Source: Opitutaceae bacterium TAV5
GTDB taxonomy: Bacteria; Verrucomicrobiota; Verrucomicrobiia; Opitutales; Opitutaceae
Length of the DNA stretch: 64,000 bases
Assembly: GCA_000242935.3 (NCBI GenBank)
Contig: CP007053.1
Span: forward strand, 124,001 to 188,000
Direction: 5' to 3'
Under the pieces are notes generated by a model. The model saw nothing but the letters and a program-made list of their open reading frames with translations, did not search any database and had not been told where the DNA came from. Shown piece by piece: positions 1 to 64,000 of the stretch; position 1 is the stretch's first letter; each line of letters starts with the position of its first letter. Made by a program: the position numbers and the translations under genes.

Positions 1-825
1 AATGCTGCCGGGCTCGATATCGAGAGAATGGACATAGGGAGCCCAGTCGGGACCGGGCGCAATCGTGGACGGCGCATAAGCGGAACCGGCCGGCGCGGGT
101 TCATAACGGAAGGTAACATCGAGCGTGGCTTTTTTGAGCGGGGAACGTTGCGGGGAAAAGCGGATACGCAGGGTGCAGGTGCGTGCCGCGGTGCTCCACT
201 TGCGGTTGTCCTGGAGGACAACGGAATAGTTGCCCGTGATGACAATCGAGCCGCCGGCGGTGGGCAGGGTCAAGGTGTGCCCGCCCGTGGAGGCGGCGAA
301 GATATTCTGTTTGTCGAGCGTCGCGGGAAGGCGGTAATCGCTCCCGTCCAGCGTGAAGATGCGGTCGAGGTAGCGGGAGATCGGGATGTCACACTGGAGG
401 CTGACTTCGCGGGTGGGGATGCCGCCGGGCGCATCCACGCTCGCCTCCCAGACCGCCCGGAAGGAGGCCGGTGACAGCGGCGTGAATTTCTGGGCAAGGT
501 GGAGCGTCGCGGTGGAACCGGGAGCAAGCGTGCCTCGCGTTTCCCAGGTATTGGCGGAGGCGTCAAGACGCGGGTAGCCTTCGGCGCGGGCGAGATCCTT
601 CTGGAGCGTTTTTTTCCAGTTGTCGTCGAAGTGGATGACTTCAAAGCCGAGTCCGTCGACCCGGAAGACGCCGCTGGCGTTCATGCGGAAGTCGCGCACC
701 TCGGAAACGGTGAATTTAGAGGAGTCTGATGTCTGTGCAGAAAGAGTAACCGTCAGCCGGAGCTGGCCGGAAACGGCTGCACAAACTATCAGCGCAACGA
801 GCAGGGAACGACATCGAGGATACAT
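1..825 (-). CDS. Exported protein of unknown function, 3' end beyond window
   Basis: Open for 275 codons from an ATG at 825 to the left edge, so only the N-terminal part is visible. Residues 1-30 form a basic/hydrophobic leader consistent with Sec export; the remainder is rich in beta-type sequence with many Asp, Gly, Ser and Thr and has no motif I recognise. It lies downstream of a prepilin-like gene on the same strand and close to a PEP-CTERM gene and a LacI regulator, so a role in surface or carbohydrate biology is plausible but only inferred from neighbours. The missing C-terminus could carry the defining domain, for example a glycoside hydrolase. Confidence 0.75.
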   Translation of the reverse strand, partial: MYPRCRSLLVALIVCAAVSGQLRLTVTLSAQTSDSSKFTVSEVRDFRMNASGVFRVDGLGFEVIHFDDNWKKTLQKDLARAEGYPRLDASANTWETRGTLAPGSTATLHLAQKFTPLSPASFRAVWEASVDAPGGIPTREVSLQCDIPISRYLDRIFTLDGSDYRLPATLDKQNIFAASTGGHTLTLPTAGGSIVITGNYSVVLQDNRKWSTAARTCTLRIRFSPQRSPLKKATLDVTFRYEPAPAGSAYAPSTIAPGPDWAPYVHSLDIEPGSI

Positions 826-882
826 AACCAGATTGTGAATACACTTCTATCTGTACGTGACAGAATCGCGTAGCGGACCAAA

Positions 883-1617
883 TCAGCGTCCATACCAGAA
901 AAGACTTGAACCGGAATCCGATGCGATATCGGCATCCCCCTTGCCGTAACCCGGGATCTGCTGTTGACCGAGTGAGGCGACATGGCCGTCGAGGAACAAG
1001 CAGTTGACCTGATTGCCGTGCGCAATTTCGGGCGGCTTGTTGGCAGCCATCATGTCTCCGAAAAGCTTGTTGGTGGAATCCCAGAAACCATCGGCCATGA
1101 CAAGAGTGCGGGAAGGCGCGGACAGTTCGGCATAGCGCGGACGCGGTTGTGCATTGATGCTCCGCCACGGATTGCTGGCATTATTGCGCGTAGGCATTCC
1201 GTTAATGCTATAGGTACGACTCAGGTCACTGGTTTTGTCATGCAGGAGACGTTGCTCAGGACAGTTGAAGACCTTGATCAGAGCTTTCCTGGATGCGTCA
1301 TTGCTGTCGTTGATTTCCTTGACCAGGTCCTGAAAAAACCCGCGACCGGTCCCGTCATTCCAGGCCAGTGGCAACCGGTCCCGGTCATCGTTCACCTTCT
1401 CCATATAGACGATGAACATCTGGCGAAGATTGGAAGAGCACTGCGCTTTCCTCGCGGCTGAACGAACCTTGCCAACCGTGGGGATCAGGATCGCGGCCAG
1501 GATGCCAATGATGGCGATGACGGTCAACAATTCGATCAGGGTGAAGCCGGCAGGCCGTACGTCAGGAGCGACACCGGTGGACGAGGCGGAATGATCGGGG
1601 AGCAATGGAGTAGTCAT
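883..1617 (-). CDS. Prepilin-type N-terminal domain secreted protein
   Basis: 244 residues from ATG at 1617; a longer reading from 1728 would put about 37 poorly conserved residues before the leader. The type IV prepilin/pseudopilin signature [18 protein letters not shown] sits near residue 25, with Glu at position 5 after the expected cleavage. The C-terminal half carries the short FLDGHVASL motif seen in the large Planctomycetota/Verrucomicrobiota families of pseudopilin-like proteins with an H-X9-DG ending. Such proteins are processed by prepilin peptidase and presumably displayed through a type II secretion-like apparatus; the actual substrate is unknown. It neighbours a PEP-CTERM gene upstream and an exported protein downstream on the same strand. 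Confidence 0.85.
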
Positions 1618-1627
1618 GGATGGAATG

Positions 1628-1639
1628 GAAAACGATTTC
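1628..1639. promoter_or_regulatory. Candidate LacI-type half-palindrome upstream of prepilin-like gene
   Basis: GAAAACGATTTC is a near-perfect palindrome (10 of 12 positions) with the central CG typical of LacI-family operators, 10 bp upstream of the ATG at 1617. A LacI-family gene lies 1 kb away. Binding is inferred only. Confidence 0.3.
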
Positions 1640-1742
1640 TTTCCCGAAAAGTAAACGGGACCACAGAGGACACGGTCTGGCGCGGATAAAAACAGTCGAC
1701 AGGAAAAGGGCCGGACAGGCCGTGCCATCTGTGGCAGGAGGT

Positions 1743-2507
1743 TTAGCGGCAGCGAATGCGCGCCCTCGTGCGCCAGAGAGCCAGCGGAATAAAAATCCCG
1801 CCGAGAATCAGGGCGCAGGTGGAGGGCTCGGGGATGGCCTGGGTGGCGGTGAAGGAAAAGCTGTCAAACTGGACGTTGGCGCTGTTGGCATAGAGACCGA
1901 CGCCCGTGAAGGCGGCGCCGGTGTAGGTTACCGAGTTACCCATTTTCGTGCCATCGAGATACGCGGTATAAACCCATGAATCGCCCGTCGTATCCAGTTC
2001 GAGTTTCAATACACCGCTTGTTTTGACGGTTGAAGTATTTTGGGCGGAATAGCCGGACGTGTAAAGCGTGGTGCCTTTTCCCTCGTTGCGCAGGACAAAT
2101 GCCCCGCGATGCAGGCTGGACCCTGAAAGCCCTCCTGTTGCGAATGTCGGCGAATCATCGATCGTGAACGAGATTCCGCCGAAGTATCCATTGGCCGAAG
2201 TCCCGGTTTGGGATACATCCACGGTCACGGACAACTCATACTTGAAGCCGTCCTTGAAATCGTAAGCGAGCCATGCGGAACCCGCACCGGCAGTGGAACC
2301 GTCGGCCTTGAAATTGGCGTTGGCCGTCCAGGTGAGAGCGGCGCTGCCATCGGACGCCAGGCCGGTGCTCAGGCCGCCGAGAGCGGTAGTGCTGCTTCCG
2401 GTGAAGTCGTCTTCCCAGGTCGTGGACGATGTGCTCTGCGCGTGAGCGAGGCTGGCAAGGCCGAGGCAGGCCAGCGTTGCGGCAAGTGTCTTGAATGAGG
2501 TTTTCAT
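1743..2507 (-). CDS. PEP-CTERM sorting-domain exported protein
   Basis: 254 residues from ATG at 2507, chosen because it begins a clean signal peptide ([16 protein letters not shown], Ala-His-Ala-Gln cleavage region). The body is a Gly/Ser/Thr-rich beta-sandwich-like sequence resembling LamG/concanavalin-like carbohydrate-binding folds. The C-terminus has [13 protein letters not shown] followed by a hydrophobic run and an Arg-rich tail, which is the PEP-CTERM signal recognised by exosortase for surface delivery and often linked to exopolysaccharide. Divergent from the LacI regulator at 2596, with an 88-bp intergenic region shared by both promoters. Ligand unknown. Confidence 0.85.
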
Positions 2508-2573
2508 GATGCTTCGGGTGACTTGAATCTGCTTGTGGATGCCGCGATGCAGGCTTGCGCGAAAGCCCGGGAG

Positions 2574-2589
2574 CGTTTTACATAAAACG
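2574..2589. promoter_or_regulatory. Perfect 16-bp palindrome in the PEP-CTERM/lacI divergent promoter
   Basis: CGTTTTACATAAAACG has 7-bp arms around CA and ends 6 bp before the LacI-family start codon at 2596. A palindrome here is a natural site for autoregulation and for control of the divergent PEP-CTERM gene. Function is inferred from position and symmetry. Confidence 0.4.
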
Positions 2590-2595
2590 AATCCC

Positions 2596-3621
2596 ATGAG
2601 CAAAACCGGTCCCGGCCTCTCCGATATCGCCTCCAGGGCGGGCGTCTCGCGCATGACCGTGTCGCTGGCGTTGCGCAATTCACCGCGTATCCTTCCGGAA
2701 ACGACAGAACGCATCCGGAAGATCGCCCGCGAGCTCGGTTATTCGCCCGATCCCCGCATGGCGGCGGCGATGGCGCGGGTGCGGGATGCGAAGAAAAAGG
2801 AACTGCAGCCGCTGGCCTGGATCAATGCCAACTCCCACCGCAACGCCTTCTCCGAATACAAATGGCTGTCCCCCTACATTGACGGTGCACAGGAAATGTG
2901 TCATGAACTCGGATACAGGCTGGACGAGTTCTGGCTGCGCGAGCCGGGCATGACGGAGCGGCGGTTGTCGTCGATCCTTTCGAATCGCGGCATCCGCGGC
3001 GTCATCGTCACGCCGACGCTGCCGAGCATCACTCATCTGCGGCTCGACTGGCGACAGTTTGCCAGCGTGTCGCTCGAAAACGCCATCCTGCTGCCGCGCC
3101 TGCATCGCGTGGTGCCGGATTATTATTACAACATCATGCTCACGCTCAAGATGCTGCGCCGGCTCGGCTACCGCCGCGTCGGCCTGTGCGTGCAGCAGCT
3201 GGAGGCGCGGCGGTCGCATCACAGTTACCAGGGGGCGCTGCGCGTCTTTCACGCGAGCATCCCGCGCACGGAGCGGACCGCCCCGCTGATTTTCCGTCCG
3301 TTCGATTTCGGGGAGTTCAGCCGCTGGCTGAAAACCCAGCGACCCGATGTGATCATCGGGCACCATTCGCGCATGGTCGAATGGCTGTCGGAGGCCGGAC
3401 TGCGCGTGCCGGAGGATATCGGCGTGGCGCATCTTTCGCTCGACGAGGATTGCGCCGACTGGGCGGGCATCTGGCAGCACAAGCGCCGCATCGGCGCACA
3501 GGTGGTCGAGCAGGTCGTATCGATGATTCACAACAATCGCACCGGGTTGCCCGATCTGGCGTACGAGACGCTGGTGCCGGGCGCGTGGCGGCACGGGTGG
3601 ACGCTGCGGAAGCGGGAGTAA
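2596..3621 (+). CDS. LacI-family transcriptional regulator
   Basis: 341 residues from ATG at 2596, chosen over the upstream in-frame start at 2533 because the HTH begins immediately (GLSDIASRAGVSRMTVSLAL). The HTH and hinge occupy residues about 5-60, followed by the periplasmic-binding-protein-like effector domain. The insert after the hinge (PDPRMAAAMARVRDAKK) is characteristic of the large LacI/PurR subgroup expanded in Opitutaceae. The effector is presumably a sugar or sugar derivative; the sequence does not say which. It is divergent from the PEP-CTERM gene and may control it through the palindrome between them. Confidence 0.92.
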   Translation: MSKTGPGLSDIASRAGVSRMTVSLALRNSPRILPETTERIRKIARELGYSPDPRMAAAMARVRDAKKKELQPLAWINANSHRNAFSEYKWLSPYIDGAQEMCHELGYRLDEFWLREPGMTERRLSSILSNRGIRGVIVTPTLPSITHLRLDWRQFASVSLENAILLPRLHRVVPDYYYNIMLTLKMLRRLGYRRVGLCVQQLEARRSHHSYQGALRVFHASIPRTERTAPLIFRPFDFGEFSRWLKTQRPDVIIGHHSRMVEWLSEAGLRVPEDIGVAHLSLDEDCADWAGIWQHKRRIGAQVVEQVVSMIHNNRTGLPDLAYETLVPGAWRHGWTLRKRE

Positions 3622-3642
3622 TACCCGTGGCCTCCAAATCTC

Positions 3643-3742
3643 CGGATTTTTTACACGAAGGTCGCAAAGAGCGCAAAGGTGGGTACAGGCAACAAAAAGA
3701 CTCGTTCCGGATCTTCGCGTTCTTCGCGATCTTTGTGTGAAA
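3643..3742. repeat. Intergenic inverted-repeat element, 'ACACGAAGGTCGCAAAG' family (copy 1)
   Basis: Left arm reads TTTTTTACACGAAGG then CGCAAAG repeats; right arm reads TTCGCGTTCTTCGCGATC then TTTGTGTGA, an imperfect inverted repeat of about 100 bp. A related copy lies at 35,005-35,082. It separates the convergent lacI-type gene and priA, so a bidirectional terminator role is possible. Confidence 0.6.
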
Positions 3743-3812
3743 TCAGAAACATCAGGGATACCGGTATCATTTTTCCCGGAAACGTTCGGGAGACTGGCGT
3801 TCCCGGCCCCGC

Positions 3813-6053
3813 TCAGCTCAGATTGACCGGGTCCACGTCGAGCACCTGCACAAATTGCTCGGGCCAGGTAAACGTCGCCCGCAGGCGCGAGAGGTCGGCG
3901 ACGATGGCGCTGACGTTGCCGTTGATGAAATACCAGAGCTGGAAACGGTACTCGTCCTTTATCTTCTCGATCGGGCATGGCGCGGGGCCGCGCAGCTCGA
4001 CCCGCGAACCGAGTTCCTTCTCGACGAGCTTCGCCCACTGCTCGGCGAAGAATTGCAGCTTTTCCGGATTCGGTCCGCGGAAGAGATGATGGATCAGATG
4101 ACGCGCGGGCGGGTAACCGAAATCGTTCCGGATCTTTAATTCGGTCTCCGCGAAGCCGTCGTAATCGGCATGTCGCGAAAACTGGATCGCGCCGGCCTGC
4201 GGCGTGAAGGTCTGCACGATCACCTCCCCTGCCCTGTCGCCGCGCCCGGCGCGGCCGGCCACCTGCACGAGAAGCTGGAAGGTGCGTTCGTTGGCGCGGA
4301 AATCCGGGACGTGCATCGAGATGTCGGCATCGACGAGCCCGACGAGCGTGACGTTGGGAAAATCGAGCCCCTTGCCGATCATCTGCGTGCCCACGAGCAG
4401 GTCGATCTTGCCGGCGCGAAACTCGGAGAGGAGTTGCCGGAAGCGGTTCTTTTTCTGCATCGTGTCCGCATCCATTCTTTCGATACGCGCATCGGGCAGC
4501 ACGCGGCGGACGGCTTCCTCCACGCGTTGCGTGCCCATGCCGCGCCAGCGGATGTCGGGCGCAGCGCACGAGGGGCAGCGGGCGGGGGCGGTTTTCTGAA
4601 AGCCGCAGAGGTGGCAGCGCAGCGTCTCGTCGGCGCGGTGGTAGGTGAGCGACACGCTGCAATGCGGGCACTCCTCGACGTGGCCGCATTTGCGGCACTG
4701 CATGGCGCTGGAGTAACCGCGGCGATTGAGGAAGAGGATCGTCTGCTCGCGTTTCGCGAAGCGGTCGCGCATGGCCTCGGCGAGTTTTCCGGAGAGCGTC
4801 GTGAAGCCGCGGTTCTGCATGGCCTCGATCCGCAGATCGACAATCTCGATGTGCGGAAGCTGGCGCGTGTCGATGCGCTTCGTGAGCCGGAGGAGCCCGT
4901 ACTTGCCGGCCTTCGCGTTGGCATGGGTTTCGAGCGAGGGCGTGGCCGAGCCGAGCAGGCAGAACGCGCCGGCGAGCTTGGCGCGCATCACGGCGACGTC
5001 GCGCCCGTGGTAACGCGGGGTTTCGTCCTGCTTGTAGGCGGGTTCGTGCTCCTCGTCCACGACGATGAGGCGGAGAGTGCGCACGGGGGCGAAGATAGCC
5101 GAGCGCGCGCCGACAACGATGCGGGCCTCGCCGGTCGCGAGCGCGAGCCAGCCGTCCATGCGTTCGCCGTCGTTGAGATGGCTGTGCCAGACCACAACCT
5201 TGTTGCCCGGCGCGATGGCTTCGAGGCGACCGCGCAGCCGGGCGACGGTTTGCGGGGTCAGGGCCACTTCGGGCACGAGAAACACCACGCCGCCGCCATC
5301 CGCCAGCGCATCGTGGATGGCGCGCAGGTAAACCTCCGTCTTGCCCGAGCCGGTGACGCCGTGCAGCAGCGTGACGCCGAAGGCGCGTGCGGCGAGCGCG
5401 GCGACGAGCGCGGTGGCGGCGGCCTGCTGTTCGTCGTTGAGGTTGTGCGGGAGCGCGGCCACGGATTCGCCGTCAGCCCATTCGTCGGCGTAGGCCACGC
5501 GCTCGACACGGCGTTCTTCCTCGCGGACCACGCCGCGTTTCACGAGCGCGTTGCTGGCGGCGGCGGTGATGCCGAGGCGGGCAAGAATGAGCGATTTTTT
5601 CTGCGGCCGAAACTGGTCGCGCAGGAAACGGTAGAGTTTCGCCTGGGCGGGGGCGCGGTGTTCGAGCCGGGCGAACTCCTCCGGATCGAGCGGCGTGGCG
5701 ATGGAGAGGAGTTTTTCGTACTTGAGCCCGGCGGCGTTGCGGACGGCGGCGGGCAGCATGGTTTCGATAATGCCGTCGAGCGGCGCGGCGTAGTAGCCGG
5801 CCATCCAGCGCGCGAGTTGCAGCAGGTCCGGCGGCAGGGCGGGGAACGGATAGACGATGTCGGCCAGCGTCTTGAGTTTCGCGACCGGGAAATCGATCGG
5901 CGTGTCGATCTCGCCGACGATGGCGAGCCGCAGGCGGTTGAGGATCGGCACGCGCACGAGCATCCCGACCTGCACCTGCGCGCCAAGCGACTCCGGCACC
6001 TTGTAGTGCAGGAGCTTGTCGAAACCGGCCAGAGGATGGACGCCAACGGTCAT
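3813..6053 (-). CDS. priA: Primosomal protein N' (replication restart helicase PriA)
   Basis: 746 residues from ATG at 6053 (MTVGVHPLAGFDKLLHYKV); an upstream in-frame start at 6233 would add 60 Arg-rich residues that look non-coding. PriA is a 3'-5' superfamily 2 DNA helicase that reloads DnaB at stalled forks. Visible features are an N-terminal 3'-DNA-binding region, Walker A GVTGSGKTEVY, the Walker B/DEAH-type DEEHEPAYK, motif III LLGSATPSLE, a zinc-binding segment with paired cysteines (CRKCGHVEECPHC, CHLCGF, CPSC) and the C-terminal motif VAGRAGRG. Length is normal for the family. Both neighbours are on the opposite strand, so it is probably monocistronic. Confidence 0.97.
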   Translation of the reverse strand: MTVGVHPLAGFDKLLHYKVPESLGAQVQVGMLVRVPILNRLRLAIVGEIDTPIDFPVAKLKTLADIVYPFPALPPDLLQLARWMAGYYAAPLDGIIETMLPAAVRNAAGLKYEKLLSIATPLDPEEFARLEHRAPAQAKLYRFLRDQFRPQKKSLILARLGITAAASNALVKRGVVREEERRVERVAYADEWADGESVAALPHNLNDEQQAAATALVAALAARAFGVTLLHGVTGSGKTEVYLRAIHDALADGGGVVFLVPEVALTPQTVARLRGRLEAIAPGNKVVVWHSHLNDGERMDGWLALATGEARIVVGARSAIFAPVRTLRLIVVDEEHEPAYKQDETPRYHGRDVAVMRAKLAGAFCLLGSATPSLETHANAKAGKYGLLRLTKRIDTRQLPHIEIVDLRIEAMQNRGFTTLSGKLAEAMRDRFAKREQTILFLNRRGYSSAMQCRKCGHVEECPHCSVSLTYHRADETLRCHLCGFQKTAPARCPSCAAPDIRWRGMGTQRVEEAVRRVLPDARIERMDADTMQKKNRFRQLLSEFRAGKIDLLVGTQMIGKGLDFPNVTLVGLVDADISMHVPDFRANERTFQLLVQVAGRAGRGDRAGEVIVQTFTPQAGAIQFSRHADYDGFAETELKIRNDFGYPPARHLIHHLFRGPNPEKLQFFAEQWAKLVEKELGSRVELRGPAPCPIEKIKDEYRFQLWYFINGNVSAIVADLSRLRATFTWPEQFVQVLDVDPVNLS

Positions 6054-6210
6054 GATGCGGGAGCGCGCGCGGAGCGCGAGTGCGGAGGGCGTTTGAGGCA
6101 CAAGCGGGCGGCGCGTGCAAGCGCGGGACGCGCGGCGGGGCGGAAGGAACCGGCGGCGCAAGACAAGGCGCACGGACAGCGGGAGGATTGACGTTTTCCG
6201 GGGAACGGAC

Positions 6211-6777
6211 ATGGTTTTGCGCATGCCTGCCACTCAAGCACCTCCGGTTACGCGCCACGATTACGCGCTCCTTCCCGAAGGTCCGCCGTATTTCCAGCTC
6301 ATCGAAGGCGATCTTTATATGGCTCCCTCACCCAACCGTTTTCACCAGGCGACGAACCGTGAACTCTTCTATGTTCTGGAAGATTACCTTAAACGCAATC
6401 CGGTCGGAGAACTGTTTTGCGCCCCCTTTGACGTCTACCTGTCCGACCTCAACGCCTACCAGCCCGACCTGCTTTTCATCCGCAAGGAAAACCTCGGCAT
6501 CGTCAAGGACCACGGCATCGAAGGCGCGCCCGATCTGGTGATCGAAATCCTTTCTCCCGCGACCGCCAAATACGACCTCGGCCCCAAGCGGGCCATTTAC
6601 GCCCGCACCGGCGTCCAGGAACTGTGGATCGTCGATCCCGCCCGGCGCACGCTCGCCCTCTACCGGCTCGGCGAGGATGCCGCCACCCCGATCGCCACGT
6701 TCAGCGAGTCGCAAACCTTCTCCAGCACGTTTTTCCCCGGCCTGACCATCGCCCTCGCCGACGTTTTTATCACCTGA
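6211..6777 (+). CDS. Uma2-family (DUF820) putative restriction endonuclease-like protein
   Basis: 188 residues from ATG at 6211 (another possible ATG lies at 6223). The sequence fits the Uma2/DUF820 family of PD-(D/E)XK-fold proteins: N-terminal YFQLIEGDLYMAPSP, then YQPDLLFI, then PDLVIEILSP, then ELWIVDP. These families are expanded in cyanobacteria, Planctomycetota and Verrucomicrobiota, and their biological substrate is not established. Divergent from priA with about 160 bp between them. Function as an active nuclease is inferred from the fold only. Confidence 0.85.
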   Translation: MVLRMPATQAPPVTRHDYALLPEGPPYFQLIEGDLYMAPSPNRFHQATNRELFYVLEDYLKRNPVGELFCAPFDVYLSDLNAYQPDLLFIRKENLGIVKDHGIEGAPDLVIEILSPATAKYDLGPKRAIYARTGVQELWIVDPARRTLALYRLGEDAATPIATFSESQTFSSTFFPGLTIALADVFIT

Positions 6778-6877
6778 CCGGCGGGGTTTCCCCCGGCGCT
6801 CCGGCCGCCAGCCGCCGTCTTCGCCGGTTCATCCGCGACATTGACAGCCGGCCCTCCCCTCCCCGAAATCCCTCCCT

Positions 6878-7351
6878 GTGAGCAACGACGCTGCCCGCGA
6901 AAAATTCAAATCCTACCTCGGCACCAAAGGCCTGCGCGTGACCAACCAGCGTCTCGCCATCTTCGAGGCTGCCTTCACGCAGGAGGAACACTTCACCGCC
7001 GAAGAGCTGCTCGACCATGCGCGGGCCATCGACGACTCCGTCTCCCGGGCCACGGTCTACCGCACCCTGCCGATCATGATCGAGAGCGCCCTCCTCCGCG
7101 AGGTCGATATCGGCAAGAACCTCAAGTACTACCACCCCAACAAGGACAACAATGCCCAGGTCGCCCAGGTGATCTGCGTGGATTGCGACAAGATTTTCGA
7201 GATCAGCGCCCCCTTCATGGAGTGGTACGGCAGCACCGTGTCCTCCAAACTCGGGCTCACCCCCGTCTCCCAGCGCCTGCAGGTCAACGCCCACTGCAAC
7301 AAGCTCAAGCAAACGGGCGCCTGCGAACATCGCACCGGAACGAAAGGCTGA
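6878..7351 (+). CDS. Fur-family transcriptional regulator
   Basis: 157 residues from a GTG at 6878. The winged-helix region ([28 protein letters not shown]) and the C-terminal dimerisation domain are typical of Fur/PerR/Zur proteins. Two cysteine pairs remain (CVDC and a later C-X9-C in [13 protein letters not shown]), which would form the structural zinc site. The usual His-rich HHH segment is replaced by [12 protein letters not shown], so the sensed metal or peroxide cannot be assigned. A TPR protein follows 130 bp downstream on the same strand. Confidence 0.92.
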
Positions 7352-7478
7352 ACCGGACCGCCCGAAGCCCGGAAGGCCGCCGCACCCGCCAGCATCTGCC
7401 GGTGCGGTCCCCCTCCCCTCCCCCTCCCGGTTTCCGCTTTCAGCTTTTCAGTTTTCAGCATTCCAGTTTTTTCCGCCC

Positions 7479-7853
7479 ATGGCCCGCAAGGAAGACATCT
7501 CGTTCGACATCAGCTTCTACGAATCCGTGCTTCGCCGCGATTCGTCCTACACCGAGGTGATCGAGCTCCTCGGCGGCCTTTACACCAAGGCCGGCCGCAT
7601 CGCCGACGGCCTGAAAATGGACCGCAAGCTCGTGCGCCTGCAGCCCGACAACGCCACCGCCCACTATAACCTCGCGTGCAGCCTCGCGCTCATGGAACGG
7701 CCCTCCGACGCGCTCCGGTCGCTTGCGGATGCCGTGGAGCGCGGCTACGATGACCCTGCCTGGATGGCAAAGGACACCGATCTCACCTCGCTGCACGGAC
7801 TCCCCGAGTTCGCCCGCCTGCTGGCCGAAGTGAAAAAACGCCAATCCGCCTGA
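7479..7853 (+). CDS. Small TPR-repeat protein
   Basis: 124 residues from ATG at 7479. Two to three tetratricopeptide-like helical hairpins are visible (YTEVIELLGGLYTKAGRI; PDNATAHYNLACSLALM; PSDALRSLADAVERGY) followed by a terminal region typical of bacterial TPR-end proteins. Such proteins are protein-interaction scaffolds; the partner is unknown. It sits between the Fur-family regulator and nadA on the same strand with about 130-bp gaps, so co-transcription is possible but not shown. Confidence 0.85.
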   Translation: MARKEDISFDISFYESVLRRDSSYTEVIELLGGLYTKAGRIADGLKMDRKLVRLQPDNATAHYNLACSLALMERPSDALRSLADAVERGYDDPAWMAKDTDLTSLHGLPEFARLLAEVKKRQSA

Positions 7854-7981
7854 AACACCTTTTGCCGCCAGCGCCGGTGCCGGCGCCGGCCGGCCGGGCG
7901 GCCTGCCTGCCGCCAAACCCGGCCTGTTTTTTCCCGACTTCCCGTTTTCCCGACCGACTACCGACCACCGACCGCCAACCG

Positions 7982-8962
7982 ATGCCCGCCACTCTCAACT
8001 ACGAACCGCTGATCGTCGCGCCCCGCCGCACCACTCCGGTTCTCACGCCGATCCAGGAGGAAATCCTCGCCCTCAAACGCGAGCGCAACGCCGTCATCCT
8101 CGCGCACAATTACCAGATCGAAGCCATCCAGCAGGTCGCCGATTATGTGGGCGACTCGCTCGGCCTCTCCTGGCAGGCGCAGGCGGCGCAGGCCGACGTG
8201 ATCCTTTTCTGCGGCGTCCACTTCATGGCCGAGACGGCCAAGATCGTGAACCCCGCCCGCACCGTGCTCCTGCCCGAACTCGAGGCCGGCTGCTCGCTCT
8301 CGGATTCGTGCCCGGCCGAACGCCTTGCCGCGTACAAGGCCGCGCACCCCGAGGTTTACGTCGTCGCCTACATCAACTGCTCGGCCGCGGTAAAAGCCCT
8401 TTGCGACGTCATCTGCACCAGCGGCAACGCCATGAAAATCGTCAGCAAGGTGCCGGCCGACCGCGAAATCCTCTTCGTGCCCGACCAGAACCTCGGCCAG
8501 TGGGTGCAACAAAAAACCGGGAGGAAAATGCGTCTGTGGCCCGGAAGCTGTTACGCCCACGTGCAGTTCACCACCCAGGCCATCGAAAGGATCCGCGACC
8601 GCTTCCCCGGCGCACCCGTTGTCGCGCACCCCGAATGCGTGCAGGCCGTCCGCGACCTCGCCGACGAAGTGTGCTCGACCGAACTGATGGTCAAGTTTGC
8701 CCGGGAGACGCCGTCGGACGAAATCATTGTGGTAACCGAGAGCGGCATGCTGCACCGCCTGCGCAAGGAAGTGCCACACAAGACCTTCATCGCCGGCCCC
8801 ACCGACACCTGCGCCTGCAACGACTGCCGGTTCATGAAGATGAACACCATCGAAAAGGTACGCGACGCGCTCAAAAACATGGCGCCCGAAATCGACGTTC
8901 CCGAACCGATCCGCACCCGCGCCCTCGCGCCGATCCAGCGCATGCTCGACTGGAGCCGGTGA
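7982..8962 (+). CDS. nadA: Quinolinate synthase NadA
   Basis: 326 residues from ATG at 7982; an earlier in-frame start at 7862 would add a Pro/Ala-rich stretch unlike NadA. The enzyme condenses iminoaspartate with dihydroxyacetone phosphate to quinolinate in NAD synthesis and carries a [4Fe-4S] cluster. The three cluster cysteines lie in EAGCSLSDSC, HPECVQAV and TCACNDCRFM. The N-terminal ILAHNYQ and the GDSLGLS segments are family signatures. No nadB or nadC is adjacent. The protein ends only 9 bp before the convergent DeoR-type gene. Confidence 0.96.
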   Translation: MPATLNYEPLIVAPRRTTPVLTPIQEEILALKRERNAVILAHNYQIEAIQQVADYVGDSLGLSWQAQAAQADVILFCGVHFMAETAKIVNPARTVLLPELEAGCSLSDSCPAERLAAYKAAHPEVYVVAYINCSAAVKALCDVICTSGNAMKIVSKVPADREILFVPDQNLGQWVQQKTGRKMRLWPGSCYAHVQFTTQAIERIRDRFPGAPVVAHPECVQAVRDLADEVCSTELMVKFARETPSDEIIVVTESGMLHRLRKEVPHKTFIAGPTDTCACNDCRFMKMNTIEKVRDALKNMAPEIDVPEPIRTRALAPIQRMLDWSR

Positions 8963-8971
8963 CGGCCGCGG

Positions 8972-9736
8972 TCACTCGGCCACCAGGAACTTCGCACCGG
9001 CCGACTGGATGGCGCGCGAGATCGGTGTGGCCGGAGACTTGTCCGTCACGATGGTGAAACGCGGCTCGAAGGGCGCGGTGAGGCTGAGCGCCTTCCGGCC
9101 GAATTTCGAACTGTCGAGGGCGAAGATCGTGCGCTCCGCCGCCACCAGCATCTTGCGCTGCACGGCCACGATCAGAGCATTGTGATTCCACACCCCCGCC
9201 TCGGTGATGCCGGCGCCGCCGAGGATCGCGAGGTCGGCGTGGATCTCCTCCAGTGATTTCTCGCAAAGCGGGCCCACCAGCGCGCCGAGCCGGTTGTGGA
9301 TGCCGCCGCCGGTGACGATCGTTTCGAGCGAACCGATTTCGCTGAACAGCCCGGCGATCGGCAGCGAATTGGTGATGACCTGCAGGCGCTTGCTCACGAG
9401 CAGCCGCGCCACCGCATAGGTGGACGTGCCGCTGTCGAGGATCACCGTCATGCCCGGCTGCACCTGCTCCGCGATGGTGCGGGCGATCACGTGTTTCTCG
9501 TCGGCCTGACGTTCGTCGCGGGCGATGAAATCGTACTCGCGGGCCAGTTCGTCGGTCTCGATCAGCGACGCGCCCCCGTGGTGCCGGCGCAGCACGCCGC
9601 GCCCGGCGAGTTGGTCGAGCGCGCGCCGCACCGTGGACAGCGAGATCGAAAAACGCTCCGCCAGCGTGTGCAGGTCGGCATACTTGTGTTCGCGGATGAA
9701 CCGCTCGATGAGATCGATGCGCTGTTTGTTGGTCAC
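8972..9736 (-). CDS. DeoR-family transcriptional regulator
   Basis: 254 residues from GTG at 9736, chosen because the DNA-binding domain starts at once (VTNKQRIDLIERFIREHKYADLHTLAERF). The N-terminal DeoR winged HTH ends with the signature GVLRRHHGGA. The C-terminal DeoRC sensor domain shows ILDSGTSTYAVARLL and TGGGIHN and would bind a phosphorylated sugar intermediate, as in other members. The adjacent genes do not reveal its target. An ATG-initiated version starting at 9850 is possible but would add about 38 residues of atypical sequence. Confidence 0.92.
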   Translation of the reverse strand: MTNKQRIDLIERFIREHKYADLHTLAERFSISLSTVRRALDQLAGRGVLRRHHGGASLIETDELAREYDFIARDERQADEKHVIARTIAEQVQPGMTVILDSGTSTYAVARLLVSKRLQVITNSLPIAGLFSEIGSLETIVTGGGIHNRLGALVGPLCEKSLEEIHADLAILGGAGITEAGVWNHNALIVAVQRKMLVAAERTIFALDSSKFGRKALSLTAPFEPRFTIVTDKSPATPISRAIQSAGAKFLVAE

Positions 9737-9879
9737 GGGAAGAGGATGAGGCTGGAAATCCGGAGCTGGACACCGCCGGCCGCACAAAAATGACTTGCCG
9801 GCAGGCAGCGCCCACGCCGCCACTCTGCTATTCCCGGAACAAACTTCCAATTTCGAATTTCAAACTTCAATTCTTCCTC

Positions 9880-10344
9880 ATGAATCATCCGTTTCTCCAG
9901 TTGCTGGTGCGCTGGGTCGTGCTCGCCCTGGGGGTCACGATTTCGACCAAAGTGCTCCCCGGCATCCGTTGCGACAACCTGACCACGCTCGTGGTCGTGG
10001 TGCTGTTGCTCAGCTTTTTTAATGCGGTGCTGCGTCCGCTGCTCGTTCTGTTCACCCTGCCGTTTATCGTCATGACGATGGGCCTCGGGCTCATCCTGAT
10101 CAACGCCCTGCTGTTCATGCTCGTGGGGCGCCTCGTCCGGGGATTCACCGTCGAGCACTTCGGCTGGGCGATCGGCGCGGCGCTGATCGTCGGCGTGACC
10201 AACCTCGCCATGAGCACCCTCATGCGCCGTCCGCCCGGCAACGGCAGCGGCGGATCTTCCGGCGGAGGCGGCAGCGTGACGTTCCGCGGGTCGTTCCGGC
10301 GCGGCGGGCAAAAGGACAAGGATGCCGACGTGATCGACGTGTGA
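9880..10344 (+). CDS. Phage-holin-IV-like 4-TM membrane protein (YvlD type)
   Basis: 154 residues from ATG at 9880. Four hydrophobic segments (about residues 5-24, 29-47, 56-80 and 88-108) match the mycobacterial-phage-holin IV/YvlD superfamily, which in bacteria is usually a chromosomal membrane protein rather than a lysis holin. A Gly/Ser-rich cytoplasmic tail (NGSGGSSGGGG) follows. No phage lysis genes are nearby, so a lysis role is not supported. Confidence 0.85.
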   Translation: MNHPFLQLLVRWVVLALGVTISTKVLPGIRCDNLTTLVVVVLLLSFFNAVLRPLLVLFTLPFIVMTMGLGLILINALLFMLVGRLVRGFTVEHFGWAIGAALIVGVTNLAMSTLMRRPPGNGSGGSSGGGGSVTFRGSFRRGGQKDKDADVIDV

Positions 10345-10399
10345 GACCGGTGGCCTTTTGAGGCATTCCCTTCCTTCCGGCAGGGGGGAATGAGGCAGG

Positions 10400-10681
10400 T
10401 CAGCCTTTCGGCCCTTCATCCTTGGGCTGCCTTGCGGCGGTTTCGGCCCTGCGGAGCAGTTTGGGGAGATTGAGGCTGAGGGCGTCGGTCATGCGCAGAA
10501 GCGTATCGAGCGTGGGCATGCGCGTGCCGCGCTCCACATAGCTGATCATGGGCTGGGACAGGCCCGCGCGCCACGCCACCTCTCCCATCGACATCCGGGC
10601 CGCTTCCCTTTCCTCACGCAGTATCCGTATTACCTCCTGGTAAATCCGTTCCCGTCGCAGATTGGCCTCCTTGGCGTTCAC
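10400..10681 (-). CDS. Xre-family HTH regulator
   Basis: 93 residues from GTG at 10681. A helix-turn-helix of the Cro/CI type occupies residues about 28-75 (SMGEVAWRAGLSQPMISYVERG, split here as two helices). It is followed by a short basic tail and has no sensor domain. It closely resembles in layout the protein at 41,644. A 20-bp palindrome 36 bp upstream is a candidate autoregulatory operator shared with the divergent prepilin-like gene. Confidence 0.85.
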   Translation of the reverse strand: MNAKEANLRRERIYQEVIRILREEREAARMSMGEVAWRAGLSQPMISYVERGTRMPTLDTLLRMTDALSLNLPKLLRRAETAARQPKDEGPKG

Positions 10682-10716
10682 GGGGCGAACTAAAGTGATG
10701 GTTTTTGCTTGACTGG

Positions 10717-10736
10717 CTCCAAACTATAATTTGGAG
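10717..10736. promoter_or_regulatory. 20-bp palindrome overlapping -10 boxes between xre and prepilin-like gene
   Basis: CTCCAAA-N6-TTTGGAG with perfect 7-bp arms. The centre contains TATAAT on the plus strand (10,725-10,730) and TATAGT on the minus strand (10,728-10,723), so the palindrome covers plausible -10 elements for both divergent genes. Repressor binding here would switch both; this is inferred from geometry. Confidence 0.5.
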
Positions 10737-10816
10737 TTTATCTCAGCAAAACACAGGGAATCAGATAGATTTATTTCTAATGGTCTTCGATTTCATGTAT
10801 TTTGAACCCAAATCAC

Positions 10817-11560
10817 ATGAAGAAAAATAACATCCCCGATTCGCGACGCTTATCCGCGTCTGCATTCACGCTCATCGAATTACTCACGGTCATCGCCATT
10901 ATCGGCATTCTGGCCGCGATCATCATCCCGACGGTCGGAAAGGTCCGCGAGTCGGCGAAAAAGATCGTCGCGCTCAATAACCTGCGGCAGATCGTCCAGG
11001 CCTCGCTCATCTACGCCAGCGACAGCAACGACAGGCTGCCGGGAAAGGAAAACCATACTACGTCAACTCCCGCCGCTGGCGCCGAGGGCGACAAGACGCT
11101 GGCAGGCGTCTGCTTCCAGCTCGCCTATGCCGGCGGCCTCAACGACGGCTCGATCTGGTTCGCCGGCGCGGATGACAACGGAACCAACAACAAGGACGTC
11201 TCTACCGTCATGGACAAGGACAAGGCCGCTCTGGAAAGCAATTTCGACTACACGGAGACCAGCTACGAGTACGTGGTCGGCCTCATGGCGACCGATCCTT
11301 CCACGACTCCCGTCGCGTTCACCCGCAGCCTGACCAAGACCGGCTGGGACGATGGCCCTTGGAAAAAGGATGGCGGGCACATCGGTTTCCTCGGCGGCAA
11401 CGTCGGCTGGTATTCCACCGCCACCATCAAGGCGGGCAAGACCCTGATCCAAGGCGGAGCGGGCACGGCAGGAGATCTCACCGACGACATCACACTCACG
11501 CTCCCGAGCTCAACCAACTGCGACATTTACAAGCCGGCAGCAGCAGCGACGACTCCCTGA
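10817..11560 (+). CDS. Prepilin-type N-terminal domain secreted protein
   Basis: 247 residues from ATG at 10,817 (a TTG at 10,802 is also in frame). The prepilin signature [20 protein letters not shown] begins near residue 17. The rest is a soluble Gly/Asp/Thr-rich domain, with DGGHIGFLGGNVGWY near the C-terminus as a divergent form of the pseudopilin-like H-X9-DG ending. It is one of three such proteins in the window; each sits alone beside a regulator, which suggests specialised secreted proteins rather than a pilus operon. Confidence 0.88.
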   Translation: MKKNNIPDSRRLSASAFTLIELLTVIAIIGILAAIIIPTVGKVRESAKKIVALNNLRQIVQASLIYASDSNDRLPGKENHTTSTPAAGAEGDKTLAGVCFQLAYAGGLNDGSIWFAGADDNGTNNKDVSTVMDKDKAALESNFDYTETSYEYVVGLMATDPSTTPVAFTRSLTKTGWDDGPWKKDGGHIGFLGGNVGWYSTATIKAGKTLIQGGAGTAGDLTDDITLTLPSSTNCDIYKPAAAATTP

Positions 11561-11725
11561 GCCTGGCGGCGGGAGGAGCATCTCATTTTCCACTGGCGCA
11601 CGACGGTGTCGTGTAAACGTCAAATACCGCATTTGCCTCAATGGGGGCCGGTCCTTTCCAACGTCATAGGGGGGGATTGGCAGCGTGCGCCGGTGGTCCA
11701 TTTTATTTTCCGATTCTGATCGCTG

Positions 11726-11851
11726 TGGCGCGGGCGTCTCGCCCGCATCCGTTACCTCTCCGCAGCGGCTGAAAACACACCGGCGGCGCTCCGCGCCGTC
11801 CACGGCCAGGATGGCCGTGCCACTCCGGATGCGGGCGAGACGCCCGCGCCA
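11726..11851. repeat. REP-like palindromic element (copy 1) with 26-bp perfect inverted repeat
   Basis: Positions 11,726-11,751 and 11,826-11,851 are perfect reverse complements; each contains GGCGCGGGCGTCTCGCCCGC, itself a hairpin. The inner part holds GCGCTCCGCGCC and GGCCAGGATGGCC hairpins. Related copies occur at 25,635-25,753 and 32,732-32,796. The surrounding 11,561-12,001 stretch has no gene. Confidence 0.75.
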
Positions 11852-11935
11852 CTTCAAGGCCGTCTGCGTAACATCCGTTATGATCCCGACCGGCGCAGCG
11901 GCAGGAATGCCGCCGCTCCGACAAACCCTCCCATG

Positions 11936-11967
11936 AAAAAGGCCGGAAGCGTTGTGCGCTTCCGGCC
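11936..11967 (-). terminator. Rho-independent terminator of pnp
   Basis: On the minus strand an 11-bp stem (GGCCGGAAGCG / CGCTTCCGGCC, loop of 5) is followed by TTTTT. It lies 35 bp beyond the pnp stop codon. Confidence 0.88.
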
Positions 11968-12001
11968 TGAATGATCGAGACAGGCGGTTGTCCGCAGGCG
12001 G

Positions 12002-14257
12002 TCAGCCCTGCTTCTCTTCGCTCGACGCGGCGGCGACGGCTTCGGGAGCGGCCTCGGCGGCGGGCGTTTCGGTGGCCGGAGCTTCGCCTTCGGCGGAAGC
12101 GGGTACGGCGGGCTGCTGCTGCTCTTCCAGTTCCTTCATCGCGGCGCGGCGGGAGAGGCGGACCTTGTTGGTGCGCTCGTCGATGCCGATGCACTTGACG
12201 GTGATCGAATCACCCACCTTGACGACATCCTCGGTGCGGCGCACGCGGAAGTCGGCCAGTTCGCTGATATGGCAGAGGCCTTCCTTGCCGGGGAGGCACT
12301 CGACGAACGCGCCGAATTCCTTCACCCCGCTGACGCGACCGGTGTAGATCTTGCCGACCTCGATCTGCGAACCGCCGCCGCACAGGGCGTCGATTTCGCT
12401 GATCGCCCGGTTCATCGAATCGGCGTTGTTCGAGTAGATGAACACCTTTCCGGAGTCGTCGTCCGAGATGTCGATCTGTGCGCCGGTGGTCTCGACGATG
12501 CGGCGGATGGTCTTGCCGCCGGGGCCGATGAGGAGGCCGATCTTTTCCGGATTGATCTGGATCGTCTGGATGCGGGGGGCGTAGGCGCTGAGCGTCTTGC
12601 GCGGGGCCGGGATGGCCGAGAGCATGAGCTTCAGGATCTCGATGCGCGCGTCGCGGGCCTGGAAGATCGCGGTCCGGGCGATCTCGATCGGGAGGCCGTT
12701 GATCTTGAGGTCGAGCTGGAAGCCGGTGATGCCCTTGGTGGTGCCGGCGAGCTTGAAGTCCATGTCGCCGAAGTGGTCTTCCTCACCGAGGATGTCGGTG
12801 ATCGTGACCCAGTTGTCGATCGAGCCGTCGGGCTTGTTGCTCGTCATGAGGCCGCAGGAAATGCCGGCGACGGGAGCGATGATGGGCACGCCCGCATCCA
12901 TGAGCGCAAGGCAGCCGCCGCAGATGGAAGCCATCGAGGTGGAGCCGTTGGACGCCATGATGTCGGAGACGAGGCGGATGGTGTACGGGAACACGTCCTC
13001 GGGCGGGAGCACGGGGACGAGGGAACGCTCGGCGAGCGCGCCGTGGCCGATCTCGCGACGGCCGGGGCCGGTGAAGCGGCCGGTCTCGCCGACGGAATAG
13101 GGCGGGAAGTTGTAGTGGAGAATGAACGACTTCGACGTGGCGCCGCCGGTGAGGCCGTCCATGTCCTGCGCTTCCTTGGTGGGGCCGAGGGTCGCGGTGA
13201 CGAGGCCCTGGGTGTCGCCGCGCTGGAAGAGGGCGGAACCGTGGACGCGCGGGAGAACGCCGACTTCGGAGGCGATGGGACGGAGGCTCTTCGCATCACG
13301 CTTGTCGGCGCGGACGCCGCGCTCGAGCACGGTGGCGCGGTAGGCCTTGTACTGGAGATCCTCGAACACGATCGAGATGTCGTGATCGGCAAAATTGCCT
13401 TCGCCGAGTTCGGCGAGGAGGGCGGCCCGGGCTTCTTCCTTGAGGGCGTTGATGTTGGCGCCGCGGACCTGTTTTTCGAAACCGAAAATGGCTTCGGAGA
13501 CACGCTGCTGCGGGACGACGCGCTCGATGATGGCGCGGGCCTCGGGCTTGGCGACGACGAGCGGGAAAACGGCCTTGGGCTTGCCGGCCCGGGCCGCGAG
13601 GTCGCGGATGGTGGCGATGATGGGCTGGATGGCCTGGTGGGCAAACTCGAGGGCCTCGATGAAGCGCTCTTCCGGGAGCTGGTCCGCGGAGCCTTCGATC
13701 ATGAGCATGTCCTTCTCGTTGCCGACGTAGATGAGGTCGAGCGTGGAGGAGAACATCTGCTCGATGGTCGGGTTGGCGACGAACTGGCCGTCGATGAGGG
13801 CGACGCGGACGGCGCCGATGGGGCCGTTCCAGGGGATGTCGGAGATGGCGAGAGCGGCGGAAGCGCCGTTGACCATGGCGATGTCGGCCTCGTGGATCTG
13901 GTCGGCGGACAGGAGGAGGCCGATGATCTGGACTTCGTTGAGGAAACCTTCGGGGAAGAGCGGGCGGCAGGGGCGGTCGCAGAGGCGGGAGGTGAGGATC
14001 TCCTTCTCGGAGGGCTTGCCTTCGCGCTTGAAGTAGCCGCCCGGGAAACGGCCGGCGGCGGAGTATTTTTCGCGGTAGTCGACCGTCAGGGGAAAGAAGT
14101 CCTGGCCGGGGCGCATGGTCTGGGCGGCGGTGGCGGAGACGAAGACGTTGGTCTCTCCGACGGTGACGGTGACGGCGCCGTTGGCGAACTTGGCCATGTC
14201 GCCGGTGGTGAATTTGATCCCGAGTCCCGGGACTTCTACGGTTTGCTTGTTGTTCAT
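12002..14257 (-). CDS. pnp: Polyribonucleotide nucleotidyltransferase (PNPase)
   Basis: 751 residues from ATG at 14,257. PNPase phosphorolytically degrades RNA 3'-5' and is a core degradosome partner. Two RNase PH domains are visible; the C-terminal copy contains [18 protein letters not shown] and the FGDMD segment. They are followed by KH ([15 protein letters not shown]) and S1 ([19 protein letters not shown]) domains and an Ala/Glu-rich tail. The order rpsO then pnp on the same strand is the widespread bacterial arrangement. A terminator hairpin separates the two genes, so both read-through and separate transcription are possible. Confidence 0.98.
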
Positions 14258-14656
14258 TATCTTTACGTTACTTTCTGTTTATTTTCGTTCGGACGGGGTG
14301 CGGCTCCGGTGTGTCTGTTTTTGGGGAACCGCGCGGTCTGTCTTCGGATGTGTTATCTGTCGTGTGCGGCGCGCGAAGTGAATGAGGCGCGCGTTACGGG
14401 TTTTGTTGGACCGGACCCGGGCGACATGAGGCCGCCGGGGTGCGGCGATGGTCCTGCGGCAGGGAGCCGTCAGGAAAGTGGAACAATGGGTGTGAAATCA
14501 GGAACGGGTGACCCGTCTCAAATTCCCGGGAGCTTCGAGAGATTTCCGGTTGGCGTCCTGCGCGGCTGGCGGGCGGAGGGCGGCAATCGGAAATGTCCCG
14601 GAAGACTCGGCGCGAGCGTCTTTGCGGCGGCGGATGGCGCGGGGGGCAAAGACAAC
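14258..14656. other. rpsO-pnp intergenic region without a gene
   Basis: About 400 bp between the rpsO terminator and the pnp start. It should hold the pnp promoter and leader on the minus strand. I see no conserved ORF or further strong hairpin. Confidence 0.5.
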
Positions 14657-14681
14657 GGGCGACCCGCGGATCGGGTCGCCC
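14646..14681 (-). terminator. Terminator downstream of rpsO
   Basis: On the minus strand GGGCGACCCG pairs with CGGGTCGCCC across a 5-nt loop (14,657-14,681), followed by GTTGTCTTT. It begins 16 bp after the rpsO stop. The weak T tract fits partial read-through into pnp. Confidence 0.7.
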
Positions 14682-14696
14682 GTCTTCGAGAAAGGC

Positions 14697-14960
14697 TTAC
14701 TTGCGAAGGTTGAGCTTCTGGAGGAGCTCGGTGTACTTGTTGAGATCGTGGCGCTTGACGTAATCAAGCAGCTTGCGACGGCGGGAGGCCATCTGGAGCA
14801 GGCCGCGGCGGCTGTGGAAGTCTTTCCGATGCGTGCGCAGGTGCTCGGTGAGGTGGTTGATGCGGGCGGTCAGCAGCGCGATCTGGACTTCGGAGGAACC
14901 GGTGTCCTTGTCGTGCGTCTTGAACCGGGTGATGATTTCGGGCTTGGCGATTGTTGACAT
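14697..14960 (-). CDS. rpsO: 30S ribosomal protein S15
   Basis: 87 residues from ATG at 14,960. It shows the S15 hallmarks [22 protein letters not shown] (two helices), the His-Arg-Lys-Asp segment of the central loop, and the C-terminal [12 protein letters not shown] that binds the 16S rRNA central domain. Length is normal. It is followed by a terminator and then pnp. Confidence 0.98.
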
Positions 14961-15255
14961 AGTGTTGGTTTATACGTGGTTAACATGATCTGAGGGAACC
15001 TTTGCAGGTTCCGTGCCATCCGCGGGCGGGGCGGAGTTTCCGCACCGTTTTGCCGACGGCACCGTTCCAATCCGGCGGAGGCCGGACCAGACATGGTGGA
15101 GACCCGTAACCGCACGGATCTTCACTAACGCAAGGGGAGAAGTTCCCGGATCGGCGCGGGCGGGGCAAGCAGTTTTTTTGCCGCCGGCCGCGAAGGCTGG
15201 CACGGACGATACCTGCCCTCTGCCCCGCGCCGCTCGCGGAGCGGGGGGATGGTGC

Positions 15256-15275
15256 CCGTTCAATAAATTGAACGG
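15256..15275. promoter_or_regulatory. Perfect 20-bp palindrome upstream of trehalase gene
   Basis: CCGTTCAATAAATTGAACGG has 9-bp arms around AA and lies 51 bp before the trehalase start. A dimeric regulator site is the simplest reading; the regulator is unknown. The flanking 14,961-15,326 stretch otherwise holds only promoter space. Confidence 0.45.
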
Positions 15276-15326
15276 TGCTTCCCTTGGCAGGGCGCCTCCC
15301 CTTCCCCATGGCTGGGGGCATTTCCC

Positions 15327-16670
15327 ATGATCGACCCGGCCTCGTTCCTGCATCCCGAAACCATCGCTGCGATCAAGGCGTTCATCACCGCCCGCTGGGA
15401 TGAAACCGTCCGCACCTCGCCCGAAGACCGGGATACGCTGATCGGCTTGCCCTTTCCCTACACCATCCCGTGTCGGCGCGACGCCTTCCAGGAGCTCTAT
15501 TACTGGGACACCTGGTTCACGGCCGTCGGCCTGCTCGGCACCGGTCGTGCCGGGCTGGCAGTGGACAACACCCGCAACCTGCTCGCCCAGGTGCGCCGTT
15601 TCGGTTTTGTGCCCAACGGCAACCGCACTTATTACCTGAGCCGATCGCAGCCGCCCTACCTCGCGCCGCTGGTCGATCTGGTGGCGTCGGCGACGGGCAA
15701 CCGGGAACTGGTGCGCGAGGCGGTGCCGCTGCTGGAACGCGAATACGCATTCTGGACCACCCGCCGCCAGTCGCCGGCGGGGCTCTCGCATCACGGCAAC
15801 CACGCGACACGCGAGGAGCTGATCGAGTTTTTCCCGACGGTGCGAAACCGGCTGGGCATGCCCGATGCACGCGCCGAGGACCACCTCGACCTGGCGTCAC
15901 GCACGATGGCGGAGTGCGAAACAGGCTGGGATCTCAATTCGCGGTTCGACCGGCGATGCCCGGATTTTTGTCCGGTCGATCTCAACAGCAACCTGTGGCT
16001 CTACGAAACGCTGCTCGCAAGGTGGGCGGGAGATGCGGGCGATGCCGGCGGACGCGCGGCGTGGCTGGAACGGGCGGACCGGCGTCGCGAGTTATTGAAT
16101 ACGCTATGCTGGGATCAGGATCGCGGCGTGTTTGTGGACCATGACCACGTCAACCGACGGCGCAGCGAAGTGCTGACCGCGGCGACATTTCAGCCGCTGT
16201 GGACTGGGCTGGCCGACGCGCGGCAGGCGGCGTCGGTGGTGGAGAAGGCGCTGCCGGTGCTCGAGTCGGCATTTGGCGTGGCCTCGGTCGAGCCGGCGAA
16301 GAGTCCGGGCGTCTTTCAATGGGACTTCCCGAACGGCTGGCCGTGTATCCAGCTTCTCGTCTATCGCGGCCTGGAGCGTTACGGTTTCCGGAAGGAGGCC
16401 CGGCGCGTGGCCGAAAAATACGTGGCCAGCGTCTGCCGGAGTTTTGCGGAAAGCGGCGATCTTTGGGAAAAATACAACGTTCTCGACGGCACGCAGCACA
16501 CGGTCGAGGAGGCGGGTTACCTCATCAATCCGGTCAACCTCGCCGCGGAGAAAGAGGACGGCAACGGAAGCCCGGGCACGGCGGCCACCCGGGAACCGCC
16601 CGCCATGATGGGCTGGACAGCAGGCGTGTTCATTGACGCAGTGAATTATCTGGCCGGGGAATCCGTCTGA
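15327..16670 (+). CDS. Trehalase-like glycoside hydrolase (GH37 family)
   Basis: 447 residues from ATG at 15,327. Trehalase hydrolyses trehalose to two glucose. GH37 signature regions are recognisable: RRDAFQELYYWDTWF (signature 1), NGNRTYYLSRSQPPYLAPL, and QWDFPNGWPCIQ (signature 2), plus ETGWDLNSRF around the catalytic Asp. There is no obvious signal peptide, so a cytoplasmic enzyme is likely. The protein is shorter than E. coli TreF (about 550), with the N-terminal region reduced. A strong terminator follows and no trehalose transporter is adjacent. A related alpha,alpha-glucosidase specificity cannot be excluded. Confidence 0.88.
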   Translation: MIDPASFLHPETIAAIKAFITARWDETVRTSPEDRDTLIGLPFPYTIPCRRDAFQELYYWDTWFTAVGLLGTGRAGLAVDNTRNLLAQVRRFGFVPNGNRTYYLSRSQPPYLAPLVDLVASATGNRELVREAVPLLEREYAFWTTRRQSPAGLSHHGNHATREELIEFFPTVRNRLGMPDARAEDHLDLASRTMAECETGWDLNSRFDRRCPDFCPVDLNSNLWLYETLLARWAGDAGDAGGRAAWLERADRRRELLNTLCWDQDRGVFVDHDHVNRRRSEVLTAATFQPLWTGLADARQAASVVEKALPVLESAFGVASVEPAKSPGVFQWDFPNGWPCIQLLVYRGLERYGFRKEARRVAEKYVASVCRSFAESGDLWEKYNVLDGTQHTVEEAGYLINPVNLAAEKEDGNGSPGTAATREPPAMMGWTAGVFIDAVNYLAGESV

Positions 16671-16714
16671 TGGTGCTTCCGGCCGGATCGATTTGCAGAC
16701 GGAGTTTTGACCGG

Positions 16715-16746
16715 GCGGCGACGGAGGACGTCGCCGCTTCTTTTTT
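16715..16746 (+). terminator. Rho-independent terminator of trehalase gene
   Basis: GCGGCGACG and CGTCGCCGC form a 9-bp stem with a 5-nt loop, followed by TTCTTTTTT. It ends at the convergent gene's stop codon. Confidence 0.88.
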
Positions 16747-18389
16747 CAGGGGAGGCTGGCCCGAAAAATCCTGGTGAGTTGCTCTGGCGAGAGCGCGCCG
16801 GAGGCGCCGCTCGTGGTGCCGTAGATGGCGATGTCGTCCATCAGGCCCTGGAAGGGACGCGTGGTGTCACCTGCGGTGGAGTTGTTGCCGAGAAGGAGCT
16901 GGCCGCCGAAGGGTTTTGTGGGGCCGGCGGTGATGGTTTCCGTCCCGGCTTCGGCAAGAGCGCCGGAGGCGGGCGTGCCGATGTAGAACTTCACGTTGTC
17001 CGCGCTCTGCGTGGCGTCGTAGGTGACGGCGAAAAACATCCAGTTGCCGACCTCCGTATAGGTCGTCTGGCTGCGGGCGGTCTGACGGTCGCCGTTGCCG
17101 ACGACTTGCAGGGCGAGTTGGTTGGCGCTGCCGGCCATGAGGGCTATTGTATCTGATACGATGATACGCGCGGAGCGGTCGAGCGCGACGGAGGGCTTCA
17201 GCCAGCCGGTGAGCGTGAACGAAGAGAGGTTGCCGAGGGAGCGGAGCCCCGCGGCACTGGACCAGACCACGCCGACGGGGCCGGTTGAATTGGGTTGGGT
17301 CGCGCCCATGCCCGTGGCGCTCGTCAGGTCGAGGGCGTAATCGCCTTCGCGTCCGCTGACGCCCTGCTTGTTATCGCTGAAGTGGCTGGCGGCCTTGCCG
17401 CCGTGATCGACCAGGGTGAGCGTGGCTTCATCGGCAGAGCCATTGCTTTCGACATTCACGCCGGCGCCTTTGTTGAAATCCCACGACATGAGGGGGGCGT
17501 TGGCGGCATTGGCGTTATCCGATGCTTGCCAGGCGGCGGCAGGTGCGTCGGCGGAGGCGGGACCCGGCACGGCGATCGCGGTGAGGTCGGCGGCGGTGAC
17601 AATGGGGATGTCGTTCTGTTGCAGGAAATCGACGAGCTTCACAAAAGCCGCCCAGCGGGTGTCGTCCCATTGGTTGGGGTGGCCCTGGAGAACAAAAAAA
17701 GCGCGGCGGGAAGAATATTTATGGTAGGCAGCGGCCAGGGCATCGGGGTTGGGAACGAAGATCGGGTTTTCGATATTGGCCTCGCCGATCCGGTCGAGGA
17801 GGAGCTTGCCGGAACCGCGATTGGAAGGCCCGCCGTACAGGAAGATTTTCATGTCGGGATCTTCCGCGAGGACGCGGTCGGTGTTGCGGTCGGTGGCATT
17901 GAAGGGGGCGCCGAAGGTCTCGAACGCAAAGCCCAGTTTTTCGCGCGCGAGTTTTTGGGATTTTTCGAAATGGTCTTTCTGGTGTTCGTAGGACGTCCCG
18001 CGGAATTCCTGGAGTTTTTTCCCGTCTTCGGCCCATTCGCGATGGTCGTAGCCGTGAAACCAGAACTCGAACTGGCCTCCGGGGGCGGAGCGGAGGGTCT
18101 TGATGTAGTCGAAGTAGGCAGGTTTGTCGCCTTCGAGCGAGTTGGCGATGATGCCGATAGAGAGCTTGATCTTCCGCTCCTTCGCGAAATCGGTGATGCG
18201 TTGCCAGCGTTCGGGCACGCGGCCGTCGCGGGTGGATACGAGGTCGTCGACCTTCAGGACCACGGGCGGATTCTGTCCGGACGCGGGCTTGGGGATGACG
18301 AGGTTGCTTGTCCGGGCGGGGGCGGTGTGCGCCGTGAGGCAAATGGCAAGGAGCGCGATCGCTGCGGCGACGGGTTTTGTGATGTTCAT
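16746..18389 (-). CDS. Exported polysaccharide-deacetylase-like protein with C-terminal LamG domain
   Basis: 547 residues from ATG at 18,389, which starts a signal peptide (MNITKPVAAAIALLAICLTA). Residues about 45-285 resemble the polysaccharide deacetylase/DUF2334 TIM-barrel type: VVLKVDDLVS with the paired Asp, FEFWFHGYDHREW with the His-X3-His metal motif, and FGAPFNATDRNTD. Residues about 330-545 are a LamG/concanavalin-like domain closely similar to that of the PEP-CTERM protein at 21,935, but this protein stops at RIFRASLP without a sorting tail. It probably acts on a glycan outside the cytoplasm. First listed member of the same-strand cluster that extends to the LacI-type gene. Confidence 0.82.
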   Translation of the reverse strand: MNITKPVAAAIALLAICLTAHTAPARTSNLVIPKPASGQNPPVVLKVDDLVSTRDGRVPERWQRITDFAKERKIKLSIGIIANSLEGDKPAYFDYIKTLRSAPGGQFEFWFHGYDHREWAEDGKKLQEFRGTSYEHQKDHFEKSQKLAREKLGFAFETFGAPFNATDRNTDRVLAEDPDMKIFLYGGPSNRGSGKLLLDRIGEANIENPIFVPNPDALAAAYHKYSSRRAFFVLQGHPNQWDDTRWAAFVKLVDFLQQNDIPIVTAADLTAIAVPGPASADAPAAAWQASDNANAANAPLMSWDFNKGAGVNVESNGSADEATLTLVDHGGKAASHFSDNKQGVSGREGDYALDLTSATGMGATQPNSTGPVGVVWSSAAGLRSLGNLSSFTLTGWLKPSVALDRSARIIVSDTIALMAGSANQLALQVVGNGDRQTARSQTTYTEVGNWMFFAVTYDATQSADNVKFYIGTPASGALAEAGTETITAGPTKPFGGQLLLGNNSTAGDTTRPFQGLMDDIAIYGTTSGASGALSPEQLTRIFRASLP

Positions 18390-18427
18390 GGGTTTTGGCG
18401 GTGTTTCCGGATAGCGAGGAGCGGGGA

Positions 18428-19531
18428 TCAGGTCGCCCGGTCGTAAACGTTGAGGGAGAGCGATGATTCGGGGATTTCGCCGAGCAGGTATTTTTGAAGA
18501 TTGGCCAGGGCGAGGCGGCCGCAATCGGCAAATTGCTCGCTGGTGGGTCCGGCAATGTGCGGGGAAATGATCGCCTCTTCCAGTTCAAGAAAAGGCGAGT
18601 CGGCCGGTATCGGGTCTTGCCGGAGCACATCGGCGGCCACCTGAATGCGGCCGGCGCGAGCGGCGGCCAGAAGCGCGGCCTCGTCAACGACAGCCCCGCG
18701 TCCCACGTTCACGAAGACGGCGTTGTCGGGTAACGCGTCCAGCACGTCGGCGTCGATGCTTCCGGCGGTGTCGGGAGTAAGGGCCTCGCATTCGAAAAAT
18801 ACCTCGCTGCGGGCGGCGAGCTGGCCGGGAGAACGGGCCGGAACCACGTTTCTGGCACGCATGAGTTCGGGCGGCACGCCCGGGGAAAACGCGGCGACAT
18901 CGGCCTGGAAAGGCTTGAGGAGATCGACGAGCGCGCGAGCGACGTGGCCGAAACCGTGAATGCCGACGCTGCGCCGGCGAAGCGAGCGTGTACCCAACGC
19001 CATGCAGGCGGAGAGGCCGGGCCGCTTGTCGGTGGCTGTGATCCAGGGACGCCAGCGGGGGAGCTTGCGAAGCGTGGCGAGAGCGAGAAGGAGAGCTTGC
19101 TCGGCGACCGCCTCGCCAATGAGGCCTCCCCAGTTGGTGACAAGTCCGCCACGTTCCAGAAAGGCGCGGGGCACAAGGTTGCGGACGGTGCCGGCAAGAT
19201 GGCACACATAGCGAAGGGACGGGTCCGGTTCGGTCAACCAGGCAACGGGCAGAGGCGGCGTATTCCACGCAGAGACGAGAACCGTAGGGCGAATATCGCG
19301 CAGAAGTTCTTCCCAATATTCGCGGGTGATTTTCTCGGGGTTGGTCTCGTGGACGGCGGCGCCTGCCTTCAGGCAGGTGGCGGAGATATCCACTTCGGAG
19401 AGAAACATACGTTTCTCGTGTTCCGTAACGGCAAGCAGGATACGTTCCTGACGAACGCGGAACCGCTGCCCGGCGCCCGGAGGGCGGGAGCGAGAGGAAG
19501 GCGCCTGGATCGGGTGCGGGGAGATGCTCAT
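18428..19531 (-). CDS. D-isomer-specific 2-hydroxyacid dehydrogenase
   Basis: 367 residues from ATG at 19,531. The NAD-binding Rossmann segment SVGIHGFGHVARALVDLL, the conserved NVGRGAVVDEAAL with the substrate-binding Arg region, and the ISPHIAGPTSEQ His of the catalytic pair identify the D-2-hydroxyacid dehydrogenase family. It would reduce a 2-keto acid or oxidise a 2-hydroxy acid with NAD(P). Its start overlaps the stop of the heparinase-like gene by 4 bp, so the two are translationally coupled, which suggests it handles a uronate-derived product; the exact substrate is not determinable. Confidence 0.92.
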   Translation of the reverse strand: MSISPHPIQAPSSRSRPPGAGQRFRVRQERILLAVTEHEKRMFLSEVDISATCLKAGAAVHETNPEKITREYWEELLRDIRPTVLVSAWNTPPLPVAWLTEPDPSLRYVCHLAGTVRNLVPRAFLERGGLVTNWGGLIGEAVAEQALLLALATLRKLPRWRPWITATDKRPGLSACMALGTRSLRRRSVGIHGFGHVARALVDLLKPFQADVAAFSPGVPPELMRARNVVPARSPGQLAARSEVFFECEALTPDTAGSIDADVLDALPDNAVFVNVGRGAVVDEAALLAAARAGRIQVAADVLRQDPIPADSPFLELEEAIISPHIAGPTSEQFADCGRLALANLQKYLLGEIPESSLSLNVYDRAT

Positions 19532-21831
19532 GGGCTGGTCGATGAAGCCGGACTGGTTGCATTCCAGTTGCCTTGAGGTGTTTTTTCGAGAGTCAGGTCG
19601 CGCGGTTTTCCATCGTCGGAGCGCCAGGAAAAACCGGGAAGCTTGATCCGGGTGGCGTCAAGAAGAAGCAGGGTCCGGGGGACATCGGCTCCGGTGCGGA
19701 GCAGCGCAAGGCGGGCGGCGAAGCGGCCCCCGGGTTCGAGATCGGGGAAATGCAGCGGAGCGGAAGAAGAGGGATTTTCGGCAGGTGACCGGACGATGTG
19801 GTCAGTCCAGGCATCGGTTGTGATTTCGATGCGGTTTCCGTTTTCCGTAACGCGGGTTTCGAACGGGCGCGTGCTGTCGACATTGGCGGCGGTCACCGGC
19901 TGGAGAAGGGTGATAAAGCTGGCGTGACGGGCGTCGGCCTGACGGGCAGCCCAGGTGATGTGGGCATTGCGGTTGACGTCGACGTTGGGGAGGGTGGGTT
20001 GACGGAGGGTGAACGGGACGGAGGCGGGGGTGCTGGCAAGAAGTTGCACGCGGAGGGTGCCGCTCTGGCTTTCACAACGCAGCGTATTGTCCGATTCCTG
20101 AACCGGTTTTTTGCGAAACTGGCCGAGCCATTCGACGGTGGCAGGCGCAGGAGTATCGACTGTGTCGAATACGAGGATGTAGTGGCCGCGGCTGTGCAGA
20201 ACCTGGCGAGAGACGGCGGTGACGTCGTCGTAGGCGCCGGTGAGATCGATGGTGGTGGCATTCCAGTCGGGGGCGGTGAAAAAGCGGGTGATGGTGCCGC
20301 GGGCGTCACGGGTATAACGCTGGTTTTTGCCATTGATGAGGAGCGTGGCGTGGGATTCGGTGCCGTTGGAAAAATAGTTCCAGCGAGGGCCGCCGGACTG
20401 CCAGAAATCGCGGTCGCCGCCGCCGCGCCCGTAGCCGGGAGCGGTCAGGAGCCATTCGGAGCCGAAGGCGAGGGACAGGGCTCCGGCGTCGAGGTGGGAG
20501 TGGTTCCGGTTGGTGTATCCGGATTTTATTGACAGGAGATAGTCGTCAGGCATCCAGCCGGAGCGGGTGGTGACGATATCGCTGGCAAAGAGGTGGGCAT
20601 CAAGGGCGCGGGGGCCTTCGGGAGCGGGGGGCGGGGCGGTGCGGGACCAGAGAAGGTTGAGGGCATGAGTATCGGCCTCGCCGCGGGGAGGGGGGAGGCG
20701 GTCGGCGAACCACGAGGCGTCGGCGTCGCGGTATTCGGAGGCGAGGCGGTAGATGATGAAGTGGGGCGTGGACCAGTCGCGGGGAACGGCGTCGCCCCAG
20801 ATGAGGTTTCCGGCGAGGTCGGAAGTGGAGGCGTGGAGGCGGTAGTTGGCGGCGTTCTTCAGAAAAGATTTTTGATAGAGATCGGCGGAATCGGTGATGA
20901 GGCGGGTGGCCTCGATGTATTGAAGGATATAGGACATGCCGTAGGCCCAGTAGGAGACGCCTTCCTCGGAGCTGCCGTCAGCGGGGAAGGCGTCGGCGAC
21001 TTTCCGGAAGTTGAGGCGGGCGGCGGCGAGCCAGGCGGGTGCGTCGGGGATGTCGGTGTAAAAGGCAATGCCGCAGAAGCCGAGGGCGGCGACGCTGACG
21101 TGGTTGTGGTTGTCGGCGTAGCCGCGGGCCCAGAAGGCGGCTCCGTAAAGGCCCCGGAGAAGGGCGGGAAGGCGGGCGGCGACGGTGTCGATGATGCGGG
21201 TTTGCTCGGCAGGCGTGAAGGCTTCGCGATGCCAGTCCCAGGCGGTGGCGATGCCGCGGGCGATATGGCCGGCGGCGAGGTCGGCATTGTCTCCCATGCC
21301 GCGGTGGAGTTCGCGGCCCCAGGTTTCGTAGTCGAGGGTCGCGAGGACGAGGTCGTGCATCTTGTCCCGGTAGGGTTTTTCGGGGTACAGCCTGGCGGCG
21401 AGGGCGAGCGCGAAGATCCGGTCGCCGACTTCGCGCTGCCAGAGTTCTTCTTTCGCGCTGTAGAGGGTGCGGGCGTCGCCGCGGGTGCCGACGATTTTTT
21501 CCGGGGGCAGATAGGCGGGGACGGGTTTTTGAAGGAGCGCGTCCATCTCCTGGACGAAGCGGGCGGGGAGCCCGGCCCGGGACTCGCCGGGATTGCCGGA
21601 GAGAGCGACGATTTCGGAGCGAACTCGGGGCCATTGGGCGTCGCTAAAAAAGAGACGGGGCGTGGTGTTTCCGATCTTTTCCGACCAGGCGGCCGAGTTG
21701 ACGGCAAGTGTCCGGGCGACGTCGTCGGGAGTGATGAGAGGAAGGGGGCCGGCGGCCGTGACACGCAATGATGCCAGAACGGGAAAGACGAAAACGACGA
21801 GGACGGTGAACAACGGGGTGGTGCGTGTCAT
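19528..21831 (-). CDS. Heparinase II/III-like exported polysaccharide lyase
   Basis: 767 residues from ATG at 21,831 (MTRTTPLFTVLVVFVFPVLA begins a signal peptide). The N-terminal two-thirds is an alpha-helical toroid as in DUF4962/heparinase II-type lyases (DNHNHVSVAALGFCG, EEGVSYWAYG). The C-terminal part begins with the heparinase II/III motif NRNHSHLDAGALSLAFG. Such enzymes cleave uronate-containing polysaccharides by beta-elimination. The gene overlaps the 2-hydroxyacid dehydrogenase by 4 bp and follows a terminator after the LamG PEP-CTERM gene. The substrate (heparin-like, alginate or other uronan) cannot be read from sequence. Confidence 0.88.
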   Translation of the reverse strand: MTRTTPLFTVLVVFVFPVLASLRVTAAGPLPLITPDDVARTLAVNSAAWSEKIGNTTPRLFFSDAQWPRVRSEIVALSGNPGESRAGLPARFVQEMDALLQKPVPAYLPPEKIVGTRGDARTLYSAKEELWQREVGDRIFALALAARLYPEKPYRDKMHDLVLATLDYETWGRELHRGMGDNADLAAGHIARGIATAWDWHREAFTPAEQTRIIDTVAARLPALLRGLYGAAFWARGYADNHNHVSVAALGFCGIAFYTDIPDAPAWLAAARLNFRKVADAFPADGSSEEGVSYWAYGMSYILQYIEATRLITDSADLYQKSFLKNAANYRLHASTSDLAGNLIWGDAVPRDWSTPHFIIYRLASEYRDADASWFADRLPPPRGEADTHALNLLWSRTAPPPAPEGPRALDAHLFASDIVTTRSGWMPDDYLLSIKSGYTNRNHSHLDAGALSLAFGSEWLLTAPGYGRGGGDRDFWQSGGPRWNYFSNGTESHATLLINGKNQRYTRDARGTITRFFTAPDWNATTIDLTGAYDDVTAVSRQVLHSRGHYILVFDTVDTPAPATVEWLGQFRKKPVQESDNTLRCESQSGTLRVQLLASTPASVPFTLRQPTLPNVDVNRNAHITWAARQADARHASFITLLQPVTAANVDSTRPFETRVTENGNRIEITTDAWTDHIVRSPAENPSSSAPLHFPDLEPGGRFAARLALLRTGADVPRTLLLLDATRIKLPGFSWRSDDGKPRDLTLEKTPQGNWNATSPASSTSP

Positions 21832-21870
21832 GGCTGGCGGATATGCGTTCGTACAGGGGAAAACAGGTTG

Positions 21871-21900
21871 AAAAAGGACGAGGCAGGAGATGCCTCGTCC
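21871..21900 (-). terminator. Terminator downstream of PEP-CTERM LamG gene
   Basis: GGACGAGGCA pairs perfectly with TGCCTCGTCC across a 5-nt loop and is followed on the minus strand by TTTTT. It separates the PEP-CTERM gene from the heparinase-like gene. Confidence 0.88.
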
Positions 21901-21934
21901 TTGTGATGGGCAGGAGTGGCGAATGCGTGTCGGT

Positions 21935-22837
21935 TTACTTGCGGCGGCGAATGATAGCGAGGACGAGGGTGGCTCCGCCAAGGAGGAGGGCCCAGGTGGA
22001 AGGTTCGGGGATGCCGGAGGGATTGAAGATGAGGTTGAGCTGTTGCTCCGAAAGCGCCCCGGCGGCGCCACCGGTGGCTCCATAAATGGCGATATCGTCC
22101 ATCATGCCCTGGAAGGGGCGGGTGGTGTCGCCGGAGGTGCTGTTGTTGCCGAGGAGAAGTTGCCCGGTGAAGGTGTTGAGCGCGCCGGCATCGAGGGTGG
22201 CGGTGCCGGCCTTCGAGAGGGTGCCGGCTGGATCCGTGCCCACGTAAAAGACCACATTGTCAATGTCGGTGGTGGAATCATAGGTCACGGCAAAAAACAT
22301 CCAGGAGTTCACCGAGGTGTAGGCCGTGCTGCTGTAGACGCTTGTTCCGTTAACCTGGAGGGCGAGCTGGTTCGCGCTGCCCGCCATCAGGGTCAATGTA
22401 CTTGAACTGATGATACGTGCTGCGTTGTTGAGGGTTGTTGCGGGGTTGATCCATCCGGTCAGGGTGAAGGAGGTGAGGCCGGACAGGGATTGCAGGCTTG
22501 AGTCGCTGGACCAGATCACGCCCGCGGGACCGGTGGAATTGGGAGCGGTGGCCCCCATGCCGGTCGAGCTGGTCAGGTCGAAGGCATGGTCGCCGCTCTG
22601 GCCGGAGCGGCCGGCGCCGTCGGCACTGAAATAAGCGGTATTGGTTCCGCCGTGGGCAACCATGGTGATCGCGCCGCCGCTCGCGGTGCCGTGGTTGGCA
22701 GTAGAGACGTCGGTATTGTTGTTGAAATCCCAACGGAAGAGCGGATCGGATTGTGCATTGGCCGCCTGAAGCAGGGTGGCGAGGATCGCACCGAGGAAGG
22801 CAGCGGGTCGGAGGATGCCGTTTTTGCGGGTTTTCAT
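21935..22837 (-). CDS. PEP-CTERM protein with LamG domain
   Basis: 300 residues from ATG at 22,837. It has a signal peptide ending in AANAQS, a LamG/concanavalin-like domain through most of the chain (SGDHAFDLTSSTGMG, NSWMFFAVTYD, GQLLLGNNSTSGDTTRPF), and a PEP-CTERM tail (IPEPSTWALLLGG, hydrophobic run, IIRRRK). The domain is nearly the same as the C-terminal domain of the deacetylase-like protein at 16,746 but here carries the exosortase signal. Likely a surface glycan-binding protein of the same locus. It is followed by a strong terminator. Confidence 0.9.
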   Translation of the reverse strand: MKTRKNGILRPAAFLGAILATLLQAANAQSDPLFRWDFNNNTDVSTANHGTASGGAITMVAHGGTNTAYFSADGAGRSGQSGDHAFDLTSSTGMGATAPNSTGPAGVIWSSDSSLQSLSGLTSFTLTGWINPATTLNNAARIISSSTLTLMAGSANQLALQVNGTSVYSSTAYTSVNSWMFFAVTYDSTTDIDNVVFYVGTDPAGTLSKAGTATLDAGALNTFTGQLLLGNNSTSGDTTRPFQGMMDDIAIYGATGGAAGALSEQQLNLIFNPSGIPEPSTWALLLGGATLVLAIIRRRK

Positions 22838-22903
22838 GACGATGTCGTGTTGATGTTGATTGCGGGTTGCGGACAAGGAGGGGACGATGAGCAGGGGAAA
22901 TGC

Positions 22904-23683
22904 TCACTCCTGGAAAACGGCGCGTTCGAGAGCGATGTCGGGTTTGAGGGTTTCGATGTGACCGTCGGCAAAGAGGTAGTTGGCGGAGCCGGAGTGACGT
23001 TCGGGGGCGCCGGAGTCGTAGCCGTCGGGTTTGCTGGCGGCAGCGGTGGCGACCCATCCGGTGGTTTTGGCGTCGAGGTGATAGTCGCTGCTGTCGCCAA
23101 CGAGGATGTTGCGCGAAGGATTGACGATGCCGGTGGCAGGAAAACGCATCTTGTTGCGACCACTGAAGTTGATGTCACGGCCGTTGACGTTGAGGCTGAA
23201 GTTCATGCCATAGCCGAGAGCGTTCAGATTCGTGGCCTGAACGGCGGCAACATTGCCAAAGAAGCTGAAATAGGAGGGACAATAGGCCGGGTTGCCTTTG
23301 GGGTCGTGTTCCTTGAGACGATACATGTTGACCCGGCCGACCGCCAGTTTGGGCGAGGTGTAGGGAGCGAGTTCGAGCTGCCAGGGGCCACCGCCCGGAT
23401 TCTGGTTAGGGTCTTCCGGAGCGTCGGGCTGGCGAGGGGCCGGATAAAGCCCGCGGTTGTCCTCGGCGTAGAGCATGAAGGCGGTGCCGATCTGGCGGAG
23501 GTTGCTTTTGCAAACGGCCGATTGGGCCGTGGTGCGCACTTTGCTGACCGTAGGGATGATGATACCGGCCAGAATGCCGATAATGGCGATGACAGTGAGC
23601 AGTTCGATAAGAGTAAAGGCGCGTTGCTGACCGCGGGCAAAGAATATGGTTTGGGGGCGCGAGGGGGGGAGTAGAGTAAACAT
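22904..23683 (-). CDS. Prepilin-type N-terminal domain secreted protein
   Basis: 259 residues from ATG at 23,683. The prepilin signature [20 protein letters not shown] starts near residue 22; the C-terminal region has HSGSANYLFADGHIETL, a good match to the H-X9-DG ending of Verrucomicrobiota/Planctomycetota pseudopilin-like proteins. It is 66 bp upstream of the PEP-CTERM LamG gene on the same strand, so co-transcription is likely. A symmetric GAAAGC/GCTTTC palindrome lies 31 bp upstream of its start. Confidence 0.9.
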   Translation of the reverse strand: MFTLLPPSRPQTIFFARGQQRAFTLIELLTVIAIIGILAGIIIPTVSKVRTTAQSAVCKSNLRQIGTAFMLYAEDNRGLYPAPRQPDAPEDPNQNPGGGPWQLELAPYTSPKLAVGRVNMYRLKEHDPKGNPAYCPSYFSFFGNVAAVQATNLNALGYGMNFSLNVNGRDINFSGRNKMRFPATGIVNPSRNILVGDSSDYHLDAKTTGWVATAAASKPDGYDSGAPERHSGSANYLFADGHIETLKPDIALERAVFQE

Positions 23684-23713
23684 GGACGAAAACTTGTGCC
23701 GGAAATACGGGAG

Positions 23714-23735
23714 TTGAAAGCATGGCAGCTTTCAA
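23714..23735. promoter_or_regulatory. Candidate LacI-type operator upstream of prepilin/PEP-CTERM genes
   Basis: TTGAAAGC-N6-GCTTTCAA is a perfect palindrome with 8-bp arms; a third half-site TTGAAAGC lies at 23,740-23,747. The half-site resembles those of LacI-family regulators, and such a regulator is encoded just upstream (23,788-24,843). Control of the locus by that protein is inferred. Confidence 0.5.
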
Positions 23736-23787
23736 ATTATTGAAAGCATATCAGACAGGGGAGACTGGGCTAACGGAGTACGAAGGA

Positions 23788-24843
23788 TCACCGCCCTTTT
23801 AGCGAAAGGCGGCGGACGGTGGCGCCGGGATACCAGGTGCCGTCAACAAGGGTGTAGGCGATGATCCCGGGGAGGCCGCGTTCGTTGCGCTGGAGCATGC
23901 CGACAAGAACATCCACGGCGGTGGCCCCGACGAGCCGGTCGTTCTGGAGAATGCCGGTGATGTGGGGTTCGTTGGTGTGGGCGCTGAGGTTGGTGACGCC
24001 GATATCGCGGGGGACACGCAGGCCGAAATCTTTCCCGAACCAGTCGATCATCTCCTGGGAGATCCCCTGGGTGATGATGACGTCGGGTGTGTATTTATGC
24101 ATCCATACACGTAGTTCTTCCGGCCGGACAACGTCGGTGAGAAATGGCGGGATGCGGGCGCAGTCGGGAAGGTGTCTGTGGGCGCTGTCAAAGCCGGCGG
24201 TGTAGCCGTTGTTGACCTTGTTGTCCCAGTCTTCGCAGAGGCAGAGGCCGATGCGACGGTAACCGAGTTCGTGGAGTCGGGTGACAAGGAGTTTTGCCGA
24301 AAGAAACTGGTGGTTGGTGACAACGTGCAGGCGGGCAGGACGGAGGCTGTAGCCGAGGGCGACGGCGGTGAAATCGGCGAAATCAAAATCGAGGCGGTTG
24401 CTGTCGTGTTCCTGCGGTGGAGAGATGATGCCCTGGATGTTGCGGGCGCGGAGGATCGAGGCCATGCGGGCGGGCGTGATGCCGGGGGCACGCAGGAAAA
24501 ACTCTTCGAGTTTGTAGCCGAACTGCGCGGCGCGTTCGGCCGCACCGAGGTAGTAGTCGTTGAAGGTGGTGATGTCGCGGAGCTTGATGGCGTCCTTGTG
24601 ACGGGGCCAGTTGTCGAGCCAGGCGAGGGTGGACTGGTAGGGGGCGGCGCGGACGCCCTTGCGGTGGGCGACGAGCGCGGCCATGCCGGGGTCGGGTGTG
24701 TAGCCGAGCGCGTCGGCGATCTTGCGGATGCGGTCGCGCATCCCGGGACGCAGCTTGGGGCTGTTGCGCAGGGCCAAGCTCACGGTGGAGATGTGGACCT
24801 TGGCCTGGGCGGCGATGTCGCGAAGAGTGATGCGGCTGGGCAT
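23788..24843 (-). CDS. LacI-family transcriptional regulator
   Basis: 351 residues from ATG at 24,843, where the HTH starts (ITLRDIAAQAKVHISTVSLAL). The hinge and effector-binding domain follow, with the same PDPGMAALVAHRKG insert seen in the 2,596 regulator, marking the same Opitutaceae-expanded subgroup. The C-terminal domain contains GYRRIGLCLCED and RDIGVTNLSAH. Divergent from the SGNH hydrolase gene, and located at the head of the glycan locus on the same strand, it is the likely local regulator. Confidence 0.92.
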   Translation of the reverse strand: MPSRITLRDIAAQAKVHISTVSLALRNSPKLRPGMRDRIRKIADALGYTPDPGMAALVAHRKGVRAAPYQSTLAWLDNWPRHKDAIKLRDITTFNDYYLGAAERAAQFGYKLEEFFLRAPGITPARMASILRARNIQGIISPPQEHDSNRLDFDFADFTAVALGYSLRPARLHVVTNHQFLSAKLLVTRLHELGYRRIGLCLCEDWDNKVNNGYTAGFDSAHRHLPDCARIPPFLTDVVRPEELRVWMHKYTPDVIITQGISQEMIDWFGKDFGLRVPRDIGVTNLSAHTNEPHITGILQNDRLVGATAVDVLVGMLQRNERGLPGIIAYTLVDGTWYPGATVRRLSLKGR

Positions 24844-24972
24844 TGGTGGACAGGGTCGCGTGCGTTCCTGCTTAAGGGGAGATTTTCCGACGTCAACCTC
24901 GCGACTTTCCTCCGGTTTTCCCAAAACGAGGTGTTGCGGATGGCGGCAGAAGAGGCGTTGGCTGGTGGTCTT

Positions 24973-25617
24973 ATGTCTCTCCAGCTCAAGTCCGACGACA
25001 CCCTGCTTTTTTATGGCGACAGTATCACTGACTGCGGCCGCGACCGCGCCAGTCTCGCGTCCCTCGGCGGAGGTTATGTGAACTACATCAACGCGCAGCT
25101 CGGCAACCGCCTGCCTTCGCCGGCGCGCAAGGTCATCAACACCGGCATCAGCGGCAACCGGATCTACGATCTGGAGGCGCGGCTGGAAGCCGACCTGCTG
25201 GCGCACCGGCCGACGGTCGTCACATTCCTGATCGGCATCAACGACACGTGGCGGCGGTTCGACCGCAACCTGATGTCGCCGACGGCGGAGTTTCGCGCCG
25301 CCTTCCGGCGTATCCTGGGGCGCATTACAACGGAGCTCTCCCCGGCGCCCCGTCTGGTGCTGATGGAGCCGTTCCTGCTGCCGGTGCCGGAGGATCGGCG
25401 CACGTGGCGCGAGGACCTGGACCCGAAGATCACGACGGTGCGTGATCTGGCGGTGGAGTTCGGCAGCGACCTGATCCCGCTCGACGGACTTTTTGCCGCG
25501 GCGGCGACGCGCGCGCCGGCGGCGTACTGGTTGCCGGACGGCGTGCACCCTTCGGCAGCCGGCCACGCGCTGGTGGCGGAAGCGTGGCTGCGCAATGCCG
25601 GGGCAGTCTGCGGATGA
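24973..25617 (+). CDS. SGNH/GDSL hydrolase
   Basis: 214 residues from ATG at 24,973 (ATG at 24,940 is in frame and also possible). All SGNH blocks are visible: block I YGDSITDCG with the nucleophilic Ser, block II Gly in NTGISGNRI, block III GINDTW with the oxyanion Asn, and block V DGVHPSAAGH with the catalytic Asp and His. Such enzymes are esterases or lipases, often deacetylating xylan or other glycans. It has no signal peptide. Divergent from the LacI-type gene, consistent with carbohydrate ester removal as part of the locus. Confidence 0.9.
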   Translation: MSLQLKSDDTLLFYGDSITDCGRDRASLASLGGGYVNYINAQLGNRLPSPARKVINTGISGNRIYDLEARLEADLLAHRPTVVTFLIGINDTWRRFDRNLMSPTAEFRAAFRRILGRITTELSPAPRLVLMEPFLLPVPEDRRTWREDLDPKITTVRDLAVEFGSDLIPLDGLFAAAATRAPAAYWLPDGVHPSAAGHALVAEAWLRNAGAVCG

Positions 25618-25634
25618 AAAGCCGGGACGCTGAC

Positions 25635-25753
25635 GTGGCACGGGCTTCCAGCCCGTGGTTTGATGTGGCATGGGCATCCTGCCCATGATTGTCGGGGAGG
25701 GGGACGTTTGCGGCGCGGAGCGCCGTCCACGGGCAAGGATGCCCGTGCCACGT
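25635..25753. repeat. REP-like palindromic element (copy 2)
   Basis: It contains GTGGCACGGGCTTCCAGCCC, then GTGGCATGGGCATCCTGCCC, then GCGCGGAGCGCCGTCC, then a final GGGCAAGGATGCCCGTGCCAC. The layout matches the 11,726 element, with several short hairpins between outer inverted arms. It separates the SGNH gene from secA. Confidence 0.7.
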
Positions 25754-25787
25754 CGGAGTGCGTAACATCCCCCCGCCGCGCCGCGGG

Positions 25788-28799
<3,012 letters not shown>

Positions 28800-29031
28800 G
28801 TAAAACGGAGAAGCGTAGGAGCGCAGGGGCAGGTGGCAAACGGTAAAATCAGGAGAGCAGGGCGGCGAATCGCGGGCGCCGGTCGCACGAAAACGATCCG
28901 CGATCGCCAGGCGCGATCAGGCAGACCCTGCGCGCGGCGAAACCTCCTGGTTCCCATTATCTTGTAATGAAACTGCAAAAATTTCCCCGCCGGTTCGCAA
29001 ACTGCGCACGCAACCTGCTATTATCCGGTTC

Positions 29032-30543
29032 ATGCCATCCACCTCTTTGTCACCGCACCCGCCCGGCGCCTCCCCTTCCGCGCCGGGAGCCAGCCCGACC
29101 ACGCTCGAAGGTTACGCACCGGAAGCTTTCTTCGACGAGATGTTCACCGCCGACGGCACACTCCGCCCGCATTACCGGAAATTCGCCAGCCGGTTCGGCA
29201 ACATCCCCCGCGAGGAATTCGATGCCAAACGGCATGCAGTGGACTTCATGTTCCTGCGGCAAGGCATCACCTTCAATGTCTACGGCGACTCGCAGGGCAC
29301 CGAACGTGTTTTCCCGTTCGACCTCATGCCGCGCATCATCCCCGCCGCCGAATGGGAAAGCCTCGAGGCCGGCCTCGTGCAGCGCATCACCGCGCTCAAC
29401 CTCTTCCTGCACGATATCTACCACGACCAGAAGATCATCAAGGACGGCGTCATCCCGCCGTTCTATGTCCTGTCCGCAAAACACTTCCGGCGCGAGTTCG
29501 TCAACTTCCAGGTGCCCGGCGACATCTACATCCATATTTGCGGCACCGACCTGATCCGCGGGGCCGACGGCGACTACATGGTGCTCGAGGACAACGCCCG
29601 CTCCCCCTCCGGCGTCAGCTACGTGCTGGAAAACCGCCGCGCCATGAAACGCACGTTCCCCGATATCTACGAGTCGGTCGGCGTGCGTCCGGTGAGCAAT
29701 TACCCGGCCGAGCTTCTCGAGGTGCTCCAGCACATCGCCCCCGCCGGCGTGGCCGATCCCACCGTCGTCCTCCTCACGCCCGGCCCCTACAACAGCGCCT
29801 ACTTCGAACACACCTCGCTCGCCCGCCAGATGGGCATCGAGATCGTCGAGGGCCGCGACCTCGTGGTGCGCGACCAGCGCGTGTGCATGCGCACGACCAA
29901 AGGCCTGCAACCCGTCCACGTCATCTATCGGCGCATCGACGACGATTTTCTCGATCCGACCGTTTTCCGCGCCGACTCCGAGCTCGGCGTTCCCGGCCTC
30001 ATCCACGCCTATCGTTCCGGCCACGTCTCGCTCGCCAACACTATCGGCACCGGCCTCGCGGACGACAAGGTCATGTACTATTTCGTCCCCCGGATCATCA
30101 AGTACTACCTCGACCAGGAACCCCTCTTGCCCAACGTCCCCACCTGGCTCGCCAGCGAAGAGAAGGACCGCAGCTACATCCTCGATCATCTCGACGAACT
30201 CGTCGTGAAGGCCGCCAACGAGGCCGGCGGCTACGGCATGCTGATCGGACCGAAATCCACCGCGGAAGAACGCGAAAAATTCCGCCAGCTCATCAAGGCG
30301 GACCCGCGCAACTACATCGCGCAGCCCATGATCTCGCTCTCGCGCCACCCGACCTACATCGAGGAGACCGGCCTGTTCGAAGGACGCCACATCGACCTGC
30401 GCCCCTTCATCCTCTACGGGAAGAAGACCACCGTCATTCCCGGCGGCCTCACCCGCGTGGCCCTCCGTCGCGGCTCCATTGTCGTCAACTCCTCCCAGGG
30501 CGGCGGCAGCAAGGACACGTGGGTACTGTACGGGAACGAGTGA
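29032..30543 (+). CDS. Circularly permuted ATP-grasp protein (DUF404/407, COG2308)
   Basis: 503 residues from ATG at 29,032. The family core is clear: [12 protein letters not shown]-type N-terminal region (here [12 protein letters not shown]), [47 protein letters not shown], and the C-terminal [14 protein letters not shown] and [19 protein letters not shown]. These circularly permuted ATP-grasp enzymes are predicted peptide or amide ligases. The gene is followed by an alpha-E protein and a transglutaminase, the conserved trio; the physiological product is not established. Divergent from secA. Confidence 0.93.
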
Positions 30544-30552
30544 ACAAAAAAA

Positions 30553-30702
30553 TGACGAATTACGAATGACGAATTACGAATTTCCCGACCCCTCCGGCAC
30601 AGCCGGAGCCCGTCCATTCGTCATCCGTAATTTTCCCCCCTCCCCTGGTTTTCCGTCACTCATCATTTGTCATTCGTAATTTGTAATTCGTAATTTCCTC
30701 CC
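30553..30702. repeat. Intergenic GAATTACGAAT-type repeats flanking the ATP-grasp/alpha-E junction
   Basis: Two tandem GACGAATTACGAAT units (about 30,553-30,583) face reverse-oriented units ATTCGTAATTTGTAATTCG at about 30,672-30,696, forming an inverted pair around a 90-bp spacer. The whole 159-bp gap between the two genes consists of this material. Confidence 0.6.
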
Positions 30703-31755
30703 ATGCTAAGCCGCGTTGCCAACAGCCTTTACTGGATGAGTCGCTATCTCGAGCGCGCCGAAAACACGGCGCGCCTCGTTGACGTCAATCTGCAGCTCCT
30801 CCTCGACTTCCAGAACTTCGACGATCACGCCCTCACCGTTCACTGGATGCCCATCGTCCAGAGTTCCGGCGACGAGACCCTTTTCACCTCGCTCCACCCG
30901 CGCGCGACCGGCGAAGCCGTCACCCAGTTCCTCGTCTTCCAGACCGAGAATACCAACTCCGTGCTCAGCGCCGTCACCCAGGCCCGGGAAAACGCCCGCA
31001 TGGTGCGCGACCAGATCACCGTCGAGCTCTGGGAAGAGCTCAACCGCCTCTACCTCTTCCTGCATTCGCCCCGCGCCCGGCAGCTCATCCGCTCCAGCCC
31101 GGCCGAGTTTTTCCAGGAAGTGAAGGCCGCCTCGCTCCTCATGCAGGGCATCACCGACGCCATCGTCATGCGCAACGAAGGGTGGAACTTCCTGCAAGTC
31201 GGCAAATACCTCGAACGCGCCGACAAGACCTCGCGCATCCTCGACGTGCGCCACGCCACCTTCCCCGACCGCGGCGCTCCCGGGCCGATCTCGCCGGCCG
31301 ACACGCCGGCATGGTCCGCCATCCTCCGCTCGTGCAGCGCCTGGGACGCCTACCAGTCGCTCTACGGCGCTGAAGTCCAGCCCGCCGAGGTCGCCGAGCT
31401 CCTCATCCTTTCCGAGGATTTCCCGCGCTCCGTGCGCTACTGCGTCGAACGGCTCAACACCGACCTGCGCGACATCTCCGGCGTCGCCGCCGGACGTTTC
31501 TCCAACGATGCGGAAAAGCTTGCCGGCCGCCTGCTCGCCGAGCTCCAGTTCAGCACCGCTTCCGACATTTTCGAAACCGGCCTGCACACCTGGATCGACC
31601 TCTTGCAAACTCGCCTTAACGCCATCGGCGCCGCCCTCTTCAAAACCTACATCCTGCACGCCTTCCAGGAAGGCGAGAGCGACCGCCTGCGCCAGCAGGA
31701 AGAGCAACAGCAGCAGCAACCGGATACGGAATGCGGAGTGCGGAATGCGGAATAA
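30703..31755 (+). CDS. Alpha-E domain protein (DUF403, COG2307)
   Basis: 350 residues from ATG at 30,703. The opening LSRVANSLYWMSRYLERAENTARL is the alpha-E family hallmark; the remainder is an all-helical bundle (RMVRDQITVELWEELNRLY, YLERADKTSRILDVR). Partner of the circularly permuted ATP-grasp protein in a predicted peptide-ligation system. The last residues (Gln-rich stretch then TECGVRNAE) are encoded by an intergenic repeat that has run into the reading frame, so the native C-terminus is probably about 12-20 residues shorter. Confidence 0.92.
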   Translation: MLSRVANSLYWMSRYLERAENTARLVDVNLQLLLDFQNFDDHALTVHWMPIVQSSGDETLFTSLHPRATGEAVTQFLVFQTENTNSVLSAVTQARENARMVRDQITVELWEELNRLYLFLHSPRARQLIRSSPAEFFQEVKAASLLMQGITDAIVMRNEGWNFLQVGKYLERADKTSRILDVRHATFPDRGAPGPISPADTPAWSAILRSCSAWDAYQSLYGAEVQPAEVAELLILSEDFPRSVRYCVERLNTDLRDISGVAAGRFSNDAEKLAGRLLAELQFSTASDIFETGLHTWIDLLQTRLNAIGAALFKTYILHAFQEGESDRLRQQEEQQQQQPDTECGVRNAE

Positions 31756-31845
31756 AAACCACACCCGTCTTCATTCCCTTTGCCTCCCCTGCCCTCGCCC
31801 GCCGCTTGCGCCGTTCTGCAATCCGCATTCCGCACTCCGCATTCC
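31727..31845. repeat. GGAATGCGGAGTGCGG inverted repeat overlapping the alpha-E C-terminus
   Basis: The 27-bp unit at 31,727-31,753 (alternating GGAATGCGG and AGTGCGG) recurs as an inverted copy at 31,821-31,845, immediately before the next start codon. The left copy supplies the last codons and stop of the alpha-E gene. Confidence 0.7.
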
Positions 31846-32712
31846 ATGAGACTCCGCGTTCTCCACCGCACCTCCTATGTCTATGGCGAGCCGGTCCGCG
31901 AGAGCTTCAATGAAGCCCGCCTCCAGCCCGTCACCGCCGATGGTCAGGTGTGTCACCATTTCCTGCTGAAAATCCTGCCGTCCACGCGGCTCACCCATTA
32001 CCTCGATTTTCATCTCAACTACGTCCACCTCTTCGAGATCACCGAGCCGCACACCCGGCTCGAAGTCGAGGCCACCTCGGTCGTCACCACCGGCAACGGC
32101 CACCGGCTCGCCGAAGATCTCGTCACCACGCCGCTCGCGGAGATGGAAGCCTGTTCGCGCCTCGAACGCTGCTACGATTTCATGCAGTCGAGCCACTTTG
32201 TGGACATCTCGGCCGAAGCCTGGCGTTTCGGTCTCGATGCCACTGTCGGCATCACCGACGCCTGGCAGGCTGCGCAGGCCGTGCTGCGTGCCATCCACCG
32301 CGGTTTCACCTACACGCCCGCCGCCACGCACGTCCACACGCACATGCGCGACGTGCTGCGCGACCGTCGCGGCGTCTGCCAGGATTTCGCGCACGTCATG
32401 CTCGGCGTCTGCCGCTCGCTGAAAATCCCGGCCCGCTACGTCAGCGGTTACCTTTACAACGGCCCCGAAGACCAGCTTCGCGGCGCCCAGGCCAGCCATG
32501 CCTGGGTGGAGGTTTACCTGCCCGGCCATGGCTGGCGCGCCCTCGATCCCACCAACGGGTCCCAGCCCGACGAGCGTTACATAAAAATCGCCGTCGGCCG
32601 GGATTACTCCGACGTCTCCCCGCTCAAGGGCACCTACCGCGGCACCGGCGAACGCAAGCTCACTGTCGAGGTCCTCGTCACCGATCTCGACCCCGTGCCC
32701 GTCGCCGGCTGA
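31846..32712 (+). CDS. Transglutaminase-like cysteine protease family protein
   Basis: 288 residues from ATG at 31,846. The N-terminal MRLRVLHRTSYVY region is the bacterial transglutaminase-associated domain. The core has the catalytic triad in RGVCQDFAHVMLGVCRSL (Cys), ASHAWVEVYLPGHGW (His) and ALDPTNG (Asp). It is the third member of the ATP-grasp/alpha-E/transglutaminase trio, which the literature predicts to build or trim peptide modifications. No Anbu-type peptidase gene is present in the window; a trypsin-like protease follows instead. Confidence 0.93.
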   Translation: MRLRVLHRTSYVYGEPVRESFNEARLQPVTADGQVCHHFLLKILPSTRLTHYLDFHLNYVHLFEITEPHTRLEVEATSVVTTGNGHRLAEDLVTTPLAEMEACSRLERCYDFMQSSHFVDISAEAWRFGLDATVGITDAWQAAQAVLRAIHRGFTYTPAATHVHTHMRDVLRDRRGVCQDFAHVMLGVCRSLKIPARYVSGYLYNGPEDQLRGAQASHAWVEVYLPGHGWRALDPTNGSQPDERYIKIAVGRDYSDVSPLKGTYRGTGERKLTVEVLVTDLDPVPVAG

Positions 32713-32731
32713 ATCCCGTGACCAGGGAAAA

Positions 32732-32796
32732 GTGGCACGGGCATCCCTGCCCGTGAACGTTGCCTCTCCGCGTGGCGCGGGCGTCTCGCCCGCTTC
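32732..32796. repeat. REP-like palindromic element (copy 3)
   Basis: GTGGCACGGGCATCCCTGCCC followed 20 bp later by GTGGCGCGGGCGTCTCGCCC: two hairpin units of the family seen at 11,726 and 25,635, shorter here and without the internal GCGCGGAGCGCC part. Located after the transglutaminase stop. Confidence 0.7.
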
Positions 32797-32868
32797 CGGT
32801 TTGTCCGCATTTGAAGATTTACCTCGCGCGTGCAGACGTTATTCACCGAGCCGTTCCGCTTCCCTCTC

Positions 32869-34911
32869 ATGCGATCCGCCCCGCATTCCCATTTTCTCCG
32901 GGTCAGAACCCTCTGTTCCCTTGCCCTGCTGCTCCTCGCTGCCCGGCTGCATGGCCAGACCGCCGAAGAAATCCTCACGACGAGCCAGACACTCTACATC
33001 AACTCCGACAGCCTTTCGCTGCATGTCGTCTCGGCCCATTTCACCACCCGCAACCGCGACCAGGAGGCAACGGACGAAAAACCGTCCCGCCCCGTCCGCA
33101 ACAACCGCCTCCTCCGCACCGAATACCCCTCGCGATGGCTGATGCTGGAGCAGACCGTCAAGGACGACGGCCAGCCCGAAAGCAACACCGTCGGCATCCT
33201 CTCGCGCAGCCCCTCCTTCCCACCCGTCAGCGGCACCCTCTCCGGCACGGCCAACCGCACCCGGACCCTCACCAACGCCTCGTTCACGTCGCGACTCGAC
33301 CGGGTCAGGCATGCCCTCCTCCCCTCTTCCTGGTGGCGGTCCGAAAGCGATGAAAAACCGGTCGCCCTCCAGTCCGTCGAAAAACGCCGGGACATCTCCC
33401 GCGACGGTTACACGGCCTGGCAGATTTCCGGCTACGACGAAACCACCCGTTACTGGTACCTGCTCACGATCAACAAGGACAACCACCAGATAGAACGCAG
33501 CATCGCCCGGCGCGAGATCCTCCCTCGCCCCGGGTCCGACACCGGAAACAGCAAGCCCGACGACGATCTGTTCGCCGCCACCGACAGCGATCGCTCTCCT
33601 CCCGCCAAAAGCACCGATTTCGAAATCGTCGAGACTGTCTTTTTCCGGCAGGAATTTAACCCCGCCCTCGACAAGGCGTCGTTCACCGCCAGCACCGCCG
33701 CCAGGGAAATCCCCGTCCTCGACAAGGCCGATATCGGCCGCCTCACCGACAACCGCAACCTGATCACCGCCGCCCTCGGGATCGACCAGCCCCCCGCACC
33801 CGACTCCGCCAGCGATGCGGTCGCCGGTAACGACGGCGACGACGCCTCCGGCACTCCCGGGAAAAAAGGCGGCAAGGCCGCGTCGCGTACCCGCAACGAA
33901 ACCCCCGCCAGCCAACTCCTCTCCCCCGAACAGATGGCCGGCATCGTGCTCATCCAGTCCAACGACGGCGCCGCCACCGGGTTCATGACGAAGCTGCGCG
34001 GCGTCGATTTTATCGTCACCAATCTCCACGTTCTCAGCGGCAGCGAAGGTCTCACCTTCCGCAATCTTCGCGGAGAGACCATCGCCGTGGGCCCGGCCTT
34101 CGGCGCGGTCGGCAGCGACATCGCGCTCCTCCGCATCGAGAAAGCCGAAGGCTCCCTCTCCGCCTCGCCCGACGTGATGAAAACCGCCAAGATCGGCGAC
34201 AAGGTCGTCGTGGTGGGCAACCGGCTCGGCAGCGGCGTGGCGACGCAGGTGAGCGGACTCATCCAGGGCGTCGGCCCCACCCTCGTCGAGGTCAACGCCA
34301 CCTTCCAGCCCGGCAACAGCGGCAGCCCCATCTTCAACCTCACCACCGGCGAAGTGATCGGCGTCGCCTCCTACGCCGAGACGCGCAAGATCAACATCGA
34401 AGCCACCTACGGCACCGCCGCCCGCAAGTCCGCCAGCTCCGACACCGAAATTGAAAAACGCTGGTTCGGTTACCGGATCGATTCCGTAAAAAAATGGGAG
34501 TCGCTCGACCTCGACGAATTCAACCGCCAGGCCGCGCGCATCGCCGAATTTCGTGAATTCTCCGAATCCCTGCTCGAACTCGTCCAGTTCCGGTTCGGCT
34601 CCGCCCGCCTCCATCCGCGCCTCTCCGCGCTCTTCTACAATTACGAAGACCAGTGCCGCCGGATGGCCGGCAACCGGCGCGGCCTCATGAGCGAAACCCA
34701 GAGCTTCCTGCGCACCGTGCGCAGCCTCGCCGAAGCCTCCTCACGCGAACTCAAGCCGGAAACGTTCTACGACTACTACCGCACCTGCCAGTACTGGGAA
34801 AACAGCATCACCGCCCAAAAGGAGTTCCGCAGCCGTCTCGTCGAAGCCCTGAAACAGTACGAGGCCAACGCCAGCGTCATCGTCTCCCGACTCAGCAGCG
34901 GCGGCCGGTAA
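32869..34911 (+). CDS. Exported trypsin-like serine protease with helical C-terminal domain
   Basis: 680 residues from ATG at 32,869; a GTG at 32,830 is in frame but lies before the signal peptide (LCSLALLLLAARLHGQ). Residues about 25-300 form a domain of unknown function with Ser/Asp/Arg-rich linkers. Residues about 350-510 are a trypsin/HtrA-like peptidase: VDFIVTNLHVL (catalytic His), GSDIALLRI (Asp), FQPGNSGSPIFNL (Ser). No PDZ domain is visible; a long helical tail ends the protein. It lies after the transglutaminase with a REP-like element between, so an operon is uncertain. Confidence 0.88.
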   Translation: MRSAPHSHFLRVRTLCSLALLLLAARLHGQTAEEILTTSQTLYINSDSLSLHVVSAHFTTRNRDQEATDEKPSRPVRNNRLLRTEYPSRWLMLEQTVKDDGQPESNTVGILSRSPSFPPVSGTLSGTANRTRTLTNASFTSRLDRVRHALLPSSWWRSESDEKPVALQSVEKRRDISRDGYTAWQISGYDETTRYWYLLTINKDNHQIERSIARREILPRPGSDTGNSKPDDDLFAATDSDRSPPAKSTDFEIVETVFFRQEFNPALDKASFTASTAAREIPVLDKADIGRLTDNRNLITAALGIDQPPAPDSASDAVAGNDGDDASGTPGKKGGKAASRTRNETPASQLLSPEQMAGIVLIQSNDGAATGFMTKLRGVDFIVTNLHVLSGSEGLTFRNLRGETIAVGPAFGAVGSDIALLRIEKAEGSLSASPDVMKTAKIGDKVVVVGNRLGSGVATQVSGLIQGVGPTLVEVNATFQPGNSGSPIFNLTTGEVIGVASYAETRKINIEATYGTAARKSASSDTEIEKRWFGYRIDSVKKWESLDLDEFNRQAARIAEFREFSESLLELVQFRFGSARLHPRLSALFYNYEDQCRRMAGNRRGLMSETQSFLRTVRSLAEASSRELKPETFYDYYRTCQYWENSITAQKEFRSRLVEALKQYEANASVIVSRLSSGGR

Positions 34912-35004
34912 GGCAACCGCAACCGCCGGCCGGCTGGCCCGATCCACGCCCGCAGCCCCGCCACGCCCGGACTCTCCTCGTACCCGTGTACCGGATGTGT
35001 TTGA

Positions 35005-35082
35005 TTTTACACAAAGGCCGCAAAGATCGCAAGGAATTGCCAGTTATCTCCTTCGCGTCCTTTGCGGCCTTCGTGTAAAAAT
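35005..35082. repeat. Intergenic inverted-repeat element, 'ACACAAAGGCCGCAAAG' family (copy 2)
   Basis: The left arm TTTTACACAAAGGCCGCAAA and the right arm TTTGCGGCCTTCGTGTAAAA are near-perfect reverse complements around a 38-bp spacer. It matches the element at 3,643-3,742 and sits between convergent genes, where it could end transcription in both directions. Confidence 0.7.
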
Positions 35083-35105
35083 CCGGAAGCCTTGGGGTCC
35101 TTCCA

Positions 35106-36017
35106 TCAGTTCCGCGCCTGCCGCGACTGACGCTGCTGCTGCTGCCGGGCCTCGCGCATCTTCTGGTTGACGACCTCGCGCGCCTGCTGCTCCACCTGAT
35201 ACTGCTTCAGCGCCGCCACCTGGCCGGACGTGAGCACGCCCTGCGCCTGGGTGATCACCTGGTCGGTGATCTCGCGCGTGTTGTTCTGCGCCATGATGGT
35301 GACCAGTTGCTGCGCCTGGCTGCTGGTCAGCGGCGCGTTTGAATAGGAGAGACTCTCGCTGATCCGGTTGACCGTGCCGCGCTGGGGCTGGGTCGCGTTG
35401 TAATTCTCGTACTGGGAGTACGCGGCATCGCCGATCGCCGCCTTGATCGAGGCATCGACTTCGGACTGCGTGGACTGGACGAGTTGCCGGAGTTCCTCCC
35501 GGTTTTCACGAGGATTGAGTCCCTGGGACTGGGCTGTGGCGAACACATCCATGGCCGCGTTCTGCCGCTCGATCATCAGGTCCTTGAGCGCGTTGAGCTT
35601 GTCTGCCGGAAGATTGAGTTCCTTGAAAAGGCCGGCGTACCGGCGATCCAGATCCGCCCGCTGGCGCAGGCGCATGGCCTCGGCGAATTCCGGGTCTTTC
35701 ATCAACTCGGTCATGCGGGCACCAAAATTGCCGGGACCACGCCGGAAACCGCGCTCCTCCGTGCCTTCGCCAACGGCATCCGGGGAGACCGGCTGATCCT
35801 CTTCCTGGACCACATCGGCAGCCGGAGCCGCAGTGGCGGCATGGTCGAGGTAGGCCTTGGCCGCAGTCTTGTCGATCGCAGCCACCTGGGTGACATTGAC
35901 CTGGGCCTGCGAACGGAGGTCCTGGATCTGAAAGTACTGGCTGACCGCCACGCCGGCACCGGCGAGCGTCGTGAGGAGAAAGAAACCGACCAGATAGTTT
36001 TTGCGTGAGGGGCTCAT
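35106..36017 (-). CDS. Membrane-anchored helical protein of unknown function
   Basis: 303 residues from ATG at 36,017. A single N-terminal membrane segment (YLVGFFLLTTLAGAGVAV) is followed by a largely helical extracytoplasmic region with many Arg, Gln and Glu and a Gln/Arg-rich C-terminus (REARQQQQRQSRQ). No catalytic motif is recognised. The topology and composition resemble membrane-tethered Spy/heavy-metal-resistance-like helical proteins, but this is a weak analogy. Convergent with the protease gene, separated by an inverted-repeat element. Confidence 0.78.
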   Translation of the reverse strand: MSPSRKNYLVGFFLLTTLAGAGVAVSQYFQIQDLRSQAQVNVTQVAAIDKTAAKAYLDHAATAAPAADVVQEEDQPVSPDAVGEGTEERGFRRGPGNFGARMTELMKDPEFAEAMRLRQRADLDRRYAGLFKELNLPADKLNALKDLMIERQNAAMDVFATAQSQGLNPRENREELRQLVQSTQSEVDASIKAAIGDAAYSQYENYNATQPQRGTVNRISESLSYSNAPLTSSQAQQLVTIMAQNNTREITDQVITQAQGVLTSGQVAALKQYQVEQQAREVVNQKMREARQQQQRQSRQARN

Positions 36018-36257
36018 AGTTGGAACGGACAGATTGCAAGGAGACGCGAAGCCGTTGCGCAAGGTTACAGCGGACCCTGCCCTGTCCGTTCGTCTCCCCC
36101 CTTTCATCCGCGCAGGATGACGGAGTCATGGCTGCTTCGTCGCAGTCGGCAACCGGCACGAAAAACGGGAAAAAACCATTTCCCTCTTGCCAGACCGAAA
36201 ACCGACCGCGTAGTAACGCCCCTCTTCCATCGGTGGCCTGCCACCGGCGGAAGCAAC

Positions 36258-36296
36258 GGGTTGATAGCTCAATGGTAGAGCAGCGTCCTTTTAAGA
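36258..36296 (+). pseudogene. 5' fragment of tRNA-Lys (anticodon UUU)
   Basis: GGGTTGA acceptor strand, TA, D stem GCTC/GAGC with loop AATGGTA, A, anticodon 5' strand GCGTC and loop CTTTTAA are all intact. The 3' anticodon strand should read GACGC but the sequence continues GAGAAGTAG, and no T arm or acceptor 3' strand follows. The break directly after the anticodon loop is a typical tyrosine-recombinase crossover point, so this is most likely a chromosomal remnant at the edge of an integrated element. Confidence 0.75.
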
Positions 36297-36871
36297 GAAG
36301 TAGTGACCTTTTCACTACATTTCAGGTCAATTCAACACGTTTCAGTTACCCCACTTGCGGAATTTGATCTTTCCCCGATTTTTCACAGAATTGCCCGTTT
36401 TTCCATGCATTCCGGCCCAAAACTGTGAAATGGGCTGTGAAAAAACGACGTATTTCTGTTTCCATTACAGACCAGCATGAACCCTGCAACCAGGTCGGTT
36501 TTGTCCCGAAAAGCCGAACCGGTTATCAACAGGTTACACGATTTCCGGGTATCGAAAGTCCGTCAAGGCCGCTGCTCTTTCGAGGGTTCCAAAAGATCCT
36601 CATCCGGCTCAAATCCTGACCTTTTGTTTACGGATCGCTTCGCCCCCCCCTTCCATTTGACAGCCCTGAAAAAATAACCCGCCTTGTCTCCACACCCTGC
36701 CCAGGTTCTCGCTTTGTACTCTGTCCCGTGCGTGCTGTTCCGGGTTGCCCAAAGCCACGGATACCGGACGCATTCCCTGATACCTCCCCATCCCCGGGCC
36801 AGCCACATGTCATAGCCTTTCGGGACAGGAGGAAGCACTTGAGGAAGACATCCCGGGATTACCGGCCTGCG
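36297..36871. other. Region after tRNA remnant without a convincing gene
   Basis: About 575 bp, lower GC than the preceding genes. Only short overlapping reading frames without recognisable domains are present. It has direct and inverted short repeats near 36,300-36,330 (AGTAGTGACC / TTTTCACTAC), which could be recombinase arm sites. Confidence 0.4.
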
Positions 36872-37108
36872 CTAAAGCCACTCCGTCAATTCCTCACGGA
36901 GCCGCTCGGGATATTCGGTATACAGCCAGTCACCATAAAGCCTTGCCCCCGGATGAGGCTTTTTGCCGGCAGGTCCCCGGGTTCTGCCGTAAGCGGCGTT
37001 GAGGATCTGTCGATACTCCTTGGTCACTCCTCCGGGAAACGGTTGCGGTTTTTCATTCGTGGTTCGTCCGGCCAATCGGCATTTCAGCCACATTCGCTGA
37101 CAGTCCAT
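36872..37108 (-). CDS. Small hypothetical protein
   Basis: 78 residues from ATG at 37,108. The sequence TKEYRQILNAAYGRT then GARLYGDWLYTEYPERL reads like a compact helical protein, with more natural composition than neighbouring frames. I do not recognise a family. It stands alone in a decayed region near the island edge, and could be a truncated remnant. Confidence 0.35.
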   Translation of the reverse strand: MDCQRMWLKCRLAGRTTNEKPQPFPGGVTKEYRQILNAAYGRTRGPAGKKPHPGARLYGDWLYTEYPERLREELTEWL

Positions 37109-37400
37109 GCCACTGTGACAGAAATAATCTTACCAGATTGTTATCTGCCGCTTCAACGCAAGTGAACACGCGGCAGACACCATATTGCCCCATGATTCGC
37201 AGCTCCCGGATAGCCCGTATTGCCGGTTGGGCGACAATCAGGCGCGACCAAGTTTCAGTTTGCCGTTGCCGTACTCGTAATGCTGTCACCGGAAAAGCCG
37301 AGAGTTAATGGAGGAAAAGAGCCATCACCTCTGCTTTGAGCGCTGCCGATTCAGCCCTCCCCCTGCCACCTTCAGGCAGGCTCATCGGTTTTCACTTCGA

Positions 37401-37622
37401 TCAACGGCTGCGGAGGCTGACGGACACACGCCGCGCCCTGATCAGCAGCGCCTCGGCCACCCGCTCCTCCGCTTCTGTCGTCGCCGGGATCGGAGATATA
37501 GGCACAACATCCTTGTTGACAGTATGTTGCTTCATATCCATCACACCGTCCCTGTACACGGTTTCCCACGCATACCACGGGATTTCGTCGATGTTGCCGT
37601 CTTTTGTAACTTCTTCTTGCAT
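37401..37622 (-). CDS. Small hypothetical protein, possibly decayed
   Basis: 73 residues from ATG at 37,622. The acidic N-terminal half (MQEEVTKDGNIDEIPWYAW) and a helical Glu/Ala/Arg segment (EAEERVAEALLIRARRV) look protein-like. After the stop, another frame continues with plausible sequence (QPLIEVKTDEPA), so a frameshift near 37,430 is possible. No family recognised. Confidence 0.35.
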   Translation of the reverse strand: MQEEVTKDGNIDEIPWYAWETVYRDGVMDMKQHTVNKDVVPISPIPATTEAEERVAEALLIRARRVSVSLRSR

Positions 37623-38123
37623 GTTATCTTTATGAGATTACAGGGGCGAAAGGCTCCCGCAGAGATTTTTTCCTTAACTATCTGATTCCGTTAATCTTTA
37701 GCCCATTATTTCTATTTCCGGCCAAGCCACCAAACCCCGGAAAAGGAAAAAATCTCCGCCAGCCAGGCCAGACCGTAACCCGAATCGGCAGGAGGGCCAA
37801 CACCCCACATATGCCTTTTCCAGAAAACCCCACCTGTCCGTATCTCCACTCCACCGAGGGCTGTCCTGCCTTTCTGATGCCTGGACATCCGGCTATACAT
37901 CATGATGTTGGCATTGCTCCGGTAAACCGGACGTCAGGCCAGCGCTTCTTCAGCCCCCGGAACATGCTGTTCGCTTTCCGCAAGTTCTCTTTCCCGCCGG
38001 CACGGCCGAGCGCGTTGATCTGATCTATCGTAGAAACTGATCCGACTTTGTCTGTATTTTCGTTCATATTTGGTGACTTACGCTACTTCAATGTAACATC
38101 TGGTAACAAGTTGAGAAACAGTA
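37623..38123. other. 500-bp stretch without a convincing gene
   Basis: AT-richer than the core region. Short frames occur on both strands (for example 37,712-37,903 minus) but none has a recognisable domain or clear ribosome binding site. Confidence 0.4.
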
Positions 38124-38438
38124 TTACTGACGAGACGACGTCTCAGACTGGCCTGCGCTGACTTTCGCGTCCTCGATGCGCTTTTTCATCTCGGCCAGGA
38201 GATCCATGGCGGCCTTGGAACTCCAGGCGAAACTCGATCCGTCGCCGAGCCAGTCGATGCCGACCACAAAACGGGCGCGCCAGCCGATGCGGATCAGGCC
38301 CGCCCGCGTCTTCACCAGCCACCACAGACCGGTTTTATCCCGGCTGCCCCGATTCGAGGTCGTAAAGCATGCGCCAGATGCGATCCAGCTAGCCACTCTC
38401 CACCACCTGCAAGGGCGTCGGACTGTCAAAGGCTGCAT
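38124..38438 (-). pseudogene. Remnant gene downstream of the sigma/kinase operon
   Basis: The C-terminal part (KTGLWWLVKTRAGLIRIGW, ARFVVGIDWLGDGSSF, SKAAMDLLAEMKKRIEDAKV) reads as coding. Upstream the same frame is Trp/Arg-rich nonsense, while a different frame gives IWRMLYDLESGQPG ending just before the good part. This points to a frameshifted gene whose intact length was greater. It follows the 77-residue gene of the kinase/sigma operon on the same strand. Confidence 0.45.
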
Positions 38439-38503
38439 CGGGTTGTTTCAGCCAGCGACCGACCCGCCCCGGCCAGCCATCAGTGCCCGCCGCCCCCGGA
38501 TTT

Positions 38504-38737
38504 TTACCGTTCTTCAAAAATGGCTGCGGCGAGCCGGGTTCGCAGTCGCTCCTTCAGGACACGATGTCCCGTGGAAAGCTGAAACGCCTCCAGCACATGC
38601 CAGGCCTGCCGCAGCCCTCGCAGGCTCTCGTCGGCAAGGAGCATTTCCAGCGTCTCCGGAGCCGGACCGGCGGGGGAACCGGCAGACGGGGCAGACTGAA
38701 CAGGAGAACCGGACGAGCGTGATGGTTTCGCATTCAT
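38504..38737 (-). CDS. Small hypothetical protein coupled to ECF sigma factor
   Basis: 77 residues from ATG at 38,737, overlapping the sigma-factor stop by 4 bp, so translational coupling is likely. It has a Ser/Pro/Ala-rich N-terminus and a helical C-terminal half (SLRGLRQAWHVLEAFQL then KERLRTRLAAAIFEER). No transmembrane segment and no zinc-binding anti-sigma motif are present. Its position suggests a partner or regulator of the sigma factor, but this is inferred only from gene order. Confidence 0.6.
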   Translation of the reverse strand: MNAKPSRSSGSPVQSAPSAGSPAGPAPETLEMLLADESLRGLRQAWHVLEAFQLSTGHRVLKERLRTRLAAAIFEER

Positions 38738-39396
38738 TGTGGATACTCCTCCGTGAGGGTTTTCCGGGCGGCGATCTCCCGGAGTTTTTGCATCGCCTTG
38801 TAAACCGAGTTGTCCACCACCCCGCGCTTCACGCCCAGCCGGATGGCCACGTCGGCGGGTGGGTTGCCGGCGAGTTTGACCAGCTCGAAAATCATGAACA
38901 TGCGCGGCGAAATCCCGTTGCGCAGCTCCGCCAGCAAGGTACCCAGAAGGGCGATACGGAAGGCGTCCTGTTCATCCCGGTCGAGCCCGGGCCCGGCCAT
39001 GCCGGTGGCGTCGGTCGCGGGCGGCAGGGCGATGCCTTCTTCCGCGAGCCTTTCCAGGGAATCGTGCTTTCCCTGATGCCGGTGCCGGCGAATGTGATCG
39101 GCCACACGGCGCTGGCACACGGTGGTCAGGAATTGCCGGAAGCGTCCCCTGCCGGGATCGAGTGCGAATGTTTCACTTCCCCGGACAATGGACACAAACA
39201 CCGTCATGACCACGTCGCCCAGGTCGTGCTCCGGCAGCGCGTGCCAGCCATGACGGCGAAAGGCCGACTGCACGCAGATGCGCACCGCATAGTGGTACAG
39301 ATCGAAAAACTCTTCCCATGCCGCTTCCCATGATTGCGGCATGTCGTGCCGCTTCAGGCGGTCGATGACGGTTTCAGGTGTGTCGGGAAACGGCAT
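38734..39396 (-). CDS. ECF-type sigma-70 family RNA polymerase sigma factor
   Basis: 220 residues from ATG at 39,396. Region 2 is visible as HDLGDVVMTVFVSIV followed by FRQFLTTVCQRRVADHIRR, the -10 recognition helix. Region 4 is the C-terminal HTH (NPPADVAIRLGVKRGVVDNSVYKAMQKLR). The protein belongs to the ECF sigma group that in Planctomycetota and Verrucomicrobiota is encoded beside Ser/Thr kinases. It is 46 bp downstream of the kinase gene on the same strand. A bipartite motif shared with two other local sites ends 13 bp before its start codon. Confidence 0.88.
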   Translation of the reverse strand: MPFPDTPETVIDRLKRHDMPQSWEAAWEEFFDLYHYAVRICVQSAFRRHGWHALPEHDLGDVVMTVFVSIVRGSETFALDPGRGRFRQFLTTVCQRRVADHIRRHRHQGKHDSLERLAEEGIALPPATDATGMAGPGLDRDEQDAFRIALLGTLLAELRNGISPRMFMIFELVKLAGNPPADVAIRLGVKRGVVDNSVYKAMQKLREIAARKTLTEEYPQ

Positions 39397-39408
39397 GGCT
39401 CAGGTCTC

Positions 39409-39435
39409 TTTCGCCCCTCACGCAAAAATCTCTCG
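39409..39435 (-). promoter_or_regulatory. Bipartite motif CGAGAGATTTT-N10-GCGAAA, copy upstream of sigma gene
   Basis: On the minus strand CGAGAGATTTT is followed after exactly 10 bp by GCGAAA, 13 bp before the sigma-factor ATG. Two further copies with identical spacing lie at 41,060 and 41,562. It may be a promoter recognised by the sigma factor or a dispersed repeat. Confidence 0.45.
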
Positions 39436-39442
39436 GGGACAG

Positions 39443-40966
39443 TCACCAGGCCGAATGGTCTGGAATCTCCTGTTTGCCTGCTTTGGCAACGATTTCCTCG
39501 ACCCACTTCCTCCAGTTTGCGGTTACTGACTTCATATCACTCTCGAAATCAACTGTTTGAGCTTGAAACAAGGCGTAAGCCTTTTCACGTTCGTCGGCGC
39601 CGTCGACAGCTTCGGACGCATCGGCAGCCTGCGTCAGTGCATCGCGAAGCTGCCTGTATTGATCCCTGGACCGGACAGCTTCATCCCTGATGAATTCGGT
39701 CGCCTTTTTGATCAGAGCGCTGATGCGCGGCATCGTACCGGAGATGTCCTGAAAGGTTGGTTTGCCGCGAAGCTCGTCCATTTCTTTGGCAAACGTATCC
39801 TTCAGTTCACTCCATTGTTTCTTCCGCTCTTCGAGGGCAACTTTGGCCTCGTCAAGTTTCCGGTCGAACTCCTTCCAGGCAGAATTCCCGTCCAGCTTCC
39901 TCCACAAGGAGCCCCACCCGCTCCCCCTGTCAGGCTTCACGCTGTTGAGATAAAGGGCGCCTCCCGCGATGGCGAGGATGACGCACAAAAACGCCAACAC
40001 TGTTCGCGGGCGAGCACGGAACCGCATTCGGACTCTGGATACGTCCGGCTCCGTAACGACTCCACGGTTGAGCGTCCCCTCCCCCACCTTTGTCCGCTCG
40101 CTGTTCGCACCAATCACCGCATCCGCCAGCGCGGCAAGCGTCCGATACCGCTCGCCTGCCCGCTCGTGCGTGGCCCGGAAAATGACATCGTGCAATCGCA
40201 GCCACTCCGCATGCTCTTCCCTGGACAGGGATGCCTCCCCCTGCGGCGGCCAGCGAAATGCAACCCGTCCCATCTTGTCCGGGGCGTGCCCGGTCAGAAG
40301 GGTAAACAGCGTCGCCGCCAGTCCGTACTGGTCGGGGTGCCCTCCCGTTTCCATATACCAGCTCGGGGCACGATACCCGGGCGTGCCGATTTCGGTGAGC
40401 GCCTCGCCATCATGTCCGAGCAACGAAATATCCGACAGTACGGTCCTGCCGCCGACAAACAGGATATTGTCAGGCTTTATGTCCCGATGAACAAGCCCCG
40501 CCTCGCTGATCGTCCGGGCGGCTTCCAGCACCGGCTGCATCCACGCTTTCACCTGCGCTGACGAATACCACGACCCGGTCAGCCGTTGCTGGCAAACAAG
40601 GGTGCCGAGCGTGAGCGGTTTCCAGCCAGGCGACTCCGGATCGCTGTCGTCCGTCCCGTCGGCAAGCGGCATGACGTAAAACAGGAACCCGTCCACCATG
40701 CCGACGTGCTCGATCGGCATCAGCCCGGAAGCACGCGACCCGGAAAGCAGCTGCTTGAAACGCTGCACGGCGGCAAGTTCACGCTGCGCGTGCTTGCCTT
40801 CGGGAACCTTGACAATCTTGAGCGCGAACGCCTGCCCGAGTGCCATCGAGGTGCACAGCCACACATGGCCGAATCCTCCGCTGCCGATCATGCGCACAAG
40901 GCGGTAACCGTCCATGACCTGGCCGGGACCGGGAATAAAGCTGCTGAGGGAATCAGGGCTGCTCAT
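39443..40966 (-). CDS. Membrane-anchored Ser/Thr protein kinase
   Basis: 507 residues from ATG at 40,966. The kinase domain (about 20-290) shows the glycine loop GSGGFGHVW, Lys50 in FALKIV, the catalytic loop HRDIKPDN (Asp162) and GTPGYRAPS; the Mg-binding DFG is changed to D-I-S (Asp179 kept). A single transmembrane segment follows (about 325-343), then a helical/coiled-coil region of about 160 residues, probably extracytoplasmic. It heads an operon with the ECF sigma factor and a small protein, suggesting phosphorylation-controlled transcription. Activity is likely because the catalytic Asp residues are retained. Confidence 0.92.
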   Translation of the reverse strand: MSSPDSLSSFIPGPGQVMDGYRLVRMIGSGGFGHVWLCTSMALGQAFALKIVKVPEGKHAQRELAAVQRFKQLLSGSRASGLMPIEHVGMVDGFLFYVMPLADGTDDSDPESPGWKPLTLGTLVCQQRLTGSWYSSAQVKAWMQPVLEAARTISEAGLVHRDIKPDNILFVGGRTVLSDISLLGHDGEALTEIGTPGYRAPSWYMETGGHPDQYGLAATLFTLLTGHAPDKMGRVAFRWPPQGEASLSREEHAEWLRLHDVIFRATHERAGERYRTLAALADAVIGANSERTKVGEGTLNRGVVTEPDVSRVRMRFRARPRTVLAFLCVILAIAGGALYLNSVKPDRGSGWGSLWRKLDGNSAWKEFDRKLDEAKVALEERKKQWSELKDTFAKEMDELRGKPTFQDISGTMPRISALIKKATEFIRDEAVRSRDQYRQLRDALTQAADASEAVDGADEREKAYALFQAQTVDFESDMKSVTANWRKWVEEIVAKAGKQEIPDHSAW

Positions 40967-41059
40967 CCTCCATGCAAGTGCCTCCGGCCTGTGCCGTCAG
41001 GCAACACCAATTTTCCCCGACCGGAAAAATGGCTGCCGGGGCGGTTTTCTCCCGGCCCC

Positions 41060-41086
41060 CGAGAGATTTTCGGATGCCCTGCGAAA
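41060..41086 (+). promoter_or_regulatory. Bipartite motif CGAGAGATTTT-N10-GCGAAA, copy 2
   Basis: It has the same two blocks and 10-bp spacing as the site before the sigma gene, oriented toward the small CxxCxGxG gene at 41,226. The distance to that start is 139 bp. Confidence 0.45.
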
Positions 41087-41225
41087 AGAGAAGAGATGCA
41101 ACCCTTTGCCATGACTCTCCCTCCCCGCCCGGCGGTTTCGTTGCCAGTCGCCTCCCATCCCATATTCCTTTCCGCAAACCGGATTCCCGGCTGCGAAACA
41201 GAAAAACCACCAACCCTGCATAAGA

Positions 41226-41375
41226 ATGAAACGTAACGTCCTGATCCTCGTCGGCCTGATCGGCCTCTCCTCGGTGGCCTATGCCGCCATCAAGTGCAGC
41301 TTCTGCAACGGCACCGGCTTCAAGCCCAACTCGCCCTTCACCTGCGAATTTTGCAACGGCAAGGGATTCCGCTGA
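41226..41375 (+). CDS. 49-residue exported peptide with two CxxCxGxG zinc-finger repeats
   Basis: ATG at 41,226, stop at 41,373-41,375. Residues 1-20 are a signal peptide (MKRNVLILVGLIGLSSVAYA) and the mature 29 residues contain CSFCNGTGF (Cys24/27) and CEFCNGKGF (Cys40/43), the CxxCxGxG repeat of the DnaJ zinc-binding domain. A single exported pair of such repeats could bind one zinc ion. Opposite orientation to the kinase; the bipartite motif copy 2 lies upstream. Function unknown; the intact frame and motif make a real gene likely. Confidence 0.7.
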   Translation: MKRNVLILVGLIGLSSVAYAAIKCSFCNGTGFKPNSPFTCEFCNGKGFR

Positions 41376-41561
41376 GAATCCCGCCCTCCGTGTAAAACTG
41401 TCTGCTTCTTCCGTCACCCCGCCCGGGGCAAGCCATGCCGGCAGCATGGCTTGCCTCATGACCGTGCCTGGACGGACTACCGGCAACACGGAAGCGATTC
41501 CTCGCCAGTCCCCGGTGCGTTCCGGGATTTTTGAGAAAAAATCCGGCAACACGAAAAATCC

Positions 41562-41588
41562 CGAGAGATTTTTCCGGAGCCTGCGAAA
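41562..41588 (+). promoter_or_regulatory. Bipartite motif CGAGAGATTTT-N10-GCGAAA, copy 3
   Basis: Identical blocks and spacing to the copies at 39,409 and 41,060. It lies between the small peptide gene and the convergent xre gene and is not clearly placed before a real gene, which argues for a dispersed repeat or an unannotated transcript. Confidence 0.4.
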
Positions 41589-41643
41589 GAACCGTGATGA
41601 TCTGTCACTTTTCCCTGTCTTCCGGGACACCCGCTGCCTGCAA

Positions 41644-42003
41644 TCAGGAAGCGGATTTTTTCGTGGCTGCTTTCGCGGTTCGCGGCTGCCGCTTCCCGGC
41701 GGCCTTCCCGCCGGAAGGGCGTGGCCGGAGCAGCTTCGCATTCGTGCCGGGCCGGGTTCCCCGGACGCTTTCCACGGCTGCCGCCAGCAATGCCGGCAAG
41801 TCCGCCTCCAGTGCGTCGGACATCCGGAGCAGGGTTTCGATGGTGGGCAGCCGCTGCCGCTTCTCCACCCGCAGGATCATGCTGTGATCCAGTCCCGCCC
41901 GCCACGCGGTCTCGTTCATCGACAGACCCCGGTCTTCCCGCTGTTTCTTCAGCAAGGCTACCAGGTGGCTGATGATCGCTTCCCGTTCCGCGTCCGGCTT
42001 CAT
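41644..42003 (-). CDS. Xre-family HTH regulator
   Basis: 119 residues from ATG at 42,003. A Cro/CI-type HTH spans about residues 14-72 (LKKQREDRGLSMNETAWRAG, then DHSMILRVEKRQRLP), followed by a Lys/Arg/Ala-rich tail (GGKAAGKRQPRTAKAATKK) that could add non-specific DNA binding. Similar in layout to the regulator at 10,400. The 240 bp upstream carry no gene. Confidence 0.85.
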   Translation of the reverse strand: MKPDAEREAIISHLVALLKKQREDRGLSMNETAWRAGLDHSMILRVEKRQRLPTIETLLRMSDALEADLPALLAAAVESVRGTRPGTNAKLLRPRPSGGKAAGKRQPRTAKAATKKSAS

Positions 42004-42247
42004 GGCCGCCCTTGTAGGAGGAATGGCGGTTGACAGTAGTTGTGACTATGGTCACAAACCAGAGCGCCATACGACCGGCGGCGAACGGACCCTGCGCCAT
42101 CCCTCCGGCAGACTCATCCTCTTCCCGGCTTCATCCATGTTTTCCTCTCCCTCGCCAGCTGCCTTTCCGGTGACGAAAAAATTCCGATCAATCCCGGCCC
42201 GCTCGGAAGCAAGTTTCGCAGGCAGGACTATGTCTGCGCCGCCGGCC

Positions 42248-42514
42248 TTACCGGACAATCCGGTGCGGATTTCTACCGCGTTTCGCCTCCGGCTCGGCGT
42301 ACCGGCCCGCCTCCAGCAAATGCGAGGCCGTTTCTCCCAGCGCGGCAGCGAGCCGATCGACGGTGGCCACCTGCAACCCGGGACGACGTCCGGCTTCAAT
42401 GTCCTGGTAATGCCGGCACGTCACGCCTGCCTTTTCCGCCAGCACCTCCTGTGTGAGCCCACGGCTCAGCCGCAAATTGCGGAGATTGGCACACAGGATT
42501 TCGAGCGAATTCAC
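42248..42514 (-). CDS. Xre-family HTH regulator
   Basis: 88 residues from ATG at 42,514. The HTH (LRNLRLSRGLTQEVLAEKAG then VTCRHYQDIEAGRRPG) fills most of the chain. A perfect 24-bp palindrome 31 bp upstream carries the half-site GCCACGAAA, which also occurs alone next to the start codon, suggesting autoregulation. Separate from the neighbouring xre genes, which are also on the minus strand but have their own upstream regions. Confidence 0.85.
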   Translation of the reverse strand: MNSLEILCANLRNLRLSRGLTQEVLAEKAGVTCRHYQDIEAGRRPGLQVATVDRLAAALGETASHLLEAGRYAEPEAKRGRNPHRIVR

Positions 42515-42545
42515 GCCACGAAAATAGCGCCTTGTCTTTCATGGA

Positions 42546-42569
42546 AACATGCCACGAAAGTGGCATGTT
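42546..42569. promoter_or_regulatory. 24-bp palindromic candidate operator upstream of xre gene
   Basis: AACATGCCAC-GAAA-GTGGCATGTT has perfect 10-bp arms. A half-site GCCACGAAA is repeated at 42,515-42,523. The position 31 bp before the regulator start fits negative autoregulation. Confidence 0.55.
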
Positions 42570-42781
42570 AACCTGCTTTCACGACATCAGACCTCCTTCA
42601 CTGATTTTTCCAATGGTTCCGAAGTACTTCCACCACCCCGAAGCTCCCGCGACATCAACCCTCCGAAATGGTAGCATTGTCAGGAATACACCGCCCGGGT
42701 GCGATGCGGAATCTTCCCGGTCCTGCGACAGCAGTTCCGGTTCGCTCCGCTTTGGCAACAGATCCCGGACGTCGACTTCCG

Positions 42782-43036
42782 TCACAACCCCACTTTTGCC
42801 AGCAATTGCGAAGATCTCATGCGGAACCCGCGTGCCCAGGCTGCGACCGTCCCCAGCGTCGGTGATTTCTCTCCCCGTTCGATCATGCCGACGTAGGTGC
42901 GATGCACATCGACCAATTCGGCAAAATCTTCCTGCGAGAGTCCCAACTCTTCGCGTAACCGGCGCACACCACGCCCGAATTTCAAGAGCATCTCCTCGTC
43001 ATCGGTATTTTGTCGTCGTGGGCGCGTCACTGGCAA
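42782..43036 (-). CDS. Xre-family HTH regulator
   Basis: 84 residues from ATG at 43,036. The HTH is typical (GVRRLREELGLSQEDFAELV, then VHRTYVGMIERGEKSPTL), as in restriction-modification controller and phage-repressor-like proteins. No sensor domain. It is divergent from the giant beta-repeat gene that starts 150 bp to the right, so it may influence it. Confidence 0.87.
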   Translation of the reverse strand: MPVTRPRRQNTDDEEMLLKFGRGVRRLREELGLSQEDFAELVDVHRTYVGMIERGEKSPTLGTVAAWARGFRMRSSQLLAKVGL

Positions 43037-43186
43037 GATTCGCCCATCCTATTCTCAAGCTACTTTTAGATCGACATACTGAAGGTAGCGCAGTTGAGGT
43101 AATCCGATAAACACCACCCTCGGTATTCCTCCCTGAAACCAGACAAAAATTCCTCCGGTCCACATTCACTCTCTCTTCGAAATCCC

Positions 43187-46100
43187 GTGAACAAAACGCA
43201 TCTCCTCGCCGCCATCTCCCTTTCGGCTTCCTGCCTTTTCCTGCCACTCACGGCCGGATCCTTCCCGGATAACGGTTCCGTGGTCACCGATTCCCTTGTC
43301 GTCGAGGAACGCACCACAATCCCGTCCGGTTCCTCACATGGAATCACGATCGCCGATGATGCCATCCTCACCATCCGGAATGTCAGCTACGAAGGCGACG
43401 GCGGAGCGATGAACATCGGCAGCGGCAGCAGCCTCACCGTTGCGCCCGCAGAGACCGGCGGCACCGGCAAGGTCATCTTCTTCGGTAACTCTGTCGTCAA
43501 CAGTTACGGTGACTATAACTCCGGCAGAGGTGGCGCGATCTATAACTCTGGAACAATCACACTCTCCAATGCCGCTTTTTCCGACAACTCCGCCAGTCAC
43601 GGTGGCGCTATCTATAATTCCGGTACAACTACGCTAGCCAATGTCATCTTCTCCGGCAACTCCGCCAGCGACGGGACGGCATACGGCGGTGCCATCAACA
43701 ATGATGCATCGGGCACATTGGTGCTGAACAATGCGCTTTTCCAAAATAATCGTGGCGGCCATGGAGGAGCGATTAATAATTATGGTTCAGTATTGGCAAC
43801 CAATGCCACCTTCATCGGAAACTCGGCGGGAAAAGGTGGGGCGCTTAATAGTTGGTCGGGAGGAAAAATAACACTGACCGATGCCATTTTTTCAAACAAT
43901 TCAGCCAAAAACGATGGTGGAGCCATCTATAATGCAGGAGGAGAAATTACGCTGAATATCACCAAAGACGCAAGCTACACGGGTAACGTCGCTTATGATG
44001 GTACGACCTATAGTGGCAATGCTGTTGCGGTTGCCGCTGCGGGCGGTTTTCTTCAGATGTATTCCTCTGGCCAGACAACCTTCAATATTTCCCCCGTGGC
44101 GACCCTCACGATCGGACGGGCAACCACTGATGCAAATTATAACGCTGCCGAAGATTCTATTTCGACCCAAAAGGGCAGTTATGGAACTCCAACCCTCATC
44201 AAGCAAGGCGGTGGTACTCTCGTTCTCAACGCTGATAACTCTGGTTACATGGGATCTCTTGAGCTTAAGGAGGGAACAATGATCGTGAACGGGAAGCTCA
44301 ATATTACAGGGAAAAGTTTAATTGGAAAAGGAACGCTGGCTGTAAATGGATTTCTCACCACTACGGGAGCGACTACCTTGCGTGCAACGCACGATAATGA
44401 TGCCTTCATTAGTAGCGCCAATTCTGTGGTGGTCAGAGCTTCCGCTCCCGGAGCCAGTGACAACATGCTGACCATTGATTCGGATATTTACGATATCACA
44501 ACCAACGTCAACTTCACCGGCTCTGGCGAACTGATCAAAAAAGGTTCGGGCACGCTTCGTCTGACCGGGCAAGACAGCTCTTTCAGAAATGCAGACATTG
44601 CGGAAGGCACGCTTGAGGTGGCCAATGCCAGCATCCTCTTCTCTGAAAGCGACGATTTGACCAAACACGGCGCAGGCACGCTTCGACTTACCGGAGTAAA
44701 CAATTTTGCCAATACGTATATTGAACAAGGCACGCTTGAGATTGCGAACGGTGGGGTGCTCTCTACTGGTAAGATCAATATATCAGGTTCGCCCGCCACC
44801 CTGCGCTTCGACAACGGTACCCTGCGCGCTACCCAAAACGGCACCTACAATGACTTCATCTCTGGCGGTGGCAGCGGCAGCGCCGTGGAGATTGCTGCCG
44901 GGGGCATGACCATCGACACCCGCTCCTTCGATGTCGGCACCTCCTCCGGCGTCCGCTTCACCGGCTCCGGCAACCTCACAAAAACAGGCACGGGCACCTT
45001 CACTATCAGCAGCGATGGCTCCGACAATCAGGTCGGCGGCATTTTTATCAACGAAGGCACCCTTGCGTTCAGTTCCGCCAGCCTGGGCACCACCGGCATC
45101 ACGATCAGCGACGGGGCCAGCATCCGCTTCTCCGGCGACACCACGCTGCGCGCCAAAAGTGACAGCGCCTCGTTCCTTTCCGGCACCACGCCGGGCACTG
45201 CCGTTACCACACTCGACAGCACCCTGACCGTCGACACCGGCGTTTATAATGTGACCGCCAACGCCCGCTTCACCGGCACGGGTGACCTTCGCAAACAAGG
45301 CACCGGCATACTCCGCCTCACCGGCAAAAGCGATGCCACCGGATACACGAACATCGAGCGTGGCACCCTCGAAGTGGCCGACGGCGGCATCCTCTCTACC
45401 AGTCGTGTTTACATGAGCAGCTACAGCAGCGAGAACCCCGCCACCCTGCGCTTCGACAACGGCACCCTTCGCGCCACCCAAAGTGACAGCATGAACTCCT
45501 TCATCTCGGGTAGTGGCAGCTACAACGTCGTGGAGATCGCTGCCGGGGGCATGACCATCGACACGCGCTCCTTCGAGGTCGGCTCTTCCGCCCGCTTCAC
45601 CGGCTCCGGCAACCTCACCAAAACCGGCTCCGGCACCTTCACCATCAGCGATGGCTCCGACAATCAGGTCGGCAGCATTTTTGTCAACGAAGGCACCCTT
45701 GCGTTCAGTTCCGCCAACCTGGGCACCACCGGCATCACGATCAGCGACGGGGCGAACGTCCGCTTCTCCGGCGACACCACGCTGCGCGCCAAAAGTGACA
45801 GCGCCTCGTTCCTCTCCGGCACCACGCCGGGAACCGCCGTTGCCACGCTTGTCAGCACCCTGACCGTCGACACCGGCGTTTATAATGTGACCGCCAACGC
45901 CCGCTTTACCGGCACGGGTGACCTTCGCAAACAAGGCACCGGCATACTCCGCCTCACCGGCAAAAGCGATGCCACCGGATACACGAACATCGAGCGCGGC
46001 ACCCTCGAAGTGGCCGACGGCGGCGTGCTCTCCGCCCGGCAGGTTTACATGAGCAGCTACAGCAGCGAGAACCCCGCCACCCTGCGCTTCGACAACGGCA

Positions 46101-47524
46101 CCCTTCGCGCCACCCAAAATGACAGCATGAACTCCTTCATCTCGGGTGGTGGCAGCTACAACGTCGTGGAGATCGCCGCCGGGGGCATGACCATCGACAC
46201 CCGCGCCTTCAGCGTCGGCTCTTCCGCCCGTTTCACCGGCTCCGGCAACCTCACCAAAACCGGCTCCGGCACCTTCACCATCAGCGATGGCTCCGACAAT
46301 CAGGTCGGCGGCATTTTTGTCAACGAAGGCACCCTTGCGTTCAGTTCCGCCAACCTGGGCACCACCGGCATCACGATCAGCGACGGGGCGAACGTCCGCT
46401 TCTCCGGCGACACCACGCTGCGCGCCAAAAGTGACAGCGCCTCGTTCCTCTCCGGCACCACGCCGGGCACTGCCGTTGCCACGCTTGTCAGCACCCTGAC
46501 CGTCGACACCGGCGTTTATAATGTGACCGCCAACGCCCGCTTCACCGGCACGGGTGACCTTCGCAAACAAGGCACCGGCATACTCCGCCTCACCGGCAAA
46601 AGCGATGCCACCGGATACACGAACATCGAACGCGGCACCCTCGAAGTGGCCGACGGCGGCATCCTCTCTACCAGTCGTGTTTACATGAGCGGCAACTACG
46701 GCTATGAAAATCCCGCCACTCTCCGTTTTGACAACGGCACCCTTCGCGCCACCCAAAATGACAGCATGAACTCCTTCATCTCGGGTAGTGGCAGCTACAA
46801 CGTCGTGGAGATCGCTGCCGGCGGCATGACCATTGACACGCGCTCCTTCGAGGTCGGTTCTTCCGCACGCTTCACCGGCACCGGCAACCTCACCAAAACC
46901 GGCTCCGGCACCTTCACCATCAGCGGGCAAAGCTACTATACGGGAGCCACGATTATTCGCCAGGGGACACTGGTTGTGGGTAACATAAACGCGTTGAGCG
47001 CCAGCAAAACCTATTTCATTGGAACTGGCGCAACCCTTGATCTCTCGGCTCTCGGCACTGCTTACGATTTGTCTGGATCAGGGATGGCCTTCGATGTTGG
47101 CATGACGGGCACCGGACTCCTTGATACAGGAAGTAACGAACTGATTTTGGGCGGCGATCTGCTCTTCAATTTTCAAGAAGGCTCCCTTGATCCCAGAATC
47201 GTCGTTAAAACCCTCAAGTCAGCATCCGTACTCACAGGGGCAACCACAACCGACACGTTGACTACTCCGCTATGGACCTCGACGGTTTTCAACTCTGGCG
47301 AGCAGACCGGAGCATTCGACAGTGTGATACTGACCGGGATTATCAGCGGCACACTCACACAAACAGACAATGGATTGTGGACGGGAATATTCGATGGTTA
47401 CCACTTCTCCTTCGACGGTTACAATCTCAGCGTGAATGTAAGTTCCGTCCCCGAGCCTGCCACATGGGGTGTAATCATTTCCCTCTGTTGCCTGGGAGTA
47501 ACCATTTGGCGGAGGCGCAAGTAA
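43187..47524 (+). CDS. Giant autotransporter-type beta-repeat PEP-CTERM protein
   Basis: 1445 residues from GTG at 43,187. It has a signal peptide (LLAAISLSASCLFLPLTAG), then parallel-beta-helix repeats of the outer-membrane-protein type (GGAIYNSGTITLSNAAFSDN, about residues 110-260), then autotransporter-associated beta-strand units (GSGNLTKTGSGTFTI), and a PEP-CTERM tail (VPEPATWGVIISLCCLG, WRRRK). Residues about 537-1245 consist of three and a third near-identical copies of a roughly 213-residue block, so this part was built by recent duplication. It is not an autotransporter, since a C-terminal barrel is absent; exosortase-dependent surface display is expected. Probably an adhesin or matrix protein. 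Confidence 0.92.
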   Translation: MNKTHLLAAISLSASCLFLPLTAGSFPDNGSVVTDSLVVEERTTIPSGSSHGITIADDAILTIRNVSYEGDGGAMNIGSGSSLTVAPAETGGTGKVIFFGNSVVNSYGDYNSGRGGAIYNSGTITLSNAAFSDNSASHGGAIYNSGTTTLANVIFSGNSASDGTAYGGAINNDASGTLVLNNALFQNNRGGHGGAINNYGSVLATNATFIGNSAGKGGALNSWSGGKITLTDAIFSNNSAKNDGGAIYNAGGEITLNITKDASYTGNVAYDGTTYSGNAVAVAAAGGFLQMYSSGQTTFNISPVATLTIGRATTDANYNAAEDSISTQKGSYGTPTLIKQGGGTLVLNADNSGYMGSLELKEGTMIVNGKLNITGKSLIGKGTLAVNGFLTTTGATTLRATHDNDAFISSANSVVVRASAPGASDNMLTIDSDIYDITTNVNFTGSGELIKKGSGTLRLTGQDSSFRNADIAEGTLEVANASILFSESDDLTKHGAGTLRLTGVNNFANTYIEQGTLEIANGGVLSTGKINISGSPATLRFDNGTLRATQNGTYNDFISGGGSGSAVEIAAGGMTIDTRSFDVGTSSGVRFTGSGNLTKTGTGTFTISSDGSDNQVGGIFINEGTLAFSSASLGTTGITISDGASIRFSGDTTLRAKSDSASFLSGTTPGTAVTTLDSTLTVDTGVYNVTANARFTGTGDLRKQGTGILRLTGKSDATGYTNIERGTLEVADGGILSTSRVYMSSYSSENPATLRFDNGTLRATQSDSMNSFISGSGSYNVVEIAAGGMTIDTRSFEVGSSARFTGSGNLTKTGSGTFTISDGSDNQVGSIFVNEGTLAFSSANLGTTGITISDGANVRFSGDTTLRAKSDSASFLSGTTPGTAVATLVSTLTVDTGVYNVTANARFTGTGDLRKQGTGILRLTGKSDATGYTNIERGTLEVADGGVLSARQVYMSSYSSENPATLRFDNGTLRATQNDSMNSFISGGGSYNVVEIAAGGMTIDTRAFSVGSSARFTGSGNLTKTGSGTFTISDGSDNQVGGIFVNEGTLAFSSANLGTTGITISDGANVRFSGDTTLRAKSDSASFLSGTTPGTAVATLVSTLTVDTGVYNVTANARFTGTGDLRKQGTGILRLTGKSDATGYTNIERGTLEVADGGILSTSRVYMSGNYGYENPATLRFDNGTLRATQNDSMNSFISGSGSYNVVEIAAGGMTIDTRSFEVGSSARFTGTGNLTKTGSGTFTISGQSYYTGATIIRQGTLVVGNINALSASKTYFIGTGATLDLSALGTAYDLSGSGMAFDVGMTGTGLLDTGSNELILGGDLLFNFQEGSLDPRIVVKTLKSASVLTGATTTDTLTTPLWTSTVFNSGEQTGAFDSVILTGIISGTLTQTDNGLWTGIFDGYHFSFDGYNLSVNVSSVPEPATWGVIISLCCLGVTIWRRRK
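44795..46925 (+). repeat. Tandem coding repeat, about 640-bp units (3 full plus one partial)
   Basis: Units begin at about 44,795, 45,440, 46,076 and 46,715 (spacings 645, 636 and 639 bp), each opening with the codons for ATLRFDNGTLRATQ. Sequence between copies is nearly identical over long stretches, with differences concentrated near the unit starts. All length differences are multiples of 3, so the frame is kept. Confidence 0.88.
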
Positions 47525-47563
47525 TTAGGCCAAGCTTTCGTCAGATAAAGCTAAAGATCCATC

Positions 47564-48343
47564 ATGCCACTACTCATCATCATAGCAATTCTCGTAGTCT
47601 GGTTTGTTTTCAAGATTGTAAAAATCTTTATCAGTATCGTAAGTTCATTCCTTGATGCCCTGACCTCATTCATTACTATTCACTGGCTTCCCCTCGTATC
47701 TGGCTTGATTGTCATCAGCATCCTATTTGTGTGTATTTCCCGGCGGCAAGAAAAACGCGACAGAGAGCAGGAATGGAACGAGATGCGAAAACATATCAAC
47801 ATGATGTTCAAGCGCTGGTCCAAGTACTGGTCTTCATCCTGCTTCATCATTGATTCCAACATCTGGATGAATGAAGACTACGACTCTTTCTTTGTTTTCC
47901 TGAAAGAATGGTGTGAAAACTGCAAACACAGTATAGTTCTTTTCGGAGAACAATTTGATGAAATCTCAAACATCAAAAAAGGCACTGTATATAGAGAAGA
48001 CCGGAACAGGCGCTCCAGGCTGGCAATCAACAGAATCGAATATTTCCAAAAGCTGAGCCTACTTAATATTACACCGATTTCCATGGATGCCAAGATTGGC
48101 GCTTATGCCGATCCTGTGATCGTAAAGATAATAACCAGCGAGGCGCGCAAGGGGAACCAATGCACTTTTATATCGGATGACAAGGAATTGCGGATACGGG
48201 TAAGAGAACACCTCAAGATGTATGCGAAAAACAAATGGAATATTGTAGAAATAGAAGACACGTTGGCCGATTTTGAGCTTTTTGACATAGCTGCTTCACT
48301 TGTGCCTGCTGGTTTAGCAACCGTCCATGGCTCACATCCCTGA
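47564..48343 (+). CDS. Membrane-tethered PIN-domain protein
   Basis: 259 residues from ATG at 47,564. Two hydrophobic segments (about residues 3-30 and 43-59) are followed by a cytoplasmic basic stretch and a PIN-like nuclease domain: FIIDSNIW (Asp97), EQFDEIS (Asp132/Glu133), YADPVIV (Asp183) and FISDDKELR (Asp205). These spaced acidic residues are the PIN metal-binding set, so RNase activity at the membrane is a reasonable inference. Base composition is much AT-richer than the flanking genes, pointing to acquisition. No adjacent antitoxin-like gene is visible; a lipoprotein gene follows. Confidence 0.65.
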   Translation: MPLLIIIAILVVWFVFKIVKIFISIVSSFLDALTSFITIHWLPLVSGLIVISILFVCISRRQEKRDREQEWNEMRKHINMMFKRWSKYWSSSCFIIDSNIWMNEDYDSFFVFLKEWCENCKHSIVLFGEQFDEISNIKKGTVYREDRNRRSRLAINRIEYFQKLSLLNITPISMDAKIGAYADPVIVKIITSEARKGNQCTFISDDKELRIRVREHLKMYAKNKWNIVEIEDTLADFELFDIAASLVPAGLATVHGSHP

Positions 48344-48369
48344 CATCGGAAAAATATTGAAATTACGAC

Positions 48370-48735
48370 ATGAAAACATACCGCACAATTGTATTGATCT
48401 TCGCATGCTTGCTGCTCCTGACAGGGTGTTCCGATCCACCGCCCCGCCCTCCTGTTCCGGTTGTAGTGGCTCGCCGCCCTTCTTTGGTCGGGAAGGGTTA
48501 TGTCTGGATAGTAACAAACACAAGCGACCGCGATCTCACCTTTCAGATCCGCATAGAATTTGGCCCCACGTGGCATCCAACCGTCAAAAAGATAGCGACT
48601 CTTGACATAAAAGCCGGCAAGGAGCGCTCATTGGGATGGGCCGAACTAAAGTTTGAGGTGAATAAAGGAGATCGACTTTATATCAGTCATCTGGATTACG
48701 AGACCAGCTATTGGTCTATCCCGGAGTGGCTCTAG
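48370..48735 (+). CDS. Small lipoprotein of unknown function
   Basis: 121 residues from ATG at 48,370. Residues 1-20 form a lipoprotein signal with lipobox LLTGC. A Pro-rich spacer (PPPRPPVPVV) is followed by a beta-rich domain (YVWIVTNTSDRDLTFQIRI) that resembles small immunoglobulin-like folds. It lies 26 bp after the PIN-domain gene on the same strand and has similar AT-rich composition, so the two probably arrived together. No family recognised. Confidence 0.75.
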   Translation: MKTYRTIVLIFACLLLLTGCSDPPPRPPVPVVVARRPSLVGKGYVWIVTNTSDRDLTFQIRIEFGPTWHPTVKKIATLDIKAGKERSLGWAELKFEVNKGDRLYISHLDYETSYWSIPEWL

Positions 48736-48902
48736 ATACGCCTCCATTTCAGGCTCCGAAAGCAGCCAGAACTATAATTTGTAATCAAAAAAATCTCACG
48801 ATTCAGAAGGAAATCTGGATGAATAATTAGCAGGCCGACGTTCCCATTGCTTCCGAAAAAAGGCTGGCTCGAAATGCTTGGATATTGCCTTATTCTTGAC
48901 AG

Positions 48903-48921
48903 ACTGGTTTATTCAACCAGT
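48903..48921. promoter_or_regulatory. Candidate operator of the toxin-antitoxin pair
   Basis: ACTGGTT-TATTC-AACCAGT is a perfect palindrome with 7-bp arms, 9 bp before the antitoxin start. Such sites usually bind the antitoxin-toxin complex for autorepression. Confidence 0.55.
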
Positions 48922-48930
48922 TTCCAGACC

Positions 48931-49182
48931 ATGAAACCTCTCTCCGATGTCGTGGGTGCCTTTGAGGCGAAGACCAAACTGGGCGAACTCCTGGAGCGCG
49001 TCTCCCAAGGGGCAACGTTTACGATCACCAAGCATGACCGGCCTGTTGCCCGGTTGGTCGGCTTTGACGCCGACCGCGCAGCGCAGCGAGCCGAGGCCAC
49101 CACCGCCCTGCGCGCCTTGCGCTCACGCTACCGCCTGGGCGGACTCGATGTCCGTTCACTCCGTGAGGAGGGGCGCGCATGA
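48931..49182 (+). CDS. Phd/YefM-type (VapB-like) antitoxin
   Basis: 83 residues from ATG at 48,931 (MKPLSDVVGAFEAKTKLGEL). The N-terminal Phd/YefM DNA-binding fold is visible with TFTITKHDRPVARLVGF, followed by a C-terminal helical, Arg-rich toxin-binding tail. Its stop overlaps the toxin start by 4 bp. It should neutralise the PIN toxin and repress the operon through the upstream palindrome. Confidence 0.88.
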   Translation: MKPLSDVVGAFEAKTKLGELLERVSQGATFTITKHDRPVARLVGFDADRAAQRAEATTALRALRSRYRLGGLDVRSLREEGRA

Positions 49183-49601
49183 CTCCCGCCTTCGTGCTCG
49201 ACTGCTCCGCCACCCTTCCCTGGATTTTTCAGGACGAGGCGACCGACGCCACCGACCGGTTGCTGGACGATCTCACGGCGGGAGCCGAGGCGTGGGTTCC
49301 GGCGCTGTGGCATCTGGAACTGGGTAACGTCCTGATCGGCGCCCAACGCCGGGGCCGCATCGACCAGGCGGGCATCGAGGGCTTTTTCTCCCGGCTGGGA
49401 GCCTACGAGATTTCGGTCGATACCGAAACGATACCCCGCGCCTGGAACAAGACGCTCGATCTCGCCCTGCTGCACCAGCTCTCGACCTACGACGCCGCCT
49501 ACCTCGAACTGGCCCTGCGCCGCGACCTCCCGCTCGCCTCTCTGGATACCGCTCTCATCCGCGCCGCCAAGGCCACCGGCGTAACACTTTGCCTGCCCTG
49601 A
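49179..49601 (+). CDS. VapC-like PIN-domain toxin
   Basis: 140 residues from ATG at 49,179. The PIN acidic residues are present: Asp8 (FVLDCSATL), Glu47 (WHLELGN), Asp105 (STYDAAYLEL) and Asp123 (SLDTALI). VapC toxins are Mg-dependent RNases, commonly cutting initiator tRNA or rRNA. Coupled to the antitoxin by a 4-bp overlap. All four acidic residues are kept, so it should be active. Confidence 0.92.
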   Translation: MTPAFVLDCSATLPWIFQDEATDATDRLLDDLTAGAEAWVPALWHLELGNVLIGAQRRGRIDQAGIEGFFSRLGAYEISVDTETIPRAWNKTLDLALLHQLSTYDAAYLELALRRDLPLASLDTALIRAAKATGVTLCLP

Positions 49602-49799
49602 TCCGTGGTATGCGTGGACCGGTGCCCCGTACACCGACAGTGATTCCGCGCCCCACTCGCCACGGCTACCGGGCAGCCGCCCGGACCGCATAACATCCTG
49701 GAGGAATCCGGATTGGCACAGGTTTGCGGTTGCCCGGCGTCCGCCCCGGCGAGTAATGCTCGAACCACGTCCAACGTCCCTCCCACCATTCTCCCCGCC

Positions 49800-51275
49800 A
49801 TGAAAACATATCGCCTCCCGCGTCCCGCGAAAAACATCGTCGTCGCCGCGTTGCTCGCCCTCATCTTCCCCGCCGCCAGACTGCCAGCCGGCCCCGTCAC
49901 GATCGAGCCGACCCCGACCGCCTCCGCTGAAGCCACAAAAACACCTGCGCTGGCCGACGCCCTGAAAAACCTCCGTGAAGGTTACGCCAAGGCTTTTGTT
50001 GCCGCCGGCGGCAACCTCGCGGGATCAGGGTCGAGCTATGAGTGGCGCTCTCTCGACGGCTTCACCCAGGCCCTCGATAACATCGGACAGATGATGGCGA
50101 ACAACTCCCCGGATGAAGCCCTCCGCCAACTCCGTCGCCTCGCGCGAACCGCGCCGACGCCGGAGATGACCACCCTGCTCGAAAACTACGTCGCCGCCAT
50201 TGATGCCGACCTCAAAACGCGCGAGGCCGACGCCCTCAAACGCATCAACGCGCTCCTCGACGCGAGCTTCGACGCCCTTGCCGCCGCCCGAAAACCCGAG
50301 GACATCAACCCCACCCTCGAACAACTCGCCGGCGTCGGCATTGATTACGAAAACGTCCGTTACAACACGGTCGTCGGGAGAGCCCGCAACGCCGCCGCCA
50401 ACATGCACGGCTACGCGGTCCGCTGGCAAAATTACCTCGTCCAGAAAAACATCCCGGATGACGCCAGCGCGCGGCAATCGCTCGAAAGCCTCGCCAACAA
50501 TGTGCCCGGCGAACTGCCGCCCGCCCTGCGCGTCCGTATCGTAAAACACATGACAGCGCTGCGCAATGCCTCCCAGCCCGCCGCCGTCCGGCGCGGCGCT
50601 CTCCTTGCCAAAGCCGATGAACTCTTCGCCGCCGCCACCCTCGACACCCTCGAACAGACCGCCGACGACCTCCGCGCCCTCGAAACCTCGCCCGAAGCCA
50701 AAACCGCCCGTTCCGGCGAGAAGAACGCCCTGACCCGCCTTTACGAACCGCTCGACCGGCTGGCCGCCGCCACCCGGTATTTCAAGGAAGACCGCGCCCC
50801 CGCCGCGCATGAATTGCTGCGCCCCGCCGCCCTCCCCTCCGCCACCCGCCTCCTCATCGCATGCACCCCCGGCCTGGAACGCCTGTGGGACGCATGGTAT
50901 TTCAAGGCCGTCCCGAAGCTCACCGGCCTTGCCGACCGCCTCACTCCGCCTCGCGACAACGAACACGCCCAAACTTATGTCGCGCGGCTTTACGACGAGG
51001 CCGTTGACGCCGGACACTGGCCTGACGCAGCGGTGCTCGCGCAACTGGAGCGCGACCTGCGTCCGGGCGGCGACTGCACCTGTGGGCAGAGGCAGGCAGC
51101 CACCGTCGGCAAAAACCCCGCAGCCGCGATCGAAGCCTTTCTACAGGGGCAACTCCTGGAAAAAGCGCGCCAGCCCAAAGCCGCTGCCGCTGCGTATCAG
51201 GACGCCCTCCGGCAGGGAGCCCCGTCAAAACTGGAGGACCTGATCATCGAACGTCTCAAAACCCTGAACGAATAA
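49800..51275 (+). CDS. Exported helical protein of unknown function
   Basis: 491 residues from ATG at 49,800, which opens a signal peptide (IVVAALLALIFPAARLPAG). The rest is almost entirely alpha-helical with TPR-like spacing (FTQALDNIGQMMANN, LRRLARTAPTPEMTTLLENY) and a C-terminal segment with a CTCGQ motif. No enzymatic signature. GC and codon use match the chromosomal genes. The DUF3465-type gene follows after a 200-bp gap. Confidence 0.8.
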   Translation: MKTYRLPRPAKNIVVAALLALIFPAARLPAGPVTIEPTPTASAEATKTPALADALKNLREGYAKAFVAAGGNLAGSGSSYEWRSLDGFTQALDNIGQMMANNSPDEALRQLRRLARTAPTPEMTTLLENYVAAIDADLKTREADALKRINALLDASFDALAAARKPEDINPTLEQLAGVGIDYENVRYNTVVGRARNAAANMHGYAVRWQNYLVQKNIPDDASARQSLESLANNVPGELPPALRVRIVKHMTALRNASQPAAVRRGALLAKADELFAAATLDTLEQTADDLRALETSPEAKTARSGEKNALTRLYEPLDRLAAATRYFKEDRAPAAHELLRPAALPSATRLLIACTPGLERLWDAWYFKAVPKLTGLADRLTPPRDNEHAQTYVARLYDEAVDAGHWPDAAVLAQLERDLRPGGDCTCGQRQAATVGKNPAAAIEAFLQGQLLEKARQPKAAAAAYQDALRQGAPSKLEDLIIERLKTLNE

Positions 51276-51479
51276 AGACGCCGCCCCCTCCTTCGTGCGC
51301 CCCCGTCTGCCCGAAGTCGGAGGGGAGGCAGAAGGCCCTTCCGGGGTCATATGCCCAAAAAACTCACGCGGAGACGCGCAAGGGGGGGTTCTGTCAAAAC
51401 GGCGCGCCTTTTGCGCGGATCCTGAGAATCCTGAGAAAACGCTTGATCGCGAGGAGACGGAACCGTTCGCATAACGCTC

Positions 51480-52160
51480 ATGACCACACGCGCCACATGG
51501 ACCCCCCGGGCGCTCGCCTGGGGGTTGTTTCTGGTTTTCCTCTGGCAGGGAACCGCCCCCGTCCGTGCCGAGGAATATCACGGCAATCGCAACAGCCGGG
51601 TCTTTCACGCGCCGGACTGCCCCGACTTCAACTGCCGCAACTGCACGGAGAGTTTTGGCAGTTACGACGAGGCGATAAACGCGGGCTTCCGTCCGCATGT
51701 GCCGGTGCGCAATTATCCCGGCTGTATCAATGGCAGACCAAAACCACAACCAGCCTCCCGCACCGCCCCTGCCAGCCACACCGCGCCTGCACCCGGGGTT
51801 TCACCTCCCGTCGATGCGCTTGCCAACAGCGATTTCGAGTTGAAGCGTCTGTTCGACCAGAAAAAAAGCGACGTTTCTGTTTCCGGAAGAGGCGTGGTCA
51901 AGAGCCTGCTTGCCGACGATCTCAATGGCGACCGCCATCAGCGTTTCATCATCGAGCTGGCAAACGGCCAAACCCTGCTGATCGCACACAACATCGACGT
52001 TGCCAAGCGCGTCGAACCACTGGCCGTCGGCGACAGTATCGAGTTTCACGGCGAGTATGTGTGGACAGACAAAGGCGGCACCATCCACTGGACCCACCGC
52101 GACCGGAAAGGACGCCATCCCACGGGTTTCATCAGTGCCAACGGAAAAACCTTCCTGTGA
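51480..52160 (+). CDS. Exported Ada-type zinc-motif and DUF3465-domain protein
   Basis: 226 residues from ATG at 51,480. The signal peptide ends near TAPVRAEE. The N-terminal mature part (GNRNSRVFHAPDCPDFNC then YDEAINAGFRP) matches small Ada-type metal-binding motifs found in nuclease-associated exported proteins. The C-terminal domain (SVSGRGVVKSLLADD, HQRFIIELANGQTLLIAHN, DSIEFHGEYVW, GTIHWTHRD) is a DUF3465 domain, an OB-like fold of unknown role. Both halves are recognised from motifs; cellular function is unknown. Confidence 0.85.
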   Translation: MTTRATWTPRALAWGLFLVFLWQGTAPVRAEEYHGNRNSRVFHAPDCPDFNCRNCTESFGSYDEAINAGFRPHVPVRNYPGCINGRPKPQPASRTAPASHTAPAPGVSPPVDALANSDFELKRLFDQKKSDVSVSGRGVVKSLLADDLNGDRHQRFIIELANGQTLLIAHNIDVAKRVEPLAVGDSIEFHGEYVWTDKGGTIHWTHRDRKGRHPTGFISANGKTFL

Positions 52161-52310
52161 GGGACTGTAATTGCCCCGACACCACTTGCCGGATTACGGA
52201 CGGTGACAGAGCCCGTCATCGTTGACGCGAAGTGACCTGCCTGGTGGCGAGCAGCGCGTGGGGCCTCCTCCGGTCTCAGATTCCTGCTGCGGATCAAAGC
52301 GTGAGGACAC

Positions 52311-52340
52311 AAAAAAGCCCTGAAGGACACATCAGGGCTT
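52311..52340 (-). terminator. Terminator downstream of the coiled-coil/HTH gene
   Basis: On the minus strand AAGCCCTGA pairs with TCAGGGCTT across an 8-nt loop and runs into a T tract. It is 31 bp beyond the stop of the gene at 52,371. Confidence 0.85.
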
Positions 52341-52370
52341 CGCAACGAATGAGACTGATTGGATTTCAGA

Positions 52371-52814
52371 TCAGGAAGCAATGGGCGCGGACTCTTCACC
52401 AGCGGGAGCCGAAGAAGGAGCCACCTCGCCACGAGCAGTCACCAGCCCGAATTCCTTTTTGATATTCTGCACGCTTTGGGCAGAGATGCTGAACCGGATC
52501 GCGATTTCGGGGCCGCTCTTGCCTTCGAGGACTACGGCCTTCACCTGCTCCTTCAGTTCCGGTGTGATCCTGGCGCGAGTCCTCTTCCCTGCCGGTTTGC
52601 CCGAGGGAGCCTTGGCGGTTTTCTTCCCTCGCTTGCCACGAACGCCGACAACCTGTTTCAGGGCTTTGATGAAGTCGTTGACATCGGCATAGCCATACTG
52701 GCCTGGAATGGCAGCAAGCTCGGCGGTGCGTTCCTGTTCGATACTGGCTGCTAGTTTGGCAATGCGAAGACGGAGTTCGGTGAGTTCCTGGATTTTTTGG
52801 ACGAGCATAAGCAA
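52371..52814 (-). CDS. Coiled-coil / HTH DNA-binding-like protein
   Basis: 147 residues from ATG at 52,814. The N-terminal 35 residues form a coiled coil (IQELTELRLRIAKLAASIEQE); a basic linker (RGKRGKKTAKAPSGKPAGKR) precedes an HTH of the resolvase/Hin type (ELKEQVKAVVLEGKSGPEIA then RFSISAQSVQNIKKEFGL). The layout resembles H-NS-like nucleoid proteins in style, but the HTH is different. A strong terminator follows. It borders the cassette array on its 3' side. Confidence 0.7.
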   Translation of the reverse strand: MLMLVQKIQELTELRLRIAKLAASIEQERTAELAAIPGQYGYADVNDFIKALKQVVGVRGKRGKKTAKAPSGKPAGKRTRARITPELKEQVKAVVLEGKSGPEIAIRFSISAQSVQNIKKEFGLVTARGEVAPSSAPAGEESAPIAS

Positions 52815-52895
52815 AAGATCCTTCTACAAATGTTATTTAGGTCGTCACAAGCAAACATATTCCGGGATGATCGGGCAATATGGCATCAGGCACTG

Positions 52896-53393
52896 CTAAA
52901 TCGAATAAATAAAAAAGAAGACCCGTTCTGCGGCTTCATCAAAACCAATCCAGAAAAATGCTCCCTCATATTGCGTCAGAGATGAATCCTTGGGGAGCGG
53001 CCACCATGTTTGTGGCTCCCCTACTTCTGTACCGCGTTTCCGGATTATGGGCCTTTCAGGAAATCCATACGACATCTTTTCTTTACTTCTCCGGCTAGCC
53101 AGGAAAGTTGCGATTGCCTTCTCGATATCATGCTTGGGGGCAGAATAACCAATCCAACAGTGAAAGTCACGGCCTGCCTGATAATGATAATTCAGGAGAG
53201 TTGCGCTTTTCGGCAATGGGACACCTTGATTTTTTATGCGGTTTTCAATCTCAACTGATGAAAGCACAATGGGTGATGGCGTCTGTACTAATGCTTTGGC
53301 CATGAAGTATAGACCGCAACCTGCGATAGTAACAATGACTCCGACGATAAAACCACTTATGGAGTAATAAAATGCTTCAGTCTGTGGCTTCAC
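52896..53393 (-). CDS. Cassette gene: single-TM protein of unknown function
   Basis: 165 residues from GTG at 53,393, 15 bp after the cassette's leading core (GTTATGT). One N-terminal membrane segment (SISGFIVGVIVTIAGCGLYF) is followed by a soluble domain containing YHYQAGRDFHCWIGYSAP and an aromatic C-terminus. No homologous family recognised, which is usual for environmental integron cassettes. The downstream attC is missing. Confidence 0.75.
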   Translation of the reverse strand: MKPQTEAFYYSISGFIVGVIVTIAGCGLYFMAKALVQTPSPIVLSSVEIENRIKNQGVPLPKSATLLNYHYQAGRDFHCWIGYSAPKHDIEKAIATFLASRRSKEKMSYGFPERPIIRKRGTEVGEPQTWWPLPKDSSLTQYEGAFFWIGFDEAAERVFFFIYSI

Positions 53394-53407
53394 GGTAAAT
53401 ATTTTTC

Positions 53408-53506
53408 ACATAACGTCCAAGATCAACCATGGAGGTAGATGGCGCGGCTCATGCCTCAGCATGAGGCGTGACGGCTACCGGAATTGACCGCAGCGCCTTG
53501 TTAGGC
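53408..53506 (-). other. attC site A (99 bp)
   Basis: In cassette orientation it starts with R'' GCCTAAC (53,506-53,500) and ends with R' GTTATGT (53,414-53,408). L'-like CTTGGACG precedes R'. The centre folds around CCTCATGCTGAGGCATGAG. It is about 90% identical to attC site C (9 differences in 95 aligned positions). The stop codon TAA of the upstream cassette gene lies inside R''. Confidence 0.88.
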
Positions 53507-54112
53507 TGGTTCAAATTTTGTGAATGGGAGAGGGTATCCATAGATCTCTCGCCTGTGGATGATGCAGAAGTCGATACCTTCATCGGTCAAATAAACGAGA
53601 TCCTTCTCGCCAATCCAGACGAGCCGCTTCGACCTAAGTAACGCGACGCCGATGGCGAACGAGAAATGATCAGGCGCTGCGTTGCCGACCTTGAATCCCC
53701 ATCTGCTGGGCGTTTTGCCTCCCATTCGCTTTTGATGATGCCAAAGCGTCTTCAAAATATTCTTCTCCTCTATCGTGAGTAAGCCAAATACGGCCGGAGT
53801 GACGCTCGGCGATGGCGGGGCTGGCGTAGTAGCTCTAGGTGGTTCCGGAGGCTCAGGCGGTGGCGGAGTGATCGTTACTCCTGCCTGAACTTTCGTCTTC
53901 ACTTCGAGCCCCTTCGCTGTAACCGCAATATACTCAAAGAACTTCGCGAGCTGCGGAAGAAGAGCCACGACAAACACCGCCAGCCCAATCCAATCGAAGG
54001 CAACAAGTTTAAGGACGTGGAGAACGCCGAGCACGAAAAGTGCTATAAATCCGAGATGCGTGTAGGTGTCCTTACGCATTTGGTTAATTTCTTCTTCGTA
54101 GGGATCGGGCAT
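53501..54112 (-). CDS. Cassette gene: membrane protein with winged-helix-like C-terminal domain
   Basis: 203 residues from ATG at 54,112. Two membrane segments (GFIALFVLGVLHVLKLV and GLAVFVVALLPQLAKF) precede a Pro-rich linker and a C-terminal domain with FGLLTIEEKNILKTLWHHQK and DLVYLTDEGIDFC, which reads like a winged helix. The stop codon is formed by attC site A. The cassette's leading core has been cut by the IS1111-like element (only TAGGC remains next to it). No family recognised. Confidence 0.78.
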   Translation of the reverse strand: MPDPYEEEINQMRKDTYTHLGFIALFVLGVLHVLKLVAFDWIGLAVFVVALLPQLAKFFEYIAVTAKGLEVKTKVQAGVTITPPPPEPPEPPRATTPAPPSPSVTPAVFGLLTIEEKNILKTLWHHQKRMGGKTPSRWGFKVGNAAPDHFSFAIGVALLRSKRLVWIGEKDLVYLTDEGIDFCIIHRREIYGYPLPFTKFEPA

Positions 54113-54260
54113 AATTTTTCTGCCTAGACATTATAGCTGAGGGCAAGAGCGATCTGTAAAAGGGAGCGCTTGTCCCCTAAGCGTGGGTTGCCCCGGGAAG
54201 CGGGGCCTATCCACAAGGCTGAGAGTATAACCCAAACAACCTGAAAACGAGGACAAGCGC

Positions 54261-55385
54261 ATGAGAAAGACAGAGCACTATGTTGGACTGGATGTCCACA
54301 AAGATACAGTGATGGTGGCGGTGGCCGATGGCGGCCGCGAGGGCGAGGTTCGCCTTTACGGGCAGATCAGCAATGATTTGCACGCCATAGAGAAGGCGTT
54401 AAGGAAGATCGGATCGGACGGCGGGGCATTGCACGTGGCCTACGAGGCGGGGCCGACCGGCTACGTGATTTATCGCCGGTTGATGCAATTACAGATTGAG
54501 TGCGTGGTGGTGGCTGCATCGAAGACGCCGGTGGACAAGGCGGCACGGCGCAAGACGGACCGCCGGGATGCACAGATGCTGGCGCGGTTGCACCGGGCCG
54601 GGGAGTTGACCGCCGTGCACGTGCCGGACGCGGCGGACGAAGCCATGCGCGATTTGACCCGGGCCAGGGCGGACGCGGTGCACGACCTGACGCGGGCCCG
54701 GCAGCGCCTCAAGTCGTTTTTGTTGCGTCATGGTTATCGTTACTCGGGCAAGGCGAACTGGAGTGAGGCGCACCGTCGGTATCTGCGAGAGCTGGTGTTG
54801 CCGTTGCCGGGGCTCAAGGCGGTGCTCGAGGAATACCTTTTGGCCATCAGTCAGTGCGAGGACCGGGTGAACCGGCTGGAGCAATTGCTGGAATTGCAGG
54901 CGCCCTTGTGGCGCTTGTATCCGGCGGTCGAGGCTCTGATGACGCTGCGTGGCGTTCAATTGGTCGCCGCAGCCGTGCTGGTCGCAGAGTTGGGCGATAT
55001 ACGCAGGTTTACTCATCCGCGTGACCTGATGGCGTTTCTTGGGCTAGTGCCCAAGGAGGAAAGCTCGGGGCAAACCCGCAAACTCGGTTCGATCACCAAG
55101 GCCGGCAACGCCCATGCGCGCTGGATACTGGTCGAAATGGTCCAGCACGCCTGGTTACCGCCCAAGGTCTCCGCGCACTTGTCCAAACGGCAGGAAGGCC
55201 AGCCCGTGCACAGAAAAGAATTGGCTTGGAAGGTCCAGTTGCGGCTGCACAGCCGCGCATGGCACCTGAGCCGGCGCGGCGTGATGAAGCCCAAAATCAC
55301 CGTGGCCCTCGCTCGCGAAATGGCCGGCTTTGTCTGGGCCATGCTCAAAACCGTCGACTGGGATCATATGACTCGCTGCGCATAA
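54261..55385 (+). CDS. IS110-family transposase (DEDD recombinase)
   Basis: 374 residues from ATG at 54,261. The N-terminal DEDD/RuvC-like domain carries Asp11 (GLDVHKDT), Glu62 (YEAGPTG), and Asp100/Asp103 (RRKTDRRDA). The C-terminal Transposase_20 domain has LMTLRGVQLVAAAVLVAELG and the catalytic serine region KLGSITKAGNAHARW (Ser277). Length and motifs are complete, so the enzyme is probably active. Its target, an integron attC, matches the known habit of IS1111-attC elements. Confidence 0.95.
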   Translation: MRKTEHYVGLDVHKDTVMVAVADGGREGEVRLYGQISNDLHAIEKALRKIGSDGGALHVAYEAGPTGYVIYRRLMQLQIECVVVAASKTPVDKAARRKTDRRDAQMLARLHRAGELTAVHVPDAADEAMRDLTRARADAVHDLTRARQRLKSFLLRHGYRYSGKANWSEAHRRYLRELVLPLPGLKAVLEEYLLAISQCEDRVNRLEQLLELQAPLWRLYPAVEALMTLRGVQLVAAAVLVAELGDIRRFTHPRDLMAFLGLVPKEESSGQTRKLGSITKAGNAHARWILVEMVQHAWLPPKVSAHLSKRQEGQPVHRKELAWKVQLRLHSRAWHLSRRGVMKPKITVALAREMAGFVWAMLKTVDWDHMTRCA

Positions 55386-55759
55386 GCCAACCACGTCTGC
55401 GAAGAGGGGGAGGATGTTCTTTCAAAGGCCGAATGGCGGCACAAGTCAGGGACCGGGCGGCCGGCCCATGCATGTTGACGTTAGGGGCAGCGGTATCGGA
55501 GCCTATCCGTCCGCCACGCACGAGCCTAGGGCATGCGGGCAAGACGCACCAATGAACTGTCGGTAACCAACCCGCGTAGATCAGCACGATCACGGTTTAC
55601 AGCCAGGATCACGCCAACCAACCCACGCACGCGTTTATCCTATAATCGACCGGTCCCTGTCCTGTGCCTCCATCGGCAAAATAGTTTATATAAACAGATA
55701 CCTGATAAATCATTGGGCTGCCACTGCTTTTTCCCTCTTGCAGAATCGCAGCTAGATCA
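55386..55759 (+). ncRNA. Candidate guide (bridge/seek) RNA region of the IS1111-like element
   Basis: 374 bp of non-coding sequence between the transposase stop and the right end, where IS1111-subgroup elements encode their guide RNA. GACGTTAGG at 55,477-55,485 is identical to nine bases spanning the insertion point of the attC target (cassette strand). GCCTAG (55,524-55,529) repeats the left junction and TAGATCA (55,577-55,583) repeats the right IS end, candidates for other guide segments. RNA boundaries are not determinable by eye. Confidence 0.55.
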
Positions 55760-55861
55760 ACGTCCAAGATGAGCCATGCGAGAGGGGGAGTAACGAGAAT
55801 CAAAAACCCTTACGAAAACCAGCGAAGCAGCAATCGCATTGGCTCCAGCGATTTGTTAGGC
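55759..55861 (-). other. attC site B (R' core interrupted by the IS)
   Basis: In cassette orientation it starts with R'' GCCTAAC (55,861-55,855). AATCGCTGGAGCC and GGCTCATCTTGGACG form the L-type arms, with a TGCGATTGCTGCTTCGC segment between. It ends at GTT, after which the IS begins. The rest of R' (AGGC) lies beyond the IS at 54,125-54,122. Confidence 0.82.
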
Positions 55862-55869
55862 TCCTTGAT

Positions 55870-56085
55870 TTATTGATCCCGACGAAGCGTTCCATCGATT
55901 CCGGCTTGAATTGCCTCCAGAAACTTTGCGGCATCTCCAAGTGTTCGTATGGTAAAAAATGACGTGCTCCGCTGTGATGGACGTATATATTTGTTTTTAG
56001 CTTGGCTCCAATCGAGTTGTGTCACGCCAAAACCTTTCTTGGCTTTTGCAATTTGGACTGCATGTTTCATGATCTTTTTATTCAT
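55870..56085 (-). CDS. Cassette gene: small basic protein
   Basis: 71 residues from ATG at 56,085, which lies 9 bp after the cassette's leading core GTTAGGC. An upstream in-frame ATG at 56,148 falls inside attC site C and is rejected. Basic N-terminus (MNKKIMKHAVQIAKAKKG), aromatic middle (LDWSQAKNKYIRPSQ) and a helical end (DAAKFLEAIQAGIDGTL). No recognised family. Cassette layout with leading core, gene and attC is complete except for the IS insertion in attC B. Confidence 0.7.
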   Translation of the reverse strand: MNKKIMKHAVQIAKAKKGFGVTQLDWSQAKNKYIRPSQRSTSFFTIRTLGDAAKFLEAIQAGIDGTLRRDQ

Positions 56086-56093
56086 TATATTTT

Positions 56094-56192
56094 GCCTAAC
56101 GTCCAAGATCAGCCATGGAGGTAGATGGCGCGACTCATGCGACAGCATGAGGCGTGACAGCTACCGGAATTGGCTGCATCGCCTTGTTCGGC
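56094..56192 (-). other. attC site C (99 bp)
   Basis: In cassette orientation R'' is GCCGAAC (56,192-56,186) and R' is GTTAGGC (56,100-56,094), the exact consensus GTTRRRY. L' CTTGGACG precedes R'. The centre folds around GCCTCATGCTGTCGCATGAG. About 90% identical to attC site A. Confidence 0.9.
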
Positions 56193-56196
56193 TCTT

Positions 56197-56772
56197 TCAT
56201 CTATAGTCATTTGCCGGATTGCTTGAGCTTGCATAGGGGAGATCTGCTATCATTTTTCTTAAAATCACAGCGTTCGCTTTATCGAAAATCATAATTGTGG
56301 CTTTCATCGTCCCTAGCATGCCAGTGCTTGCACCGTTTATATAAAGAAAATGATCTTTCGGTGTTCCTGAGCAGAAGTCAAAGGAGAGCTTGAATCCATT
56401 GGGGCTAGATATGATGGCGATTTCTTTCTCTATCATATCACCGCGATCAGATGCCTGCCTCTCCCATGCTATAAACTTATCGATGGCGGCGATATACTGT
56501 GATGCATTCTGTGCGTAGAATCTGGCAGAGTGGTCTTGGCGTCCATATGCATTTATGGTTATGTTAAGAACTCTGCTGCCATCTTTCATGGTTTCAATGC
56601 TGGCAAAGGTCGGACGGGTAGAATACTGCGAGTAGACGTCGTTATATTGTCTAGCGACTAATGCGGTCGGGATATTTCTAGTCGTATTTACCATGCCGGC
56701 TGCGCATCCGAAGAGGGCAATCGTGGTAATGGCGATAATCAGGCTGAGGATTGTGTGTTTTTTGGTTTTCAT
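56197..56772 (-). CDS. Cassette gene: lipoprotein of unknown function
   Basis: 191 residues from ATG at 56,772; longer readings to 57,303 have no coding character. The signal peptide ends with lipobox ALFGC, so the mature protein is lipidated. The remainder has a beta-rich domain (GSRVLNITINAYGRQ, GFKLSFDFCSGTP). The leading core GTTCGGC (56,782-56,776) just before the start and the GCCGAAC core after the stop mark it as a complete cassette. No family recognised. Confidence 0.78.
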   Translation of the reverse strand: MKTKKHTILSLIIAITTIALFGCAAGMVNTTRNIPTALVARQYNDVYSQYSTRPTFASIETMKDGSRVLNITINAYGRQDHSARFYAQNASQYIAAIDKFIAWERQASDRGDMIEKEIAIISSPNGFKLSFDFCSGTPKDHFLYINGASTGMLGTMKATIMIFDKANAVILRKMIADLPYASSSNPANDYR

Positions 56773-56782
56773 TTTGCCGAAC

Positions 56783-57613
56783 AGTGTTATTGAGTGGAAC
56801 TCGGGGTTCGGTTTTTTGGGGGGAAGCAGGGGAACAGCGATGCTGGATTTTGTCATCTGTAAGATGTTCATGAATGGAATGTTGTAAGTCAAATGAAACT
56901 TGGTCCCTGGATCCAGTTCGGCTTTTTGGGAGTATGGTAACTTCGCAAAGCGGAAGCCAAAAAGCGGAACCGAAGGCATGAGAGGAGCCGATTTTTTTCG
57001 CAGGATGGGCCGGGGATGCGGAGTCCGCTGGACGGATAGGGCCGGGTGGATAACGGTTTGGGATCTGAGATTTCGCTGCGACGAAAGGAGCAATGAATTT
57101 GCATCACCTGATGAAGCCTCGCCAAGTGACGTTTCAGGCAGGATCCGATCGGCAGAGGAGAACTTACGCGAGCTTCGCCCCGTCACGTCCCCAAAGGGAG
57201 AGGGAGGTAACCATTGAAAGAATCGGGTGAGCAGGAAGGCGAAAGCCATAAGGCTGACAACCGGAGGCGCGACGCTGAATCGGGCGGAAGTTGGCGCATT
57301 CATGGAGGGATGGCAAGCCTCTGTCGCTGGCCGAAATATAATACAAGGTTTTACCTGTTCATCCGGACTCTGAAAGCAAGCAGAGCGGGAAGAGATACCG
57401 ACCGAAAACGATCTTCGGTCAGTTGTGGGCCGGCTTTGCGGTCGGCCCCGTACAAATCCGGGCGAGCGGAATCACCGTACTCGACTGCTGCCGGGCAGGT
57501 GAACACTTCGAAACTTCATGGGCGGGAACCGGGATATCCCCGGGCTCTGCGGGAGCCGTGAACCAGCCATAGGGTCGGCCCCTGCCGCGTCCCGACATTA
57601 TCACCTGATAGCT
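56783..57613. other. 830-bp stretch without a convincing gene, upstream of the first cassette
   Basis: It would be expected to hold an attI site or another attC plus an integrase, but neither is recognisable: only AACACT precedes the GTTCGGC core and no paired RYYYAAC box with arms is evident. Around 57,150-57,210 the sequence resembles a dispersed repeat. Short frames on both strands lack domains. It may be the scar of a deleted integrase end. Confidence 0.45.
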
Positions 57614-57641
57614 AAAAAAAGGCCCTCACAAGAGAGCCTTT
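57614..57641 (-). terminator. Terminator of the DUF932-like gene
   Basis: On the minus strand AAAGGCTCTC pairs with GAGGGCCTTT (one mismatch) across a 4-nt loop, followed by TTTTTTT. It lies just after the stop at 57,651. Confidence 0.8.
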
Positions 57642-57650
57642 GCCAGCCGG

Positions 57651-58388
57651 TCAGTTTCTCCCGGCCAGCCCGACATACCCGTCCATCAGGCCATGCAGGG
57701 CCTGGGTGCGGGCAGGGAGCATCGGGAGGTTGCCTTTCAGCGCCTCGGTGAAGGCGTTGAACAGGCTCCAGGTGTTACGGGGCCGGAATTCCTCATAGCC
57801 CGGCTCGCGCCATTCCTTGAGAACCCGGGGCAGCGTCGTGACCGGACAGACACCGCTGTCCACGGCCCGGATCATCAGGTCGTGCGCTTCGGTGTCCCCG
57901 ATGCGGGCGTCCTGGTAGCAGGCGATGCGCTTGTCCTGCGAATGCCACCGGTCAACCAGCTGGCCGATGGCTTTTTCGGTGAGCATGGGCAGGTCGCGGG
58001 TGATGAAGCGTGTATGTTTTCTGGCAATACACACTTCCCCGTGAAACGCGAGGTTGTCGCAGACGAAGACCTGGGAGCCGGCGACGAGACCGGCAGGAAA
58101 CCGCTTGTCGTGCGAATTTCTCAGTCCCAGGACCCAGGCATAGCCGGAGTGCTGCGAACCGTTCTGCACCTGGATGAGGCCGAAATAACGGTCGCCGCCA
58201 TGCGACAGGGCATGAGCCTGGCTGACGATGGAGAGGCGGGCGGAAGCCAGCGCACGCTCGATCTGTTCGACGAGCCGCAGATGCGGGATCGGCGTCCAGG
58301 TGGGCGTGGCCAGCGGAGTGCGGATTTCACGGAGCGTGCTGCGTTCGACGGCAGCGGCTCCGCAGTGGAGGAGAAGGTTGCATTTCAT
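57651..58388 (-). CDS. DUF932-like phage/plasmid-related protein
   Basis: 245 residues from ATG at 58,388, preceded by poorly coding sequence. The region RNSHDKRFPAGLVAGSQVFVCDNLAFHGE and later TWSLFNAFTEALKGN are typical of DUF932/phage-plasmid-related (TIGR03299-like) proteins, which occur in mobile elements beside replication and recombination genes. Biochemical role unknown. Downstream of the clamp-like gene on the same strand, with a terminator between and another after it, so it is probably its own unit. Confidence 0.78.
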   Translation of the reverse strand: MKCNLLLHCGAAAVERSTLREIRTPLATPTWTPIPHLRLVEQIERALASARLSIVSQAHALSHGGDRYFGLIQVQNGSQHSGYAWVLGLRNSHDKRFPAGLVAGSQVFVCDNLAFHGEVCIARKHTRFITRDLPMLTEKAIGQLVDRWHSQDKRIACYQDARIGDTEAHDLMIRAVDSGVCPVTTLPRVLKEWREPGYEEFRPRNTWSLFNAFTEALKGNLPMLPARTQALHGLMDGYVGLAGRN

Positions 58389-58450
58389 GATGTGGATCGG
58401 GTTTTGGTTGTTTTGGTGTGATGCGGTGATGACGGGTTGGTTTTTTCGGA

Positions 58451-58494
58451 AAACGACGAAGGCCACGCTCCTTTTGGAATACGTGGCCTTCGTC
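58451..58494 (-). terminator. Terminator downstream of the sliding-clamp-like gene
   Basis: A 13-bp perfect stem (GACGAAGGCCACG / CGTGGCCTTCGTC, 14-nt loop) followed on the minus strand by GTTTTCC. It lies between the clamp-like and DUF932-like genes. Confidence 0.75.
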
Positions 58495-58536
58495 TGTTCT
58501 CCGTGCTCTGTCCTGTAGTTATCCGGCAAACACGCG

Positions 58537-60114
58537 CTACACTTCGACCGTGCGAAGGGCGCGGATGTTTTTCTTCAGGGTTTCATGGTCGCGTTCGAGC
58601 GCCTTTTGCTGGCGGACCGATTCGCGGATAAAAACCTGAAGGTTGCCCAGCGTGCCGTTCAACTCCCGGAGGAGATCGCGGGCGCGCTGGATCGACTGCT
58701 GCGCGGCATCGACGCCGGAAGCCTGGGCCTCCGGCGCGGCGGTGACGTGCGTTTTTTGCGGCGCGGCGGCGACAATGCCGGGAGTGCCGGTGCTGTTGCC
58801 GATGCGTGGTTGTGCGATGGCTACCATGGTTGTGCTTTCGTTGCGGGTTGTGGATGCGGCCGGGTTGGCCCCGGTCGCGTTTTTGTTTTCGTTGGTGGAT
58901 GCGGCCTGCGGTGAGGCAGGCTCCGCATCCGGGAGATCCGCCGCCTTCGGCTCCGGAGCCGGGGCGGCGGACGGAGTGGCTGACGTTTTGGCCGGAGGCG
59001 GACCGACACGGGGACGGTTGGGAGTCCAGATGTTCACGCGGTGGCCGTCGCGCATGACGACCGGGGTCACATCGTCGCAAACGTGCAGGTCGCGGAATCC
59101 CCGCCGGAGTGCTCCGAGCAGGTAGTTCGCATCGAACTGCACGTCGCCGATGTCTTCGCCTTCCGGCACGCGGATAACCCGGCTCCTGCCGAGTTCGACG
59201 CGGACCTGCGGCAGGTGCGGCGGCGGGTTCAGGAACGCGCCTTCCTCACGGATCGTCAGGCAGACGGGGCTGTGCTTGTCCCGAAATCCGGGAAGCCGGG
59301 GCAGCACGGTCCTGAGCCGGGCGGCGTCCTCGTCCGAGATGCGCAGGTGAGCCTTGTAGCCGTCGGGCTTCGGGATCACCTGCCGCCAGTTCAGGTATTT
59401 TCCGGGGATCAGCCGGGTGGTCCACATCCACGGGCCGGAGGCAAGCCGGGCGACCGGGGACGTGTCGTGTTTCCACGTCGTGAAGAGCAGCGTGCCACCG
59501 GCGGTCTTGCCGATGACGGCGGGGACTCCGGAGAGCGGGAACACCAGGCCCTCGTCGGGCAATGGCAGATCGAGGCTGTTGCGGGCGTAGAGCTGGCGTC
59601 CGTCCGTGGCGACAACGGCGTGCTTTTCGACAAAAACACCGTTGATCAGGTAACGGTTGCTTTCGGTGCTCGCACAGTCCGCCGCCTCGACCATCGAGGC
59701 GAGGACAGCGGACGGCAGGCCGACGGGAGGACGCCCGGCGGGAGTCGGCACGGCGGGAAAATCCCCCGGCGGCTCCCCCCTGAACGGCAGGATGACCGGC
59801 GCGCCGCCGCTGAGGCAACGGATCGTCGGTTGCGGGAAGGGCTCGATGGCGATGTCGCTCCCGGCATCCGCCGACCTGGCGACGCCGTCCAGGGTTTCCC
59901 AGGGAACGAGCACCTTGCCGGTGGCGATATCGTCGGAATGTCCGGCACCCTCGAAAAGCAGGTGCTCGTCGGGAGTGGCGACGTCGAGCCGGACGGAATC
60001 GCTGTTGCCGACGACACGCACGCAGCGAAGCGCCGGGAGCGTCTGTCGGGCAGGCTTGAGGACGCGCAGGCCGGCAAGGGCCTCGCGCAATGTTTTCAGG
60101 CTGAATGTTATCAT
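58537..60114 (-). CDS. DNA sliding-clamp (DnaN-like) protein with long C-terminal extension
   Basis: 525 residues from ATG at 60,114. The central signature NRYLINGVFVE followed by AVVATDGRQLY is the second-domain hallmark of the DNA polymerase III beta clamp (usual ATDGHRLA). Residues about 1-370 fit three clamp-like domains (MITFSLKTLREALAGL at the start). The C-terminal 150 residues are a Pro/Ala-rich linker plus a helical coiled-coil segment (LRELNGTLGNLQVFI then LERDHETLKKNIRALR) absent from housekeeping DnaN. It is most likely an element-encoded clamp that recruits host or own polymerase. Confidence 0.75.
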   Translation of the reverse strand: MITFSLKTLREALAGLRVLKPARQTLPALRCVRVVGNSDSVRLDVATPDEHLLFEGAGHSDDIATGKVLVPWETLDGVARSADAGSDIAIEPFPQPTIRCLSGGAPVILPFRGEPPGDFPAVPTPAGRPPVGLPSAVLASMVEAADCASTESNRYLINGVFVEKHAVVATDGRQLYARNSLDLPLPDEGLVFPLSGVPAVIGKTAGGTLLFTTWKHDTSPVARLASGPWMWTTRLIPGKYLNWRQVIPKPDGYKAHLRISDEDAARLRTVLPRLPGFRDKHSPVCLTIREEGAFLNPPPHLPQVRVELGRSRVIRVPEGEDIGDVQFDANYLLGALRRGFRDLHVCDDVTPVVMRDGHRVNIWTPNRPRVGPPPAKTSATPSAAPAPEPKAADLPDAEPASPQAASTNENKNATGANPAASTTRNESTTMVAIAQPRIGNSTGTPGIVAAAPQKTHVTAAPEAQASGVDAAQQSIQRARDLLRELNGTLGNLQVFIRESVRQQKALERDHETLKKNIRALRTVEV

Positions 60115-60311
60115 GATGGTGTGTGGTTGATGATGGAGGGTTGATGATTAACGTTGATGTAGTTGTTTATTGGTTACGTATTGCCCGCCAGATCGGCGGA
60201 CAGGTTAAACACCACGGCCCGCCTCCCTCTCCCGTCCCTTGTGCGGGAAGGCGGAGGAAGAACGGGCCGTGGCGGTGCGGGTTTTTGTTGCGTTGCTGAA
60301 TGCTTCCCCGC

Positions 60312-60479
60312 TTATGGCGGCTGGTTGTCGCGGGGGTGGTTGCGCCGGCATTTTTCCCGTGCCCGCCAGACCAGCGGAGCAAGGATGACGACGAGCAGGG
60401 GAACCCACTGCCGGGCTCCGACCAGCACTCCCGTGAGGAAGCAGAGCAGCAAAATGAGGACAGGGACGGGCGGTTTCAT
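60312..60479 (-). CDS. 55-residue membrane protein
   Basis: From ATG at 60,479 to TAA at 60,312. Two hydrophobic stretches (VPVLILLLCFLTGVLVG and WVPLLVVILAPLVW) and a basic Arg/His tail (REKCRRNHPRDNQPP). Its start overlaps the preceding gene's stop by 4 bp, so it belongs to the same operon. A phage-style small membrane protein is likely; no family recognised. Confidence 0.65.
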   Translation of the reverse strand: MKPPVPVLILLLCFLTGVLVGARQWVPLLVVILAPLVWRAREKCRRNHPRDNQPP

Positions 60480-60670
60480 CGGCGTCGCATTTGCCCCAGG
60501 GCATACGCCACCGATGCGACCAGGATCGCGCCGGAGAGCATGGCGAAGGGGCTGAGGATTGTTTTGGATTGTTCGACCAGGGCCGGTTGCCAGAGGAGCG
60601 GCGTGACGGTCGCCCCGGCGACAAACGACAGGGCCGCAAGCAGGATCAGGCGGAGGAGAAGGGCGGGCAT
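60476..60670 (-). CDS. 64-residue two-TM membrane protein
   Basis: From ATG at 60,670. Two transmembrane segments (LLLRLILLAALSFVAGA and FAMLSGAILVASVAYAL) and a terminal MRRR. The stop overlaps the next start by 4 bp, and the upstream gene ends 2 bp before its start, so three tiny membrane genes are packed in a row. Function unknown. Confidence 0.68.
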   Translation of the reverse strand: MPALLLRLILLAALSFVAGATVTPLLWQPALVEQSKTILSPFAMLSGAILVASVAYALGQMRRR

Positions 60671-60672
60671 GG

Positions 60673-60939
60673 CTATTTCCTCCTCCTGCCGCTGGCGATG
60701 ACCAGCGCGACCCCGCCGAGCAGCGAGCACAGCACCGCGCAACTGCCGACCCATTTCAGGGATTCGGCAAGGCGGGGCGCGTCGATGATCTGCCGGGACG
60801 GGACCGGCGGCGGTTGTCCGAGACCGCATCCCGCCAGCACGCCGGACAGGCCCAGCATGGCGACAAGGAGCAGGATCGGAAAACCGCAGATGACGGCGCG
60901 GCTGTGGCTGCGCTGTCCGGGTCGGGAAGGTTGTCTCAT
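60673..60939 (-). CDS. 88-residue lipoprotein-like membrane protein
   Basis: From ATG at 60,939, overlapping the nuclease stop by 4 bp. After a basic start it has a hydrophobic segment ending in a lipobox-like LAGC, then a second membrane segment near the C-terminus (SCAVLCSLLGGVALVIA) with a RRRK tail. It might be a phage-type spanin- or Rz1-like small protein, but this is speculative. Confidence 0.65.
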   Translation of the reverse strand: MRQPSRPGQRSHSRAVICGFPILLLVAMLGLSGVLAGCGLGQPPPVPSRQIIDAPRLAESLKWVGSCAVLCSLLGGVALVIASGRRRK

Positions 60940-61826
60940 GGCAGGCCTCCTTTCCACTGGCGGCACTCCGCGTGAAACGGGCACCACGAGCACTGCATGC
61001 CCGGCGACGGGTAGTAGCAGTCGTTGGCCACGCCGTTCGCATAGGTCTCCACCAGCCGGGCAAACCGGTCGCGCTGGATCGGGCCGGGCGGCGGCAACGC
61101 ATGGGCGATGACCTTCGGCGTCTTCGTCTTCACGAGGAAAACGAGTTCGCCGCCGGGGCAGGTTTCCCCGGTCGCGTCCTCGATCAACAGCGTGTAGGCG
61201 GTCAGCTGAAGCTCGTGCTGCCAGGCTTCGTTGTCCAGGTCCGGTGTCGCCGCGATGGTCTTGTAGTCCACCGGGGTGTGGTCGGCCTTCACCAGGTCGA
61301 TCACGCCGAGCAGCGGCACCGCCAGTTGCGGGAGGTCGGCATGCACCTTCACCTCGACCCCGGCGGGTTTTTCGGTGGCCGGGTGTACGCCGCATTCCAG
61401 ATACGCCCATAGCAGCGGCTCGCCCTTGGCGCGAACCTCCTGCTCCTGCTGTGTCGCTTCCCAGGCGACATTTTTGTTGTCCTCCGGGTTGTCGAAGGCC
61501 GCGTAATATGCCGCCATGACCGCGAGGAAGGACGCGTCGCCGCCGCGCCAGCGCGCCTTGTTGTAGTGCTGCAACGCCGCATGGACCGCCCGGCCCAGGT
61601 GCAACGCCGGGCTGGACGGCTTTGCCAGCATGAGCACCTTCTCGAAGTAGAACCGCAGGCGGCATCCGAGGAAGGATTTGAGGCGCGAGACCGAGACGTA
61701 TTCCAGCGGATCGCCGCCCGTGACGGTCGATCCGGGCGAGGCGGACGGAGCGGATTCCGGCGGCGGCGATGACGGTTCGTGCGTATCGGATGTTCCGTTA
61801 CGGCCGGGTTCAGGAATGGCGATCAT
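60936..61826 (-). CDS. PD-(D/E)XK nuclease (RecB/Cas4-like) with Fe-S-type cysteines
   Basis: 296 residues from ATG at 61,826. Core nuclease motifs: the His region HLGRAVHAALQ, LLGVIDLVKAD then HTPVDYKT (Asp and Asp-X-Lys), and QLTAYTLLIED. A cysteine near the start (GCRLRF) and CSWCPFHAEC at the end form a four-cysteine set as in the Cas4/AddB type with a [4Fe-4S] cluster. Such proteins process DNA ends in phage recombination. 4-bp overlaps with genes on both sides indicate a tight operon. No CRISPR genes are near, so a Cas4 role is not supported. Confidence 0.88.
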   Translation of the reverse strand: MIAIPEPGRNGTSDTHEPSSPPPESAPSASPGSTVTGGDPLEYVSVSRLKSFLGCRLRFYFEKVLMLAKPSSPALHLGRAVHAALQHYNKARWRGGDASFLAVMAAYYAAFDNPEDNKNVAWEATQQEQEVRAKGEPLLWAYLECGVHPATEKPAGVEVKVHADLPQLAVPLLGVIDLVKADHTPVDYKTIAATPDLDNEAWQHELQLTAYTLLIEDATGETCPGGELVFLVKTKTPKVIAHALPPPGPIQRDRFARLVETYANGVANDCYYPSPGMQCSWCPFHAECRQWKGGLP

Positions 61827-62416
61827 CGCGCAGTCCTCCCCCAGGCCGCACGGCGGTAACCGCCGCGGTTTCCGTTTCCGCCGGTGCCGCCAGTGCCGCC
61901 TCCTCCCCGGCGCGAGGCCGGCGGGTTGCGGTCGGCATACGTTTCGAGCAGTTCATCGATCAGCGACGACGCCTGAAGCTTGTTCAGTTGCCGCACGCCG
62001 CTCCCGAACCGCGTCTGCGAGAGGTTTTCCACCTCGTCCTTGTCCAGCCGGTGCTCGTCCACGATCCGGAGGATCAGGTCGCGCTGCTTGTCCGAGCACC
62101 GCCACGCCGGCCCGTCTCCGTTCCCGCTGGCGGGTGCCGGCGCAGGCGCGGGCGAGGCATTGCTGGCGCTGGCATATCCGGCGCGCCGGGGGATGGCATT
62201 CCCCGGGGGTGGCGCGGGTGTTTCGCCGGGGATGAACCCGGCCTGCACAATCTGCGAATCCACGGCCGTCTGAAGGCGGCTGTAGAGTTCCGCGTTGACC
62301 TGCTCCAGCTGCGACAGGTCCGTGAGTTCCGTTCTCAGCGTGACCGAGAACTGGTGCGAGGAATAGGCCGGCAACCCGACTTTCTTCGCGTAGTTGGCTT
62401 CGATGATGACTGGCAT
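61823..62416 (-). CDS. Phage-type recombination-accessory-like protein
   Basis: 197 residues from ATG at 62,416. The N-terminal 80 residues form a compact beta/alpha domain (LPAYSSHQFSVTLRTELTD). A Pro/Ala-rich linker follows, then a helical module (KQRDLILRIVDEHRLDKDEV, KLQASSLIDELLETY) of the kind attached to phage recombination and ssDNA-annealing proteins, and a Gly/Arg-rich tail (SRRGGGGTGGTGGNGNRGG) resembling nucleic-acid-binding ends. The next gene is the nuclease with a 4-bp overlap, supporting a two-component end-processing system. The molecular function is inferred. Confidence 0.7.
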   Translation of the reverse strand: MPVIIEANYAKKVGLPAYSSHQFSVTLRTELTDLSQLEQVNAELYSRLQTAVDSQIVQAGFIPGETPAPPPGNAIPRRAGYASASNASPAPAPAPASGNGDGPAWRCSDKQRDLILRIVDEHRLDKDEVENLSQTRFGSGVRQLNKLQASSLIDELLETYADRNPPASRRGGGGTGGTGGNGNRGGYRRAAWGRTAR

Positions 62417-62449
62417 CTTCTCGCCTCCTTTCGTGTTTGACCGCTACAT

Positions 62450-62488
62450 GAAAACAAAACGCCCCGGAGGCGGTCGGCTCTCCGGGGC
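62450..62488 (-). terminator. Terminator separating two minus-strand operons
   Basis: A 9-bp stem GCCCCGGAG / CTCCGGGGC with a 10-nt loop, followed on the minus strand by GTTTTGTTTT. It ends the operon entering from the right and precedes the recombination-accessory gene. Confidence 0.85.
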
Positions 62489-62513
62489 GATGGATAAGGG
62501 CAATGTGTCCTTA

Positions 62514-63227
62514 TCAATTATATATAGCACAAAGAGAAGCGTTGTTGCAGGGCGTCGAAAAGGGAACGAGATCACTCAAAAACATCCTCCGCGACATCCA
62601 AAAATATCCACGATTTCGGTACCCGATCCCTCGCGCCTTGTCCTCCGGCGTTTCCCGCCAGCACCACGAGGCGCCCGTCTGGTCGACCAGGGAAGGAATG
62701 TCATAGCCGCGACGCATCAGGTACTGGATCGCCGGATGCTCCGGAGGCAGCATCGTCAGCATCGTGGTGTCGCCCGGGCGCTCCGGGACAAGGTTGCCCC
62801 GTTCGTCCCGGACAAGCGATCTCGACGTGTCGTTGACCCGGATCTGGCCGGACATGCTGCCGGTCGCCTGGATGCCCCTGGCAGCCAGATTCGGCATGCG
62901 CAGGAGCCCTGACAGGCGGTAGCTGGTCGAAGTCTTCATGCAGCGCCCGACCAGGTCCATGTCGTAGGTGCCTGCTCTCTGGCGCCAGGTTCCAAGTCCC
63001 AGCGCCTTGTCGGCATTCACGCAACAATGCATCTTTTCCAGCTCGATCCTGCCGTACAGTTCCAGCGCCTTCGGGCTGGCGAAATAAATATGAAAACCGT
63101 TCTTTTCCTTGGTGATCCGGACGTCCCCGTGAACACGCTTCAGTTTCCCGGCCAGCAGCATGACTTCATGCGGCACGCTGGCGCCGACGTTGCCCGACGA
63201 GCTGACAACAGGATTTTCCCAGCTCAT
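62514..63227 (-). CDS. Hypothetical element-encoded protein
   Basis: 237 residues from ATG at 63,227, overlapping the HD-domain stop by 4 bp. It has motifs such as SPKALELYGRIELEKMHCC, RCMKTSTSYRLSGLLRMPN and PPEHPAIQYLMRRGYDIP that read like a conserved phage/plasmid protein, but I cannot name the family. The last 40 residues (GYFWMSRRMFLSDLVPF) change in character and could reflect a frameshift or truncation. End of the right-hand operon, before a terminator. Confidence 0.7.
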   Translation of the reverse strand: MSWENPVVSSSGNVGASVPHEVMLLAGKLKRVHGDVRITKEKNGFHIYFASPKALELYGRIELEKMHCCVNADKALGLGTWRQRAGTYDMDLVGRCMKTSTSYRLSGLLRMPNLAARGIQATGSMSGQIRVNDTSRSLVRDERGNLVPERPGDTTMLTMLPPEHPAIQYLMRRGYDIPSLVDQTGASWCWRETPEDKARGIGYRNRGYFWMSRRMFLSDLVPFSTPCNNASLCAIYN

Positions 63228-63640
63228 ACGCCTTCGGTCAGAAACAGAAGATCAGTCGCGTAACGCCGGATCTGCCCCACCGTCGGCTCGTCCGCGAGAT
63301 TGGTCAGCATGTCCGCAAGCTTCACGGTGCGCGCAACGAGATCCCTTTTTATTCCATCCATGTAAACGCGGTGCGGAACACAATCATCCTTTGTCAGCCG
63401 GAGGACTGACCGGACCACGTCGATCGGAACGCCCTGATCCTGCAGACTTTTCCAGGTTTCACTGGTGTCCTCCAGCACGTCGTGCAACCATGCGGCGGCA
63501 ATCGTCTTCTCCCCCGCATTCCTTACCCGGTGAACAACCCCTTCCACGTGAAACAGGTAAGGGGTAATGCCGTCGCGGCGCGTCTGCCCGGCGTGAGCCT
63601 TCCGGGCTATCTGCTCGGCCAGTTCAACGAGCGTCTGCAT
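63224..63640 (-). CDS. HD-domain phosphohydrolase (RelA/SpoT hydrolase-like)
   Basis: 138 residues from ATG at 63,640, preferred over the upstream ATG at 63,664 because a strong Shine-Dalgarno (AGGGAGG) lies just before it. The metal motif H...HD...D is visible: HAGQTRRDGITPYLFHVEGV, AAAWLHDVLEDT, and LADMLTNLAD. Single-domain HD hydrolases of this kind hydrolyse (p)ppGpp or similar nucleotides. It overlaps the upstream gene by 17 bp and the downstream one by 4 bp, so it is part of an operon. Specificity is inferred from the family. Confidence 0.88.
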   Translation of the reverse strand: MQTLVELAEQIARKAHAGQTRRDGITPYLFHVEGVVHRVRNAGEKTIAAAWLHDVLEDTSETWKSLQDQGVPIDVVRSVLRLTKDDCVPHRVYMDGIKRDLVARTVKLADMLTNLADEPTVGQIRRYATDLLFLTEGV

Positions 63641-63929
63641 GCCGGAGGTCCTCCCTCGCCTCAAGTGCTCTGTCCAGGTACAGTTCCTGGAGCTTGATCA
63701 CCCTTTCTATGTTCCTGCCCCGGTTTCGGAAGTGCATGATCAGTTCCCCCAGTATAGCGTCCAGCTGGTCCGCCCTCACCTTGGCATCCCGCAGCTCCTC
63801 TTCGACCTTTATCAGACGTGCGTCTGAAGCCGTCAGCAGCGCCTCTGCAGCCATCAACTTCGCTGCCAGTTCCTGTTTCGTAAACTTGCCTGCGCAAGCC
63901 TTCCGGTCTGTCGGTTCGAGCGTGCTCAT
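63624..63929 (-). CDS. Coiled-coil hypothetical protein
   Basis: 101 residues from ATG at 63,929. Nearly all of it is predicted helix with heptad pattern (KQELAAKLMAAEALLTA, IKVEEELRDAKVRADQL). Overlaps the partial gene upstream by 4 bp and the HD-domain gene downstream by 17 bp. No recognised family. Confidence 0.65.
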   Translation of the reverse strand: MSTLEPTDRKACAGKFTKQELAAKLMAAEALLTASDARLIKVEEELRDAKVRADQLDAILGELIMHFRNRGRNIERVIKLQELYLDRALEAREDLRHADAR

Positions 63930-64000
63930 TTCGCAATCAGGTCTGCTGCCCGCATCAGTTGAACCAGGTCGCGCTTGGCGGCATCAAGATCCAGCTGGAT
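63926..64000 (-). CDS. 3' end of a gene entering from the right
   Basis: 24 codons and a TGA in frame to the window edge (LDLDAAKRDLVQLMRAAD). The stop overlaps the next start by 4 bp, as elsewhere in this operon. The visible residues are helical and tell nothing about function. Confidence 0.55.
   Translation of the reverse strand: MQLDLDAAKRDLVQLMRAADLIAK

What the first reader, a model, noticed from the sequence alone, without database searches (positions are those of the whole stretch)
55386..55759. Putative guide RNA with a 9-nt word matching the attC target
Known: IS110-family transposases use a non-coding guide (bridge/seek) RNA, encoded 3' of the ORF in IS1111-type elements. Seen: the 374-bp 3' tail has GACGTTAGG at 55,477-55,485, identical to the attC sequence that spans the insertion point. 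A chance 9-mer match in this length is unlikely, about 0.003 by simple counting on both strands. GCCTAG (55,524) and TAGATCA (55,577) repeat the left junction and right IS end. Inferred: these are the target and donor guide segments of an attC-directed guide RNA.
Basis: partly seen in the sequence, partly recalled or inferred. Interest (0 to 1): 0.85.

Follow-up and report, generated by a model that had tools for sequence, protein, structure and literature searches.

The report
RNA-guided jumping element targeting integrons
The stretch after this transposase gene very probably encodes a guide RNA that steers a small mobile element into the recombination sites of integrons; the principle is known, but this element belongs to a separate branch that appears to hit a different spot in those sites.

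Summary
In detail: GACGTTAGG (55477-55485), GCCTAG (55524) and TAGATCA (55577) are where stated. The element is 54127-55759. Five near-identical copies in this genome all sit at CCTA|ACGT of different attC sites; the genome also has an integron integrase. The 9-mer alone arises in 12 of 5000 shuffles. The decisive evidence comes from 46 elements (this one included). In the 29 whose target does not begin ACG, the homologous guide matches the element's own target (4.52 of 6 bases, 1.97 for other elements' targets; 0 of 100000 permutations). The donor word follows the element's own right end (42 of 46 perfect). A covariance model built without this clade finds window 55446-55603 first (E 2.9e-7) and puts both target words in one internal loop. 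GCCTAG is the left-target guide, TAGATCA the left-donor guide; a weaker fourth word (TGTC, 55558) fits the right donor. The principle is known (seekRNA/bridge RNA; ISKpn4 and ISPst6 target attC). What seems new is the lineage: a clade apart from IS1111-core transposases, with attC-like targets in three phyla, inserting at GCCTA|ACG rather than near the other end of attC. No RNA or transposition was measured.

The parts
54122..54126 (+). Left half of the interrupted attC core (GCCTA|)
   Evidence: five copies share CCTA| at the left junction; intact GCCTAACGTC at 56094-56103
54127..55759 (+). Insertion sequence, 1633 bp
   Evidence: ends defined by 5 own copies in 5 different attC sites and by the anatomy of relatives
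54134..54141 (+). Left subterminal inverted repeat TAGCTGAG (7 of 8 with the right one; perfect 8 bp in L012 and L023)
54261..55385 (+). Transposase, 374 aa, DEDD_Tnp_IS110 + Transposase_20; D11, E62, D100, D103 and GLVPKEESSG motif
55386..55759 (+). Non-coding 3' region that holds the guide RNA
   Evidence: alignment of 47 elements
55446..55603 (+). Predicted guide RNA core
   Evidence: best covariance-model hit in the window, 31.5 bits, E 2.9e-7, model built without this clade
55464..55476 (+). Outer stem of the target loop, 5' arm (pairs with 55530-55540)
   Evidence: fold of the window with guides held unpaired; homologous outer stem in relatives has compensatory changes
55477..55485 (+). 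Target guide for the top strand, GACGUUAGG (pairs CCTA|ACGTC)
55487..55519 (+). Inner hairpin between the two target guides
   Evidence: inner stem covaries in relatives
55524..55529 (+). Target guide for the bottom strand, GCCUAG (left target GCCTA)
55530..55540 (+). Outer stem of the target loop, 3' arm
55558..55561 (+). Probable right-donor guide UGUC (complement of the left end GACA)
   Evidence: weak
55577..55583 (+). Left-donor guide UAGAUCA (same as the right end of the element)
55747..55754 (+). Right subterminal inverted repeat CGCAGCTA
55760..55861 (+). Rest of the interrupted attC, ending GTTAGGC
   Evidence: core partner at +95, 7 of 7

Best explanation
The 3' tail encodes a bridge/seek-type guide RNA of about 150 nt. 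It binds the encoded DEDD transposase and directs the element, probably as a circle, into integron attC sites. In one internal loop, GACGUUAGG pairs with the target top strand across the insertion point and GCCUAG with the left target on the bottom strand; in a following multiloop, UAGAUCA and probably UGUC pair with the element's own right and left ends. The element enters at GCCTA|ACG, that is inside the GTTRRRY core at the end of the site away from its cassette gene, and thereby splits the site. Shown by computation: the ends, the target position, the words, their covariation with targets and ends, and the conserved structure. Inferred: transcription, binding, base pairing, circular intermediate, and loss of attC function.
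For: Five near-identical copies in five different attC sites, same position and orientation; a perfect 7-base core partner downstream in 4 of 5 own sites and in L112 (5 of 21 ACG-type sites, 0.1 expected from shuffles; 0 of 29 others). Integron integrase in the genome, 390 bits, cut-off 265. Target guide against own target, 29 non-ACG elements: 4.52 of 6 vs 1.97, 0 of 100000 permutations. Left-target guide, positions -5..-3: 1.86 vs 0.99, 0 of 100000. Left-donor guide vs right end, 46 elements: 5.91 vs 4.42, 0 of 100000; 42 of 46 perfect, the other 4 with one mismatch, with changed pairs in L085, L099, L126, L142 and the window clade. Structure: 12 of 21 pairs with changes on both sides, covariation 0.301 vs 0.112 shuffled and 0.042-0.090 slid. 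Model built on 25 other elements finds window 55446-55603 first (E 2.9e-7), a hit in 16 of 16 further loci of the family (L012 at noise level) and in 0 of 17 IS1111-core/IS110 loci. Experimental precedent: PMC11187229.
Against: No expression or binding data. The window RNA alone is no more stable than shuffles (55445-55612: z +0.83; whole tail z -1.61, 6 of 100), and its unconstrained fold pairs much of the target words; holding the guides open costs 3.6 kcal/mol. Guide match is imperfect in relatives: 6 of 29 non-ACG elements match 3 or fewer of 6 (L072, L085, L096 misaligned at that column; L044 and L078 look one base out of register; L102 unexplained), and L064 of the 17 ACG-type ones. L012, in this very clade, has GACGTTCGG against AACGTTAGG and only 12.5 bits with the model, below a chance hit of 14 bits. 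The slide-by-1 control of the target guide is not null (115 of 20000). Unanchored left-target tests are mostly not significant (110 to 6075 of 20000, control 1881), and anchored positions -6..-4 are not (6236 of 100000). The right-donor guide is weak (2.78 vs 2.47 of 4). Permutations do not remove relatedness.
Confidence: 0.9

Rival explanations
1. Target choice rests mainly on the folded (cruciform or single-stranded) attC, recognised by the transposase, and the RNA word plays a minor part.
For: All five copies lie in attC although CCTAACGTY also occurs, intact, at five places outside the cassette clusters. attC sites are known to fold (recalled).
Against: Five occupied against 17 intact sites in clusters, and 0 against 5 elsewhere, is too little to tell. 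Relatives with the same RNA architecture have non-attC targets that their guide matches.
Confidence: 0.1
2. The RNA guides the target only (seekRNA); the element's ends are recognised by protein through the subterminal inverted repeats, and the donor word is not a guide.
For: Inverted repeats of 8-14 bp are present in relatives. The right-donor guide is weak. The parts of PMC11187229 read here (sections 6, 9, 14 and passages) describe target matches only.
Against: The TAGATCA word follows the right end through changes in L085, L099, L126, L142 and the window clade, and donor words in a multiloop were predicted for many IS1111 orthologues in PMC11208160 (section 12 read).
Confidence: 0.2
3. The words are chance or remnants of the insertion; there is no functional RNA.
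For: A 9-base match in any register occurs in 95 of 5000 shuffles.
Against: Covariation in 46 elements, structure with compensatory changes, held-out model hit.
Confidence: 0.02

Closest known systems
IS1111-attC elements ISKpn4, ISPst6, ISPa25 (ISPa21) with seekRNA (Siddiquee et al. 2024, PMC11187229; Tetu & Holmes 2008 and Post & Hall 2009, not readable here)
   Same: attC target; non-coding region downstream of tnp; two target words, top-strand match 5' of bottom-strand match; subterminal inverted repeats
   Different: Transposase 374 aa, against 330-350 stated for IS1111; apart from IS1111-core transposases in two trees (94/91 with the long-branched ISEc21 included; 100/100 without it). 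Three IS1111-core elements found here in sites that look like attC (L185, L186, L188) lie near the other end of the site. ISKpn4, ISPst6 and ISPa25 themselves could not be compared.
ISSfr2, ISSso6, ISEc45 (named IS110-like elements)
   Same: Same transposase clade, 42-51% identity
   Different: ISSfr2 (L040) and the relatives L041 and L044 have non-ACG targets with varying guides; ends and targets of ISSso6 and ISEc45 were not defined here
IS621 bridge RNA (Durrant et al. 2024, PMC11208160)
   Same: One RNA with target and donor words for both strands
   Different: RNA lies on the left end in IS621; donor words here are in a multiloop, as that paper predicts for many IS1111 orthologues

Membership tests
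IS110/IS1111 DEDD transposases | DEDD RuvC-like domain and C-terminal Transposase_20 domain | tested here: met
   PF01548 and PF02371 above cut-off; NF033542 255 bits, cut-off 140; D11, E62, D100, D103 invariant in the 9 rows of A1
IS1111 family | Long non-coding region downstream of tnp | tested here: met
   374 bp downstream, 134 bp upstream
IS1111 family | Subterminal inverted repeats of 7-17 bp | tested here: met
   7 of 8 in the window, 8-14 bp in relatives
IS1111 family | GL-P----S(t)G motif | tested here: met
   GLVPKEESSG
IS1111 family | Transposase 330-350 aa, clustering with IS1111-family transposases | tested here: not met
   374 aa; 25% to IS4321 over 249 positions; apart from IS4321, IS5708, ISShdy1 and others at 100/100, 94/91 with ISEc21 in the tree
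seekRNA | Top-strand match 5' of bottom-strand match in the RNA | tested here: met
   55477 before 55524; same order in relatives
seekRNA / bridge RNA | RNA expressed and bound by the transposase | not testable with these tools
   needs RNA sequencing and purification
bridge RNA | Donor words matching both element ends | tested here: inconclusive
   left-donor word strong, right-donor word weak
IS1111-attC group | Insertion in attC at one fixed place and orientation | tested here: met
   5 of 5 own copies, at CCTA|ACG
IS1111-attC group | Same place in attC and same transposase group as ISKpn4/ISPst6 | tested here: inconclusive
   those sequences not obtained; three IS1111-core stand-ins insert elsewhere in the site

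The most novel reading that the evidence does not exclude
A second, independent lineage of RNA-guided integron parasites: a non-IS1111-core clade in Verrucomicrobiota, Acidobacteriota and Pseudomonadota whose bridge RNA is programmed to the GTTRRRY core of attC, next to the point where the integron integrase recombines, while IS1111-core elements were programmed separately to the other end of the same site.
Probability: 0.5. Interest if true: 0.65.

Novelty: new variant of a known kind. Interest (0 to 1): 0.52.

Why it matters
It shows by natural covariation, without experiment, where target and donor guides lie in a large group of IS110/IS1111 elements outside those studied in the papers read. 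It suggests that RNA guides were programmed to integron recombination sites more than once. Elements that split attC cores could freeze cassettes in chromosomal arrays, which is directly testable. It also offers a set of naturally reprogrammed guide/target pairs for programmable DNA insertion.

Tried and rejected
Rfam: no match in the window at gathering scores. The tail word CTATAAT (about 55641, complement of ATTATAG in the left end) looked like a right-donor guide at first; it is kept in the near relative L011 and changed in L023, was not tested further, and was set aside because TGTC at 55558 fits the position and letters in more relatives. A second model hit at window 2207-2312 (14 bits, E 0.015) lies opposite a reading frame with a PEP-CTERM-like end (motif recalled), and the transposases used as queries find nothing else in the window: rejected as chance. 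RNAalifold over 41 sequences gave a poor fold; the 25-sequence alignment worked.

A mended control: one search counted a partner core (GTT plus at least 5 of 7) in 15 of 21 ACG-type sites and 1 of 29 others. That control is unfair, since the core of most other targets cannot pair with GTT. Repeated without the GTT rule, 5 of 7 does not discriminate (17 of 21, shuffles 17.6; others 22 of 29, shuffles 22.7), nor does 6 of 7 do much (7 of 21, shuffles 3.7; others 5 of 29, shuffles 4.2); 7 of 7 does (5 of 21, shuffles 0.1; others 0 of 29). An inverted-repeat test was significant at 0.05 in 10 of 21 ACG-type and 1 of 29 other sites (L126, which itself looks like attC). Because of this I lowered the probability of the novel case from 0.55 to 0.5.

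Rows dropped: 128 loci had a transposase match; 11 were set aside as copies or pieces of others, 50 gave ends, of which L011, L043, L051, L101 and L118 were removed as doubtful, and 7 of 72 remaining loci (these five among them) were accepted at score 13 or more, giving 52. L002-L005 were dropped as copies of L001 (48), L127 before the alignment (47), L113 afterwards (short tail; 46). The end search required TA|G and an inverted repeat 5-7 bases in, so that much of the anatomy holds by construction; the right-end letters were not required but favoured. The model alignment used 25 of the 40 segments prepared. The three IS1111-core elements in attC-like sites were picked by eye from 30 loci; full flanks were printed for L185 and L188 only, and no shuffle test was run on them. 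The trees left out L142 (no usable frame at the computed start).

Not obtained: ISKpn4, ISPst6, ISPa25 and ISEc11 sequences; Tetu & Holmes 2008 and Post & Hall 2009. Papers: PMC11187229 outline, sections 6, 9, 14 and passages; PMC11208160 section 12 and passages; passages only of PMC11616780, PMC12444791, PMC9229058, PMC11322120 and PMC10375995 (the last two name ISKpn40 and ISKpn42, not ISKpn4); others as listings. The statement that this clade's attC targeting was not seen in print rests on nine paper searches of an open-access library and the passages above.

Full report
What is there. The window lies in a 7.4 Mb genome whose family-level relatives include an Opitutae bacterium: locus L080, titled 'uncultured Opitutae bacterium', is identical over 3708 bases to L015 of a same-family genome. 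At 54127-55759 lies a 1633-bp insertion sequence with a 374-aa DEDD transposase and a 374-bp non-coding 3' tail. Four more full copies exist, with identical transposases. All five are at CCTA|ACGT, each in a different context. Four of the five right flanks carry a perfect core partner GTTAGGC 87-96 bases on; the fifth (L003) has GTTTGGC, 5 of 7. The genome encodes an integron integrase (390 bits, cut-off 265) about 1 kb from the first sites of an array that holds one of the copies; three other copies lie among further attC-like matches, and the copy near 7.27 Mb has only its own exact site in the list.

Position in attC. Neighbouring reading frames run on the minus strand. In that, the cassette's, orientation the site starts GCCTAACAA and ends GACGTTAGGC, and the element splits GACGT|TAGGC. 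This is the GTTRRRY core, one base from where integron integrases are known to exchange strands (recalled). The intact form GCCTAACGTC occurs at 56094-56103. Of 27 genome matches to CCTAACGTY, five are the guide words of the copies themselves, 17 lie in the cassette clusters by position, and five lie elsewhere; with five occupied sites this does not tell whether attC structure matters.

The words. All three words are at the stated places. The single 9-mer is suggestive only (12 of 5000 shuffles; 95 of 5000 if any register is allowed). The test that matters uses relatives. A scan of species genomes with an alignment of nine transposases gave 80 loci. With loci of the same family and phylum and plasmid records, 128 loci had a transposase match, and 52 had definable ends. 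The search required TA|G and an inverted repeat 5-7 bases in; the right ends then came out as CAT-ATCA or -GAGA in most, which was not required. After dropping copies and unalignable rows, 46 remained (17 with targets beginning ACG, 29 others).

Covariation. At the homologous column, after the conserved AACCCTCG, the guide matches the element's own right target: in the 29 non-ACG elements 4.52 of 6 bases against 1.97 for the targets of other elements (0 of 100000 permutations, largest 3.07; spans of 5 and 7 also 0 of 100000). Sliding the target by 2, 3 or 6 bases gives 17833, 1505 and 18281 of 20000; by 1 base 115 of 20000, perhaps because L044 and L078 are one base out of register. Examples: L079 AAAGTACTA for TA|GTACTTT, L056 GAAACCTA for TA|GGTTTC, L126 GGGTGTTA for TA|ACACCC. 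The left-target word varies with positions -5..-3 (1.86 vs 0.99; 0 of 100000; control 3812 of 20000), mostly through -3 (38 of 46 match); positions -6..-4 alone are not significant, and neither are most unanchored versions. The word after AACCCGCG equals the right end of the element: 42 of 46 perfect over six bases and 4 with five, including four single elements with unusual ends (L085, L099, L126, L142) and the window clade, where ATATCA reads AGATCA in both places. The right-donor word is weak (2.78 vs 2.47 of 4, best of six placements; 2 of 100000), though L012 differs on both sides (left end GGCA, word TGCC). These tests do not correct for relatedness; the slid controls carry the same relatedness.

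Results against. Six of 29 non-ACG elements and one of 17 ACG-type elements match at most 3 of 6. L012, a close relative, has mismatches to its own site. The window RNA is not unusually stable, and its free fold pairs the two target words in part. That is expected of two guides for opposite strands of one core, but it does not support the structure. With the guides held open, the fold costs 3.6 kcal/mol and shows the internal loop: outer stem 55464-55476 with 55530-55540, inner hairpin 55487-55519.

Structure. An alignment of 25 elements without the window's clade gives six helices. The target words lie on the two sides of one internal loop, and the donor words in a following multiloop. 95.0% of cells pair (84.8% shuffled); 12 of 21 pairs show changes on both sides (5.0 in shuffles); covariation is 0.301 against 0.112 shuffled and 0.042-0.090 slid. 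The structure was derived from these same sequences, which favours it. The model then finds window 55446-55603 first (31.5 bits, E 2.9e-7). Of 16 further family loci not used to build it, all have a hit at E up to 1, from 119.1 bits (L066, a near copy of L063, which was used) down to 12.5 bits (L012, E 0.044). None of 17 IS1111-core or IS110 loci has one. One chance hit of 14 bits at 2207-2312 shows the noise level, and L012 is below it.

attC among relatives. Besides the window's genome, L112 (Ferrimonas) has a perfect core partner. An inverted-repeat test on the right flank passes 0.05 in 9 of the 17 distinct ACG-type elements (L023, L049, L050, L052, L061, L066, L107, L112, L117) and in own copy L005, against 1 of 29 others (L126, attC-like itself); L001, L012, L060, L063, L064, L119, L135 and L142 do not pass, nor do own copies L002, L003 and L004. 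The passing ones cover Verrucomicrobiota, Acidobacteriota and Pseudomonadota; both Acidobacteriota loci are metagenome bins, whose assignment may be wrong.

Family and novelty. The transposase meets the layout marks of IS1111 (downstream non-coding region, inverted repeats, GL-P----SG), but not its length or its cluster. It is 25% identical to IS4321 over 249 positions, and 47 rows of this family separate from 11 IS1111-core rows at 100/100 (ISEc21 left out) and from five at 94/91 with ISEc21 in. The label attC (16 ACG-type rows plus L126) needs two changes among this family's labelled rows, and four over both clades, of which starred branches force two (there ISSso6 and ISEc45, whose targets are unknown, count as not attC). 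Three IS1111-core elements in sites that look like attC lie beside the other end of the site. attC-targeting IS1111 elements with an RNA guide are known (PMC11187229), so the principle is not new. A Shewanella survey reported no insertion sequences splitting attC (PMC9229058, passage); L119 from Shewanella fodinae looks like one, but its site failed the inverted-repeat test. I could not read the two original papers on attC-targeting elements nor compare ISKpn4, ISPst6 or ISPa25, so an earlier report of members of this clade is not excluded.

Mechanism, by step. Shown by sequence: ends, target, words, covariation, structure. From precedent: an RNA bound by the transposase guides circle formation and insertion. 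Inferred: that GACGUUAGG and GCCUAG pair with the two strands of the attC core, that UAGAUCA and UGUC pair with the circle junction, and that the split attC no longer recombines.

Noticed in passing
window 53409-53428 and 56095-56114: attC-like sites (56095 perfect, 53409 with 2 mismatches to the pattern) on either side of the element: the window crosses a cassette array about 285 kb from the integrase gene, so it looks like a cluster of attC sites without its own integrase.
   Followed up: partly
L011, L023, L029, L033, L035 (genome G046): A same-family genome holds several copies, some broken by frameshift or deletion; the six right junctions printed all read ACG and look like attC.
   Followed up: partly
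L074, L083, L090, L099: A group placed beside attC-type elements (L060, L061, L117; support 90/59) has other targets: possible natural reprogramming away from attC.
   Followed up: no
L040, L044, L091, L107: The four elements where the left-donor word and the right end differ at one of six bases.
   Followed up: no
window 51480-52160: Reading frame with a DUF3465 domain (144 bits), unrelated to the element.
   Followed up: no
L185, L186, L188: IS1111-core elements in sites that look like attC, inserted beside the (C/T)TTGTT(A/G)(T/G)GC end.
   Followed up: partly
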